DNA of 64,000 nucleotides from Apoderus coryli (Eukaryota > Arthropoda > Insecta > Coleoptera > Attelabidae), in assembly GCA_911728435.2 (NCBI GenBank), contig OU452201.1, positions 3,410,001 to 3,474,000 of the forward strand. The letters run 5' to 3'. The notes below the pieces were generated by a model. That model saw only the letters and a list, made by a program, of their open reading frames with translations. It was not told where the DNA came from and ran no database searches. The stretch's first letter is position 1, and every line of letters starts with the position of its first letter. Positions 1 through 64,000 of this stretch are shown here, piece by piece. Both the position numbers and the translations under genes were made by a program.

Positions 1-1039
1 ACTATAAAATTTGTTTTTTTGTACCTTTTCAAAAATATATAACACTAGGCACTTTTTCTCAGAAAAACGAAAATAAATGTTAATTTTCTAAAATTAAATG
101 CATAATTTAATATCAGGCCATGAATGACAATAAGAACATTATAAAAAAAACAAATCTTTAAAGGATGTTGAAATTGACGACCATTTTCTCTAAAGCAAGA
201 TTGGCACATTTTTGTAATTCTTTTAATTGCGTTAAAAGAACCATTGGCGTCATGTGCAGATTTCGAAAGGCTAAATGAATTGGTTCTCGAAGTTCTGATA
301 TGCCGTCATATTGTGTTTGATATACTTCATTTTATATATTGCACCATAAAAAAATCTACAATAAAGAGATCTGGAGATGGTACCTATACATCTTTGAGGA
401 AAGTTATAATCAAGAAATCTACGTGCGGCAAAACCTCCTTAAAAAATCCGATAAACTATATACATGTCTGCCCAAAGTAAAACATGACTCCAAAGCGTCC
501 TTGTTGTGCCCTTTCAAACATTAAATGCTGATTTTCACTATGCCGGTTCCTGGTATTGCGACGATTAAATATTACTTAAAATACCAAAATAACGAAAATA
601 TGTGATAATCTTATTTCTTTATTAATAAAAATAATGTGTTTTCCTTACTATTTCGTAATTTATCATCGGACATCTACAGATTTTTTCTTCAAAAATTAAC
701 ATTAAACAAAACTATAAAAGTCAACTCAACATCTTAAATTAATTTATTAAGGTATCAAAAATATATTACCTTAATTACATAACTGTAAAATAAAAAACTT
801 TTTCTTTAAAATTGGATAAAATAAATTATTAAAAAAACTAACATTTAATTTTAAAAAAGTTGACCGGACACAAATATTTTATGCAAATTTATTTAAATTT
901 CCCATACGTCGCGCCAATATTTTTACGTAGGTATACTTAAAAATTTAGCACTAAATCACATACTTGATAAATTTTAAGATTAACCTTAAGAGTTTTATTC
1001 ATGGTTTTGCCTATATTTATTTAAACAACAAAAATCCCT
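1..1039. other. AT-rich DNA, nothing recognised
   Basis: Only short, AT-rich chance frames (for example at 244-524). No protein motif, no structured repeat. Confidence 0.6.
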
Positions 1040-1420
1040 AATGACTACAAGATCTTTGTGACGACATCTAGTGTAAGCCCGGTGAATCAAAGTTCACAAA
1101 CGATAGCCGGACAAGAAGTCCCGAATTCCCTAGCGGGAGGCTTTATTTACGAATTGCTTGTTACCTAATGTAACAAGACTCCAAGTTCTGTTGAAAATTT
1201 GCTTTATACCACCCTGCTTAGACTTTTCGTTGATACTGCTTATACTAGCACGAGATACCGAATGACAACAAGATGTTTGTGGCGACATCTAGTTCCGATC
1301 ACCACTGATCAGTTGTGGATCACCGAAACGGCGCGTCTGGTGAAAGCTTGGTAGTGTGAATAAAATTTTCAACATAACTTGGGAGTTTTGTTACATTATG
1401 TAACAAGTAATTCGTAAAAA
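1040..1420 (+). repeat. decayed hammerhead-bearing repeat with inverted arms
   Basis: Two imperfect direct copies start ATGACTACAAGATCTTTG (1040) and ATGACAACAAGATGTTTG (1262). Imperfect inverted arms lie at about 1147-1200 and 1363-1417, sharing TTACGAATT, CTTGTTAC, TAATGTAACAA and TTGAAAATTT. Between them at 1301-1341 lies a hammerhead-like segment. The word GGCGACATCTAGT also occurs, reverse-complemented, in the 49795-50920 monomer, linking the two families. Confidence 0.7.
1301..1341 (+). ncRNA. degenerate hammerhead ribozyme (probably inactive)
   Basis: ACCA/TGGT stem I, GAAAC, stem III ACG/CGT and the GTC site match the intact copies near 50 kb. The core reads CTGATCA instead of CTGATGA, replacing the catalytic G8 by C. 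Stem II has one mismatch (GTTG against CACC). It should not cleave. Confidence 0.7.
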
Positions 1421-3480
1421 TAACTAACGCAAGTCATCATATAGCAAAAAAATTGTAATTATAACTTGGCTGGAACATGCAAATATTTGAAAGTATGCCA
1501 TAAACTGATCTAGAAGCTTACATTGTTACCAAAAATGTATTATATAAAATACGAAAGTAAAAAAACTCTACTGTCGTTATAATGGCAGGTGGATCTCTAA
1601 GTTTTTATAGCTTTATGAATTATAGTTTGTATTAGATCGTCTCTCGTATACATCTGAAATAGTGTCTAATGTAATTACAATTCCGAAAATAGCAATACCT
1701 TTGACACGCACTATATGAGTGGAAACATGTTGTCCTTTAATTATCTACCATTTGTTTCCATAATTAATTTATATCTACGGTCTCTAGTAATTCTCTTGTT
1801 TAATTTAGACAAATTTACCGCAAAGACAAGTTATTACTAATTATTCAGAAAATCTACATTTATATTAGGAATAAGTCAAAAAATCGAAAGGAATTTTCAT
1901 ATTATTTAAATGAATCATAATAATTCTACTTGTTTATTAGTAGAGCGTTCAAGGTGCTATAATAAATCTTATTTCAGTTTTGGATATTTCAGAGTCAAGA
2001 TCAGTTTACAATATTCAACAAAAAATGTAAATTACAATTACCGTGAAATACAAGGATAACTATAACATTATTTATAAATATTGGAGAAAGATTATGTAAA
2101 ACAGGTTATTATAAAAGACAAATAAGAGACAATTTTCGAGATTACTAGATTACCTAAAACTAACTAAAACTGTGCATCTCAAACTGTGGTACCTGTTTAA
2201 TAAAACTATTAATGCTCAATGAAAATCAAGATACTTTCACTCATGTGTTATATTATTTTTATATTATATTATTTTCAATAGTTTTTCGCAAATTTCGTAA
2301 AAATTAATTGTTTCGGAAATGCTACGGAAGCAGAATTCAATGATACAAAAACTGGAAGAATTACTAATAATCCAGACTTTAAAACAATACAGGGTGGGAA
2401 TAAGAAATGTACAGTTCCAAAATGGGTGGTGTCCCACGTGTATTTTTAAGAGAAACGTGGAAACGTAAGTAATGAACGACTATTTTAAACAGTAAATACA
2501 TTTTGACAATCTAGTGGAAAATGGTATAAGAACAGCTCCATTGGACGAAACGAGATTTCTATGTGGACCAAAAGTCAAGCAATCCAAGTTGGACTCAAAA
2601 GAATGAAAACATATCCAACCATTATTTAATGGCCAATGCTGTCTTTAAACTGGCAAAAAATGCAACAAAATTTCATCACTAAACATGATAGGAAAAATGC
2701 GTAAATGTCAGCTAAAACTGCAGGGAATGTCGACGTCTACACAAAGCCATCAAATCAAATCTTGAAATGAAGTTTTGTTGGTTTTTGTTTAATTTGTTCA
2801 ATATGTAATTGTATGTGTTTTGTTTCGTGAAATAATAATTCCGAAAATACCATTCGAGCTTTTAAATTATAAATAATTTTTCACGCAGACTTGCACGAGT
2901 TATATTTTATCCTGAATCCATATGGTCACACCTCGTATAACGATAAAACAAATGTCACTGCCATACTGATGTCCGTCAGATAGAAATGTGTATTGTTGGA
3001 AGTCAGCGTTTTTCAGGTGAACAAAAAAACAAGAATCTTTTATCATTTTTTATTTTTATTCTTTATTTTTTGACAAATAATATTAAATTAAAAAATACAA
3101 ACTAAAAAAATTCGACGCAGTGAAAAAAAATCAGCTTTATATGTGCTTTAAAGCTTAGGTCACCACTAAATTGCGTACTTAAACATTACTTTATCGAGGC
3201 TGGTAAAAACCAGTCTTATAAGTAACAAAACATTAAGTGTTTTATTATCATTTTATCATTCTATACAGATTTAACTGAAGATTAACTTAATATTTAAATT
3301 ACTTCCTACTACCTAATATTTTCGTTGTTTATAATAATAATGTTTATTTAGACAACATGTACAAATCATAAAATACAATGTGATACATAAATACATAAAC
3401 TACTTAAGTGAGGGAAGAGAACACGACCCCTGGAACCTCTATCTCCACTTTTTTAACCCAGTGTGCGTGGAGTACCACAA
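1421..3480. other. AT-rich DNA with one possible transposon end
   Basis: TACAGGGTGGGAATAAGAA at about 2390 resembles the CAGGGTG ends of the nearby Tc1/mariner-type elements, but I found no matching right end and no transposase trace. Confidence 0.45.
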
Positions 3481-3575
3481 TCTAAAAAAATCGGATGTGT
3501 CGCCCCAAAACTTTCCCGACAAGATATATAATATAATCAAAAATATATGACCTGCGTAAGGAAACAGAATTTTAA
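3481..3575. repeat. interspersed repeat also found at 9165-9260
   Basis: TGTGTCGCCCCAAAACTT, then ATATATGACCTGCGTA, recur at about 9184 and 9230. The LINE at 9272 inserted directly downstream of the second copy. Family unknown. Confidence 0.65.
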
Positions 3576-3665
3576 TGATTATTATAATTCTATTATTTTC
3601 ATTATTTCCAATAAACTAACCTAACAAACTCACTACTTTATTCAAAAATAAGAAATAAAAAAAAA

Positions 3666-3830
3666 GTTGCCAGAGCTGGAATTCGAACCCCCACGCTCTA
3701 TGGTCTTAATCGTCTCGAGTGACTTCAAAATGGTTATGTCCTTATCTCAAATTTTTTTTAGATCGTTCACAATTTCCCTGAGCGCCCGCCCGAGGAATTT
3801 ACCAAAGCAAGACCTATTGGACGCCAGTCA
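3666..3830 (-). repeat. tRNA-related SINE or tRNA pseudogene
   Basis: On the minus strand GGGGGTTCGAATTCCAGC contains a good RNA polymerase III B box. Upstream CACTCGAGACGATTAAGACC resembles the D-arm of a Leu- or Ser-type tRNA. The segment ends in a run of T (3657-3665 on the plus strand are A). The acceptor stem does not pair. A similar flanking stretch (ATCTCAA, T8, AG...TTCCCT) reappears at about 49345-49412 in HERC2 intron 25. Confidence 0.45.
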
Positions 3831-5059
3831 GTAACGGGCCGCTTAGATAAGGCCATAAAGATGGCAAATATATTCTGAATTCAGATGCGTTGTTCTAAAA
3901 TCATAACTGTATGAATATATAAAAAATGCTTAGTTGAAAATTAAAAAAACAAACAAAATATGTATTTTTGAAATAGTAAATATATAATGAATATTTATTT
4001 TACCGTATACAAATATTATGTTACATTAAAAATACAAATCGCCTGTACAAACGTTTATTTTACGTGTAATTCTAATCGCTAAAGAATTTTGCACTAGTTT
4101 GCTCACGAACGTATATATATTTTGTTACATCGGCAAGGTGAATAGAGTTTTAAATCACAATAACATAAAGCGGCGGTTTTCAAAGATTACCTAGTGTTTT
4201 CTTTTCAAGAAAAGCACACACATCTTTTTGCTTTTCTACTGGCATTACTTTCATGAAAGAATGGACGCTTTGGAACCTAGGTATATTGAAAAAATGTTTC
4301 GCTTCAAAGGAGCCTCACCAAAAGTAACCCACGACCTGACCTGAATATTTAACTGCATATATAAAAATAGATGGCATATTTTACACTTTCTACAAAAATA
4401 TGTCCTGAAATTTTGAGATATATATTTTATGTTTATAAAGTTATAGACGGACGCACTATTCAGATATTTCCAATTTTGAGCAAAATCTAAGATAATTTGA
4501 ACAAAAACAGTCAACTTAAGAGGCTCCAAAACGCACACGCATACAAATTCATTGTTCATTTCAACATTTTTCTGAGATTTCAGGTAATTTAATTTAAGCA
4601 TTCCACAAATTCAAGTCTCAATCATATATAACAATATTTAAGACAAATCATGTTTCGGAAAATTATTGAACAAATTTAATAACTAACAACACAAATTCTT
4701 TTACACCAAATATTCACGGAATTTTCAGTAGGATAACGTGTTTTTGACTTATAATGAATACAGACCCACATAAACATACCATCACACACACACTTTTAAA
4801 AACATGGTAGATATTATTAATGTATTTCTTTCAAAATCCACACATTGAATTTTTGACCTGATCTCAATCCCTTCTATACTATACTATATTTTATTTACAT
4901 GCGAAATATAAAAACGAATTCTAGTTACTCCTTGTATGTAGCTGATCAACAAATTAGGAATATTATACATTTAATACATTCAACTCATCAAAATTTTTAA
5001 GGTAAATATAATATTTTAATATTGTTGTATATTCATTTGAATATACAAAAATTCATATT
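3831..5059. other. AT-rich DNA, nothing recognised
   Basis: A 116-codon minus-strand frame (4251-4601) has no family resemblance and low-complexity composition. Confidence 0.55.
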
Positions 5060-5470
5060 TTTCCAAATTCTTGAATTAATGGCATGGTATGGCCTCGAGA
5101 ATTATAAACATAGTCGAAACATAATAATTATCTACCTTTTCACACAATACATAGTCTGGGACACCCTGTATATGTAAATGTTCGTCATAACTAAACTGAA
5201 CATATTTTCATACGTTGTTACGTATAGACCAAACTTATTTGTAAGGTAATTAAGGGACATGAAAAATCCAATTTACACTCATACTATGTATTGTCAAGAC
5301 ATGTAGATAATTACTATGTTTATAATTCTCGAGGCCATACCATACCAATTTGAAGAATTTGGATTTTTCATGTCCCTTAATTATCTTACAAATAAGTTTG
5401 GTCTATCCGTACGTATGAAAATATGTTTAGTTTAGTTATGACGAACATTTACATATACAGGGTATCACAG
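5060..5470. repeat. X-Y-X'-Y' inverted repeat block
   Basis: Segment X (about 5060-5152, with GGCATGGTATGGCCTCGAGA) and segment Y (about 5153-5272, with CACCCTGTATATGTAAATG) are followed by their reverse complements X' (about 5282-5360) and Y' (about 5361-5470). Both end motifs read CAGGGT/ACCCTG, like the Tc1/mariner-type ends elsewhere. Two head-to-head copies of a short non-autonomous element would give this arrangement. Confidence 0.65.
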
Positions 5471-7242
5471 AAGTCGACGATCGAACCCTAAGGGGGGAAG
5501 GGGAAGGTTATTTGGAATCACAATAACGATAAAAAGTTATTTAAGTTTTTGTATTTTTCCTATTTTTTCAACATTGCTTTTACTAGTAAACCTCTAAGAA
5601 ATAAATGGCGATACTCCCCTGTTATCTTATAGCAAAGAACAAACTGGTCTTAATAAACTTATTTATAAATGATATCAAGCAGTGTTTCATTCACAGTGAA
5701 TTCAGGCTCTTCGCCGACGACCTGAAGTGTTACCGGCGTATCGGAGGTCCCACAGATTGTTATCTTCTGCAGGAGGATGTTGTGAGATTTGTGCATTGGT
5801 GTGAGTTCCATGGTATGACTTTAAATGTTTCTAAGTGCTTTTGCGTAAATTTCAACCGAACTAGGAGACCTCTTTTTTATGAATATTTTGTCGACCATTC
5901 AGTCCTAAAATACAAATCTTCGGTCAAGGATCTGGGAGTTTACCTGGACACTTCCTTGAGCTTTGTGGATCACATCAGGCACTCGACTTCCAGGTCTCTG
6001 AAAGTGTTGGGCTTCATAAAGCGTCGCTCGGTGGATTTCAGTAATGTGAATACTATTAGAATTTTGTTCACGACGCTTGTCAGACCACATTTGGAGTATG
6101 CCTCGGCGGTTTGGACCCCGTCATACGGTTGCCATTCTGCCCGAGTTGAGAGCGTTCAGCGGCGTTTCCTTAGGTATGTTCACTTTAAGCTTGGTCGTCC
6201 GCGTCCTATCGATTTTGTGTTCGATTACGGAACTATGATGAGCGAGCTGGGGCTTACGACATTGAGTGATCGCAGGGTCGTCAGAGATCTATTAATACTT
6301 TATAAGCTTTTGAACAATATGGTATCGTCTTCTTATTTGTTGTTCAATATTAATTTTCATGTACCGTCTAGGAACAATAGATACTCTCACCTTTTCCATG
6401 AGGAATTTCACCGTACAAATTACGGAGGAAATAATTTTGTCCCTAGAGTGGCCAGGATGGCGAATTCTTGCTTAAGCGTTGATTTCTTTGCGCCTATAGG
6501 TGAATTTATTCGCCGTTTGAAATGTGAGCGTCGTGACGGCAGTTTTGCGTAAGTCGATCGATGCCTGCTGCGTTGACGATCATGGTTTTTCCTTTTATTC
6601 CTGGCGTGGGTCTTGCGAATAGCTTTAGTATAACTTGAATTATGTTTTAATTGTCTACTTATTGTGTAATTTAGAGTTTCTTAGGTTTTGTAAAATTGTT
6701 GAATTTGTGAAGTATTGCATGGAATTATATTTGTTATATTATATTGTATGCTGTATAAATGGACTTTGTCCGTGAATAAATAAATAATAACAATTAGTGT
6801 TTTAGAAAAATGACACCATGAAATTTACCTTGCAAAACTTGTAAAATTAATAATGATTCTAATTAATAATAAAAAATGAGATTAGATGTGTTCTAACCAT
6901 TTTTTTTTAACATTTTCAATTTAAAAAAAAATTAAACATGTTATGAAAATTACATTTTTATGGATTAATATTATGGTACGTTAAATGTTCAAAATATCTG
7001 CCGCCTACCCTTACACATAATCTATTAATTATTCAATTAATAAATTGACTAACAATTTTGAAGCCATAAATTAAGACCACTTTTTTGTTTGCTACAAAGT
7101 ACAGTTATTTTTATAGCTTTACAATAAATAATACATAAACTAAAAAAATTGGATAACTACATAATATATGGTTATGTTGATTCCAAATGAACTCCCCCTT
7201 CCCCTTTAGAGTTTGATCGTCGACTTCTGGAACATTGTCATG
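5458..7242 (-). mobile_element. Tc1/mariner-superfamily remnant split by a LINE
   Basis: Inverted ends of about 60 bp: CAGGGTATCACAGAAGTCGA starts at 5458 and the complement of GTCGACGATCAAACTC ends near 7242. Near the right end (about 6973-7045, minus strand) lies a decayed tail GGRYFEHL, the usual C-terminus of this transposase group. A LINE fills most of the interior. Confidence 0.6.
5605..6790 (+). mobile_element. 5'-truncated non-LTR retrotransposon (Jockey/CR1-like), copy A
   Basis: An open frame encodes the second half of a reverse transcriptase. It has LFINDIKQCF, the catalytic FADD box in FRLFADDLKCYR, then LNVSKC and LGVYLDTSLSFVDHI, and the thumb/C-terminal block RPHLEYASAVWTP. 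It stops at 6552. The 3' UTR ends GTCCGTGAATAAATAAATAA near 6787. The true 5' end is missing: the first 14 or so codons of the ORF (from 5605) are flanking DNA. It is nested in the 5458-7242 element. A near-identical copy lies at 25620-26437. The clade is a judgement from motif style, not a phylogeny. Confidence 0.82.
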
Positions 7243-7510
7243 TAAGTATAGCGTGAAATCAAGATTCTATAGATATTTATAGTTACTTCGATGTCCACAA
7301 CCTATTAAATTTCGCAACAAACTATTTTAATCTAGAGTTGAATTAATGCAAATCAGATTATAATGCCGCCTGTAGAAAGCATATAATACTAAGATATGCA
7401 GACAACTTTGAACAACTCTTTCTTCTGACCCATTCCACCACAGACTGTGGAACTCTGTGACGTAATAGGTTGTTCTTTTACGAGTGGTATGCATATAAAA
7501 AAGTGTATAT

Positions 7511-8215
7511 ATAGGGTGAGTCACGTTTTTGTAGCAGGACTAATTTTTTGAGATGAAAATCCGTGGAAGCTTTGTTTCTGAGATACAGGATGTCAAAGTT
7601 TCAGGATTTTTTCGGTTTTATAAGTTTTTTCGAACAACAACAACAATTAGGAATAATGGATTACAATTGAGAATTTGACCCACCTACAGGGTGGTACATT
7701 TTTATTATTACATATTGGGGTTTGTACTGAATTTGAGTTTGGGGCATGCTTAAGGACAATTTGTTCCTGCTGATTTTCCTCCACGTATAGCATTCAATTG
7801 TTGAAATTCCTTAACTATTGATGATGATTTTGTTTACTGATGAAGCGAGTTTTTCAAGAAATGTAACAAGAAATTTTCATAATAACCATTTGTGGTGTGA
7901 TGAAAATCCAAATGCGATATTTGAAGATTATTTTCAACATCAGTTCTCGTTGAACGGTTGGATTGGAATTGTGAGTGACTGCTTAATTGGAGCTGTATTT
8001 TTACCGGAGAGGTATATCGCAACATTCTGGAACACACGCTTCCTGGAATTCTGGGAAACGTACTATTGGCAATGTGGTTTATGCACGATGGTAGTGGTTT
8101 TTAACAGAAACATACGGAAATCGCTGGATTCGCCGAGGTGGACCACACTTATTATCTGCATGAGCATTGTTGAAGTTGTTATAGTATACTGCTACAAAAA
8201 CCGGACTCACCCTGC
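7511..8215 (+). mobile_element. Tc1/mariner-superfamily element with inverted ends and transposase remnant
   Basis: Ends AGGGTGAGTCACG...GTAGCAG (7513-7537) and CTGCTAC...CGGACTCACCCT (8190-8214) are inverted copies flanked by TA. The internal frame (about 7818-8267) reads ILFTDEASFSRN, then WCDENPNAIFEDYFQHQFS and NGWIGIVSDCLIGAVFLPER. This is the central DDE block seen in many insect Tc1/mariner-type transposases. The first and third catalytic residues are missing and the frame decays. The copy is short (about 700 bp) and non-autonomous. Confidence 0.72.
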
Positions 8216-9271
8216 ATATATATTATATAGAATAATATATTATGTACCTACCTATATGGAAGAATAAAAAAAAATCCGATTTATAACCACATATAAACAG
8301 GCTCAAAAACATGCAAATAAATTTTGTTCTTTAAGGCACACTACAAAAATTTGCGTCAAATAAATTAATTTTTGTAAATAACCACTTGACTTAGGTATTT
8401 GAAGAACAAGGTCGAATTATAAATCCACAGAGACGATTATCATATAGGTTTTTTCGTTCGCTTACAAATCTCCACCGTAGAAGGAAATAAAATAATTTGG
8501 CTATATTTTATATTATATTAATAATATTATTATAATATACAGGATTGATATTGAGTCAATCAATTATAATTTGAATATTAGTTACGATACTAACTTGCTT
8601 GTTTTAATTTATAATTTTATAATCCACAAAAACATATTTTTTCCAATAACTAATATCTACTATAGTGCAAAGGACTAGTTCTTATTTACAATACTCAGTT
8701 GACATTTACCTAGTGAAGGAGTTGTAATATTGTATTACAGTGAATCGCATGGGAACACAAACGAATAAGATTATTTAAATTAAATCTTCACAAACTACTA
8801 AGACAGCATCATTAATATTAGGGATTAATTTTTGTTTAACCTTATAAATAGAATTGCAAAAAATGTTATAGCAAAACAAATCATTTAAATATCATGAACA
8901 CAAAAATAATCAATAAAACCATGTGTCAATCAGAATTTAAGATGTTGCAACGTTATATGTTGTTTATAAAGATAAATATAAAATTTGACCCAATTTCTCG
9001 TAATAATTAATTATAGATACATGTATATTATAGAGATAAATGTTTATCAACAACTAATAAATATATTAATTGTTTATTCATAATTACTTCATTCATAATT
9101 ATACACCTTGTCTAATTTATATAAATATTGTTTAACTTGGGCGGCAAATTATACGTCTAGCGTTCGTATTATCAAAAAATCGTTTGTGTCGCCCCAAAAC
9201 TTACGCGACATGATATAATATAAATAAAAATGTATGACCTGCGTAGAATTTTAATAATAATTATTATACAG
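8216..9271. other. AT-rich DNA ending in the 9165-9260 repeat
   Basis: TA-rich tracts (8500-8540) and the second copy of the interspersed repeat. No coding signal. Confidence 0.55.
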
Positions 9272-10490
9272 AGTTATTTGCAGGACAGATCGCAGTTTGT
9301 GCGTGTGAATGAGTTCCAGTCAAAACCTATTCATGTTTCATCAGGTGTGCCCCAAGGTTCACATTTGGGACCACTCTTGTTTAATTTGTTTATTAATGAT
9401 ATTGAACGATGTTTTCTTTATAGTAATTTTAAATTGTTTGCAGATGATCTTAAATTTTATCGTAAGATTGGCTGTGCGAAGGACTGTTATTTGCTGCAGG
9501 ATGATCTAATTAGACTTATGCATTGGTGTGACCGAAATGAAATGGTGCTTAATGCTTCAAAGTGTTTCTATGTGGGTTTTCATCGTGCGAGGGAACCTTT
9601 CTTGTATGAGTACGTTATCTCCGACACTCGCTTGACTTGTAGGACTTTTGTGGTTGATCTTGGTGTTAGGATAGATCATTCCTTGACCTTTGTGGATCAC
9701 ATAAATTGCATGACAACTAAGGCATTGAAAATGTTAGGATTTATTAAACGTATTACTTCTGATTTCACAGATATAAGATCGATTAGACTGCTATACAATG
9801 CGTTGGTCAGACCACATTTGGAATATGCATCGGCGGTTTGGAATCCGTCTTACGCAAGCCATGTGGACAGTATTGAGAGGGTTCAGCATAAATTTTTAAG
9901 ATTTATGCATTTTAAGCTTGGACGTCCTCCACCGCCAGATTATACTTACGACTACTTTTCACTGTGCGATGATTTGAGATTGACCATTTTGGCTGAGCGG
10001 AGAAGCGTGAAGGATCTGATTGTTTTGTACAGGGTGTTGAATGGTTTAGTCTCCTCTTCGCACTTATTGTGCGAGATTACCTTTCGCGTTCCAGTGCGTC
10101 GGGTCAGAGGTACTCGGCTGTTTCATGAGCCGTTCTGTCGCAGAAATTGTACGTCTCATGGATTTATTCCACGAGTTTTGAGATCGGCTAATCGTCACCT
10201 GGCTGTCGATCCGGATCTCGATTTTTTTTCACCTTACGGTGAGTTTGTTAAGGGTTTGCGACAACGTCATCACATTCGCTAAGACATTTTGTTTTATTGT
10301 TATTAATGTGCTATTGTTTGATATTTCATTTTTATGTTCAGCTCTTCAAGATGTTTAAATTTTTGTAGCTGTATGCTTATTATTGAATTATTGTTTTTAT
10401 GGTTCTGTAATCTTGATGTAATTAAATTTATATTTGTGTTTTGTATAATGGACTTAAGTCCGTAGATGAATAAATAAATAAATAAATAAA
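9272..10490 (+). mobile_element. 5'-truncated non-LTR retrotransposon (Jockey/CR1-like), second subfamily
   Basis: The open frame runs through SYLQDRSQFV, SSGVPQGSHLGPLLFNLFIN, the FADD box in FKLFADDLKFYR, LNASKC, LGVRIDHSLTFVDHI and RPHLEYASAVWNP to a stop at 10282. The 3' end is GTCCGTAGATG followed by (AATA)n to about 10491. The RT half is intact with no internal stop, suggesting a rather young insertion. The Met at 9230 and the next dozen codons belong to flanking repeat DNA, not to the element. Protein similarity to copy A is clear but the nucleotide sequence differs widely. Confidence 0.85.
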
Positions 10491-10559
10491 TTATTATTGG
10501 GTCAGATATCAAAAATGCCATATCGCTGTAAAGCAGATATAAAAAATTAAATAAGATTG

Positions 10560-11052
10560 TCCTGAAGACTTTAACCTGAGCCTGAAAGTGAGATTCGCGA
10601 GGTGTTACATCTGGTCGGTGTTACTATACGGTGTTGAGAGCTGGACACTAAAAGTAGCCACAATGAATAGAATAGAAGCCTTTGAGATGTGGGTATATCG
10701 TAGAATATTAAAAATCCCATGGACGGCCCGAGTGACCAACGAAAATGTCCTACGAGGAATAAACAAAGAACGTGAACTGCTGCTGACGATCAAAAAAAGA
10801 AAGACTGCATACCTAGGACATATAATGCGAAGCACGAAATACCAATTCCTACAACTGATTATCGAGGGAAAGATTGAAGGAAAGAGAGGAGCGGGAAGAA
10901 AGAAAATGTCATGGCTACGTAATATAAGACAATGGACGGGCTTGCGAACAGTGGAAAGCCTAATACATACAGCTAGAGACAGGATAGAGATGAATCGTGT
11001 GGTCGCAAACATTCACTAACGAATATGCATAAGAAGAAGAAGAAGAAGAAGC
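10560..11052 (+). mobile_element. RTE-like LINE 3' fragment with (GAA)n tail
   Basis: The frame 10588-11019 encodes the C-terminal region after the reverse transcriptase: YIWSVLLYGVESWTL, YRRILKIPWTARVTNENVLR, KKRKTAYLGHIMR, RGAGRKKMSWLRNIRQWTG and a final VVANIH. This is a very common arthropod LINE tail. It ends in (AAG)n at 11031-11051. It is 5'-truncated. Confidence 0.82.
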
Positions 11053-12375
11053 TAAGCCTGAAGTTTGTCGCGAAAAACTGGGAGACCCTGTCTATTTTCT
11101 GAATGCTGACCGCTACCTGTTTTTTCATTAATTGATATTTATTTACGGACTATTTCAGTAAATTGTGATTATTTGTAAAACATATTTCCACGACGATTCA
11201 TTAGGGTAAAATGTAAACGACTTTATGCAAGACATACAAATAATAGTCCTGTATTAATATTTAAATTTGACGCTGAGAACATTGGAGTACAACGAACCAT
11301 TGCAAATTAACATTGTGTCTTCTTTTTCAGATTAAAAAAAAAGATGCATAACTTGTTTCTGTTAAATTTTCTATCTATATTATTTCGATAATAGTTTGCA
11401 GTAAGTATTTGATTTTTATAACTTACTAGCCTATATTATACCACTAAATAGTTTCTTATTCGATGCATCTGGTGAAAATATGATAAAACTAGCAACCGGT
11501 TTCGATTCTAATAGTATTTCAAAATTAGAATACCTTTTATGGGATTGAGCTCAGTTCGATCCAAAATGTAAATAATATTCTATATAGAAAATTCAGACTT
11601 AGTGTTATCTTTCTACATAATCAATAATGAATTTTAAAATACAAGAACAAACTATAGAAGATTTACAATTTCAAACAAAATTATTAAATTGTTTGGACAC
11701 TCTGTATATATATTATATTAGTAAGCTATTAAGTAAACATGAATTTATTAAAGAACTTGTTAATAATAATTTGTTTAAAACGTGTTGAATGTAATCTACA
11801 CCTCCAATATTGTTGAATGAAAATAAATGTGTTCAATAAGTCGAGCAACGAATTCAATATCCTTATTACAGCTTATTTTATTTATTACTTTTTAGTTATT
11901 TTGCAGCTATTTTCGGTGAAGTTTTATTCATAAAATATATTTATTTCAGTATTTAGATTTAGAGTCTATCGATCAAAACTCAAAATTTTGACACACGGTA
12001 ACTCACTTAGAAGTCATTCTTGGATACATGCATGTTTATAATGATTTTTCAGTTGTAGAAGCTACGCCTGAAGTTTGTAGCGAAAATAAACCGGCTCACC
12101 CTTTATATATTTTGTGGATGCTGACCGCTACCTGATTTGCGTTAGAATACGTGATTATTTGTACGTGATTATTTATAAAAAGTAATCGAATTCATCAAAT
12201 TATAAATGGCATTTTCACGCAAGACATACGAATATTCCTGTATTAATTTTTAAGTTTACGCAGAGCCTACATTGAAGTACAACGAACCATGGCAAATTAA
12301 CTTCGAGCATCTTCTTTTTCGGAATAAAAAAAAAAGATGCATAACTTGTTTCTCTTAAATTTTCTATCTACAAAA
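11048..12375. repeat. pair of about 320-bp direct repeats
   Basis: The unit starting GAAGCTAAGCCTGAAGTTTG at about 11049 recurs, diverged, as GAAGCTACGCCTGAAGTTTG at about 12058. Both continue through GCTGACCGCTACCTG, AGTACAACGAACCAT and AAAAAGATGCATAACTTGTT. The spacing is about 1.0 kb. No coding sequence lies between. I cannot tell whether these are LTR-like ends or two separate insertions. Confidence 0.65.
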
Positions 12376-12836
12376 TACCTATAAATGCAAAACCGCAATA
12401 ACTTGCCAGGAATATTATTTCCATAAGAGTTTGCAGTATTTGACTGCGTTTTTTCATTTATTTATTATAGTAAGTTTTTATCTTTAATGTGAAATATTTG
12501 GACATTCATTGCGTGTTTTTATAAACATCGCGACTGTCGCCCACTTTAATTAAAAGAACATATTATGCTTCAGTGATTTTATTTTTGCGTCGATATACAG
12601 GGGGTTCTAAATAGAATTTTGCTACTATTGCGATCTCATGCTATTTAAGACAGCCTGTAGTTATATGTACTGACTGAAAAATTGCCTACATGTACTTATG
12701 TATGTATATATTGTTCATTAGATCTACTACTTTTTTTAGAACAATTTACTTTGAAAGAAGGGCTGAAGTCAATAATATGATTTTAGCTTATATTACATAT
12801 CACCTAGAATATGTTTATTAATCATTTCAATACATA

Positions 12837-14335
12837 CAGGGTGAGTCACAAGTCACCACAGACGCCATGGAATTTTATGGTCAAACTGTACAAAATTTTC
12901 AATCTCGAATGCAGGAACATTATACATGTTTACTAAGACTATATTTAAAAATACTCTAAAATTTACAGAGAGTTTCAAAAAAGAGTAGCATATCAAATCT
13001 ATAGTTTTTTAAATGGATAGCCTTGTATTTTATTGCATTATTGCATTGAGCATAAAAATACAAATAACTTTTATTAAAGTTCCTTATAACTAAATAGGTA
13101 CAAGGTTTTTCGATTTATTGCAATTTTTGTCAAAAAATGCAAGAGTTGAGAAAAAATTAATTGTCATCAAATCAAACTGACTGATTAAACTAATTTTTCT
13201 TGTAAGTTGTCCATTAGTGTGTTAGTTTATTTACCAAGTTATTTCTAAAATGTACTTTACTGGATGTTCAGCATTTAAAATGCTTGACCCTTCTGTTAGA
13301 GACTTTTCAGGCAGTCCATGTTGTTGAATTCTCTGGTCTGTCTAAAAATAAATCCTAACATTCGCAAAGCATTAGCAGCAACTTGCTCAATGTGGTAGTT
13401 GAAAGATAAATCACCATCCAAGTATACACCAAGATCTTTGATTAAAGCGCAGCATTCCAAATTTGAATTATCGATGGTGTAGTTTCACACAAACGGATCT
13501 TGACGTCTTGTAAATGTCACCGACTTACATTTGTTCAGGTTTAGAGGAAGTCTATTTAGATCACACCATTCTGAAAGCCGACACAGATCTGTTTGAAGCT
13601 GTGCGCAATCGTTCTCACAACCAACAGTGCGATACAATTTTGAATCATCCGCAAACAACAAATAATTGCTATTGAAACCGTTTACGAATATTGCAAAGAG
13701 AAGAGGAGCCAACGTACTGCCCTGCGGAGTTCCACTTGAGGCTGTGAATGAACTTGAACTGAATCAATTGTATTCAACAAATTGTTGCCTTGCTCCCAGA
13801 TAGGAATGAAAAAAAGGTATCAGATTCCTGCCGAAGCCAATGTCGCACATCTTCTGTTGAATCAGGGAATGATCAATCTTATCGAACGCCTTGGAAAAGT
13901 CAGTATAGATTGCGTCGACTTGCAAACCTCGACCGACAGCCGGAATTACATATTTTTATTGAATATTTTGGAAAAAGTGACAAGATTTCTGTCCGTACTA
14001 TTGACCAAAACCAAAATTGTTTATTCAAGGCAAGAAAGAATTATTGGTGAATGTTATGCAGGAAAATACCCTGAAAATTTGGTTACAATTAGAGATGGTA
14101 CCCCTACACATTTTTCCCTAGCTGTAAGAACCTATTGATAGAGCAAATTTCGTAATATAAGTGGATTGGAAAAGGAGGGCCAATTAACTGGCCAACTATA
14201 TCCCTAGACCTGCCTCCACTAGATTTATTTTTATTTTTAAATAATAAACTAACACCTTAATTGACTACTTAATAAATTAAAAATTATGTACAGTTTGGCC
14301 ATAAAGTTCCGTGGCGTCTATGTGGTCAGTCTATA
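12837..14335 (+). mobile_element. Tc1/mariner-superfamily remnant, interrupted by a LINE
   Basis: Left end CAGGGTGAGTCACAAG at 12837. The inner inverted repeat GACGCCATGGAATTTTATGG (about 12863) has its complement at about 14300-14325. Near the right end the plus strand still encodes GTPTHFSLAVRTY and, one frame away, WIGKGGPINWPTISLDLPPL followed by DLFLF. This is the conserved third-catalytic-residue region of Tc1/mariner-type transposases (PDLTPLDFFLW-like). An opposite-strand RT fragment is inserted at about 13300-13960. Confidence 0.7.
13300..13960 (-). mobile_element. LINE reverse-transcriptase fragment nested in the 12837-14335 element
   Basis: On the minus strand the segment encodes IYTDFSKAFDKIDHSLIQQK (about 13860-13930), then after a frame change SNYLLFADDSKLYRTVGC with the catalytic FADD, NLNKCKSVTFTRR (13485-13712), and past a stop DLGVYLDGDLSFNYHI. 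The fragment is broken by frameshifts and stops. It belongs to a subfamily different from copies A and B. Confidence 0.72.
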
Positions 14336-15115
14336 TAGGTATAGTATTAACGATTTTTTTTTTCGGTAACAAAGCAATTACTAAATAATTATAGAAACCT
14401 TCCAAGTTTAACTCCATACCCAAAACAAAATTATAATTGCTCCAATAAATTGAATTGTCTTGTATCATAATGTAATAATTAAATATAAATAATGGTTTAT
14501 TTTGGATACTCATATAATTAACAATTCCGAAAATGTGTATTAGTTTCTCTAATTATTTGCATAAAATATAATTTCGTAGCGTTTTGATATTAATAACAGC
14601 TTTATTATAATAATTGTATGTTTTACACCCATAGGTTTCACTCTTATGCAACATGATTACGTACAGCCATTATTACAAACAGTGGTCATAAGGGTATATT
14701 CTTATTTGCTTGCTTTGTTCACAAGATTTCATTGCCGTAAGTAAAATCACCAGAAATATTAAGGACAAACACTATTATTGACCTTTAGCGGTACAAATTC
14801 ATGTACTGCTGAGTCACCACCACTGGAATGATTCAACTTTACGCTACGCTATCCTCCCACGGCTTTATTGATTGTGAGATTCGCAGTATAACGTCTACCT
14901 CACACCGTCAAAGTAGCAACTCCCGAATTTTGTTAAGGGTTTTTGCCTGGACACTGCCATTATAGTTAAAAAAGTCTTTCAACCCTTAAGACGTAACGGT
15001 GCAGCACTTGCACCCTTCCTATATCCGCCACGTTTGCAATTAATTGTTTTGGCCAATAATCTATGACTCAATATTGTGGCCTCATTTTTTAGTTTGAACA
15101 AGCAAATAGTAAATC
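14336..15115. other. AT-rich DNA, nothing recognised
   Basis: No motif-bearing frame. GC rises slightly at 14800-15050 without a coding pattern. Confidence 0.5.
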
Positions 15116-15735
15116 TTCTTCTTCTTCTTCTTCGGATGCTATCCACTAATGGATGTTTGCGATCACATTTTCCATCTCCTCTCTATCTCTTGCGGTGTGA
15201 ATTAGGGTCTGTATGTCATTTATTCCTGTCCCCTGTCTTATGTTCCGCAACCAGGACAATTTCTTCCTTCCTATCCCTCTACGGCCCTCTATCTTACCCT
15301 CGATCAACAACTGTAAATACTCATACTTCTTGTTCTTCATGACGTGCCCCAGATATGAAGTCTTTCTCTTTTTTTATGGTGGTTAACAGTTCACGTTCTT
15401 TGTTGATGTTGGACAGAACTTCTACGTTTGTTATTCTTGCATTCCACGGTATCTTGAGCATTCTGCGGTAAAGCCACATCTCGAACGCTTCCTATTTGTT
15501 AATGTTGTTGACTTTAAGGGTCCAACCTTCCATCCCGTAGAGAAGTACTGACCACACATAGCACTTTAAGAATCTCAACCTCGGACCAAGATCGAAGTCC
15601 GAGCAACTAAATACTCTCCTCAGTCTTAGGAATGCTTGTCGGGCTTGTTCGATGCGACACTTGACCTCGATATCAGAGGTCCAGTCTTCAGATAACCACA
15701 TGCCCAAGTATTTAAATTTGTTCACTCTGTCTAAT
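15116..15735 (-). mobile_element. RTE-like LINE 3' fragment, minus strand
   Basis: A second copy of the family seen at 10560-11052, in reverse orientation. From high to low coordinate it encodes FKYLGMWLSEDWTSDIEVKC, YVWSVLLYGMEGWTLKV, an interrupted middle, then GRKKLSWLRNIRQGTGIND and NVIANIH. The (TTC)n tract at 15116-15132 is its (GAA)n tail. Confidence 0.8.
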
Positions 15736-15967
15736 AGTAAATGAATAGTCTTAAATAGCGTGGCAAGCGTCGTGAGATGATTTTAAATTTAAGATATCTT
15801 CGTTTATACAAAGCATGGCGTTAAAAGAACATTTTTCATCAAATTCCGATAGAATATCTAGGAAAAAAAACTGGAGAACATTCTGGAGAGAATAAAAAAA
15901 CCATGTCTTCACTGTGTTCGATGTAAAGCTAAAAAGTAGGTATATATCCCCATGATACCCCATTTAA

Positions 15968-16470
15968 CCGATTTGGCATTGCAACTGGTCCAATAATGAA
16001 ATTGTCAATCATACCTGCCCAAACATGAACTCTAAATTCATGCTGGAAATGTTTCTCCCCGAAGGCATTAGGATTTTCATTGCGATACACATGTATGTAT
16101 GTAAATGCTTCGCCGTCAATAAAATTTTCTTACGAAAAGTTTGCATTTGGTAAACTCATTGTCTCGATGAAACGGCCTTTCAGGGTCCATTGGCATAAGA
16201 TGATACGGATGGAGTAACTGCTCTTGTAGAATGTTATTAATTGTACTTTTGGAAACCTGCAATCTGAACCCCAAGCTTAACTTGGGATCATATTCAATTC
16301 TGTTAGAACTACTTCTTCGACCTCAGCAGTGCTAATTGTACGGTGGCGTTCTTGATTAACATTATTTCAATGAAAACTACCCGTTTCTCTAAGTTGCGTC
16401 TCAATATTCGCGTAAGTTTGATGGTTAGGAATTCTGCGGTCATGATAGTTTTGACGATAGACTCTGAATT
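15968..16470 (-). mobile_element. Tc1/mariner-type transposase fragment, minus strand
   Basis: Minus-strand reading gives a helix-turn-helix-like piece RLQVSKSTINNILQEQLLHP followed by YHL (about 16195-16275). Further down it reads NENPNAFGEKHFQHEF and HVWAGMIDNFIIGPVAMPNR (about 15965-16085). Both belong to the same transposase group as the elements at 7511 and 12837. Frameshifts and stops break it. I did not find clear ends. Confidence 0.6.
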
Positions 16471-16838
16471 TCTTATAATCATTAAAATAGTTAGTAGTAG
16501 CTAGAATTAAAGCTTTTTTAATGCTTTTTTCGTTCCAATTTCAAGGTATTACAAATAATTTTTTGTATAGAAACGTTATGTGTATAGCGTAAATTTTACA
16601 AGAGATAGAAAAGTCTTTGAATGAAATCAACTAGTATCAGAGAAATAATTAAAGTCATTTGTACAAAGGGCAACAAAAATACACACTTGTGTTTACGAAT
16701 TACGCACGATTTTAAAATTTCTAGGCATTAACAAATGATCGCATTTGCGTCAAAACACGCAAATAATAGTAGTAGTTCTTAGTTCCAAAATTAGTGAAAA
16801 TCGATAAAGGCGTTTAGAAATTATTCCGGAAAAGCGAA

Positions 16839-18382
16839 CCCATTAATCCCCAACGTTGCGTAAACGAAACATTTTTTAAATATTTTTTTTTTCAATGTGC
16901 CAGTAAAAAAAAATACTTTTTTGTTGCTACAATTTTTTCAAAATAGAACAAAGACTTTACGTTTTAATAAATAAGTCGACAGAGTCAAGATATTTATTTT
17001 GTGCGAATTTATGAACTCGCAACATTTTGAGATTTATCATTTCATATATTCGTCAATCTATTTGTCTGACACAGAAACGGCTGAGATATTTCAAATTATG
17101 GATTTAGATTCCCATGACCTTTAGTAAAAAGGGCGTTATATGATATTTTACAAAACATGTATAGTTTTTGCATATTGGATCATTTTTCCTAATGTTGCGT
17201 ATACGCAACGTTGGGAATTCCGGTAAGAAGGCGCCATAATGTCGCGCCCTTCGGTGACCCACAATTAGGTAGCATTTATTTTGTTTCTTACATTATTTGT
17301 GTGTGATTCTTCTTAGTGAGTGTCAACAAAGATACTAAGTTATAATTATTGTGATTTAAAATTATATTATATATAAAATATAAAGTGAAGCTATGGAAAA
17401 TATTGACTTGAAGTAAGTTATAATTATGGTTCTGTTTGTTAAATTTTTTTCTAAAATAATTTTTTTGGTTATAGTGATGTCTTGGAAAAACAGAATGCCT
17501 TTGTCATCTGCTGAGCTTTTAGCTACATTGGAGGAGGATGAGGATTTACTGCAGACTGATACCGTTGATGCAGTATATATTCCGCCACTCGTAGATGCAC
17601 TTACAGACGAAGAGGAGCTTGACGAAGATATATGTGAGAACGTTGAAGATTTACCAGATGTTGCGGGGACCTACGAAAAACACGCAAATTTGTCTCATAC
17701 TTCTGAAGCCTTAGATGATGAATCTTTACCGTCAAATTCCAAAAAAAGCAAAACTATGTGCAAAAAATATAAAAATGAAGTCGAGAAAACTCTACCGAAG
17801 TGGAGAAAAGAGACCCCAATATATACAACAGGACCATATAATGTAGATAATAATAACTTGGAAGAAATTGAAAACAGAGTTTGCGGTAAAAGCCCTTTGG
17901 AAGTTTTTTCCTTGTACTTCAGTGACGAAGTTTGGGAAAAAATAATATCTTATAATGAAAATATGCTCACGACAATAATCGGCATTTATTTGATATTGAT
18001 AAAACAAGCCTAAAGCTTAAAGCGATTTTTCGGCATACCCATTTTTTCGGGATACCATACGTTACCAGCTACAAAACTATTGGTCAAAAGACAACAAAGC
18101 AAGAAGAAGATGCCGACAGTGTAAAAACAACACAATATACATGTGTGCTAAATGTAAGGTGCATCTTCACACAAACTATTTTGAAATATTTCACACTAAG
18201 TAGTAGTAGTATCTGTTTACCGTAAATCCCAATGTTGCGTATACGCAACATTTTTTTGTAAGAAAACTAAAAACTTTTTTTTTTTTTTAACTTGATAAAC
18301 AGTTATTTGGACATAGGTTTAGTAATAAAATAAACTAAAATCACCGAAATTGTTTGACTTTCCAAGCTTGGGAATTAATGGG
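16839..18382 (+). mobile_element. piggyBac-like element, internally deleted
   Basis: Terminal inverted repeats CCCATTAATCCCCAA (16839) and TTGGGAATTAATGGG (ends 18382) abut TTAA on the right and a decayed CGAA on the left, as expected for piggyBac. Subterminal palindromes GTTGCGTATACGCAAC occur at about 17194 and 18234. A transposase N-terminal fragment and a C-terminal cysteine-rich zinc-finger fragment survive. The catalytic core between them is deleted. Confidence 0.85.
17478..18013 (+). pseudogene. piggyBac transposase N-terminal fragment
   Basis: The frame from MSWKNRMPLSSAELLATLEE has an acidic N-terminal region (Asp/Glu rich, typical of piggyBac proteins). It then passes through YKNEVEKTLPKWRKETPIYT and ends in CGKSPLEVFSLYFSDEVWEK, the start of the DDE_Tnp_1_7 domain, before stopping. 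About 100 bp later (about 18093-18200) a second piece reads RRCRQCKNNTIYMCAKCKVH followed by LHTNYFEIFH, the C-terminal Cys/His finger. All three catalytic Asp residues are lost. Confidence 0.82.
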
Positions 18383-18689
18383 TTAATTTGAGAACTTTAG
18401 CGCCCTGTAGAGGCAAAACGAAGCAACATTTAATATAGATCGGCTTATTTTTAGTTAAACGTTGTACAGTCATTTCATGGAGATCATGTATAGCGAGAAA
18501 ATACGCGGACAAGTTAAATTTGTCAATTGCTCTCTTTATGCAAACCCCGTATATTATTAATAAAATTCTGATAATATTTATATTATATTAGATTTGTACT
18601 TACATCTAAGTAAAATTATTTGGTGGAAACCACTGATTTTGCTCATAAATAGGTCAATAGAAATGCTCCTTTGTGACAGTTATTGTCAG

Positions 18690-18800
18690 TCCTGCCCGTA
18701 GACTAAGAGACTAAGCTTAAGCACACATGCGTCTCAAAACAGAACCCTGGGGAACTTTTTGTGACATACCAAAGCAGATTTTACAATTAATAAAGTTAGC
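18690..18800 (-). mobile_element. short LINE fragment
   Basis: The minus strand encodes QKVPQGSVLRRM around 18735-18775, matching the conserved VPQGSVL box of LINE reverse transcriptases. Nothing else of the element is recognisable. Confidence 0.4.
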
Positions 18801-21286
18801 ATGGATTTTGCATCCACGATCGGTGCCAAAAGAGGGTCTCAATATAAAAAAGTGAAAGATGGAAAATGAGTTGTAATATCTATCGTAAGTTATGCAAAAT
18901 TACGCGCAAATTTATAAAAAAATTGTATTATATAAATATTCAAATAAATTCGATTAAATAATTATTAAAAAGGGAAGCAAAACACTTTTAAGTTTCCTCT
19001 GAAAATGATTTGACTAATTTTTGACCATAGCAAAAAAAGATATCGAAACAGATAATGAAATATTATTAATAATAATAAATAAAATTATTTATCTCAATAA
19101 ATAAAATTAGTTTAGAATATAGTAAGGTTACTAGCGTTATCGAGCATTTATGTTTCTTTTTCAATGATACATTTTAGATACTCGCGGTTAAGTAAGCAAA
19201 AAGTAAAGGTATATTAATATAATACGGGTATTATAGATTTATTTAAAATATAAACAATTAAAATCAACTTACGTTTATTAATGTTGTATCGCAGTTTCAT
19301 TGTTATAATTAAAAGTATCAAAAAAATATTTTAATAACACTAAATTATTTTTAAATCACTAACTTTATTTTATCACTAACAAACTAAATGTTTATGAGTA
19401 TATTTAATACACTAAATATTGTAATCCCTAAATTCAAAACCTTCGTTCTTTATACGAGCTTTTATACTTGAAGATCAAGTAGACTATACCACGTCTGGCA
19501 ATTAAATGTCATTTAACAATTGACAGAAAACCTTTTTCAAATATAATGATCAAGCAAGTACACTTTTACACGTTTTAGGTAGTGGGAGACGCAGACTTTA
19601 CTTGATTATTTTGTAAATATAATATAATTGTCGCGTTTAACTGTTATGTTATTGTTATTTCATCGATAATTAATTAATTTGTATCAGGAACAATGTTTTA
19701 GGAGTTTGTATATTATACAGGGTAATCGAAGTATGTATATGAAACCTTGTATTCACAACGGAAAAGTACATTAAAGCATTTGGATAGATTTTGTTTATTA
19801 GTTTCATATTTTATGATAAAATAGTTTTTAACTATTTTAAGAAGGGGTGAGAATTCTCAGTTAAATAGATACATCTTGTTTAGGTCATGGGTCGTGGGGT
19901 ATCGTTTCAAAAGGCTGATTTCTAAGGACTTTTACAAGCACTTTTACAAATTTAAATTAAGTTTAACTCTTGTCTCAACTTCTTACATAAGCTTGATAAA
20001 TCGTGCGTGTAATTAAGGCTTCCAAGGCCCAATGGCTAAGATTATTTGAGAGCTGTATTGCAAAGGACAAAACACCAATATTTATGTTTTGAAAAAAGGT
20101 ATTAATATTGGCTGAATATATAAGAATAAATCTAAAAGCCAATATTTCTACGTTTTTACTGTTACTGGATGAAACCGGCGTTCCCTCTCCAGTAAAAATA
20201 AAATAATGAAAATTTGTATTAAGTTCTGAAATAAAGTTCGGAAGCCCTCCCCCGTATGGTATAATATGAACGGCAAGCTAATCATAATAATAAGTGAAAT
20301 TGTGTCAGTTTTAAATTCAGCAATATTAGAGTTTGATTGAAGCCAATTTCTGTTGCAAAATTGGCTTAAAACAATTACATATAAATAATTAGTTAATTAA
20401 AAATAACACAAAAACAGACTTTTTTTCTTTTTTAAATCATTCTTAAGTTCTAATATATAATTGAAGTGTTGAAGATTGGAAAATATTACTTTAATGATGA
20501 CTTAATTAGGCTTAAAGTTCTTTGATTCCTCAGATTGTTATAAATATTATTACCAGTGGCAACTCGTGGAGAGAGGCTTGCTGAGGAGCAATAATACGTA
20601 ATAATATTTAGAATTGAAATCTAAAATTCATAATGTAGCCCGCAAACGGTACTCTTATTTTAAAGTTTGCCATTATGCATACTCAATACGTAAAATACAA
20701 AGGCAAAAGGACTACACCACGACATAATAACGATAGAAGAATTATCCACATTTGCTACACAGGGGAGGCTACACAACTACCGCCTCCACACCATGTTATT
20801 TCGCCTATATACTGTCCAAATAATACCTATATACATGCGCAATGGCGATCGCGCATCTCTTATAAAACATATACGTGATATTTTTCGGCATAGAGGCTAT
20901 ATTCTACATAAATACGCATGTGCAGTGAAAGAAATTTTGAGATACATATTACGTAGGTACTTGTTTATTATTTTCGATGCAAAGACTGCAAAGTTTGTTT
21001 GTTTTTTGATTTCAAACTAATTTTTAATAGATAATCGATAATTAATTTACGAAGTGTAGAATCGAAAAAATATTCAATATACGTCCATTAAATAATCTAA
21101 ATGAAACATAAAACCTGTTAAGTATTTATTAAAACGTAAAAATGTTACTTTAAGGCACAGGTGTTTTAAAGTACCCTTTAAAGCACTAGCAAAGATTCAT
21201 GTAATGTTATGTAATCTTTGGCACTAGCACAGCATTAATAAGTACAGCATTCCGACTCCACGTTGGCATTTTGAAATAAACTGTGA
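18801..21286. other. AT-rich intergenic DNA
   Basis: TATACAGGGTAATCGAAG at about 19717 may be a solo transposon end. The frames at 20675-21020 show no family motif. Confidence 0.5.
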
Positions 21287-21540
21287 CGTATGACGCCGCC
21301 ATTTTGGGTTACAAGTCAGGTCCTGACTAAGAATAATTATAGTTCTCGGTTTCTAACCACAGTACTGTATTTTAATTTTTGTAAAAATATTTAAGTATAT
21401 AATAATATCGCTGTCAATTTCAGAAATATTTGTGGTGTGTCATAGTGATTGAAAACAGCCTTGAGTGGTGGTATCAGTTAAATGTTGACATGATTGGGTG
21501 ATTTTTAATAATAATATTAAACACAACAATAATAAAGACT

Positions 21541-22346
21541 ATTAAGAGGATTTCATGTCCGTAAATATAATAAATGAAAATAATTTCGTGGCAAAGCGGA
21601 CTAAAATGTTGGCTTTACCTACACAAGGAATTTTGTTTAATTTAGCAGGGCCCCAGTCTAATTCGATAGAAACCAGACCGAGGCATGGGTCGACAGGTAC
21701 TGACGAATTCGTTTCGCTCTTGTTATGAGCTCGTCAGAGCACCATAGTCGCTGCCCATCACAAATATCGGCCTGCATTTAAGCACAACAGGATACACAAC
21801 AGTAGACACATGTAAACACATATCATCTACATGTACATAGTAATGCATATCCTATACCATGCAGAGGCCGAACAAACTCAATGTATAGGTAAAACCAGTC
21901 GTATAAATAGAAATAAATAAAAATAGTATGAACACAAAACGCTAGCAGGAGACCATTTTATCCTTCTGCCAGCATCTCCCAAATATTTGGGTTTCAGCAA
22001 TGCTCGGACGGTGGTCTCCAAGCGTTCTGCCGTCGATGTTTAATGCCAAATAATGAAAAATTAAGAGGATTTCATGTCCGTAAATATAATAAATGAAAAT
22101 AATTTCGTGGCAAAGCGGACTAAAATGTTGGCTTTACCTACACAAGGAATTTTGTTTAATTTAGCAGCGACTATGGTGCTCTGACGAGCTCATAACAAGA
22201 GCGAAACGAATTCGTCAGTACCTGTCGACCCATGCCTCGGTCTGGTTTCTATCGAATTAGACTGGGGCCCTGCTAAATTAAACAAAATTCCTTGTGTAGG
22301 TAAAGCCAACATTTTAGTCCGCTTTGCCACGAAATTATTTTCATTT
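21541..22346. mobile_element. palindromic composite insertion with 13-bp target duplication
   Basis: AATAATAAAGACT flanks the insert at 21528-21540 and 22347-22359. Inside, block A (21541-21648) and block B (21649-21753) are followed by unrelated DNA, then a second direct copy of A (22060-22167), then B and A as reverse complements (22165-22347). The inverted arms of 183 bp (21571-21753 and 22165-22347) appear perfect. No coding capacity is visible. I do not recognise the family. Confidence 0.75.
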
Positions 22347-22479
22347 AATAATAAAGACTTTATTAGTAAAAAAGATATTTTTATAAAAGTTGAAGCAGCT
22401 TAAACCTATCTGAAAATAGTTTTACATCGCTGGCCAAATTAAGTAGGTAGCTTATGTTTACAAATTAATTTGTTCTATT

Positions 22480-22880
22480 ACGTGTCAGACAGCGCTCTTA
22501 AACGAAAACCCCTGTAAACTTTTTATATTCTCCGGTAGAGCGTTGTAATATTTTGAAACCGTATAGGAAAATGACCGCTCAAAGATTGATGTTGAGTCTA
22601 GCGGTGGCGTAATGACAGTTTTATGAGGAATATTCACATCATACACCGATCCCCGGAACTTCAATCTTTCATATAAGTATTCCGCCTAATTTCATCTGAT
22701 GATTTTTATTAATCAAAATTAGTGAATGAAAATCCGACGTTGTTTCATTCTTAACCAGCCGATTTCCTTAATCTTATTGCTAGCCTCTTTCACCCCTGCG
22801 AATTCCACATACCAGCCGTGTGCCTGAATTCTGCATCAACTGAATCCTGTTCTCAGCAATTTTAGTCAAACAAGGGCCAT
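22480..22880 (-). mobile_element. LINE C-terminal fragment
   Basis: Minus-strand pieces read YGPCLTKIAENRIQLMQNSG and then TRLVCGIRRGER, the region just after the RT in many insect LINEs. After frame changes they read FRGSVYDVNIPHKTVITPPL and YNALPENIKSL. Decayed and 5'-truncated. Confidence 0.6.
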
Positions 22881-23089
22881 ATATATATTGTCAATAATAT
22901 AACCCCTAGCTGATTGCGTTATCATGCTATCTCGCCACGAGACAACTTGTGTTTATGTTTTACTTTCATTTAGTTTAAAAACATATTAGATACTGCCATT
23001 TCGTAATATAAATTTAAGGTTATACAAATAGTTAAATATAGTTGAACGTAAAATTATCTAGTATTCATCTTCATTTTTACTTACACCAA

Positions 23090-23195
23090 CAGGATCTGTG
23101 GGGAAGCGAAAAAAATGTTTAGAGCAAGTGTACCGTTTATTGGGACTACATTTTGCAGCACACACATGTCCTCCCTGATTGTTCATTGTATTAAT
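23090..23195 (-). CDS. THAP zinc-finger-like first exon
   Basis: On the minus strand the frame from MNNQGGHVCAAKCSPNKRYT (near 23188) continues CSKHFFRFPTDP and reaches a strong splice donor GTAAGT near 23090. Cys-x3-Cys followed by FFRFP is the N-terminal half of a THAP C2CH finger. The rest would be in later exons that I cannot find. It could be an element-encoded transposase exon or a host gene exon. Confidence 0.45.
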
Positions 23196-23402
23196 CATAA
23201 GATACGTTAATAAAAATAAAATCCTTTCAATTCTCACGAACACTATACCAAAAACACAAAACACAGAATTAGATTTAAACACAATATTTATTTATCTCGT
23301 ACACGCCGACAATGAACTATATATTGAACACAGGAGTGAAAGGTATTTATTTACGTCTATGTGATTATTGTGACGTTGTAACCCATAATGGCGGCATGCG
23401 CG

Positions 23403-25619
23403 ACGAAATGCGCAGGACGGCTCGCAAGCGGAAAGTCAGAATACTGTATTATTTATTATACTGTGGCACTAGTATCTTAAAGTAAAATGTCAAATTTTGG
23501 AAGAAAATCTCAATCAATATTGCACTCGAGATTTTCTGGGCAACAAATCCAATTTAGCTCGACTGGCCGCTTCATCTATATATGTCATTAAATGGATCAA
23601 TGAAACCATCATTTTCTTCTGTGTTTTCTTGCAATTTTAAGACAAAATCACAAATGTGTTTTAAAAAACTGACACAATGACAGCAGATTTGACCTTTTTG
23701 GTAAATAATAAAGCCAACAATGGTTGATATGAATGTTTTTTGACAAATGTCAACTTAGATAATTTTGAATAAGTATATACAGTGGTATTTAAAACTATCT
23801 GTTTTCAATTTTGCTAAACAATCTGAACATTTATTTCGTAACTGATAAATTATTGCTGTTTGAAGAAAAAAAAGTGTATGATATATGTGTTAAAAGTGTA
23901 CTTTTAACACTTATATCATAAATAACTATTATAAGGTACCTACGTGAGATATCACCTTAAATGGCCGCAAATTTTCATAACCGTTTTTTGCTGCCATTGA
24001 CCATGATCATAATAATGAGGTACAATAATTTAATTAACATAAATTTTCAATTTAGAAAAATTACAAAATTAGTTTAAAAATATGCTACCTATATAAAATT
24101 GTGAGTGGATGTTATTTGAAATTTATTTAAAACATCTAGGTAAATAGAAGAATTATAAATATATGTACTCGTATTATGGTAGTGTTTTTTTTATCTTCTT
24201 GAGATATTATAGAATCACAAGTTGTGAAAAAATAATTTAATTAATATGAACAAATTGTAATTAATTCGGATTGACTAATGGCTATGATTTTTGAACAAAT
24301 TCAGGTTCTGGCCACCAAAAGCTCACGTTTCTGGTCAATATTTAGTAAATGTATTACAAGCTGTCCCATGGTCAAACTCGGCTATCGATCTCTCGGTAAA
24401 ATATTCATTCAAAATATGAAATTATATACAGGGTGGCCGTTTGAAAACGAAAAACAACCAATACTGCAGTTCATTTATGAAAAAACGCTCCGATCCTTCA
24501 ATTTTTGATTTTACGAGGAAACACTTTTTTGACATTTACGTCAAATCCCTAGGAGGGGTGGCAAGCAACCCCAAAATTTTAAATTAAATGGAGGTCGACT
24601 GATACCTTATTTGAAAGTTATTTAACGTAGACAACAAATTAGGCACTTTTGATAGGAAACACCAATTTCTAGATGAGGTTTTAGTGGTTTAAAATATACA
24701 GGGTCGTATTTAGTTCATTTTTGCCAGCACACAATTGACAACCACTCTGTATCTTTTAAACCAATACCAATGTGCGAAGTCTTTCATGTTGAGAGTGACT
24801 ACAATTCATAACTTCTTAGTCGTAGTTTTTAATTATTTTAATTATATGTTTATTTCTAATAACTCGTATAGGAAGCAGCAACAAAAGATTTATTATCAGT
24901 TTTGTTTTGTGACCCCAAGCAAAATCATCAACTTCATTAAATTCAAAGGTCATAATCTGCAGTTATAGAGTTGACAATGACATTGTTTTTTATTCTGAAT
25001 TAAATAAATTTTATATTTTTATCGTGAAAAGAATTATTATTACTTTTATGAAATTAGAATAATCAGAAAAATGTTGTTTAACATTAATTCGTTATTCCTG
25101 ATGAATTACGAAGGATACGATCAAAGGAAATAGGTACAGCTAACTATATTATGACTTTCATTATAAACTAATAAATATTTTCTAATGAAGAAAAAGCGTA
25201 GCTCCATAATATTTCCATTTTCCATGTTACTTCTAAGATTCTAATCCAATTTTAGATCAAAACTCGAAATAAGGTATGAAGGCTTCAAAAGAGATTAAAA
25301 TGGTGGACGATGGACGCCACTGGAGTGGCTTCACTATCCTGGAATTTAAAACTTTTTGATCCAGAATTTCAATGACTGATGTTAGAACTTCTCATAAGGA
25401 ATTACCGTTTTTGTTCCCCGAACAGTCATAGTTACAACCTAGGGGTTGAACTTTTGAAATAGAAATAGTATATCTAAATCAATTAATGAATGTTTCCTTA
25501 TAAAAATATTTTAAAATTATTTTAGAGCACGCAAACATCATTTTTGACATATAAAACCTTAAATAGGTGAGAAAAAGTGTTATAATACACTAATACAGAA
25601 AATTATTTGTCCCCCAGTG
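23403..25619. other. AT-rich DNA with possible transposon-end motifs
   Basis: TATACAGGGTGGCCGTTTG (about 24425) and ATACAGGGTCGTATTTAG (about 24697) resemble Tc1/mariner-type ends but do not pair. The frames at 24278 and 24735 are AT-rich and unlike known proteins. Confidence 0.45.
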
Positions 25620-26437
25620 TTCTCACCTCGGGCCATTGTTATTTAACTTATTTATAAATGATATCAAGCAGTGTTTCATTCACAGTGAATTCAGGCTCTT
25701 CGCCGACGACCTGAAGTGTTACCGGCGTATCGGAGGTCCCACGGATTGTTATCTTCTGCAGGAGGATGTTGTGAGATTTGTGCATTGGTGTGAGTTGCAT
25801 GGTATGACTTTAAATGTTTCTAAGTGCTTTTGCGTAAATTTCAACCGAACCAGGAGACCTCTTTTGTATGAATATTTTGTCGACCATTCAGTCCTAAAAT
25901 ACAAATCTTCGGTCAAGGATCTGGGAGTTTACCTGGACACTTCCTTGAGCTTTGTGTATCACATCAGGCATTCGACTTCCAAGTCTCTGAAAGTTTTGGG
26001 CTTCATAAAGCGTTGCTCGGTTGATTTCAGTAATGTGAATACTATTAGAATTTTGTTCACGACGCTCGTCAGGCCACATTTCGAATACGCCTCGGCGGTT
26101 TGGACCCCGTCATACGGTTGCCATTCTGCCCGAGTTGAGAGCGTTCAGCGGCGTTTCCTTAGGTATGTTCACTTTAAGCTTGGTCGTCCGCGTCCTAGTC
26201 GATCGATGCCTGTTGCGTTGACGATCATGGTTTTCCTTTTATTTCTGGCGTGGGTCTTACGAATAGCTTTAATATAACTTGAATTATGTTTAAATTGTCT
26301 ACTTATTGTGTAATTTAAAGTTTCTTAGGTTTTGTAAAATTGTTAAATTTGTGTAGTATCGCATGGAATTATATTTGTTATATTATATGGTATGCTGTAT
26401 AAATGGACTTTGTCCGTGAATAAATAAATAAATAAAT
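25620..26437 (+). mobile_element. 5'-truncated LINE (Jockey/CR1-like), copy A' with internal deletion
   Basis: Nearly identical to the LINE at 5605-6790. It starts slightly further upstream (VPQCSHLGPLLFNLFIN) and keeps FRLFADDLKCYR. After GGTCGTCCGCGTCCTA (ends 26197) it jumps to the copy-A sequence GTCGATCGATGCCTG, skipping about 345 bp that encode the protein C-terminus. The (AATA)n tail ends near 26437. Confidence 0.85.
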
Positions 26438-27160
26438 GTTTTAACAATTTTTAATAAATAATAATACATAAAGTAAGTTAAGTAAGAAGCCCACAACTTT
26501 ATTTACTCTATAGGCCCCCCACAGTTCTAAATTCGGATCTGCTTCACGCACAACTCTTTGATTATAACCATTGATTGAAAAATGTATCAGTCAATACTAT
26601 AACCAAAGATTAACACAGTCATAACTACTATATTATCAATATAAGCTGTATCCATAACGTTTAAACGGGTTCAACCTAATTATTAGATACCTATATGACA
26701 GGTGCCCACTCAATGTTCGCACGTAAATAATAATATATATTTACCAATTCAACGTTTTTCCCTATAAAACAATAATGATAATTACAATAATTTACGTCGA
26801 ATTTATTTATTTATCCTCTGTTATAAAATAATAGTCAGGTATGTTCATCGTGGTCAAAGTTCGTTGTTCAATAAATTGGTTTAATACCTATAATAATATA
26901 ACAATATTTTTATAATTAAATTGAGGCGATAATCGAAACAAGCATTATTATAATAATAATCATCAATATTGAATGTCACATGTCAAAGAATAAACGGTTG
27001 TCACAAAAAGTATACACATGCTCAGTAAATAAAATTAACGATCATCAGTGTGACGAAACATTCTTTTAGCAACTAAAAATGTGCGGAAGTTTACTAAAAT
27101 GATGAAAGAACGTTTTCTCGGGTGATATGAAACTTCAATCATCATTCGTCTCGAAATATA
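26438..27160. other. AT-rich DNA, nothing recognised
   Basis: No motif-bearing frame or structured repeat seen between the LINE copy and the transposon end at 27161. Confidence 0.5.
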
Positions 27161-28951
27161 CAGGGTGAACTATGACTCAGTACAAAAATTTTAACTAGAG
27201 GTAGAGAAAAATAAGATTTAACATAATCGCCTTTCAAAAAATTTCCAACATTTTCATTAAGGCTGAAAATATTTTTTTTGCAAATCATGTTAAACTCCCT
27301 AGACGCCTATGAACGCCTGCCCAACTGAAGTTTAAATTAGACATTAGCTTAAAGGTTATGCTACAGCGCCATGTTGCCAAGTGTATCGATTTACCGAGCA
27401 TTTAAAGTAAAGAAGTTATTTAGAAAATGTAGATGATTATGTGACTTCAATCATGCGAAATATCAAATATTATGTAAGCTCCTACCTTTCGGATAGGTCT
27501 AACATGCCATGCCATGCCGTCATGATTTGATGATTGAACTTCCTGGGGACCGCTTGATTTACCTCGTCCACTCTTCTTGTTTAATGTCAGGTACTCAGCC
27601 CGACGATCACAACGTGGATCCCATCCGTTAGGAAAACCCCAAAGGGCAACAAAAAACACACAAATGCAAATAACACTAGCACTTCAAAGCACTACAACAG
27701 CAAATGTTCAAAGAGGCCACCGTTAACTTCACCACACTTGTTTATGCGCTTAATCACTGACTACTTCTAGTGCCTGTACCTTTTGTACTCGTATGTGATA
27801 CGGTTGAAACCCGTTCTCCTTCAGAATCCTCCTTGTTCTGAGATATTCCCAATCTTTTTGCAATCTCCGTAGTACTTATGAAGGGTTCCTCCTCTATTAA
27901 AAATTTCAAGTGAGGGCTAGTGGTAGGTGAGATGCCACATCAGCCAATCTGATCTGAGAAATTTCTTGCGAACGTGGTATACACATGCAAAGCACATGCG
28001 GAGGTCAAGGATTAAAAGTAGCATAATATGGCTCGATACACAATACACATTGAGTTTGAATAAGTTATTTTTTTACTCAAAACAAAAAGCTTAATATGTG
28101 TGTTATAAACTTGGCAACACGTTAGGCTGTTGGTTGACAGATGACGTCGAAGTTGTCTGCACTCTGCACAATAGATCATGCAGGTGTCCCGGGCGGTTAT
28201 TAACCTATTAACCGATATTTTATTATTTTTGTGTTTACATTTTCATCCCGATTGGAAATAAGGATTTAAATAAATTAAAATTAAACAGGCATTTTACATT
28301 TTAGTCCCAAATAAGTAAGTACTAGTTTTACTTATCTGGGGTTTAGTGTGCTATCGGCAATGTTTAGTTAGTGTTTGTGTGGTCAAAATGCGAAAATATC
28401 GTTGTAGAAGTTTGCAAAAACGAAAATATTATCTACAATTTGGAGTATTCCAGATTGATTGTTATTGATCAAGTATTATAAGACAGCGCCGCTACAACTG
28501 GCTATCATAGTTTAATATTTCGTTAAATTTAAAATAAATCGGCATCAGCGAATATTAAAAAAAGTGTGCATTTAGTGTATCTACTTCTCGGAAATCTGTT
28601 GTGTTTTTAGTGTATTCAATAAGTATGCGAAAATATAGTTTTAGGAGTTTGTTGTTTGCAAAAACGAATAAGTAGTGTACAATTCTGCAGTAGTAAAGAT
28701 GGATTTATTTATCAGGTATTATAATAATTATTTCAAAAACGTTCATTTTCACCTTTCTACGTACTGCGGTTTGTAGGTTGGAAGCCATCGTGAAAAATAA
28801 TTGTCATAGGCGCCGATTTACCAGGGAAAAACGTGGATTTGCCCCATTTTGTAAACATCGAATAAAAATTCCGAAACAAAATTTGTTATGGTTTTTCATG
28901 ATTTCCTGAGCATGTGGTTAAAATGTTTGTACTGAGTGATAGTTCACCCTG
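27161..28951 (-). mobile_element. Tc1/mariner-superfamily element with 35-bp inverted ends
   Basis: CAGGGTGAACTATGACTCAG (27161) and its complement ending at 28951 form about 35-bp inverted repeats with two mismatches, flanked by TA. On the minus strand near 27775-27900 a helix-turn-helix fragment reads FISTTEIAKRLGISQNKED, then (frame change) ENGFQPYHIRVQKVQAL. This is the DNA-binding N-terminus of the transposase group. The catalytic core is not recognisable. Confidence 0.68.
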
Positions 28952-31376
28952 TATTTGCAAATAGACTTATTGATTTAGCTGCGAACTTAGTGATCAGCTT
29001 AAAGTAAAATCATCTAGTTTCGAAGGATATTCCATGCCTATGACAAAATTACGCTCATTTTAGAAAAAAAAAATAGCGATTTTAAATCGTGGATAGTCTT
29101 GACTTCTACTTGATAAAAATTCATATTTAATTTTTTGAAGAAAACAAGAAATGTTTTAATTAATTTTGTAAAAACATTAAAGTTTTTTTGGAGTTTGAGC
29201 CAATATCTGTTGAATTTTTTTTTTAAACAATTACATAAATAATTGCTTTAGATATCAAACACATCACAAAAACTTTTGTTCGCTAGTCTTTTTTAATAGA
29301 TTTAAATTACATCCAAGTAAAGGAAGTCTTCATTGTAAGAAAGAATGAAAATAAAATACAGATTGATTCAGGCAGTATTGTTTCTCAATCAAAAAATGTC
29401 AAAACAAAGTTTCTTTTAATACTAAGTACCTACTTACATTGTAGTTTATTACTAGTATTAAACAGAACTAATGGGTAAATACATTATACATAAAAGTTAA
29501 TTAATATATTATATTGTTTACAAAAAATCGTAAAACTATGGACTTAAGACCATATATTATCTACTGTAAAAAAGACAAAATGTTATTAAAAATTTGTCAC
29601 CCACAAAAACATTTATAATAATTATAGTTTTATTGTTAATAGATTGTTAATAGTTCATGTGTAATATACAGTGTGTCAATTTGAAAGCCTCCCATTTTTA
29701 ATAATAATAATAAAATGACTTAAAATAAGTTTTATTTTGCTTTTTCTATTATCGTTAATTCATCTGTTGTAATAATAAAGAAATACAAGATGTTTCTTAT
29801 AAGTATCTTTTCATAAATGGTGAATGCACGCACCAATGCAGTGCAAATATTAATTTTATCAAGTTGTCACAAGAAGACCTTTTATTTGAAAAATATTTGA
29901 GAAATCCAGTTGTCACGTTTCATACTGGAAAAACCATAGATAAAACAAAAATTGACCATGGCCATGGACCTTAGTCTGTACTGACTTAATAATATCAAAA
30001 TATTAGGTGCTAAAAAATATTTTTAGTAATATTAAACAATGTAGGCTTTTATTAATATTGGTATAATTTCAAATTAAAAGCATTAATTTTACTGAATCAG
30101 TGGCGTGCGAATGCGAAAATTGCATATTTTAGAGTAGTTTTTTGCTGTACAAACCATTCTGAATTAAAAAATGATATGAAATTGAACTATATAAAAGTGT
30201 GGTTTTCGAGATTTTCAAAAAAAAATTCTTACAATCTATGGGCTCTACATATATCAGTGTTGTACCTAAAAAATAACCAATATTTAATGCAAACAGTTTA
30301 CTTCTTTGTGGTTAGAATGTTGGATGGATGTTTTTGAATTTTTAAATTGTACAAATAAATTTTGTAGACGATGCAAAAACTGAATGTGTATGTTATGCAA
30401 ATAAAGAATTCATTATTATTATTATTATCGATAAAAGTCTGCAATTTATGTTTAAAAAACATGGCTATATCATTCATGAACAAAAAAATCAATAGAAGGG
30501 CAAACTTGGACGCTCTTAATGGAAATTATCAAGGCGTACTGAATCTCCACGAACTTGTTTCACAATTTCATCGCCGCTCATAGTATTTTTGTGTGAATTT
30601 AATTTAATTAACATGTCTGTAACAAGTATAAAAAGAAAAACACATTTAAGTAATTTTTAAATAGGTATACGAATGTTGTAGTGACAAATTCGGCAGTCTT
30701 TTCGGGCTATGCCTCACGTACAATAGATGATAAAAAATATTATTTTATGGAGATTTTGATTTCATATTCAGTTTCATCATAATTTTTGTTATTTGTTTTA
30801 AGTCTTTGATGCAAATGTTGTGGTCATTTTCAGATACATTCGCATACAAAAAAAAACCTAATTTTTGGACCAATAATTCTTGAACACCCTGTATAATATA
30901 AGTAGTAATAATAAAAATAAATTTATTAAACCATCAGTAGGTGCCTAGGTTAGTCATATTTACTATAATTAACAAAATACTAATAAAATACCTAGAAGAA
31001 TACAATTAGACGTATATCAATTATTATACAGTAATACAGAAAAATCAGCCATTATTGTATGGATAGTACATATGGAGTTTATAAAACTGAAATATCACCT
31101 AGAGTTATTTATATTTATAGTTCATAGAAGAAGTAGAATAAAAACATACACAGTTAGGATAGACAAACACTTAATTCTCTAAGAATATAACATAACATGC
31201 CAATGTCTCACAATTATCATTTGAAAATAAACAAAACCACCAAATGAATTAAAATAAAAACTAACAATAATAAAATTAAAAAAAAACATACTTATAACCA
31301 AGAAACAAATACAGCCACCTACACATTGAGATATAAGGAGTCGCTATAAGCATTATTTTACATTGTACACAAACTG
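28952..31376. other. AT-rich intergenic DNA, nothing recognised
   Basis: Homopolymer-rich. ACACCCTGTATAATATA (about 30884) and ATACAGTGTGTCAATTTG (about 29666) look like isolated transposon ends. No coding signal. Confidence 0.5.
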
Positions 31377-32092
31377 GTGCATTGGGTGGGGCGTAATCGT
31401 ATACCAATATGGCGGATTCTCCAGAGCCGCATTAACTATTTTTGTTGACGTTTTTGCTTTTAATTTGCAGCTTGGGTTTATACTTTATTTTGAAATGTTA
31501 AGTAGTGTACAAAATACTTAAATATAGGTAATTATTGATATTTGATACCTAAATCCGGGAATAAAAGACGTTAGTGCTTTATAAATTATATATTAATACC
31601 CCTTAAACAAAACAATTTTATTTAAATGTTGCGCTATGCTTATCCACTTTATTTTTACTTAAATAATACATCCTGGTATTAACATATTTAGTCGAAATAG
31701 ATTTGATCAGTAAATGTATATGGTTATCAGACACTGATTTGTTCAAAACCGTGCACAACTAAATTAGGAAAAATATTACTATTTACAAATTCCTTTAAAA
31801 CAAGGTTTATTACGAATCCTGCGGACAACTTTTCATTAGTAGCTACTACATGATTTTTTATGATGTTTTCGGTTTGGAAGCAAACGTCTAAAACATCTTT
31901 GGAAGGAATTTGTAAATCCTTTTTTTGCCTTCATTTTAATAAAAGAATATAAGTAAACTTGTAAAATACTCGTAAATAACCCTATAAACTTGAAAGCACG
32001 ACAAATGATAGATATCGTATACCAATATGGCGTACCTGCACCCGCTTTTGGCCACGTTAGAGCGTCTCCCCCCACCTCAAAGCACCTACAGC
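31377..32092. repeat. possible foldback or miniature element
   Basis: GGTGCATTGGGTGGGGCG at 31377 resembles the complement of the right end (CCCCCCACCTCAAAGCACCT, about 32068-32087). The word TCGTATACCAATATGGCG is repeated in direct orientation at 31397 and 32015. No ORF of interest. Confidence 0.4.
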
Positions 32093-34220
32093 ATTAGCCG
32101 AACTACGAAACTTTTGAACCGAATAAAATGCAGATGTGGTAAGATTAATAATTAAGAACAGTTTTAAACTTCACAAGTGATGTTTCAGCTTTTACACCCT
32201 CTGGCAAAATGTTGGAAAAATGCATAACCGAAAGTGGGGAGTTTTTAAAATATTCATGGTTTGACATAGGTAGTTGGTCTATTTCTCCCTCTGATCTCGT
32301 TTTGGTGAAATGCTAACCGAGCATTGATATTTTAAAGAATTTCTAAACATGTACTTTAGATTTAAAGTTGGCTGACTCAATTTTGCAGAGTATCAACCTG
32401 GCATCTCCAATCCAACCTAGAGTCAATTAAGTAAGTTCACCCTTTTATATAAATGGGTAGTAATTTTGGAACACACTGTATAGTAATTTAAAAAAAACTG
32501 TGCCTAAATAGTGGGTATCATGCTCATGTTAAACATTTTCTTATCACTGGTTCAACTAAAACGTGCTTTTTTATGTAGCCATTTATTTAAATTACATCTG
32601 TAAAAAGTTTTAATCGTAAATTACGTAAATATTCTAACATTTGATTAAAAGTAATGCTTTACATAGATATTTATTTCTAATGTCGAAAACCCTATCACTT
32701 TTTATTGCGACCAATTTCATGACGATATAGTAATAATAGGGGATTTCCCATTACCACTCACATCAATTAAACCGATGTGAACATTTTCTTTGGACCCTTT
32801 TGTATTAGTTTATGGAAAAAACGATGAAGTGAATATCCTAAAAGGAACGCGCAAGACAGATTTCGTGAAAACATCTTAAATGCTTAACAGGAAATCCACT
32901 AATAATATAATACCTAGTAATAATAATTAGTAATGTAAGCCAAAAGTTTCATGATGCCTTATCTTTTGTATCCTTATTACTTATTATTTCAATTCACATA
33001 GGCACTATTATCAGCCTCAGTAAAACATCTAATATAGAACGAGGTTTGGCAGTTTCATTTGATGCTTTTAGTGCTCAATCCATAAAAAAGCAGGCACTAC
33101 AAAACATAATATAAATTATAACATTAGCTGTATTAAATCTATTTTCACTTTTAACTTTATGGTAATCAAAGATATAGTTTTTCATTGTACCTATAGTTAA
33201 TAAAATATTTTGCGAAATTACTTAAAACAGTTATTTATTGTTTTGACAAACTATTCTATCCTTCAACTATTTTTTTCTTATATAAATATGTAGGTACTAT
33301 TTACATTAGACAATTACACATTAAACTTACTCCTAACTCAAGTTACGTACATACACAACCACACACAATGATGATAATAATAATTATTAATACATTTTCA
33401 TAGCACAACGAAACAAAAGCGTTTTTTTAAATATTTTCATATTTCTTGTTCATGTCATTTCTAAAACTCAAGTGCAAATGCACACTTGTCTTAAGGCACT
33501 TAATTTACACTATACTAATGTAAAAAATATAATTAAATTTAACATAAAAAGGTATAAAATTGTTGTGCCATTGTTTGATGTTTAGAATTATAGAGCGCCA
33601 AAAAGACAAGTCGTAGAAATTATATAAATAACACAATTAATTCAGAAAAGGATTGCGTTATGGAACTCAAATAATGTGTGCAAAAATAAGTTCCATAAAC
33701 AAACAGGCACACTAAGAACAAACGTACTAAAAGGTACTGAGCAAGACTTAATAATACTAAAAATAAATACTTACTTACTAGTAGTACTAAATAGTGAATA
33801 TTGAGACCCAATAATATACCTACCTACTGAATAAAACTAAACTACTAAATTCACTTATTTACTCGAAAATTTACAGTTATTGTAATCGTATAAGTAGGTA
33901 TTAATCAAAATGCCAGATGGACCGACAACATGACAATTTATGAATATGTCGTGATTGTTACCGATCGTTCTAAACAGTGTTAAAACACAGTGAACTGTAA
34001 TGACGAATTTTAGTTTTAGTGAGAAAAAATAGAGAAATTAAGTATATTTTTTGTGAAAGTAATATAAGTAAACAACACGAAATGTGTGCATATAGTAGTA
34101 TCCACATAATACTTTGAAATATAAACTTCACATAAAAGCTAAAGAAAAATCTGAATGATTGCACACCGCTTTAAAAACAAGGTTCACAACATAAATAAAA
34201 AAACATAAAAAGCTGTAAGT
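32093..34220. other. intergenic DNA downstream of CFAP20
   Basis: The part next to 34220 probably includes the CFAP20 3' UTR. Minus-strand frames at 33620-34164 are hydrophobic, AT-rich chance frames. Confidence 0.5.
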
Positions 34221-34873
34221 TCATTGAGCTGTAACAGATGTTTTCGTTTTATTTTGAATTGGTAAAAATAATTTAAATTCAGCAGGTAGTTCATCTTCAG
34301 AATATAACCGATCAGAAAAATATACTCTTCGTATACGACAGTTAGCATGTACTTGAACTCTTAATGTTTCAACATAGTTTGTGCCATATGCACGTCTTGT
34401 AAAATCTGCTACATTAAATTGAATTTGGTTCCATCCCTCATCTAAACGCATTGGCATTGTACAAATAAAGGGCTTTACACGCGTAGTTGATTGATAATTA
34501 CTAGCTCTGAATCGTCTTCTTACATTTTTATCATCTAATATCTAAAAACATATTACTGTAAAGTATAAAAAATTGAAAAAAACAATGGTTATATTACCTG
34601 TACTTCAAATGTGAAATATTTCTTTAAATTCTTAACAATCATGACTAGATATGGTAATTTAATTCCTAATGTCTTTTTCGGATCCGCTGGACACGTAATG
34701 TATGTTGTACTTACGTTACAACCAACTATTTCCAACACTAAAGACTGAATGTCTTCATCTGTAATGCGTTTTATATGGCCGTTTTTTACCTTTTTGTCCC
34801 ATATCTGTAACGGTTTACTACCAATACTATATAAAATTGATAGAAAACCACTTTGGAATGTGTTTTTAAACAT
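34221..34873 (-). CDS. CFAP20: CFAP20 (BUG22/GTL3) cilia- and flagella-associated protein, two exons
   Basis: CFAP20 is a small, extremely conserved ciliary protein. It is an inner-junction component of doublet microtubules and regulates tubulin modification (family knowledge). Exon 1 is 34598-34873, starting [20 protein letters not shown], with [20 protein letters not shown] and [18 protein letters not shown]. Exon 2 is 34221-34541, with [40 protein letters not shown] and [20 protein letters not shown]. The intron (34542-34597) has a GTAATA donor and a TTTTAG acceptor. The joined frame gives 198 residues, against 193 in human, with the extra length at the C-terminus. Near-identity to the vertebrate protein makes this one of the safest calls. 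Confidence 0.96.
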
Positions 34874-35792
34874 TTTTCTACTGTAATTTTGTGTATTAAC
34901 TACCTACTACCTATATTTTGGATTAGCTGAATTTAACAACAGTAAAAGTTGAGGTTAGACATATAAACTATTATAAACAAGTCAAAAATGTCAATTGTCA
35001 AGCCGGTATTTAACAACGCATTGACAATAGTCAATTTCAAGTGACCTAGCAGTTTTAACATTGGTTATCTTTGTGGTTGAATATAACGGTTTTCGCAGTT
35101 ATATATTTTTTTAAATTTACCAATATTGGAAGCAATTCACAGAAAATGTTCTATAATGTGTAAAGTAAAAACGAAATAAGAATGGACCACTGGAATTTAT
35201 CTAATATATTTCAAATAACTTTTCTTCTGAGTAACGAAATATTTCAGGACCACAATAATATATAACTGAATTTAAACAGAATATGAATTATTTAAAGCAT
35301 TATAGACGCCCAGATTTCGGCAACAGTGATTCCGCATTACACGAAATATTTCAGGACCACAATAATATATAGCTGATTCTTCTACAAACTCAGATCAGCT
35401 GGGCTGATATGACATGATCCTTACCTCACTTGCATTTTATATAAAAGGAACTGGAAACTGTCAAAACTATCAATGGCTATGAAACATTTTGAGGTTTTCT
35501 CATTTAACTGTCAATCAAATTTGTAACAGGAACTTGCGTGACAAATAGGTGAGAGGTGAGTGAAAATTGCTGATATTTCGCGTAGAAGATAACGACACTT
35601 AACGGTTATAAGTGTCACTTGTCTATGTTAAATTTTGTCGGTTTATATTTGTTTTTTATTTTTATAGTTTTGTGAATTTAAGCAAAATAAATTGAAAATT
35701 ATTACAGTTTATGTACTATTTATCACAGTAACAGTGCATTTTAATTATATATTTAGTGATTGGACTGAATTTAATTGGCATTTGGGTAGATA
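34874..35792. promoter_or_regulatory. divergent CFAP20/NDC1 intergenic region
   Basis: This 919-bp gap must contain both promoters. I see no clear TATA box. The only structured features are the 34-bp direct repeat (35237-35373) and short AT-rich stretches. Confidence 0.45.
35238..35373. repeat. direct repeat of about 34 bp between CFAP20 and NDC1
   Basis: CGAAATATTTCAGGACCACA plus AATAATATAT occurs at about 35237 and again at about 35341, 104 bp apart, with one or two differences. It lies in the shared upstream region of the divergent gene pair. It may be regulatory or part of an untranslated leader. Confidence 0.6.
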
Positions 35793-37514
35793 ATGATGAA
35801 TCCTAACCTAACAACAAAACTGAATTTATCATATAAAGACATACTTCTAAGGAAATTGTCATATTCGGTAACATGCAGCGTTGTGTCCCAAATATTTCTA
35901 CTTCACATGTACATATTCCTGACAAACTACAACTTCCTGCATCCATGGGATTGGATAACTCGTTCTCTGAAGATATCAGCTTCCTTAAGTACATGGTTGT
36001 ATACTATACCTTTTCTAACTATTATATTTGCACAAGCTATTATATGCTCAAAAGACTATGTAGTGAAATCAAACTTTTGTACAACAAGATTTCAAAAACT
36101 ATTGTCAGTGTTTTCATTAAGGAATTTAGTGTTGTTACTAATGTATATAATAATCGGCGGTATCTTGGTGTTCATTTTTTTATCACTCGGACAGGGTGAT
36201 AATTCAACTTTAGTGGAAAATTGTAAAGGACAATTATATTGTTTGAATGAGAGTACATTTTATCTTATTATAAGTGGATTTTGGACGGGATTTTATTATT
36301 TTATAAAAGTTTATATGTCTAAAAAGCATTTAACATTTCCTGTGATCAATCAAAGGAAATTTTTGCACTTTAAATCAAATTTTCGGGACTTGTTTAAAGA
36401 ATCGGCATCGCTAGCTGTGTGGCCAAGTTTATTTTATATAATATTGTATTATATTCAAGGTAGCACTATTTCAAAAACTTTTAGCCACGTTTTTGGACTA
36501 CTACAAGATAACGAAAATCCTTTTAATATTTCATTGATATTTAATTTATATTTATTCACGGTATTGTATTATTTGAACATGAATATGATGAGATTCTTTT
36601 TTAATATATTTCTCACGGAACCTGTGGAGTTTCCTTTGGAAAAAGATGATATTTCCAATCTAACGTTACAAGACTGCATAGTGAACAACAATTGGCCGAT
36701 AGTCCAGAATCTGGCATGTTTTGATTTGTATTTGCTAGCACAATGGTCAAAGCACCGTAGACAATCACTGTTTACGTTATCTCAACCTGGAGGTCATCCA
36801 CATAATTGGAACACTTTGATTGAAAATGTCACTAAATTATTAAATAATTACAGTGAATTGCTCAATTATAAATCTGATGAAAGTGTGAGTCAACCGAAAA
36901 TCGAAACGTTTACAAATAAAAGTAATCTAATGACAAATAATTTTGTAAAGTTTCGAAACATTCGCAACATGTCAATGCAAGACTCTCATGATTACAACGT
37001 GGTTACAGTTACAAAGAAATATCCATTAATAGAAAATGAATTTACACAAAATTTCGTGAATACAGCACAAGGAAAATTAAAATCTTATTGGAATTTCATT
37101 AAAATAATTACTGGTGTGAACTTTTTGTTCGGGGAACTGCCGCAAACAAATATACAAAAGTGTCTTGCTGATGGTCAGTTAGTGATTTGGGCGTCTCAAG
37201 GAATCAGTGATATTACATGTGCGTCACTAGAAGAAGACCCTTACGGTATTGTACAGAAAGATATGCCATTAATAATTACAACTTTAGTGAATCTTAAACA
37301 AAATTTGGATAAATTGAACAAAATTTCGGTATTGTCGCGAAAAACATTAGCCGGTTATGACGAATTCAACTATAGAATGAAAGGAGCAGTCACAGCATCT
37401 GTGCGAAGAAGTCTTTTCAATATTTGTCGTGTGTTCAGACATTATTTGGACGAAATTCCTTTGAGTAAAGATGTTAAACAATACCTTCAGACGAGTGTGG
37501 GTTGTAAGAATTGA
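35793..37514 (+). CDS. NDC1: NDC1, transmembrane nucleoporin (single exon, 573 aa)
   Basis: NDC1 is an integral membrane nucleoporin that anchors the nuclear pore complex and helps insert it into the nuclear envelope (family knowledge). The protein has about six hydrophobic segments in its first 290 residues (near 27-45, 65-83, 110-132, 152-170, 207-225 and 245-265). A soluble cytoplasmic-type C-terminal half follows. It contains the family signature FTLSQPGGHPHNW (about residue 330), preceded by NLACFDLYLLAQWS. The length is close to that of other insect NDC1 proteins. The ORF has no intron, unlike its neighbours. Its start is 0.9 kb from the divergent CFAP20 start, so the two may share a promoter region. 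A second Met directly follows the first. Confidence 0.93.
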   Translation: MMNPNLTTKLNLSYKDILLRKLSYSVTCSVVSQIFLLHMYIFLTNYNFLHPWDWITRSLKISASLSTWLYTIPFLTIIFAQAIICSKDYVVKSNFCTTRFQKLLSVFSLRNLVLLLMYIIIGGILVFIFLSLGQGDNSTLVENCKGQLYCLNESTFYLIISGFWTGFYYFIKVYMSKKHLTFPVINQRKFLHFKSNFRDLFKESASLAVWPSLFYIILYYIQGSTISKTFSHVFGLLQDNENPFNISLIFNLYLFTVLYYLNMNMMRFFFNIFLTEPVEFPLEKDDISNLTLQDCIVNNNWPIVQNLACFDLYLLAQWSKHRRQSLFTLSQPGGHPHNWNTLIENVTKLLNNYSELLNYKSDESVSQPKIETFTNKSNLMTNNFVKFRNIRNMSMQDSHDYNVVTVTKKYPLIENEFTQNFVNTAQGKLKSYWNFIKIITGVNFLFGELPQTNIQKCLADGQLVIWASQGISDITCASLEEDPYGIVQKDMPLIITTLVNLKQNLDKLNKISVLSRKTLAGYDEFNYRMKGAVTASVRRSLFNICRVFRHYLDEIPLSKDVKQYLQTSVGCKN

Positions 37515-38421
37515 TTGCAATTAATCGTTATTTTATTTGTTATACCTAAGCGTTATTACTTTGTATTTTCATAATAATAATTGTATTTTCTAACAGTGTG
37601 CATTATTTCTTTTATTTATTTCTAACCACAGACGTTCGCTTCATTTATGTTAAGTTTGTATTTGGAGCAATTCAATCGAAATGGTAATTTTAAATTAATT
37701 ATCTTATAAATATAGGAATGTATATAGTAATAAGATAATTTTTTTATTAATAAATTACTTTGATTAATATGATGGTTATTGATTAAATATTAAATGTTCG
37801 GTTTAGCAAAGCAAGCGGATTTCTCTAGCAAAACAAGACTATAAAACTCGATAGTTTTTCAAAACTTGTGATTTCACCAGATGATAGTTTCGTCGATCTA
37901 TGAATTATCACTGGTGATCGCCTTATATCAAGGCGTATCGTATTAACTAAATAGGTTGCCTCGATTGATCTTGACTCTTCACCTACCACAAGTAATCTAC
38001 GAAAACGCTAATCTTAAAAAGAATAAACGATAAATTAAATTTGCGCAAAAATAATGGCCACAGAACTCCGGTCGCCGCTGACGTCACGACCCCCGGGCAA
38101 TCACCACACTAGGTCGTACGAACTACTTCATTAAAAGAACTATTTTGTCCATCTCTATTTGCAATAAAAATATTCGCCAATACAAATAATGACAAACAGC
38201 TGACTTGAATGCTAGTGATTCCAACCAATATCGTCTAAAATGCTAGTAGTATTTTAGAAGTTATTGTTCCAACCCCCTACTACACATCTAATCCTAATCT
38301 CCCAGAATATGTCATAATAAATATCAATAAATATAAAATGTCTATATAGTAAACGTAAAACAAATAAATTGTAGTTCAATAAACATAAAACACAGCATAA
38401 AGTTTTAACCAATTATGAAAT
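37515..38421. other. NDC1-HERC2 intergenic region
   Basis: It holds the NDC1 3' UTR on the left and the HERC2 promoter and leader on the right. No further gene is seen. A short upstream frame begins at ATG 38415, seven bases before the HERC2 start, in another frame. Confidence 0.5.
38060..38100 (+). promoter_or_regulatory. GC-rich candidate promoter core of HERC2 with CRE-like site
   Basis: GCCGCTGACGTCACGACCCC (about 38072) contains the CRE palindrome TGACGTCA. It sits in a rare GC-rich patch 340 bp before the HERC2 start codon. This is a positional inference. Confidence 0.35.
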
Positions 38422-40395
38422 ATGTCTCATGTGGAAGTAATATTAAGACCGCAACAACGTTTAGATTTGAAATGGTTAAAAACAAATATAGAAACAATAT
38501 TTTACGGACAAGATGAATTAGCCACCTATTGGAATGGACTGATAAGTGAAGGTGAACTAACTGGAAGTTTTTCTGTTGGTTTACTTAATAGTGCTGGTGT
38601 TACGGCTAGACGAGGCGATTTCGGAAAATATTATTGCGGCCAAAGAGTATGCCTTCAGTTACATTTCATTCAATAACAATTACTAAGTTGATTTGTGTAT
38701 AATTGAATACTGATTACAGGTATTAACATGTACTTGCTGTGACGGTATTTGTGGACCGCATAGCGGTTGTAACTGTTTACCATGTCAAAAATTAGATGCT
38801 GAAGATGCTATTACACAAAATAATGAAGTAGAAAAGTCTGAAATACCTAATGTGAATAGTTTATTGGAAAAGTGGGCATGGTGTCCTAAACCAGGTAACG
38901 ATGGAGTTAGTGTTTGTATAACACAAATCACAATGAATAAGTTTTCGTGTTGTAGGAATAGACCATCTAAGACAATGCATTGTGAGCCTTAATCACGAAC
39001 AGAAATCGCTATGTTACGAAGCTGCAAATACCACATTGTCTTCAACAAGATTATATCAAAGATTAGTTATTTTAAAACGATATTTCATTGCTCTGAACCG
39101 TACCCCGCGCCCAGTTAAATATGAACCAAATAAAATCGTTAAAAATAGCGTGGATATTGAAATTCCAAATGAAACAATGAAATCTAGCAAGATAATTTCA
39201 AGTTCTAATCCAGCATTTGGGCTAGCAAGGGTTGGTTCTAGAGCAGCATTGAATTTTTCATTCGCTTTCTTACGCAGAGCCTGGAGACTAGGTAATTGAG
39301 TTACTTAACTAAGCTTCGATATATCGCTCATTATAAATATTTTCTTAGGTGAAGATGTAGACCTATGTAGCGAATTATTACAAGAAACTTTAGATGCACT
39401 GCAAATTCTTCCTGTAGCGACCCTATTTGATGAAAGTAACGTATCTTCAGTATGGTTAGAAGTCGTGGAACGATCGTCAAAGTTTTTAAGACAAGTAGTA
39501 ACGGGGTATGTCTTTTACTTTGTTTATAGTTTTAGTTTATATGGTTAGGCATTAATTTGGTAAGGAGAAAGGAATTAATTAAGGATTTGATCTGCTCTAC
39601 TCTTGCCTAGCCTGAGTCGAATTTTATACGTAAATTCCATTTCCTGTTGTATAACTTGCTTTTCATATACCAAAGCAAAACTTCACTTATTATTATAAGC
39701 TACAGGTGGTCGAGCATAGACATTTATTGTTGCCTACGTAAGTTTTTTAAGTTACATGAATATTACTCATCTGATGCAACTCCGTGATAAATGAATTGTG
39801 TAGCAGAATTTGCACGTTCGCTAGTAGTTAAACTAACTTGAGTTATTTTACTATACGAATGTACAGATATCTACATTTTTATTGAACAATTATTCCATTT
39901 TAGAGAAATTTCAACCGGACGACAATACTTTGATGTTCCTATTGAAGATCAGCATATTTCGCTTAACATTTTATTAGAATTTGCCTTACAAAAAGGCAGT
40001 TTAAGTCATATGTTAGAAGCCATATTATTGTTACTTACCCTCTGGGAAAAAAGACTGAGTTTGAATGATAATAGGTGCGTATATATTGTATTTGACGTGT
40101 TTGTTGCAAATATAAAATGCATATTATTTTGTGTAGATCTGTTAACGATGCAGCACACGCACCACTTTTGTCATTTATACGTCGTTTGTCAGATGTCAAA
40201 GAGCTGCCATCGTGTTTTCCCCACAACGAACATCATACGAAGAACACTGAATCGTGTACAAAAACGTTTTTACAATTATTAGAGATTCCTGACGATAATG
40301 GTATAGAAATTGATCTAAAACAGGCAGCTGTGTTTGCAGTGGCTCATTTGGATAAGTTGGCATCACCGCATCTGCCCCCAAAATCATATCGAGAA
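38422..40395 (+). CDS. HERC2: HERC2 exons 1-6: N-terminal region before RCC1-like domain 1
   Basis: Residues 1 to about 441. The start ([12 protein letters not shown]) resembles the vertebrate N-terminus. Exon 3 carries the well-conserved stretch [15 protein letters not shown] and then [20 protein letters not shown]. Exon 4 carries [14 protein letters not shown] and [10 protein letters not shown], both HERC2 hallmarks. Exon 2 (38720-38894) encodes a cysteine-rich segment with seven Cys in about 20 residues that I do not recall from vertebrate HERC2. An upstream ATG at 38415 in another frame lies just before the chosen start. Confidence 0.92.
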
Positions 40396-43300
40396 GTAAG
40401 TAACAGTTTTGCTCATATGGTATTATCATTTTAAATATATAATTTTACAGTTCTCTTCTCATTTGAATGGTCAAAGAGTCTGGTGCTGGGGTTGGTTATC
40501 GTGGATAACAGGTGGCGCTGCCCAGCACTGTGAGGCACTTGCAGATCTGACTGTTAAAGACATACAATGTTCCGATAGAGGTGTATTAATTCTAACTCGC
40601 AATGGTAAGGTTTTTGTTTTTTGGGATTTAAAATATTTTCACGTACTTACCTACCTATATTTCACAGGTAAAGTGTACTTTATGTATTATACGTCAGAAA
40701 CGCAATGTCCGCAAATAGTCGAGGCATTACAGGATAATGAAATTGTTAAAATCGCTTGCCATAGTGAAGGAAAGCATTTTCTTGCTCTTAGTAAGGACCG
40801 AGAGGTGTACTCTTGGGGCAACGGCGATGGAGGGCGGTTAGGTATATAGAAAGTTTCATTTTTTCGGTTTTTACATGTTTAATTATATATATTTTTGAAG
40901 GTCATGGTGATAATTTAGTTAAGGATGAACCGACACTTATTGAAGCATTAATTGGTAAAGATATCATTGATATCGAGTGTGGTGCTACATATAGGTACGT
41001 ATTCTTTTAGTTATTTTGGTTAAAAAGTTACCAGATACATATTGACTTCATTGTTAATGGTTGTCAAAACTCCCTACAGTGCGGCAATTTCGGCAGATGG
41101 CGCCCTCTATACATGGGGACGTGGCAATTATGGTCGACTAGGACATGGCACATTTGATGATTCCCTTATTCCGACCAATGTTTCTGTTTTAAATGGTACA
41201 CATGTGGTAAAAGTTGCTTGCGGATCTGGTGATGCACATACCTTGTGCGTTACAAGTCAAGGAAGGGTAAGCATATAGATTAATTATTTATATTGTTAAG
41301 AAATATATTTGGACCTTACCGGGTATGTTTTTATGCTTCTTTTCAGTACTAAAAATTGGTGATTCGAATATTTTACCAGAAAAATTACAACAAAAAATGT
41401 GTGATTTTTAGTGGGACTACATAGATGATCTCATTATTGTTTTAGGTTTACAGTTGGGGCGACGGAGACTATGGAAAACTAGGACGTGGCGGTTCTGATG
41501 GAAGTAAACTGCCAAGGCTGATTGATAAATTGCAAAATACTGAAATCGTTGATGTTTATTGTGGAACCCATTTTAGTATGGCATTGTCGAAAGATGGTAA
41601 AATTTACAGCTGGGGAAAGGTATGCGTTAACGACTATTTTGATTGTCGTCATTTGTTAAAAAACATACCTATTGTATTTTGTATCCTAAGTTGAAGTACA
41701 TATTAAATAAAAATAGTGTCCTTTGGTTATTTCACGTCAATGTTCTTTAGGTAATGAAAAGTTTCAAAATATCAGATAAAAATCCAACCTTTTTTGTTGT
41801 TCTAGGGTGAAGGTTGGAAATTGGGCCATCCCACTGAAGACCACATTAGAACTCCAGAAATTGTTGAACAACTACAAGATAAACGAATTATATCGTTGAG
41901 TTTAGGTACTGCGCATGTGCTAGCGCTGACTGATGATGGTGAGGTATATGCATGGGGTAAAAATGACAATAAACAAATCTCTGATAGTTCGGACTCTTAT
42001 ATCACGAAACCAACACAGATTGAATGTCTGAAAGGACGGAAAATCATTGGGGTCAGCTGTGGGCCAACACAGAGTTTTGCTTGGACTGATTTTAATTGTA
42101 TCATGCCTCAGACTGTAATGCCGTTTGTGGTTGATATAAGGGAAAATACTTTTAGGTAAATGTATTTTGAGTTGTTTAGTATTTGTGTTGGTAAATGGTT
42201 TATTTGTAGATGTATTAATCAGATATTCGAAATAGTTACTAGTAAAACGCCGTGGACGCAGGATAAAGAGATACTTGCAGTTGCTGTTATGAATTTGCTT
42301 CATTTACAAGTAAGTATTATTGTACAACTCTACAAATGTATTCGACATAGAATCGATATAACATGAAGCTTAAATTAATACAAAAATACAATTTATAAAC
42401 TACGTTATAAAACATCAAAAATCAAATCATTCAACACGACCGTCAACGACGAATACCTGCTCGTATCTGCCGCATGGGTTGTTTTGCTCACTACGAGACC
42501 CCCGCAGAGAGCAACATGCATGGGAATGAGGCGGAAACGGACTTATTCGGACTACTTATCCAAAATACCAATTGTACTATCTATTTACCCACTACCTATT
42601 TGGCTTGGCACCGACTTCAAACTGATCAGTAGATATATTACGTGCATTGTTGTCTTTTAAATCGACTACACTTGTATACAATACATTATTTGAAATGTAG
42701 GAAGTGATTTCTCTTAGTAATGTGTTTTTTTTAGTTGTACACGGTGATTTGCAATAATCTACCTGCAAAATCTTTCGGCTTGGCTGCAAACAGCAGTTTG
42801 CTAAATAGTCTAAAGAATCATGTAGTTTATTTGGCGACGGGATCAAATATTTTACCTACGATACAAAGTGCTGCCCAGGCTACTCTACAAGCTGGCTGGT
42901 CAATACTAATGCCAACAGCGAATGGAAGAGCGAGGATCTTATCATCACTTTTATTGAACAGCGGTATAATATAGATTTTAAATATATTTTTTTGTTTTTA
43001 TTAATTTAAATGTTTTTTTTTAAAGATATTGAGCCAAAAATGTGTAAATCAGGCCATAGATTCATGACTGATTTACTCGTTGGTAGTCTGATGGATGATG
43101 GTGGTCTTGAATCGGCTTTAAATGAAGCTCTAGGTGTTGAAGTATCCGAATTAGCTGATATGGAGACTAATTTTGAACAATCTACATCGCCAATAACAAT
43201 ACCTCTACTATATCTTGTTAGACAACTGATCAGGTACTTGTACTTTCGATTTATAAAGTTTTTTTCAATTTAGTACATCATCTTCAAGGAAGTTTTCCCG

Positions 43301-46300
43301 ATACCCAAAGAAAACAAATGTTAGAAGAGATGTACGAGTAAATAGATAATTATGCGTTCGGGATTTTTATAAGTTTAAGATAATTATGTTGTAAAGTATT
43401 AATTTTTGAAACATTAATTATAATTTTATGTTTTACAGAAATACCAGCACTTTAACACAATCGAATTTGAAAGAATTTTCAGCAACTGGTAAATTTCAAA
43501 ATAAGAATGATGCTTCATCTACCAGTCTCAAATTGTTGCAACGCTTACAGAGGCTGCTACTAGGGAAATTGTATATGCAATCACAAGATTGCAGGTAAAG
43601 TTTTGTTATGATTTGGGCTTTCATTTCAAGTTAATGTGTGTATGTTTTCAGAGACGCAGCAGAAGCAATTTTAGTCAAATACCTCGACTGTTTCAGTTAT
43701 CATGTGGCCGCTACGTTGAATCATGCTTACGATGTTTGTATTTTGAATGCCAAAAACTTTAGTTATGTTATGCAAATATTAAAAGAAGATATCATTGGTA
43801 AGTTGGGAATATTTTTTGTGGACCTATATGTATTTGCGCATGGTACCTCATTTTTGGTTTTTGTACAAGCAAAAACTGTGTTATTAAATTTAACTTTCTC
43901 TAATAATAAAAGAAAATTCCATTAGATGTTATTTCCGATGGGTTGGTTGAATAAATATACTACCTAAATCAAGTAAGGATTTATTACAATGGACGTTATA
44001 ATCAAGTCAATTAGTTTTTATATCATCGTCATCATCATAATAAATAAATTGAAAAGGATAAAACTTTATTTTATCTTGGTTTACTTGACTCCAGCGACTT
44101 TTTCTATAGCCTTTCCTCCAATGCGTAGTGGTAGAGTTGCAGTTTTAATTCCGAAACCTGAATAAATATATACAAACAGAATAACTATTAAAAAAATAAT
44201 TTTCTCTATGAGCTTTTATATTTAACCTAATATATTTTATGAGAGACTATTTAGCATTAACATAGTTGAAACTAACTGATATAAACTACGCTATACTTAG
44301 TGCAAATTCACTATTAATATTATTCAAACATATCTGGCTGATCCAATTGAGTTAAGGAATTATAATAAAGATATTTTTTATGGAGTGTAGTGGTCTAATT
44401 TTTTTAAACAATTATATTATAGGGTCTGGTCGCATATAGTGTTTAAGCTGACCAGTGACTTTAGAAGATCCATTCTAAAAATTCAGATTACAGCTTATTG
44501 ATAAATCAGTAATCTGGCCAAATCTTGTATCAATTTCCATACACTAACGGCCGCCGTAAATAAAAATTAATACTGATATCCAGATTATGTTTCGATTGCT
44601 TAGATGCAAAATATTTAAACCTATTTCTATCTTCATAGTAACTAACTGATGATAATATACCTGTAATCTTGAACGGCAATTTTATTCCAAATCCTGCCAA
44701 ATGAATTGGTATATTAATACCAAATTTAGCAAGACTAAATGGCAGTTGTACAACTTTCTGCGGTATGGAAAGTCCAGAGTTTAACAAATTTATCGGTATT
44801 GATACTAAAGTTTTAACTGCTTTTACTGGTATAACGAGCGCCTAGAAATAAGAAATTAAATTAATTATTCTACTAACGATATCTGATTACCAATCGCCAT
44901 TAAATATCTGAAGGTCGACACTTGGCATATATGGCTTAGACAGTTCAAATAAAGTGGAGTAATTATATTTTATAAAGAGATGTTTTGAATTCTTATTTAT
45001 TAATTTATAGTCAAATACGTACTTTTTTTGGAATCGAAAAACCGAAACCAATAGACCAAACCACAATACGTTGGAAGAGGGTAACAATATCAATTGGTAT
45101 TCTGATACCTAATGCTGGTATCGCCACTAAAGGGTTAGTCATTTTCGTAATATAGGAATAAACGTCGTCTTAGGAATTCAACAAACAATTTGAGTTTTTT
45201 ATCGTAATACTGCTGTTAGTTTTAAATACAATTGGTAACTGAGTGAATAAAGTATTTCGCAGCAAGTAGCAATATTTTACACACAGTAAGTTTTTGGTAA
45301 CTAACTATGTGTTTCCGTTATAATTGTTATTGACTGCTTATTACAATTATTAAAGGACAAGCTATAGATAAGAATGTTTGATAAGAATGCTTTTTACGAG
45401 AATTAAAATTTGACAATGTCTAATAATTAAAACCGATAATATATTATAATTTGAATATTGCTATTTTCATTGACAATAAATATACTAAGTTGATAAATAG
45501 TTTTGCCTACAATTTAGAATTAACTATGATGAGTCACTTCAAAATGATTATTATATAACAAGTATATCGATTTGTTTATTTTATTTTATAAAAACGACTT
45601 TATTAGCAAGGCATAGTCTTTGGTATCGACTGCATTTTAGATAAAATCATGGACAAAAGTCTGGTTTATACTCCGGTACTCCTGATGTACCTCCTGGTCC
45701 AAATTAGAACCTTTTCTATTTTGATTAATAGACCTTGCCTCAGTTCTTAGGTCGAATATATATATATATAAGTTGAGTGGTAGTCTTTGCTGACTAGTTA
45801 ATAGATAACTTGGTGTCTTGGGTTGATATATATATATATATATATATAGGGAGGGTATGAAGGCGCCACCTAAGTGGTGAAACGGTATTACGTGTAAAAC
45901 AAAACTATGAAAACAATATTTTAACTATTTTTAAATTAAACTATTTTTAACCTTCAATTATCGTTGAGTTCGTCCTTATATAATTATTTTTTTCCATTAT
46001 TTTCAGGGGTCCTTCTACCAGAGCTCATTTGCAGCCTAATTCTTCTAGAGCGCGAATTAAACACATTTCTTTTATCAAATAATTGGCTAAATACATTTAA
46101 TGATATGCTAAAATGCTTAGATAAATTATGCAGAATGTCATCAGATATTGATGTACTTGATATCGATGATATTGGATGGTTGGGGGTTTCCCAAACGCGA
46201 TTATCGAATTCGAATTCACATAAACTACCCGATGATTTGCCGTTAATAAGAAATGCCGACCTCGAAAATCACAATTTAGACGGTGGTAGATGGTTGGTTA

Positions 46301-49300
46301 TCAACAATAAAGTGTATGATGTACAGGATTTTCGGTAAGTCTTTAGTTTTTAGCTTGACTCTTGTAAGTTTATAATTCAATTTTATGAATTCATTCTTTT
46401 ATGTATTGTTATCTTATTAATAGTCGCTTTTTCTCTGTATACTGGTGTGTATATCTACTGCGGTTAATTTGCAGATGTGAAAATACGGTATTGACCGACC
46501 TCTTACAGAAGCATACTGGTAAAGATGCTTCCCATATTTTTAATAGTTCACCACAATATCAGCAAATATTATTAGCCATGGACAGTTATGTAATTGGAAA
46601 TTTCTGTCATTCCCAAATTGAAGTAGCCAATCACACAAACCTTAATAGTATGCATATGAGTTCTATGCTACTGGATACTGAACGCAACTTAGGTTTGTTT
46701 TAAAACTGATCGAATTTATCAATTTACTTTATTCCAAAACACCTTGGTTTACTACAATTGGTGTAATTCTTAGGTTATCTGCTTGGACTTCACGCGTTTA
46801 ATTTACGTCAAAGTCTCCCAGAACAACCTGAAGAGATCCAATCTCATAATTTCTTGAAAGCACCATTTTTAAGTGCAGGTTTGGAATGTGATTTACCCCC
46901 AAATCCTTATGAAGAAGAAAAAGGTGAGAAGAAACAATTTTGGCTTTTTGTTATGTTATTCTAATATAATATTTCGAATATAGAATATTTGATAAATATC
47001 TATATCATTAGGTGAATCAAGAAGTACAAATTCTACTGCAGATAACACGCCGACGGAACCACCTAAGGTTAATGCTAGTCAAAAATCTCTAAAAACATTC
47101 CAGTTGCCTATTGATAGAATCAATGCTTTCATATCTGCTCTGGCCGAAAGCAGGCTTTCGGTAGGAAACTATATCATATTCATGACGAAACTCATGTAGA
47201 TAATGATTTTTATTTTTTAGGACTCTTATGTTATATCTTTTTTGGCTATAGTTGAACAGCATTCAAAAGCAAACAACTTTTTAACCAGAGTTGATTTTTC
47301 ATTTGAGCATCCCATAGAAGAAATCGGTCGAGTTCTGTATGCTGTTTTATTAAAGCATTTGGCTCTAGGCTATGTCCTTTTACCACTATTGGACTCATGT
47401 AAGTGTAATTAATTTATGAGAAAAGTCTCTAAACCCCCAATATATCAATTTCTTCACAATTCACGAATTTGTTACAATCAATTTCACCACACAGTGGCTT
47501 CGCATGTAATAACTGAACTACTTTTACAATTTTTTTTATTTGCCTAAGCTAAAGATACTGTTATAGTTTTACTGCTTTTAAGTTTTGCAGCGATATTTGA
47601 GACACGACATGAGCTTACTAAATCAAATTATCCAGTGTCTATCTTGTATGTTGGAAAATTATTGATTTTATTATATTTAATTTGTAGATTCAACCCAACC
47701 TAATATGAAAATACCTAAACCTATTGCTGAAATGATCAAACTTGTTCACCAAACAAAATGGAGTCTCATAAAAATGCGTCAAGAAGTAAATAAAAGTTAC
47801 AAAGAAATTTGCATACCGATACTCGAAAAATGTCGTTTTCTATTGTATGAAATCAAAGCAACAATAAGCGCTGAAACAGAAGCCTTCAAAAAAGTAAATA
47901 TTCTATATAAAGAACCACACGTCCGAACATTGGTACGGAAAGTCATTAAAAACTTAAAATGTGGACGGTATACTTCAGATATTCAAAAACCTGAAGATAT
48001 TGTAAATGCAACAATACAATCCCAAAGTGTTAATGCAAAATCATATGAAGATCTTTCAAAGAATACGACAATGAAAAAAACAATATCAGATACGAAAATT
48101 GCAGCTATCGAAACAACTAAAAGCGAGACTGATGATGTGAATAATGAAATCAAAAATGGTGCTCAGAAATCTGTTGTGGTTGAATGTAGCAAAACGATGA
48201 GTCAATCATTTAATTCAAAAGCTTTGAAAAATGTTCTCACTACGACAGATACCGAAGAAAAATCTGCAAAAACTGCTAATAGTAATGTGAAAAATGAATT
48301 AGATGATAAGTGGAATGTTGACACAAAAATCGAACAACAGGAAACAAAAGAGAAACGAATTGAGCAGGATGTGGCATTGTATACTATTATGACAAAGTTG
48401 GCCGAGAAACAAATGAATAAACTCAGTCATGGACATATAGATTTAATGAAGGCGATATTAGAATTCATCACGCATCAAAATTGTGATATTGACATCTTAA
48501 GAAAGGTCATGTATTTACAGGTAACCCACCAAACATTGTAAACCGCATTTAGTGGATTATATGAGACTATTACAAATTTCCCTAAATCTTTTTTACATTG
48601 TTGTAATGTTCCAGGTTAAACGATGCAAAGTCCGTTTGGACGGACTTGGTATCATAAAAAATTTGTTACAAGAAACTTACCTTTTGACATCTGTCAAATA
48701 CTCAATTGTAAATGGTTACTTGGGTGTTGAAAAGAGAGATTTGCAAGCACAGCATTGTCTTAATAATATTAATTTGTTAACGCCGTATTTCAAAACAAAA
48801 GTTCTAATTTCACAAATGCATGTCACAGAATGGTGTATAGACAGTTTGAGGACGTATATCTTGAGAGACGTACCATTTAAGTCTGCCAAATCGAAAGGAA
48901 ATTCGAAAATTAATCTGAATTTAGGTACAAATCTTTAGAAAGTGTTGAAAATTTACGCAAATATTTAACTTTTTTTGCATATATTCTAGGTACATATACC
49001 CTTCTTCGAGATGTTCCTCGAGCTAGGATGCTATTAGCAATTCTAGGCATACTAGCATCAAATCACTATAACAGTCTAGAGCTAATGCCTCTAGTTAATA
49101 GTGGTATTATCAGTTCAATATTATCATTACTGAAACAATGTGGATGTGACCAAACAATTTCCAGAAAAGTATCAGAATTCTATGTTCTCTATGCGGACAT
49201 GATTGATCCTAATAAGCCAAAAATCAATTGTCTTAGCGGCCAGGAATTGGCAAGTTTAATGAAATTAGGAACTAAGGTAGTACGAGGTGCAGATTGGAAA

Positions 49301-52300
49301 TGGGGCGATCAGGTAAGTGAAATGATTTAAATCATTTTTAGAAGCTCTCAAAATGATTATATCTCTTTATCTCAATTTTTTTTAGTGCGTTCAGAATACT
49401 TTCCCTATGGGTCAGAGTTGTAATTCCGTTGTTTTATTCTAATAACCTCTATATCTTTGGTTTTTCCAACCAACACATTTTTACAGACTTTCTATTTTAG
49501 GATGGTAACCCACCTGGGGAAGGTAAGGTGATTGGTGAATTAGGAGATGATGGATGGGTCAGAGTAGAATGGGGAAATGGTACAACCAACAGTTACCGCA
49601 TGGGCATTGAGGGTAAATATGATTTGACATTAGCCTCACCGCCCTCACCTGTCACTTCAGAGACAGAAACAGATGACCCAAGCGATAGAAGTAAGTATTT
49701 TGACCTAATACACGTAATCTATCATAATTTATTAATACGCAGTACCTATTTCACTTCATTATAATATTTGTGATTAAACATTTCTTATTTAGTAGAGTAT
49801 CGGCGCGTCTATGTGTTGGTAGTTGCTTTATGGGGTCAGTGACCTCCCAGGCAGCCGATATAGGAACTGTTGTTCACTCGGCGTACTACCAACGAAAACT
49901 AGATGTCGCCAAACACATCCTTTTACATCTCTGTACCGTGTGGGGTATATACCTCATTATTTACGGGAGTTTGGCTGTCAACTACTGACCGATCACCACT
50001 GATGAGTCGTGGATCGACGAAACGGCCGTCTGGTGAACGTATAGTGGTTGACAGACAAACTCTCGGAATATAAGTCTTGTTTTGTTAAACAAGCCCATTC
50101 CAAATATAGGCAGTCCCGCTTAAGGGAGTATCGGCGCGTCTATGTGTTGGTAGGTGCTTTATGGGGTCAGTGACCTCCCAGGCAGCCGATATACGAACTG
50201 TTGTTCACTCGGCGTACTACCAACGAAAACTAGATGTCGCCAAACACATCCTTTTACATCTCTGTACCGTGTGGGGTATATACCTCATTATTTACGGGAG
50301 TTTGGCTGTCAACTACTGACCGATCACCACTGATGAGTCGTGGATCGACGAAACGGCCGTCTGGTGAACGTATAGTGGTTGACAGACAAACTCTCGGAAT
50401 ATAAGTCTTGTTTTGTTAAACAAGCCCATTCCAAATATAGGCAGTCCCGCTTAAGGGAGTATCGGCGCGTCTATGTGTTGGTAGGTGCTTTATGGGGTCA
50501 GTGACCTCCCAGGCAGCCGATATACGAACTGTTGTTCACTCGGCGTACTACCAACGAAAACTAGATGTCGCCAAACACATCCTTTTACATCTCTGTACCG
50601 TGTGGGGTATATACCTCATTATTTACGGGAGTTTGGCTGTCAACTACTGACCGATCACCACTGATGAGTCGTGGATCGACGAAACGGCCGTCTGGTGAAC
50701 GTATAGTGGTTGACAGACAAACTCTCGGAATATAAGTCTTGTTTTGTTAAACAAGCCCATTCCAAATATAGGCAGTCCCGCTTAAGGGAGTATCGGCGCG
50801 TCTATGTGTTGGTAGGTGCTTTATGGGGTCAGTGACCTCCCAGGCAGCCGATATACGAACTGTTGTTCACTCGGCGTACTACCAACGAAAACTAGATGTC
50901 GCCAAACACATCCTTTTACATTTTTATAGCCTATCTGATTTCTAACTGTTTTTATATTTTTATACACAATTATTTAGAGGTATTAAAGAGTGAAGTTGGG
51001 CTGCAATAAAAATATTTTGAATATTAATTAATTTAACTTGTTAATTTAGTTGGATCCCAGACAATTCGCGATAACCAATTAATCAAACTTCTGCGCGATA
51101 GCTGCATCAATTTTCTGCGCAACGTATCAATCAGCTGTGGTCTAGCTGTAGATAGTTTACATCGAACAACGTTGCATAGTATTAGTAGCTTGATCTGTTC
51201 TACATTGGGTGCACACAGTTCAGATTGGTGCAATTTGACTCTAACCAGGTAAAATTTATACTTTGAATTGAATTTCTGAGTAACCTAATTTCCGCCGATA
51301 CTTTATTGTTTACTACATACTGCCTTACTCAGATTACAACCACCACAACATAAACCCACTACTACTCCAAACAGATACATCCTCTCCGTTTAGTACCTAT
51401 TTTTTTTTCTTTTAAGAATTGTGTGCCAAAGTCAACAAATGTGTAGAGCATTTAGTACAAAGCCTTGGATCAATATGCTGATCGGATTTCTAACCCCACC
51501 TACAAGTGTTAGTGGCAACGAACTGAACTTGCCTAAACAAGTACGTGAATCATTTGTATTTTATTTTAAATACTATTATTAAACATTAGATAGACGTAAG
51601 GACGATCTAAAGTACCTACACTAAATGAGTACAAGAAAAAATGACGGATCAACCTGTTTGTCAACGCAATACGTCTAGGGAGTTCTTATTATTCTTATTA
51701 CGTGTCAGGTTCTGGACAAATGTAATTTTTAAATGTCTTTCGTTTATTAGATCTTGACAATTCGTTTACTCCAAACCGTACTACAATCATGGGACATGGA
51801 CAATCCAGAAATACCGAACGTTTTGGAAAAATTGTTAAACATTCTCGGAAAAATTATAATAACATGTTCTTACGACACTGGATACAATAAACCTGCGGCT
51901 TGCAATAAATCATTGGTTCTGGTGACGCAGTCGCATAGCAGTACATTAGCGCAGGAAATAATCGGTTTGTTTAGATTTCTTCATGGCATGGTCGGATGGA
52001 ATCAAGTTAGTATTATTTTATTGATTATTTCAAAGTTTAAACATGTTGGTTATTTTGGTGTTTTAGGTTTTAAATGCAATTTTGGTACATAAATTGAACC
52101 TCGCAGCGTATTTTCTTAGTGATTCAATGATTAATGAAGGAGTAACATCAGATCAACAACACTTTATGGTTGTAGCATGTTTGAACGTGATTGGAGGGTG
52201 GGATACACGTCCGAGAATCGGAGCTTTAGCTGAGACTGACGGTAATTAGTTTCAAATTATAAAAGAGCATTCAAAGCCTTTTGAAGATTTCAAATGATTA

Positions 52301-55300
52301 GAGCTTTCGTTCGGAACCATTGTTCCTCGAAAGTAATTTAAAATAAAAAAATAAATTTGAATTTTGGTGTTGTTTGTTTTTTAAAGATTTAAGATTATTG
52401 TAAAATGTTATAAATATATTAATAATCTATTTAATTTATCAAGTTTTCTTGGGTATTGGGACAAAATCTAAACTCAGTATTTCTGAATTTTAAATTCTAT
52501 TGCAACGTTTCGTGCAATATGTGCACATCATCAGGCTACAAAAAACACAAAACCTCAATAAAGTAAAAGTTATATAAATAAAAACACTCAACAAAAGGAC
52601 GATGACCAAACAGACTAACATAACATTTTAAAAAATTAGATTATATTGACACAGAGTCTAATACCTACCATAGAAAATCTGTTCAAATTCCCTAAAAATG
52701 TTAACATTGTTTTCGAACCTATAACAGCTAAATAGAACAAAATATAATAAAATTAATATTCACAGTGTCAATGAGAGATGGGAATTCTCTCACCACACAG
52801 ATCATAAAAAAGTAAGTAGATAAAATAGATATCATAAAAAGAACTAAAGTAACTCATAGGCGTAGGTCAACCATTTTGTTATGTTTTAATTAAGTTAGTG
52901 TAAATGACACTCAAACCGTTAATGTCTCTCTGATTATTAATGGCATCAGGCTCCTTATTGATGTACACCATTTCCTTGAAGAGTCTCGATCTTTCTTTGT
53001 GTTCAATGCCCAATATCACATAGTTTTCAAAATCAAATAAGTGCCCCGTATCACTATGATGTTCAGAAAGAGCGGTACAACTTTTTTTGTAGCGACAGTC
53101 TAAACGGTGTTGATTGATACGATCCTTGATATAATTTTTCGTTTGACCAATGTATTTACCTGAACATTGTGTACAAGGTATTTGGTATATAACATCACAC
53201 ATATGTTCCTTCTTTGGTCTGTCTTTAAGTTTACTGAACAAGGATCGTGTCGTTTTCTTGTAATACGGGGCAATGGACACTAAATCTGACTTTAATATGT
53301 TGTTAAGTCTATGGAAAACACCCGGTATATATATCAGTGGTAACCTGATCAATGGTAACATGTTTTGATTGTCATTCTGTACTGCTCTATCTCGGATCCG
53401 GTGTTCATTGAAGATCTTGTTCAACAAATTCACAGGATAGCCATTATTTGTTAGGAGACCCTTTAAGATTGTCAGATTGTTTTCTATCAAGGTGGAATGA
53501 CATAGCCTTTTGACTCTCGTTAACATGGATTTAATCAATATAATCTAATTTTTTAAAATGTTATGTTAGTCTGTTTGGTCATCGTCCTTTTGTTGAGTGT
53601 TTTTATTTATATAACTTTATAACTTTTACTTTATTGAGGTTTTGTGTTTTTTGTAGCCTGATGATGTGCACATATTGCACGAAACGTTGCAATAGAATTT
53701 AAAATTCAGAAATACTGAGTTTAGATTTTGTCCCAATACCCAAGAAAACTTGATAAATTGAAACAAAGTGGGATGATAGTTTGATAATTGATAATCTATT
53801 TAATATGTTTCAAGGTGGTTTTGGCACAATAACGAAAGTAACGCAAAAAGGTAAATTATGCATTCAGCTTCATAGTACCGGTGAATACAAAAAAATATCA
53901 GTGCCTCATTTGAAACTTTCTCCTACGGTCAAATTCAATTTTGATAAAATGTTATTAAGCGAGAACTTTGTACGGACATGGGCAAATCTATTGCTGATCA
54001 AACAGAGTTTGTTAAACAATTATGACAGAAGATCCTATCATGGTAGAATTATAAATAATTCTTGTATAACTTTTAAACTGCATGACAATTTGATTTTAGG
54101 TCATGTTAATTTAGCTTATCTACGTATTCAACAGAATATATTAAGCGCGTTAAATGCTACAAGAGTTTTACAGACAAATCAACATAGATTACGAAAAGTA
54201 TTGAAATATCCTGTTAACGGCATGGATCAATCACAAGAGCAGCAGTCAATTGAAGAAGAATTAAACCAACGACCAGTACTCTTAATTCAAAAACTGCTGA
54301 CGAAAGCAACCCAACCGAGTCCGTTGAAGCAAGGTTTTAATTTACAGGAAATACAGTTGGCAGCACTGAATTTGAGTCAGTATCTTGCAGCAGAAGGTAT
54401 GTAAACTTTCTCAATATCGTTATTAATAATATTTTTAGCTCTCCATATCATATATGTAATATATGTATATATGGAGACTATTAGTTTCATGAAAAAATTT
54501 TTTTTTTTAATTTCACCGGAAATACTTCTTTTTGGTCATTTTATACATAAATAAGTAGTTTTAAAAAAATGTCTGTCTGTCTGTCTGTCTGTCTGTATGT
54601 CTGTCTGTCTGTCTGTATCCACGAAAACGCAAAAACCGCTTAACAGATTTTAACCAAATTTGGTACAAAAATACTATTGGACATGGCAAGGAGCTGATTA
54701 GATTTTGGGAAACATTGAGCGTAGGCAAAGGGTTTAAAAGAGGGTTCAAAAATTAAAAAAATTCATAGTTCTTAAACTTATCCGAAATACTGCATAATTT
54801 TTTACGCATTTAATTGAATATAACCTAAAATATTGAACATAAAATATTAGACCCTTAGATTAGGAAAGAGAGGGGATACCGCACGTTCGTATATCTGAAT
54901 GTATGGCAAGTGTTACGCTTTTAATGCGGCGGCCATTTTATAGGTGCTGAAAAACAGAAAACTACGTTTGCATTTTTGATGATTTTATTTGTGAAAATTG
55001 GGAATAGAAATTTATTTTGTATATTAATAAAATGGTACATTGTGTGGCTTTTGGATGCCCAAGTCGCAGTGAACAAAAGGAGTCCAGAATTTCGTTTAAT
55101 AGGTAAAACTTAGAATGATGTATCAAGTCGCTTCTAGTTTTTATTAGTTTTTAATAATTATAAGTAATCTTTAGGCTATTATCTTTTAGTATGTAGTATA
55201 ACAGGTTTCAGTTTACCTAATTAAAACTGTTTGATACAACAATTCATTTAAAATCAACATGATAAAGCATTATTTATTGATAAAAACCTCTATAGATGTT

Positions 55301-58300
55301 TACTTTACCAGGGGCGTAGACATTATATTTTTCCAAAAAATTTGTTTTTTACACATTTTTGCGTTAAAAGTGAATAAAATAATGTCACTTTAGCTTTTTA
55401 ATTATTTCAATCTTTAGAATAACATGCACTAGATAGCCCAGCAAATCACCTAATATACTTTTTAATAAAATCTATTTGTGTTAAATGTCTTAATGTTCGT
55501 GTATATTTCATAACAAAACTACAGTCTCAAATACTAAATCCCATTCTCGAAATCAATTAACAAAACGCATTCTATTTAAAGGACAATAAAAACAGTATGT
55601 ATTGGTGTTGTGTCTACTGCAGTACCTCTCACTCACAGATTATCTCTAACCGAAAAATCAGCATTATATAATATGATAATTAGATTTGTGAACAAACTAC
55701 CAATCAGTATCAAAGAAATAAATAGATTGAAGATATTTAAGAATGAAGTTAGGAAATTACTAGTGGAACTAGAACCATATCAATTGGCGGATTATTTTGA
55801 TATGTAGTTAGGAGTATCAATTTTTTTTTGTTTTTCTCTTTTTTGACGTCGTTTCATTTATTTGTATGCTCGTGTGATTGTGGATATGTAGGTAGATTTA
55901 TTTGAAATAAAGAATTGTTATTATTACTATTAATACATCAACATGCACATATCTTTTTTTATTAAAACTATTAATCATCAAAATTAAATAAAATTTCAAA
56001 AATATATCACATAAGTTATGTATGTTACGCCTCTGAATCTAAGGGCTAAGTGCTAGGTGGTAACACAACGACCGGCACAGTTACGGGTCCACTCTCTTTC
56101 CTTGTCTAAGATTAGACCACATTGGCGTTCGAAAATAGTGTAAAATGGGGTAAAAAAGATTAAAAAAAAACGTATTTCTTAAAAATAGCAGAAATATTAA
56201 CTAGTTATTGATAGTTTTGATAGAATATAACCTATAAAATGTGTCATGAATAACTTACTTTCATAGGCGTTCGTAAATAGTGGAAAAGGGGTCAAAACAT
56301 AAAAAATATATATTTCCTAAACTTATTCGAAATATGGAATAATTTTTCATAGTTGTGATACAATATAAGCTAAAAAATTTTCCATAAAAGAATTAGTTCA
56401 CAAAGGCGTTCGAAAATAGTTTAAAAAAAGGGTCAAAAACGAAAAAAAAAACGTTTCCCAAATATACCAGAAAAATTGGCTAATTATATATAGCTTTGAT
56501 ATAAGATAACCTAAAAAATGCAGCATAAAATTTTTATTCACATAGGCGTTCGTAAATAGTAGAAAAAGGGGTAAAATAAAAAAAAATTAAAATGTAAAAA
56601 ATTTTATATTTAACTAGATGAATTGGTGTTAAAAATACACGACAAAAATTAATGTACCATAGGCGTTCGTAAAAATTCTATAAAAGGGTCAGAAAAAATT
56701 TGTATCCGTGATAACTCAAAAACCACTTAACGGATTTTAACCACATTTGGTACGAAAATACTACAGGATAATTATAGGTGGTGATTAACATTGAGCGTAG
56801 GCAACGGGTTTAAAAGAGGTTTCAAAAATTTAAAAAATCATCGTTCTTAAACTTATCCGAAATATTGAATAATTTTTTATAGTTGTGATAGAATATAACC
56901 TAAAAAATGTTACATAAAAGAATTAGTTCACACAGGCGTTCGAAAATAGTCTTAAAAAAAGAGTCAAAAACGAAAAAAAAAATGTTTCCCAAATATACCA
57001 GAAAAATTGGCTAATTATATATAGCTTTCATATAAGATAACCTAAAAAATGCAGCATAAAATTTTTATTTACATAGGCGTTCGTAAATAGTAAAAAAAGG
57101 GGTAAAATGAAAAAAAAAATAAAATGTAAAAAATTTTATATTTAACTAGTTGAATTGGTGTTAAAAATACACGACAAAAATTAATGTTCCATAGGCGTCC
57201 GTGAAAATTCTATAAAAGGGTCAGGAAAAAATTGTATCCGTGATAACTCAAAAACCACTTAACGGATAACCTATGTCATGCAGCATAACAATTTTGTTTA
57301 CATAGGCGTTCGTAAATAGTAGAAAAGGGGGCAAAATAAATTTTATAATAAAACTAAAAAAAAATCAATTATTTTGCGTACAAGAATTTGGCCTAGATCT
57401 GAAATATAAAATATCTGCGTATAAATAGTGCCTCCAAAGAGAAGAAAAAGGCACAAAACCCGATACAAAAAAAAAATAGCTGATGTCTAAAACAAAACAA
57501 AAATTTAGATAAATGACAAAAAGGTCATAAAATTATTACTTTTACACTTAAATATGGAGAGCTATTCGTGCCTCGAGGGCAACAGCTAGTTTCCTTAATT
57601 TTAATATTCAATCCATTATCACGTTTTCACAAAAAACAAAAAGTTGTCATAATATATAAAAATTACATTATCTTATAGGCAACTTTGAAATTACCCCATC
57701 TGGTATCAACAACGATAGACCAACTACGTCAAATGTACGTCTAACTTCACCCTGTGCAACAAATGTGCTCGATGTGGCAACACCGAACAGTGAATGCTCG
57801 ATCAAAAGCGTCGTGAGTGAAAAGACGAATAACAAACGACGTGCGACAGTAGATGGAGAGGAAGTTCCAATAAACCCTTTGGTAAAACAGATTGCAGAAA
57901 TGGGTTTTACTAGGAAATCCGTTGAGACGGCTATCAAATGTCTAGGTGGGTAAAGAGTGAAACAAAAATATGATTTATTGATTATTTTTTGTTTAGCAAT
58001 AGCACCAGATAATTTAATGACACCTGAAACAATTGTCAGTTGGTTATTGGAACATCCTGAAGTTGCCGCTGAAGATAATGAGTCTATGAGTACTGTTTAT
58101 GAGTCTGATACTGATTCAGTCTCCTATGATAATGCTGCGAATGCATTTTCCGTGAATTATGTGAGTCAATAAGCATTTAATAATCGGATGAAAAATTATT
58201 TTGAAATAATTGTAGAACGAGGATTCAGAATGCGCTGGGCGATGTCAAACATACTGTAGGCGTTCTCAATTTCTCTCTAATGATGAATACGCTATGTACG

Positions 58301-61300
58301 TACGTGATAATGTCGAAGTTGGAATGTTAGTACGGTGTTGTAAGAGTTACGAGGAAGTACAACTTGGTGATATTGGAAAAATCGTCAAAATTGACAAGGA
58401 AGGACTACACGATCTAAATCTACAAGTAATACATCGGTTAAACTGACTGAAAATCTATATTCACATCATTTCTTATACTTACAGGTAAATTGGCAACATA
58501 AAGTCAGCACATATTGGGTGAGATTCATTCATGTAGAATTGCTGGGATTTCCACCGTCAATGCCAACACCATCTACAATTAAAGTCGGTGATAAAGTCCG
58601 TGTCAAACCAACTGTCACCACACCGCGTTACAAGTGGGGTTATGTGACACATGATAGTGTTGGTGTTGTAACTGGTAAGACAATCAAGATAACGTTATAA
58701 AGTTTAAGGACCATAAGGATTTATAAATACATGCTAAACGGAAAAGTAAATATTGTTTTCAGGTATTTCACCAAATGGGCATGATGTGACGGTTGATTTT
58801 CCGAAACAGCAGAACTGGACAGGCGTTTTGACGGAAATGGAAATAGTTCCGTCATGTCACGATGGGGTGACATGTAATAGTTGTTGTATAACCCCGATTT
58901 TGGGTCCAAGGTTCAAATGTAAAATGTGTGACAGTTATGATTTGTGCGACAACTGTTTCTATACGAAACGTAATCATCGGCACACGTTTTTTCGAATCCA
59001 TGAACCAGGTATGTCAATTTAAAAATACGGTAGAAACTAACCATTTCAAAGTATTGTGACATTATTAGGGAAGCTATAAATAAAAAATCTGATGCTACAA
59101 AAATGTTAAAACATCCTGTTTGTGAGAAAATATATATTGCGTATTGCCTTCAGGAATGTGTTTTTGAGCTTTATTTATCGCTTCCTTAAAGACAAGTTTT
59201 TAATATATTTGTTTACTCTGAACTATAAGGTGCGCCGGAGATATTCGCAGGCCGAGCTGGACGATACTATCGGCATGAAACATTTGAGTTAGATGGTGAA
59301 ATAATCACGGATTGGTCTCGGATAGTTAAGAATGTAAGCGTTTCATCCAAATACGGTATTCGTTTTGATATACCCGGTAGTATTTGGCAAAGTAGTGGGT
59401 CACAAGGAAAGGTAAATAAAATTGGTTTAGTTTTTGGAAAATTTATTTAATAAAAATCATATATATTTGCAGCATTGGATTAGATTAGAAATATTTCCCG
59501 ATATTATTATAAAAACTCTGAAGATTGCTGTGGATCCTACTGATAATAGTTATATGCCATCAGTAATCGTTATTAACGCTGGGAATACAATAAATTCATT
59601 GTATGAAATCAATTCTGTGTCGATTAAAAGTCATGATTCCTCGGTTTTGCTACTCACTAATCTTGACAAGGTATGTTCTGTTACGATTTTTTTAATAAAA
59701 TTCAACAAAAGTTAATTAGCGAACGTTTGCTAACAATTTATTTATTTATTCACTATCTATCATAGTTATTGACAATATCTCTGAGTGATTTCAGTTAAAT
59801 AATAATAATAATAGCCTTTATTGCTCAACAGATTTCTCCCTTAACAGAGCAAAATTATAATACAATAGGTAATTCCACAAAAAAAAAAACAAAATATTAT
59901 ACATAACACAATAAGCAATCCATTAAAAGTAAAACATGATTGATCTACACTAATTAAACAATTAACAAGAACAAAAAGAGAAACTACGACGCACAAACAG
60001 TCAGAGCAGCCCTCCTAAGTGCTTCCCTTGAACAATTAAAAATGTCACAGTCAGCTCAAATCAAATTAAAATTATTACACATGACATATACGGGCGATTT
60101 TGTATAGAGGTTAGTGCAAGGGCGCTGAGAGTAGAAAGTTAAAGGATTGCGGGCGCCAAGTCTGGGCACGTTAAAATTTATTTGAGCCAGGAGTTCAGAA
60201 CAGTCGATTCTATTATGTAAAAGATCATACAAAAATTTTAGAGAAAAAAATATTCTTCTAAACTCCAAACTCTTGAAATTGAACTTGTTCAGCAACAACG
60301 TATATTCAATCCCTCTGTCAGGATAAATACCGTCTGCCTTAAATGAAAGGTATTTCAAAAACTTTCTTTGGACACTCTCAACATTCCGCACATGAATCTG
60401 ATAGATCGGGTACCAAATCAAGGAGCAATATTCGAGCTTCGAACGCACAAAAGAGTTATACAAAACTTTCAACGCATCAATGCTATGAAAACTCCTACAG
60501 CTTCTCACGATAAAACCGTAGGATCTCACAGCTTCACCAGTCTTAGCAGCCACATGAGGCACAAATGATAGACTAGAGTCGAAAAGCACGCCCAGGTCAG
60601 CAACAGTCAGACACCTAGCTGCTTCCTTCTAGTGAATGTCATACATTTGCATTTATTCTCGTTAAGCGATAGATTATTAACGTTACACCAATGTTCCACA
60701 GCTCTCAGATCGTCCTGCAACCGAAGACAGTCTACATGAGAAGTAATAGGGGCGAACAACTTAAGATCGTCGGCAAAAAAAGCCGTTTTACACACAGACA
60801 ATCATTTAGATCATTTATAAAAATAGAAAAAAGCAGTTGACCCAAATTGGATCCCTGCGGAACTCCTGAGTAAGCCCAATACCTCTGTGACGTATAGCCG
60901 TTATAATATACATATTGAAGTCTGTTCTGAGGATATGAAGTAATTAACGACTTCAAACCATCATCAAATCCGAATCGATCGAGCTTTTGAACAAGTATTC
61001 GGTGATCCAAATGATCAAATGCTTTAGCAAAGTCTGTATACAACACATCAAATTGCCCACCACCATCAACAACCTCGTTAAATGTTGAAATGGTGATTGG
61101 GATTTTTTTGATAAAAAAGTGTGAAATTTCATCAAAAAAATTTCAGCGTAATAAATAAACATTTCTGATTTATTGTTTGGGTGATTTCAGTGTGATAGTA
61201 TTTTTATTTTTCAGCATTATCCTATTATTGAAATTAATATAACGAAGTGTCAAAATAATGGGATCGATTGTAAAATCCATGGTATTTCCCTGATTGGTGT

Positions 61301-64000
61301 TAAGAAGCATTCTTTCGGTGAATTAAAAACTTCAGTGTCCTTTTTAGCTAATGATTGGGACCTGACACAGGATGCAACGCCTTCCGTAACATATCCGACA
61401 AGTAAGTTTTAGTTAAAAGTGACAAATTCATTCTGAATATTAATGGATGTTTGCAGATTGTAAAGTGTATGTGTGGGGTTTAAATGACAAAGACCAACTG
61501 GGCGGTATGAAGGGATCTAAAGTCAAGACACCAATTATATCAGAGTTTCTTAGCCATTTGCGACCAATCCATATAGCCGGTGGTTCAAAATCTTTGTTTA
61601 TTGTTTCACAGGAGGGCAAAGTACTAGTGTAATAAATATCGTAGTTTTCAAACTGATTATACTGGTGTTTTAGTTATATGCATGCGGTGAAGGCACAAAT
61701 GGAAGATTAGGACTGGGTCATAATATGAATGTTCCCAATCCGAGACCCATTCCATTTTTGTCACAATATGTTATTAAAAAAGTGGCAGTACATTCTGGAG
61801 GAAAACACGCAATGGCGCTGACTTTAGACGGAAAGGTGTTGTTGTTTATAGAAATTACAATTTGTCAATGGATAATTTGACTTATTTCATCTAGGTATTT
61901 TCTTGGGGAGAAGGTGAAGACGGTAAACTAGGGCATGGTAACAGGCTGAATTTGGATAAACCGCGAATGATTGAAGTTGTGAAAAGCAAAAAGATCCGTG
62001 ATATCGCTTGCGGAAGTTCACATTCAGCAGCGATAACGAGCAGTGGCGAGTTATATACGTGGGGTTTAGGTGAATATGGACGTCTGGGTCATGGCGATAA
62101 TGTTACCCAATTAAAACCTAAATTGGTAAGCGACGTTATCCACAATCAAATTATCAACTGTTGATGCGGTTGTCTTCTTCTGTTTTCTTTCTTTTACGTA
62201 TTCATCCAATATTAGTTTTTGAGATGGTAAATTTACTTGTAGCAATGTCGGCCCTGCATACCAGCCTGTGTATTTTCGATACACTTAAAGTAAATTGTCT
62301 GTATAAAAATAAAATGTCTTGTTAATAGGTTAAGGCGCTAGTGGGTCATCGGATAATTCAAGTGGCTTGCGGTAGCCGTGATGCACAAACATTGGCGCTG
62401 ACAGATGAGGGACTGGTGTTTTCATGGGGCGATGGCGATTTTGGGAAATTGGGTCGTGGCGGTTCTGAGGGTTGTAACATCCCACACAACATTGAACGCC
62501 TTAATGCACTCAAAGTTGTGCAAATTGAATGCGGTGCACAGTTCTCATTGGCATTGACTAAGTCTGGGGATATATGGACGTGGGGTAAAGGTGACTATTT
62601 CCGGTAAGTCATATTTGTAATTTGGATCAACTGTTCAACTATTTTGTCTAATATTTGTTTCCATATGTAATTTTTATAACTGGGTTTTCAGCTTAGGGCA
62701 TGGTTCCGATCAGCACATTAGAAAGCCAACTTTAGTGGAGGCATTAAGAGATAAAAAAGTTATTCATGTAGCTGTAGGAGCTTTACATTGTCTGGCTGTC
62801 ACTGAAGTAGGACAGGTAATAGGCAACACTATTAATTTAAACAGGAGGATCAAAACTCGCACATAAATTAGATACAAGTTTAAATTGAAAGAGCCGCTTG
62901 CACATCACGTTTGCCCGCTTTTTGAACGGAATCCCTTGCAATTTCCCAGAATAGGCAATTTAAGAATATCTGTATAAACCGACTCAAGAAATAGCACTGG
63001 ATAATCGGTGTTTTGATCCTTACTGTATATTATTGAAAACACTATTATAGGTTTTTAACTTGAATTTTCGGCATTAGGTTTATGCATGGGGTGATAACGA
63101 TCATGGTCAGCAAGGTAATGGTACAACGATAGTTAATCGGAAGCCTGCATTAGTACATGGTTTAGATGATATACGTATTAACAGAGTGGCGTGTGGTAGT
63201 TCCCATTCTGTCGCTTGGACCTTCCAAGATACGCAAACTGTCGCTAAAGTTGAACCAGTAATATTTCCTGTTGCTAAAGATCCTTTAGGGTCTTCCATTT
63301 TAGGTAACCACGAACCATTTAATATTAGACAAAATTTATATTTGTTATACCTTCCTGTAGGTTTGTATAGGGAGGAAAAAACGAAACCCCTGCCATCAAA
63401 GAATGTTCCAACCTTGAGCAGCATTGTAATGTCATTAGAGAGTAACACGGCTAAACAACAAGCATTGCAGCATATCTTGAATGCAATGCATATTCAACAA
63501 TTACGCCAGGTTATTGTAAAAGCGTTGTGCAGTCATACAAACATTACAAATACTAGTAGCAATAAGGTACGCTATAATACACATTTCACAATAGCATAAT
63601 CAAAATATTTTTCAAGTGACTTTTACTTTTTTTAGAGTATGAAAATAAATAATTTACAGAAATGTTTTAATTATTAAAAAAGCTGCTTTAGTTTTATATT
63701 ATTTTTAGTTATCTGAGGTTACACCACAAGAGAAACCTTCGTCAACTACTCACAGCAAAGATGGTAATGCTACCATTGCATTAGGCGGTGGCGAAGCGCC
63801 AGTATCTATTACAGAACTGAGTGGTGTAATTAACAGTAATCAAGCGACACCAGAAATAGAAGATACTCCGTTGCTTATGGTAGATATTTTTCAATGAGGT
63901 CTTATAAACATTTCTATAATAAATGTTATTTGTAGATACAATCAATGACAGCTAGCAGTTGTTCAGCCAGTATCTCATCGAAACATTCAAAAATGTCAAC
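38422..64000 (+). CDS. HERC2: HERC2 giant HECT E3 ubiquitin ligase, 5' part (47 exons; 3' end outside the window)
   Basis: HERC2 is a very large HECT ubiquitin ligase and scaffold that acts in DNA-damage signalling, centrosome function and protein turnover (family knowledge). I joined these exons at GT-AG sites: 38422-38646, 38720-38894, 38956-39291, 39349-39505, 39904-40074, 40137-40395, 40451-40604, 40668-40841, 40901-40994, 41080-41266, 41446-41619, 41806-42155, 42210-42309, 42735-42963, 43026-43233, 43439-43594, 43652-43797, 46007-46334, 46475-46692, 46774-46923, 47012-47160, 47221-47398, 47688-48520, 48615-48924, 48990-49312, 49501-49690, 51050-51248, 51417-51540, 51751-52005, 52067-52241, 53815-54396, 57679-57945, 57997-58160, 58216-58425, 58485-58674, 58763-59008, 59230-59411, 59473-59670, 61215-61401, 61457-61620, 61674-61835, 61895-62125, 62329-62603, 62692-62815, 63078-63566, 63709-63879, 63936-64000. 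They total 10,634 nt, about 3,544 residues, in one open frame. Domain order and spacing match human HERC2 (about 4,830 residues). The start ATG is followed by a segment aligning with the vertebrate N-terminus. Individual splice calls could be off by a few bases. Confidence 0.96.
40451..42155 (+). CDS. HERC2: HERC2 exons 7-12: RCC1-like domain 1 (seven-bladed propeller)
   Basis: About residues 442-818. Each blade shows the RCC1 signature. Examples are [14 protein letters not shown] across exons 8-9, [14 protein letters not shown] in exon 10 with [26 protein letters not shown] in exon 11, and [11 protein letters not shown] in exon 12. The domain closes with [14 protein letters not shown] and PFVVDI, as in vertebrate HERC2. 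It corresponds to the first of three RLDs. RLDs act as protein-interaction or guanine-exchange-like propellers (family knowledge). Confidence 0.95.
42210..43797 (+). CDS. HERC2: HERC2 exons 13-17: helical region between RLD1 and the b5-like domain
   Basis: About residues 819-1098. Exon 14 carries [20 protein letters not shown] and exon 15 carries [20 protein letters not shown], both close to vertebrate HERC2. Exon 16 encodes a Ser/Thr-rich spacer followed by [16 protein letters not shown]. Exon 17 ends at a GTAAGT donor (43798). The next intron is 2.2 kb long and contains an opposite-strand gene. Confidence 0.9.
42310..42734. other. HERC2 intron 13 with a GC-rich patch
   Basis: Bases 42425-42545 are much richer in GC than other introns (GACCGTCAACGACGAATACC and GAGACCCCCGCAGAGAGCAA). 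I see no ORF, ribozyme core or repeat partner in this window. Confidence 0.45.
44081..45142 (-). CDS. nested unknown gene inside HERC2 intron 17: 125-aa protein with FGI/P repeats
   Basis: I do not recognise this protein. Three exons join in frame on the minus strand: 45023-45142 (start ATG, 40 codons), 44661-44841 and 44081-44157 (stop TAA). All introns are GT-AG (GTACGT and GTATAT donors, TTCTAG and TTCAG acceptors). An AATAAA signal lies just after the stop (rc of 44065-44070). The protein is rich in Ile, Leu, Pro and Gly and repeats a short motif of the type G/L-F-G/S-I-x-[58 protein letters not shown]. There is no clear signal peptide and no cysteine. The repeats could form amphipathic beta-strand or membrane-associated units; that is inference. 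Phase-correct splicing of three exons and the poly(A) signal argue for a real gene. Confidence 0.7.
45143..46006. other. remainder of HERC2 intron 17
   Basis: Upstream of the nested gene (its promoter should be here). Contains two (TA)n tracts, 45758-45770 and 45830-45849. No other feature. Confidence 0.5.
46007..46692 (+). CDS. HERC2: HERC2 exons 18-19: cytochrome-b5-like domain
   Basis: About residues 1099-1280. Exon 18 starts with [13 protein letters not shown] and later contains [19 protein letters not shown] and VYDVQDF. This is the b5-like fold start, about residue 1178. Exon 19 ends with the HERC2-specific LLDTERNLG. The HPGG haem-ligand motif of true cytochrome b5 is not visible, so haem binding is not supported. 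The split at DF/R between the exons is joined by a phase-2 GTAAGT donor and a CAG acceptor. Confidence 0.92.
46774..48924 (+). CDS. HERC2: HERC2 exons 20-24: helical linker and divergent charged segment
   Basis: About residues 1281-1820. Exon 20 opens with [10 protein letters not shown], continuing the DTERNLG motif. Exon 22 contains [23 protein letters not shown], aligning with the vertebrate region before the linker. Exon 23 (833 nt) starts well conserved ([25 protein letters not shown]), then enters a Lys/Thr/Glu-rich low-complexity tract (about 47960-48360). Exon 24 resumes with [17 protein letters not shown]. The low-complexity tract matches a poorly conserved acidic/basic linker in the vertebrate protein. 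Confidence 0.88.
48990..49690 (+). CDS. HERC2: HERC2 exons 25-26: MIB/HERC2 domain
   Basis: About residues 1821-1991. The end of exon 25 reads [20 protein letters not shown] followed by WKWGDQ. Exon 26 carries [20 protein letters not shown] and [14 protein letters not shown]. Together these are the complete MIB/HERC2 module, an SH3-like domain shared with the Mindbomb ligases. The exon ends in an acidic Ser/Thr/Asp tail. The following intron carries the ribozyme tandem array. Confidence 0.94.
49995..50034 (+). ncRNA. hammerhead ribozyme, copy 1
   Basis: Stem I is ACCA/TGGT (49995-49998 with 50031-50034). The core CTGATGA (49999-50005) is followed by stem II GTCG-TGGAT-CGAC, then GAAAC, a short stem III ACGG/CCGT and the cleavage triplet GTC (cut after 50030). 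All canonical catalytic residues are present. An outer pairing of GTCAACTAC with GTGGTTGAC could extend stem I. Confidence 0.88.
50326..50365 (+). ncRNA. hammerhead ribozyme, copy 2
   Basis: Same sequence as copy 1, one 331-bp period downstream. The core CTGATGA, stem II, GAAAC, stem III and GTC site are all intact. Confidence 0.88.
50657..50696 (+). ncRNA. hammerhead ribozyme, copy 3
   Basis: Same sequence as copies 1 and 2, in the third monomer. The fourth monomer ends before its ribozyme segment, so there are three ribozymes, not four. Confidence 0.88.
51050..54396 (+). CDS. HERC2: HERC2 exons 27-31: central helical region
   Basis: About residues 1992-2436. Recognisable conserved blocks are [10 protein letters not shown] and THSSTL-like [20 protein letters not shown] in exon 29, [13 protein letters not shown] in exon 30, and [19 protein letters not shown] plus [15 protein letters not shown] in exon 31. 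Exon 31 (53815-54396) is separated from exon 30 by a 1.57-kb intron almost filled by a Penelope-like element. The element's right end stops 24 bp before the acceptor, yet the acceptor and frame are intact. Confidence 0.9.
52499..52539 (-). ncRNA. hammerhead-like motif in the left arm of the Penelope-like element
   Basis: Inverted copy of the motif at 53653-53693. On the minus strand it reads GTAGC, CTGATGA, a stem II GTGC/GCAC, GAAAC and GTT. The sequences look identical in the two arms. It is antisense to HERC2. Confidence 0.65.
52879..53538 (-). CDS. C-terminal fragment of Penelope-like polyprotein with GIY-YIG endonuclease
   Basis: The open frame is 219 residues. The N-terminal half (about 1-105) looks like the end of the reverse transcriptase and linker. 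The endonuclease starts near residue 112: [10 protein letters not shown], then [19 protein letters not shown] with the conserved Tyr, Gly and Arg of the GIY-YIG fold. His follows, and a later Glu (KEMVYINKE) and Asn (NNQRDINGL) complete the set. The CTQC pair is typical of Penelope-like endonucleases. The catalytic RT motifs are absent, so this copy cannot be autonomous. Confidence 0.85.
   Translation of the reverse strand: MIKSMLTRVKRLCHSTLIENNLTILKGLLTNNGYPVNLLNKIFNEHRIRDRAVQNDNQNMLPLIRLPLIYIPGVFHRLNNILKSDLVSIAPYYKKTTRSLFSKLKDRPKKEHMCDVIYQIPCTQCSGKYIGQTKNYIKDRINQHRLDCRYKKSCTALSEHHSDTGHLFDFENYVILGIEHKERSRLFKEMVYINKEPDAINNQRDINGLSVIYTNLIKT
53653..53693 (+). ncRNA. hammerhead-like motif in the right arm of the Penelope-like element
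   Basis: CTGATGA (53658-53664) is followed by stem II GTGC/GCAC closing a short loop, then GAAAC and GTT as possible cleavage triplet. Stem I is imperfect (GTAGC against GCAAT). Stem III is only the palindrome ACGT, so activity would probably need a dimer, as described for Penelope-type hammerheads. Confidence 0.65.
54570..54617 (+). repeat. (GTCT)n microsatellite
   Basis: Eleven GTCT units interrupted by GTAT at two places. It sits at the start of the Helitron-like block. Confidence 0.9.
55032..55103 (+). CDS. THAP zinc-finger-like first exon in HERC2 intron 31
   Basis: [20 protein letters not shown] followed by SFNR, then a GTAAAA donor. Cys-x4-Cys spacing after the initiator and the SF(x)R end match the first half of a THAP finger. 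No continuation was found before a LINE fragment at 55590. It is sense relative to HERC2 and probably a captured exon in mobile DNA. Confidence 0.4.
55590..55935 (+). mobile_element. LINE 3'-end fragment
   Basis: The frame 55610-55807 ends ...[20 protein letters not shown] and [20 protein letters not shown]. This is the usual extreme C-terminus of Jockey/CR1-group reverse-transcriptase proteins. It is followed by AATAAAGAATTGTTATTATT, a (TTA)n-type tail. Heavily 5'-truncated. Confidence 0.6.
56120..57330 (+). repeat. degenerate tandem repeats with GGCGTTCG core
   Basis: ATAGGCGTTCGTAAATAGT or a close variant occurs near 56122, 56270, 56406, 56542, 56661, 56933, 57074, 57192 and 57302. The spacing is about 110-150 bp except for one 270-bp gap. 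The block 56400-56690 is repeated as 56930-57220 (offset about 531 bp), so there is a higher-order duplication. It lies inside the Helitron-like block. Confidence 0.75.
57679..58674 (+). CDS. HERC2: HERC2 exons 32-35: UBA-like segment and CPH domain
   Basis: About residues 2437-2713. Exon 32 ends with [20 protein letters not shown], the same motif as the vertebrate MGFSRRN region and typical of a UBA-like three-helix ubiquitin-binding fold. Exon 33 continues with [12 protein letters not shown] and an acidic Ser/Asp stretch. Exon 34 ([37 protein letters not shown]) and exon 35 ([36 protein letters not shown]) form the CPH domain shared by CUL7, PARC and HERC2, which binds the p53 tetramerisation region (family knowledge). 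Confidence 0.93.
58763..59008 (+). CDS. HERC2: HERC2 exon 36: end of CPH region and ZZ zinc finger
   Basis: About residues 2714-2795. After [20 protein letters not shown] the exon encodes a ZZ-type zinc finger. The pairs CNSC, CKMC and CDNC and the final HRHTFFRIH supply the zinc ligands. The vertebrate HERC2 ZZ finger binds SUMO and the histone H3 N-terminus in published work on the family. Here the finger is complete and contained in one exon. Confidence 0.95.
59230..61401 (+). CDS. HERC2: HERC2 exons 37-39: DOC/APC10-like domain
   Basis: About residues 2796-2984. Exon 37 contains [13 protein letters not shown] and [11 protein letters not shown]. Exon 38 contains [20 protein letters not shown] and [10 protein letters not shown], the core jelly-roll signature of the DOC domain found in APC10. 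Exon 39 carries [15 protein letters not shown], matching the vertebrate domain end. Intron 38 (59671-61214) is enlarged by a LINE insertion. Confidence 0.93.
59796..61180 (-). mobile_element. non-LTR retrotransposon, minus strand, in HERC2 intron 38
   Basis: The 11-bp word GTGATTTCAGT flanks it at 59785-59795 and 61181-61191. Minus-strand frames encode [52 protein letters not shown] with the catalytic [20 protein letters not shown], and [14 protein letters not shown] (60056-60589). The tail is (ATT)n at 59800-59812 on the plus strand. Two frameshifts and several stops show it is dead. The 5' part is missing. The insert does not touch the flanking HERC2 splice sites. Confidence 0.85.
61457..63566 (+). 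CDS. HERC2: HERC2 exons 40-45: RCC1-like domain 2
   Basis: About residues 2985-3466. This is the most conserved part of the window. It includes [20 protein letters not shown] (exon 40), [15 protein letters not shown] and [16 protein letters not shown] (exon 42), [20 protein letters not shown] (exon 43), [16 protein letters not shown] (exons 43-44) and [17 protein letters not shown] (exon 45), closed by [12 protein letters not shown]. All seven blades are present. The tail of exon 45 contains [12 protein letters not shown], conserved in vertebrate HERC2. Confidence 0.96.
63709..64000 (+). CDS. HERC2: HERC2 exons 46-47 (partial): linker after RLD2
   Basis: Exon 46 (63709-63879) and the start of exon 47 (63936 onward) encode a Ser/Thr-rich, poorly conserved linker. 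The frame is continuous and both splice sites are plausible (GTAGAT donor, TTGTAG acceptor). The window ends inside exon 47. RLD3 and the catalytic HECT domain must lie further right. Confidence 0.75.

Follow-up and report, generated by a model that had tools for sequence, protein, structure and literature searches.

The window, a 64,000-nt stretch of Apoderus coryli contig OU452201.1, carries a HERC2 gene on the + strand, one intron of which is filled for 1127 of its 1359 bases (83%) by a tandem array of the repeat family A331 (Table 1). The intron opens with a GTAAGT donor at 49691 and closes with a TTTAG acceptor ending at 51049. Along the + strand the encoded domains run RCC1, Cyt-b5, Cul7, ZZ, ANAPC10/DOC, RCC1, and a MIB_HERC2 domain spans the two exons preceding the array; the order RCC1, Cyt-b5, MIB_HERC2, Cul7, ZZ, DOC, RCC1 is what we take to be that of HERC2. 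HECTD1 gave the best PDB match, and this HERC2-type domain order rules it out as the gene.

Table 1 Positions of the hammerhead-bearing families and the host intron within the 64,000-nt window
Feature	Position	Strand	Basis
HERC2 intron around array	49691..51049	+	splice signals, frames, MIB_HERC2 upstream, domain order
A331 retrozyme array: three complete 331-bp units plus the first 134 bp of another	49795..50921	+	
A331 unit 1, 2 substitutions vs units 2 and 3	49795..50125	+	
A331 unit 2, reference unit (u1 = 50126)	50126..50456	+	
A331 unit 3, identical to unit 2	50457..50787	+	
A331 partial unit, ending at site D (u134)	50788..50921	+	
Type I hammerhead 1, predicted cut after 50030	49993..50036	+	RF00163 33.8 bits, E 2.9e-6; core scan
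Type I hammerhead 2, predicted cut after 50361	50324..50367	+	RF00163 match; core scan
Type I hammerhead 3, predicted cut after 50692	50655..50698	+	RF00163 match; core scan
Site P, putative start of reverse transcription	50436 in unit 2; 50105, 50767 in units 1, 3	+	ends, 40 loci
Site D, putative start of reverse transcription	50259 in unit 2; also 49928, 50590	+	ends, 40 loci
B525 element, 525-bp unit, head-to-head and two-ended, one P + one D end	21541..22346	.	
B525 hammerhead	21702..21737	-	core scan; Rfam HH9 only 20.6 bits, cut-off 52
B525 hammerhead	22181..22216	+	core scan; Rfam scan
B525 target site duplication AATAATAAAGACT	left copy 21528..21540; right copy 22347-22359	.	

Tandem Repeats Finder describes the A331 array as 3.4 copies of period 331 with 99% matches and 0% indels. 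The preliminary description had called this period exact, which holds for its length; the copies are not all identical in sequence, unit 1 differing at two of its 331 positions. Its account of the array as tandem, retrozyme-like and in sense orientation to HERC2 is supported by the sequence, and the full set of type I hammerhead ribozyme (HHR) parts, together with the three predicted cut positions, was borne out by a core scan. The units are nearly identical, and the insertion into the HERC2 intron is therefore probably recent. Among + strand frames of at least 55 aa within the array, the longest reaches 69 aa, too short for a gene encoding a Penelope-like element (PLE)-type reverse transcriptase (RT) with GIY-YIG, which is thus absent. 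The array is one-ended, its right end at 50921 being of the D type defined below, and a flank search found no clear target duplication around it (best word 6 bp). We conclude that it belongs to A331, a non-autonomous metazoan non-LTR retrozyme.

The covariance-model search proposed in the preliminary description gave a divided result: all three hammerheads match RF00163 (Hammerhead_1) on the + strand over its full length in the E-value scan, but at 33.8 bits they lie 0.2 under the cut-off of 34, and no Rfam match reached the gathering threshold anywhere in the window. Matches to mir-181, VR-RNA and snoRNA in the E-value scans were dropped, all being well under their cut-offs. Stem III, a point missed earlier, is the palindrome ACGGCCGT without a real loop, so that a single A331 hammerhead may be weak; in amphibian retrozymes, a short palindromic helix III of this type is reported to make dimers necessary (PMC7229834). 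Folding predictions for this stretch place the ribozyme-competent structure 8.7 kcal/mol above the most stable one; because it is not the predicted minimum and helix III is palindromic, cleavage at all three places is not certain. Across the loci described below, most whole hammerheads have an intact core (A331 73/82, B525 160/160); conservation of the core is not significantly stronger than that of random positions (P 0.54 and 0.14, respectively). From these sequences we infer that A331 RNA may cleave itself and yield circular RNA.

A genome-wide count, also proposed at the outset, found a 32-nt HHR core with at most three mismatches 1504 + 1510 = 3,014 times in the 428-Mb genome. The same pattern read backwards occurs 0 times, and the motif is therefore not due to chance. 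The array is accordingly nothing special to HERC2 but one copy of a dispersed family, of which 40 loci were read: the window and 39 others from 40 candidates scored (1290 initially found). For exact A331 HHRs, the first 100 in the list lie on a single contig; where neighbors among them less than 1 kb apart differ in strand, the switch is minus-then-plus in 13 cases and plus-then-minus in 0.

The window also holds an element of a second family, B525, whose 525-bp unit is longer than the ~170-400 bp of metazoan retrozymes, a range that includes A331. Its hammerheads, like those of the PLEs discussed below, score far below the Rfam cut-off. The B525 search scored 39 candidates (1454 initially found; 326 matches), and the set analyzed comprises 39 loci, namely the window and 38 others among the matches listed; since the query itself is two-ended, two-ended loci are favored among its top matches.

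Two-ended insertions of A331, B525 and PLEs are head-to-head and begin at two internal sites of the element RNA, P and D, at which, as read from the genomic ends, reverse transcription would start. In A331, P ranges over u308-314 across loci (u311 is the position marked in Table 1) and D over u124-140 (mode 134), both ranges having been fixed after the ends had been inspected. Wherever both ends could be named, one is P and the other D (A331 23/23, B525 37/37, PLE 10/10), and none of these 70 insertions has P/P or D/D ends. Outward 3′ ends fall within P or D in 62/65 cases for A331 and 76/78 for B525, and not at the HHR cut. The remaining A331 loci comprise 13, the window included, in which a single named end is paired with a 5′ end, three with one odd end and one without a named end; in B525, 2 of the 39 loci have one odd end. 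Only short words are common to the P and D sequences of different families.

Target duplications of at least 9 bp were found at 26 of the 40 A331 loci (9-15 bp) and 35 of the 39 B525 loci, as against 8/150 and 2/150 for cross-paired flanks, and among loci with P and D ends the proportions are 21/23 and 34/37. In this search, and equally in its cross-paired controls, a duplication may overlap letters of the element; duplication lengths are mostly 12-14 bp. At the putative nick, A331 and B525 prefer T at +2 and +3, and the PLEs read prefer G at +1 and T at +2; these preferences are alike and not identical, and the PLE lineage read may therefore not be the mover.

PLEs are co-resident in this genome, as evidenced by GIY-YIG matches (150/150 scored were over the cut-off; 1260 were initially found), one end with a minimal HHR, and ten tailed pairs. 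GIY-YIG neighbors less than 8 kb apart are in minus-plus orientation in 19/19 cases; the ends of 11 of these 19 head-to-head pairs were fetched, one was unreadable on the left, and 10 remained. Because the pairs were chosen as head-to-head, their two-endedness is selected, whereas their P + D ends are not. All ten have target duplications of 12-14 bp, against a cross-paired maximum of 7. One pair (L094/L095) first seemed equal-ended and without a duplication; once the tail was known, a 12-bp duplication became apparent and one of the ends proved to carry the tail. The purified PLE protein of an anole reportedly cleaves as well as extends both strands, its reverse transcription beginning internally at two adjacent sites; the start site in vitro was the same for both strands, and the HHR was dispensable for insertion (PMC11167929).

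The arms of two-ended insertions bear on the nature of the template. Of the arms that have a named end, most run across the HHR cut site (A331 56/62, B525 72/76) and many exceed one unit (42/62 and 55/76), and there is no pile-up of arm 5′ ends at the HHR cut (3/62 with 2.06 expected, and 2/76 with 1.59 expected). Under a strict comparison requiring at least two agreeing units in each arm, arm-fixed differences number 0 at 6,397 positions of both families together, where ~31 were expected: 0/703 at four A331 loci (12.1 expected; minimum 3 in 500 permutations) and 0/5694 at 16 B525 loci (19.4 expected; permutation minimum 8). Variants are thus common to both arms; for example, at B525 u213, where the loci divide 20:19, both arms carry a uniform state in 27/28 loci, as they do at u247 in 28/28. 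With single-unit arms included, a set that contains the strict one, A331 arms differ at 17/2780 positions, five of them in a single locus (L031), and B525 arms at 15/13423, differences that later mutation can explain, two templates in some loci being possible as well. Over all positions the median left-right arm difference is 0.018 in A331 and 0.0029 in B525 (between loci, 0.035 and 0.0065), and that between successive units within an arm is 0.017 and 0.000. Mean differences are 0.019 and 0.002 for units within an arm and 0.021 and 0.0046 between arms; in B525 the between-arm figures exceed the within-arm figures, so its arms differ slightly more than its units do.

Fixed start sites, P + D pairing, target duplications, variants common to both arms and the same anatomy in PLEs are best explained, in our judgment with a good measure of confidence, if PLE-type machinery copied a single RNA, probably an HHR-made circle, starting at each of the two broken ends of the target. 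Tandem A331 copies would be transcribed, their RNA would be cleaved by the hammerheads into 331-nt monomers, and these would be circularized by a host ligase. A Penelope-type reverse transcriptase/endonuclease would nick AT-rich DNA twice in a staggered manner, leaving 3′ ends of ~12-14 nt, each of which would serve as a primer at an internal site of one shared RNA, the first at P and the second at D. The polymerases would then circle the template, often for more than one lap, and the cDNAs would be joined head-to-head, mostly through a 0-6 nt overlap. Extension of one end only would leave a one-ended tandem array, and the HERC2 array would be of that kind. More tentatively, and with doubt slightly outweighing belief, we envisage a two-headed Penelope-type complex in which the target strands would sit on P and D of one circle and be copied simultaneously, the cDNAs chasing one another.

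The template might instead be an uncut multimer transcribed from an existing array, with the same machinery otherwise, a reading we regard as possible but unlikely. Arms that cross the cut site without a pile-up of ends would be expected from such a multimer also, and HHR mutants of the anole PLE are reported to insert unchanged in vitro, with unprocessed RNA as the dominant substrate (PMC11167929). However, a long transcript should be cut, because most whole hammerheads have an intact core, yet arms reach 2240 nt in A331 and 3674 nt in B525. A multimer should also pass on the unit-specific variants of its donor, whereas the differences observed between units are mostly private to one unit (A331 190/211, B525 34/41, with 21 and 7 not private).

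Target-primed reverse transcription of LINE type, with twin priming and acting in trans, appears improbable, since two-ended copies have internal starts at both outer ends, P at one and D at the other, no poly-A tail was noticed among the end sequences inspected, and the co-resident PLEs follow the same P + D rule. Duplications of 12-14 bp would nevertheless fit LINEs also, LINE-like reverse transcriptase frames seem present in the window, and Nematostella repeats with 15-bp duplications have been likened to LINEs (PMC4918200). Self-priming of one cDNA, as proposed for the palindromes of rotifer Penelope (PMC3846280), would account for the head-to-head form and for identical variants in both arms; because the second arm would be copied from the first, it predicts equal outer sites, which occur in 0/70 two-ended insertions with two named ends. 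The two arms also differ in length and stop point, and P + D ends contradict this scheme unless some unknown step resets one end, so we give it very little credence. Satellite expansion through unequal crossing-over or through circular DNA, with no RT and with gene conversion equalizing the arms, would suit the near-identical tandem units, and conversion between inverted arms is possible, but it is highly implausible for copies that are dispersed, end at fixed positions and are flanked by target duplications, and in which unit-private changes persist next to other units, so that conversion has not homogenized them.

Copying of one RNA by PLE-type machinery would link two known systems. In metazoan retrozymes, the route from tandem copies through HHR-cut RNA units and a host ligase to circles is a known pathway, insects are named as carriers, and the mover is left open, with PLEs called a strong candidate (PMC7229834). 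The metazoan non-LTR retrozymes of that source resemble A331 in their type I HHR, tandem repeats of ~170-400 bp and want of an LTR; their GC is given as <45% in a figure legend and <50% in the text, and the 47.4% of A331 lies between. Their target duplications, if any, are put at >4 bp, compared with those of 9-15 bp seen in A331, though not at the array in the window. They are described as tandem repeats, and head-to-head insertions, two starts or a P/D rule go unmentioned in the accessible parts of the source (PMC7229834). Satellite HHRs of newt and axolotl are likened to A331 by description, with a ~330-bp unit and a weak palindromic helix III (PMC7229834), the stem here being ACGGCCGT. Plant LTR retrozymes are likewise non-autonomous and are reported to spread by HHR-made circles; unlike A331, they have a type III HHR, LTR, PBS, PPT and 4-bp duplications, whereas animal repeats are type I without PBS or PPT, except for a tRNA stretch in schistosome repeats (PMC4918200).

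HHR-bearing PLEs share with A331 and B525 inverted terminal repeats, two internal RT starts, cutting of both strands and short target duplications, and may have at one inverted end a 30-40-bp tail (PMC11167929, PMC3846280). Unlike PLEs, A331 and B525 lack a reverse transcriptase or endonuclease gene; P to D measures 154 nt along the sense RNA of A331, against ~30 between the reported PLE sites, and duplications are mostly 12-14 bp here versus 8-10 bp in three rotifer PLE examples (PMC3846280). A literature search covering titles, opening lines of abstracts and text passages of published, mostly open-access papers found no description of two-ended retrozyme insertions or of the P/D rule, and this rule of insertion anatomy is the new part of the present analysis.

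The insertion scars tie retrozymes and PLEs together through a sharp rule, by which a two-ended insertion pairs a P start with a D start and its two arms carry the same variant; this rule can be checked in any PLE-bearing genome and in vitro. If true, the two-headed version would explain the PLE inverted repeats and one-sided tail, and animal retrozymes would owe their movement to PLEs. The origin of the inverted repeats is discussed as unsettled (PMC3846280), and the PLE steps following the RT start are called not yet validated (PMC11167929).

That the intronic array serves the host, by supplying circular RNA or setting HERC2 splicing kinetics, seems to us quite improbable, as the array is one of many copies in a genome with thousands of HHR motifs. 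Its sense orientation, three identical intact cores and share of the intron speak for such a use, and in Cpeb3, inhibition of a self-cleaving intronic ribozyme reportedly increases CPEB3 protein (PMC10919898). For the HERC2 intron the meaning is more modest: a sense-oriented insertion that might cut the intron RNA.

The preliminary description placed a 331-bp tandem array with three sense-strand hammerhead ribozymes inside a HERC2 intron, and all three elements of this description held (coordinates are in the table). In this array, the window copy of the hammerhead retrozyme family A331, one hammerhead occurs per full unit, units 2 and 3 are identical, unit 1 carries 2 substitutions, and the last copy stops at u134 (u1 = 50126). 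MIB_HERC2 spans the two exons preceding the array, and RCC1, Cyt-b5, Cul7, ZZ, ANAPC10/DOC, and RCC1 domains are encoded in this order on the same strand, which we take to be the domain order of HERC2. The array accounts for 1127 of the 1359 intron bases.

Features of the window
Feature	Position	Strand	Evidence or remark
HERC2 intron with array	49691-51049	+	splice signals, reading frames
A331 array, period 331, 3.4 copies	49795-50921	+	hammerhead cuts after 50030, 50361, 50692
B525 element, 525-bp-unit family	21541-22346	head-to-head	AATAATAAAGACT on both flanks = 13-bp duplication
B525 hammerhead	21702-21737	-	hammerhead scan
B525 hammerhead	22181-22216	+	hammerhead scan
Uninterrupted 574-aa frame, nucleoporin Ndc1 match	35790-37511	+	PF09531, E 1.2e-67
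LINE-type reverse transcriptase-like open frames	5605-6549, 9224-10279, 25594-26274	+	FADDL-like motif; no Pfam match for 5605-6549, the only one scanned
Frame with acidic stretch near start	17417-18010	+	presumably resembles piggyBac-like transposase
Two tandem repeat arrays, 141-142 bp, 72-77% alike	56119-57120		
TGTC simple repeat, 11.8 copies	54570-54616		

All three hammerheads align with Rfam Hammerhead_1 over its full length (33.8 bits, E 2.9e-6), 0.2 bit below the cut-off of 34. The hammerhead region folds far better than shuffles of itself (z -6.07), and the hammerhead-competent fold lies 8.7 kcal/mol above the best predicted fold, in a calculation that set stem III to 2 bp, as ACGGCCGT is a palindrome without a loop. 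Amphibian retrozymes are described in PMC7229834 as having a weak palindromic helix III and cutting better as dimers, so by analogy A331 would be expected to cut best in tandem RNA. Apart from this 0.2-bit shortfall and a GC content between the two limits given for the class, A331 fits the metazoan non-LTR retrozymes in the features tested; its self-cleavage and circles are predicted.

Across the 428-Mb genome (129 contigs), 1504 + 1510 motifs lie within 3 mismatches of the 32-nt hammerhead core, and the reversed core pattern occurs 0 times at the same tolerance. The A331 sample comprises 40 loci, the window copy and 39 others among 40 scored candidates; the core is intact in 73/82 whole hammerheads, and 38/40 loci retain at least one unit with an intact core. 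One two-ended A331 insertion (G000:C10:3390955-3391594) lies about 18 kb ahead of the window's first base. The second family, B525, was found by the hammerhead scan of the window as an identical sequence present twice, inverted, and was sampled at 39 loci (the window copy and 38 more), with the core intact in 160/160 whole hammerheads.

The reading at issue is that one RNA, probably a hammerhead-made circle, would be copied from both broken target ends by machinery of the Penelope-like element (PLE) type. Read in the hammerhead sense, 65/80 outer ends of A331 and 78/78 of B525 are 3′ ends, and of these 62/65 and 76/78, respectively, fall at two places per family, the putative internal reverse-transcription starts P and D. 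On the sense RNA of A331, P lies 75 nt and D 229 nt downstream of the hammerhead cut; the B525 distances are 133 nt (P) and 161 nt (D). Among A331 loci, 23/40 have one P and one D end, 11/40 (window included) D and a 5′ end, 2/40 P and a 5′ end, 3/40 one odd end, and 1/40 no named end; for B525, 37/39 are P/D and 2/39 have one odd end. P/P or D/D loci were absent from all 79 (40 A331 and 39 B525). One-ended A331 loci show an excess of D (11 vs. 2 P), a bias that would fit D being the earlier or the stronger start.

Two-ended insertions of both families are head-to-head, with arms (the inverted halves) overlapping by 0-6 nt at 11/21 A331 and 29/37 B525 measured junctions and small gaps in the rest. 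The D arm is longer on the whole in both families (medians, D 514 and P 308 in A331, D 949 and P 590 in B525; P longer in 7/23 and 14/37). The first 100 exact A331 hammerheads of the genome-wide list, all on contig C1 and ordered by position rather than similarity, show a strand order in keeping with this arrangement: of their 32 neighbour steps below 1 kb, minus-plus accounts for 13, plus-plus for 10, minus-minus for 9, and plus-minus for 0. The window A331 copy is one-ended, with its D end at 50921 and its 5′ end at u1; comparison of its flanks gave no convincing target duplication (best 6 bp), and its insertion mechanism is visible only via its relatives.

If two unrelated RNAs had made the arms, arm differences as large as those between loci would be expected. 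In a strict comparison (at least 2 agreeing units per arm; right arms permuted, 500 per family), arms differ at 0/703 positions in 4 A331 loci (12.1 expected; permutation minimum 3) and at 0/5694 in 16 B525 loci (19.4 expected; minimum 8). When single-unit arms are allowed, differences occur at 17/2780 A331 and 15/13423 B525 positions. Over all positions, median differences between arms, loci, and successive units of one arm are 0.018, 0.035, and 0.017 in A331, and 0.0029, 0.0065, and 0.000 in B525; arms thus differ about half as much as loci in both families. In A331, most of the disagreement in these looser comparisons can be explained by later mutation of single units, and in B525 the difference between arms slightly exceeds that between units.

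Where the loci of a family are divided between variants, both arms are mostly uniform, for B525 at u213 (27/28), u247 (28/28), and u278 (29/29), and for A331 at u10 (10/10), u29 (12/12), u46 (12/12), u102 (12/13), u160 (11/11), u172 (11/11), u274 (18/19), u276 (17/19), u306 (10/11), u315 (10/10), u318 (10/10), and u319 (9/10). These positions are linked and so are not independent tests; the non-uniform cases are changes inside one arm, except at u319 of the A331 locus L019, whose arms are distinguished by a letter uncommon in the family. A pair of RNAs transcribed from a single donor locus would give the same picture as one RNA. Gene conversion is an unlikely cause of the arm identity, since variants restricted to a single unit have survived (190/211 A331 and 34/41 B525 heterogeneous places).

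Arms run across the hammerhead cut (56/62 A331, 72/76 B525) and exceed one lap (42/62, 55/76), and their ends do not pile up at the cut. These observations rule out the cut linear monomer as the usual template. A circular RNA is the simplest template to assume, and an uncut linear multimer is a possible alternative.

Duplications of at least 9 bp flank 26/40 A331 and 35/39 B525 loci vs. 8/150 and 2/150 cross-paired flanks (left and right flanks from different loci), and 20/26 and 27/35 of them are 12-14 bp long. Nicks prefer T on both strands, at +2 (0.74) and +3 (0.81) in A331 (n=42) and at +2 (0.79) and +3 (0.69) in B525 (n=68), against a background of 0.37.

In the same genome, 150/150 scored candidates for the GIY-YIG profile exceed the cut-off, and neighbours within 8 kb are minus-plus in 19/19 cases. 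Both outer ends were retrieved for 11 PLE pairs, 10 of them readable; in the eleventh, the left end at the expected place is not PLE sequence. Each of the 10 readable pairs has one end that finishes at CAGTTT or shortly beyond it and an opposite end extended by a tail of about 35 nt; target duplications are 12-14 bp in 10/10 (cross-paired maximum 7). PLE nicks (n=20) favour G at +1 (0.55) and T at +2 (0.65), a preference similar but not identical to that of A331 and B525. One PLE end sequence, read at length, contains a minimal hammerhead (Rfam, just 18.3 bits).

A331 itself is not a PLE, since it has no gene, but appears PLE-like in its way of insertion. Earlier reports propose PLEs as retrozyme movers (PMC7229834), describe rotifer Penelope elements in which one of the two inverted repeats bears a tail (PMC3846280), and show internal starts at two sites with both strands cut for an anole PLE (PMC11167929). 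Neither a two-ended retrozyme with one P and one D end nor variants common to both arms were found in the portions of the literature searched. The word CGCCAAA occurs both in A331 site D (u112-134) and in the PLE tail, 15-19 nt ahead of the end, and may reflect either a common site of protein binding or coincidence.
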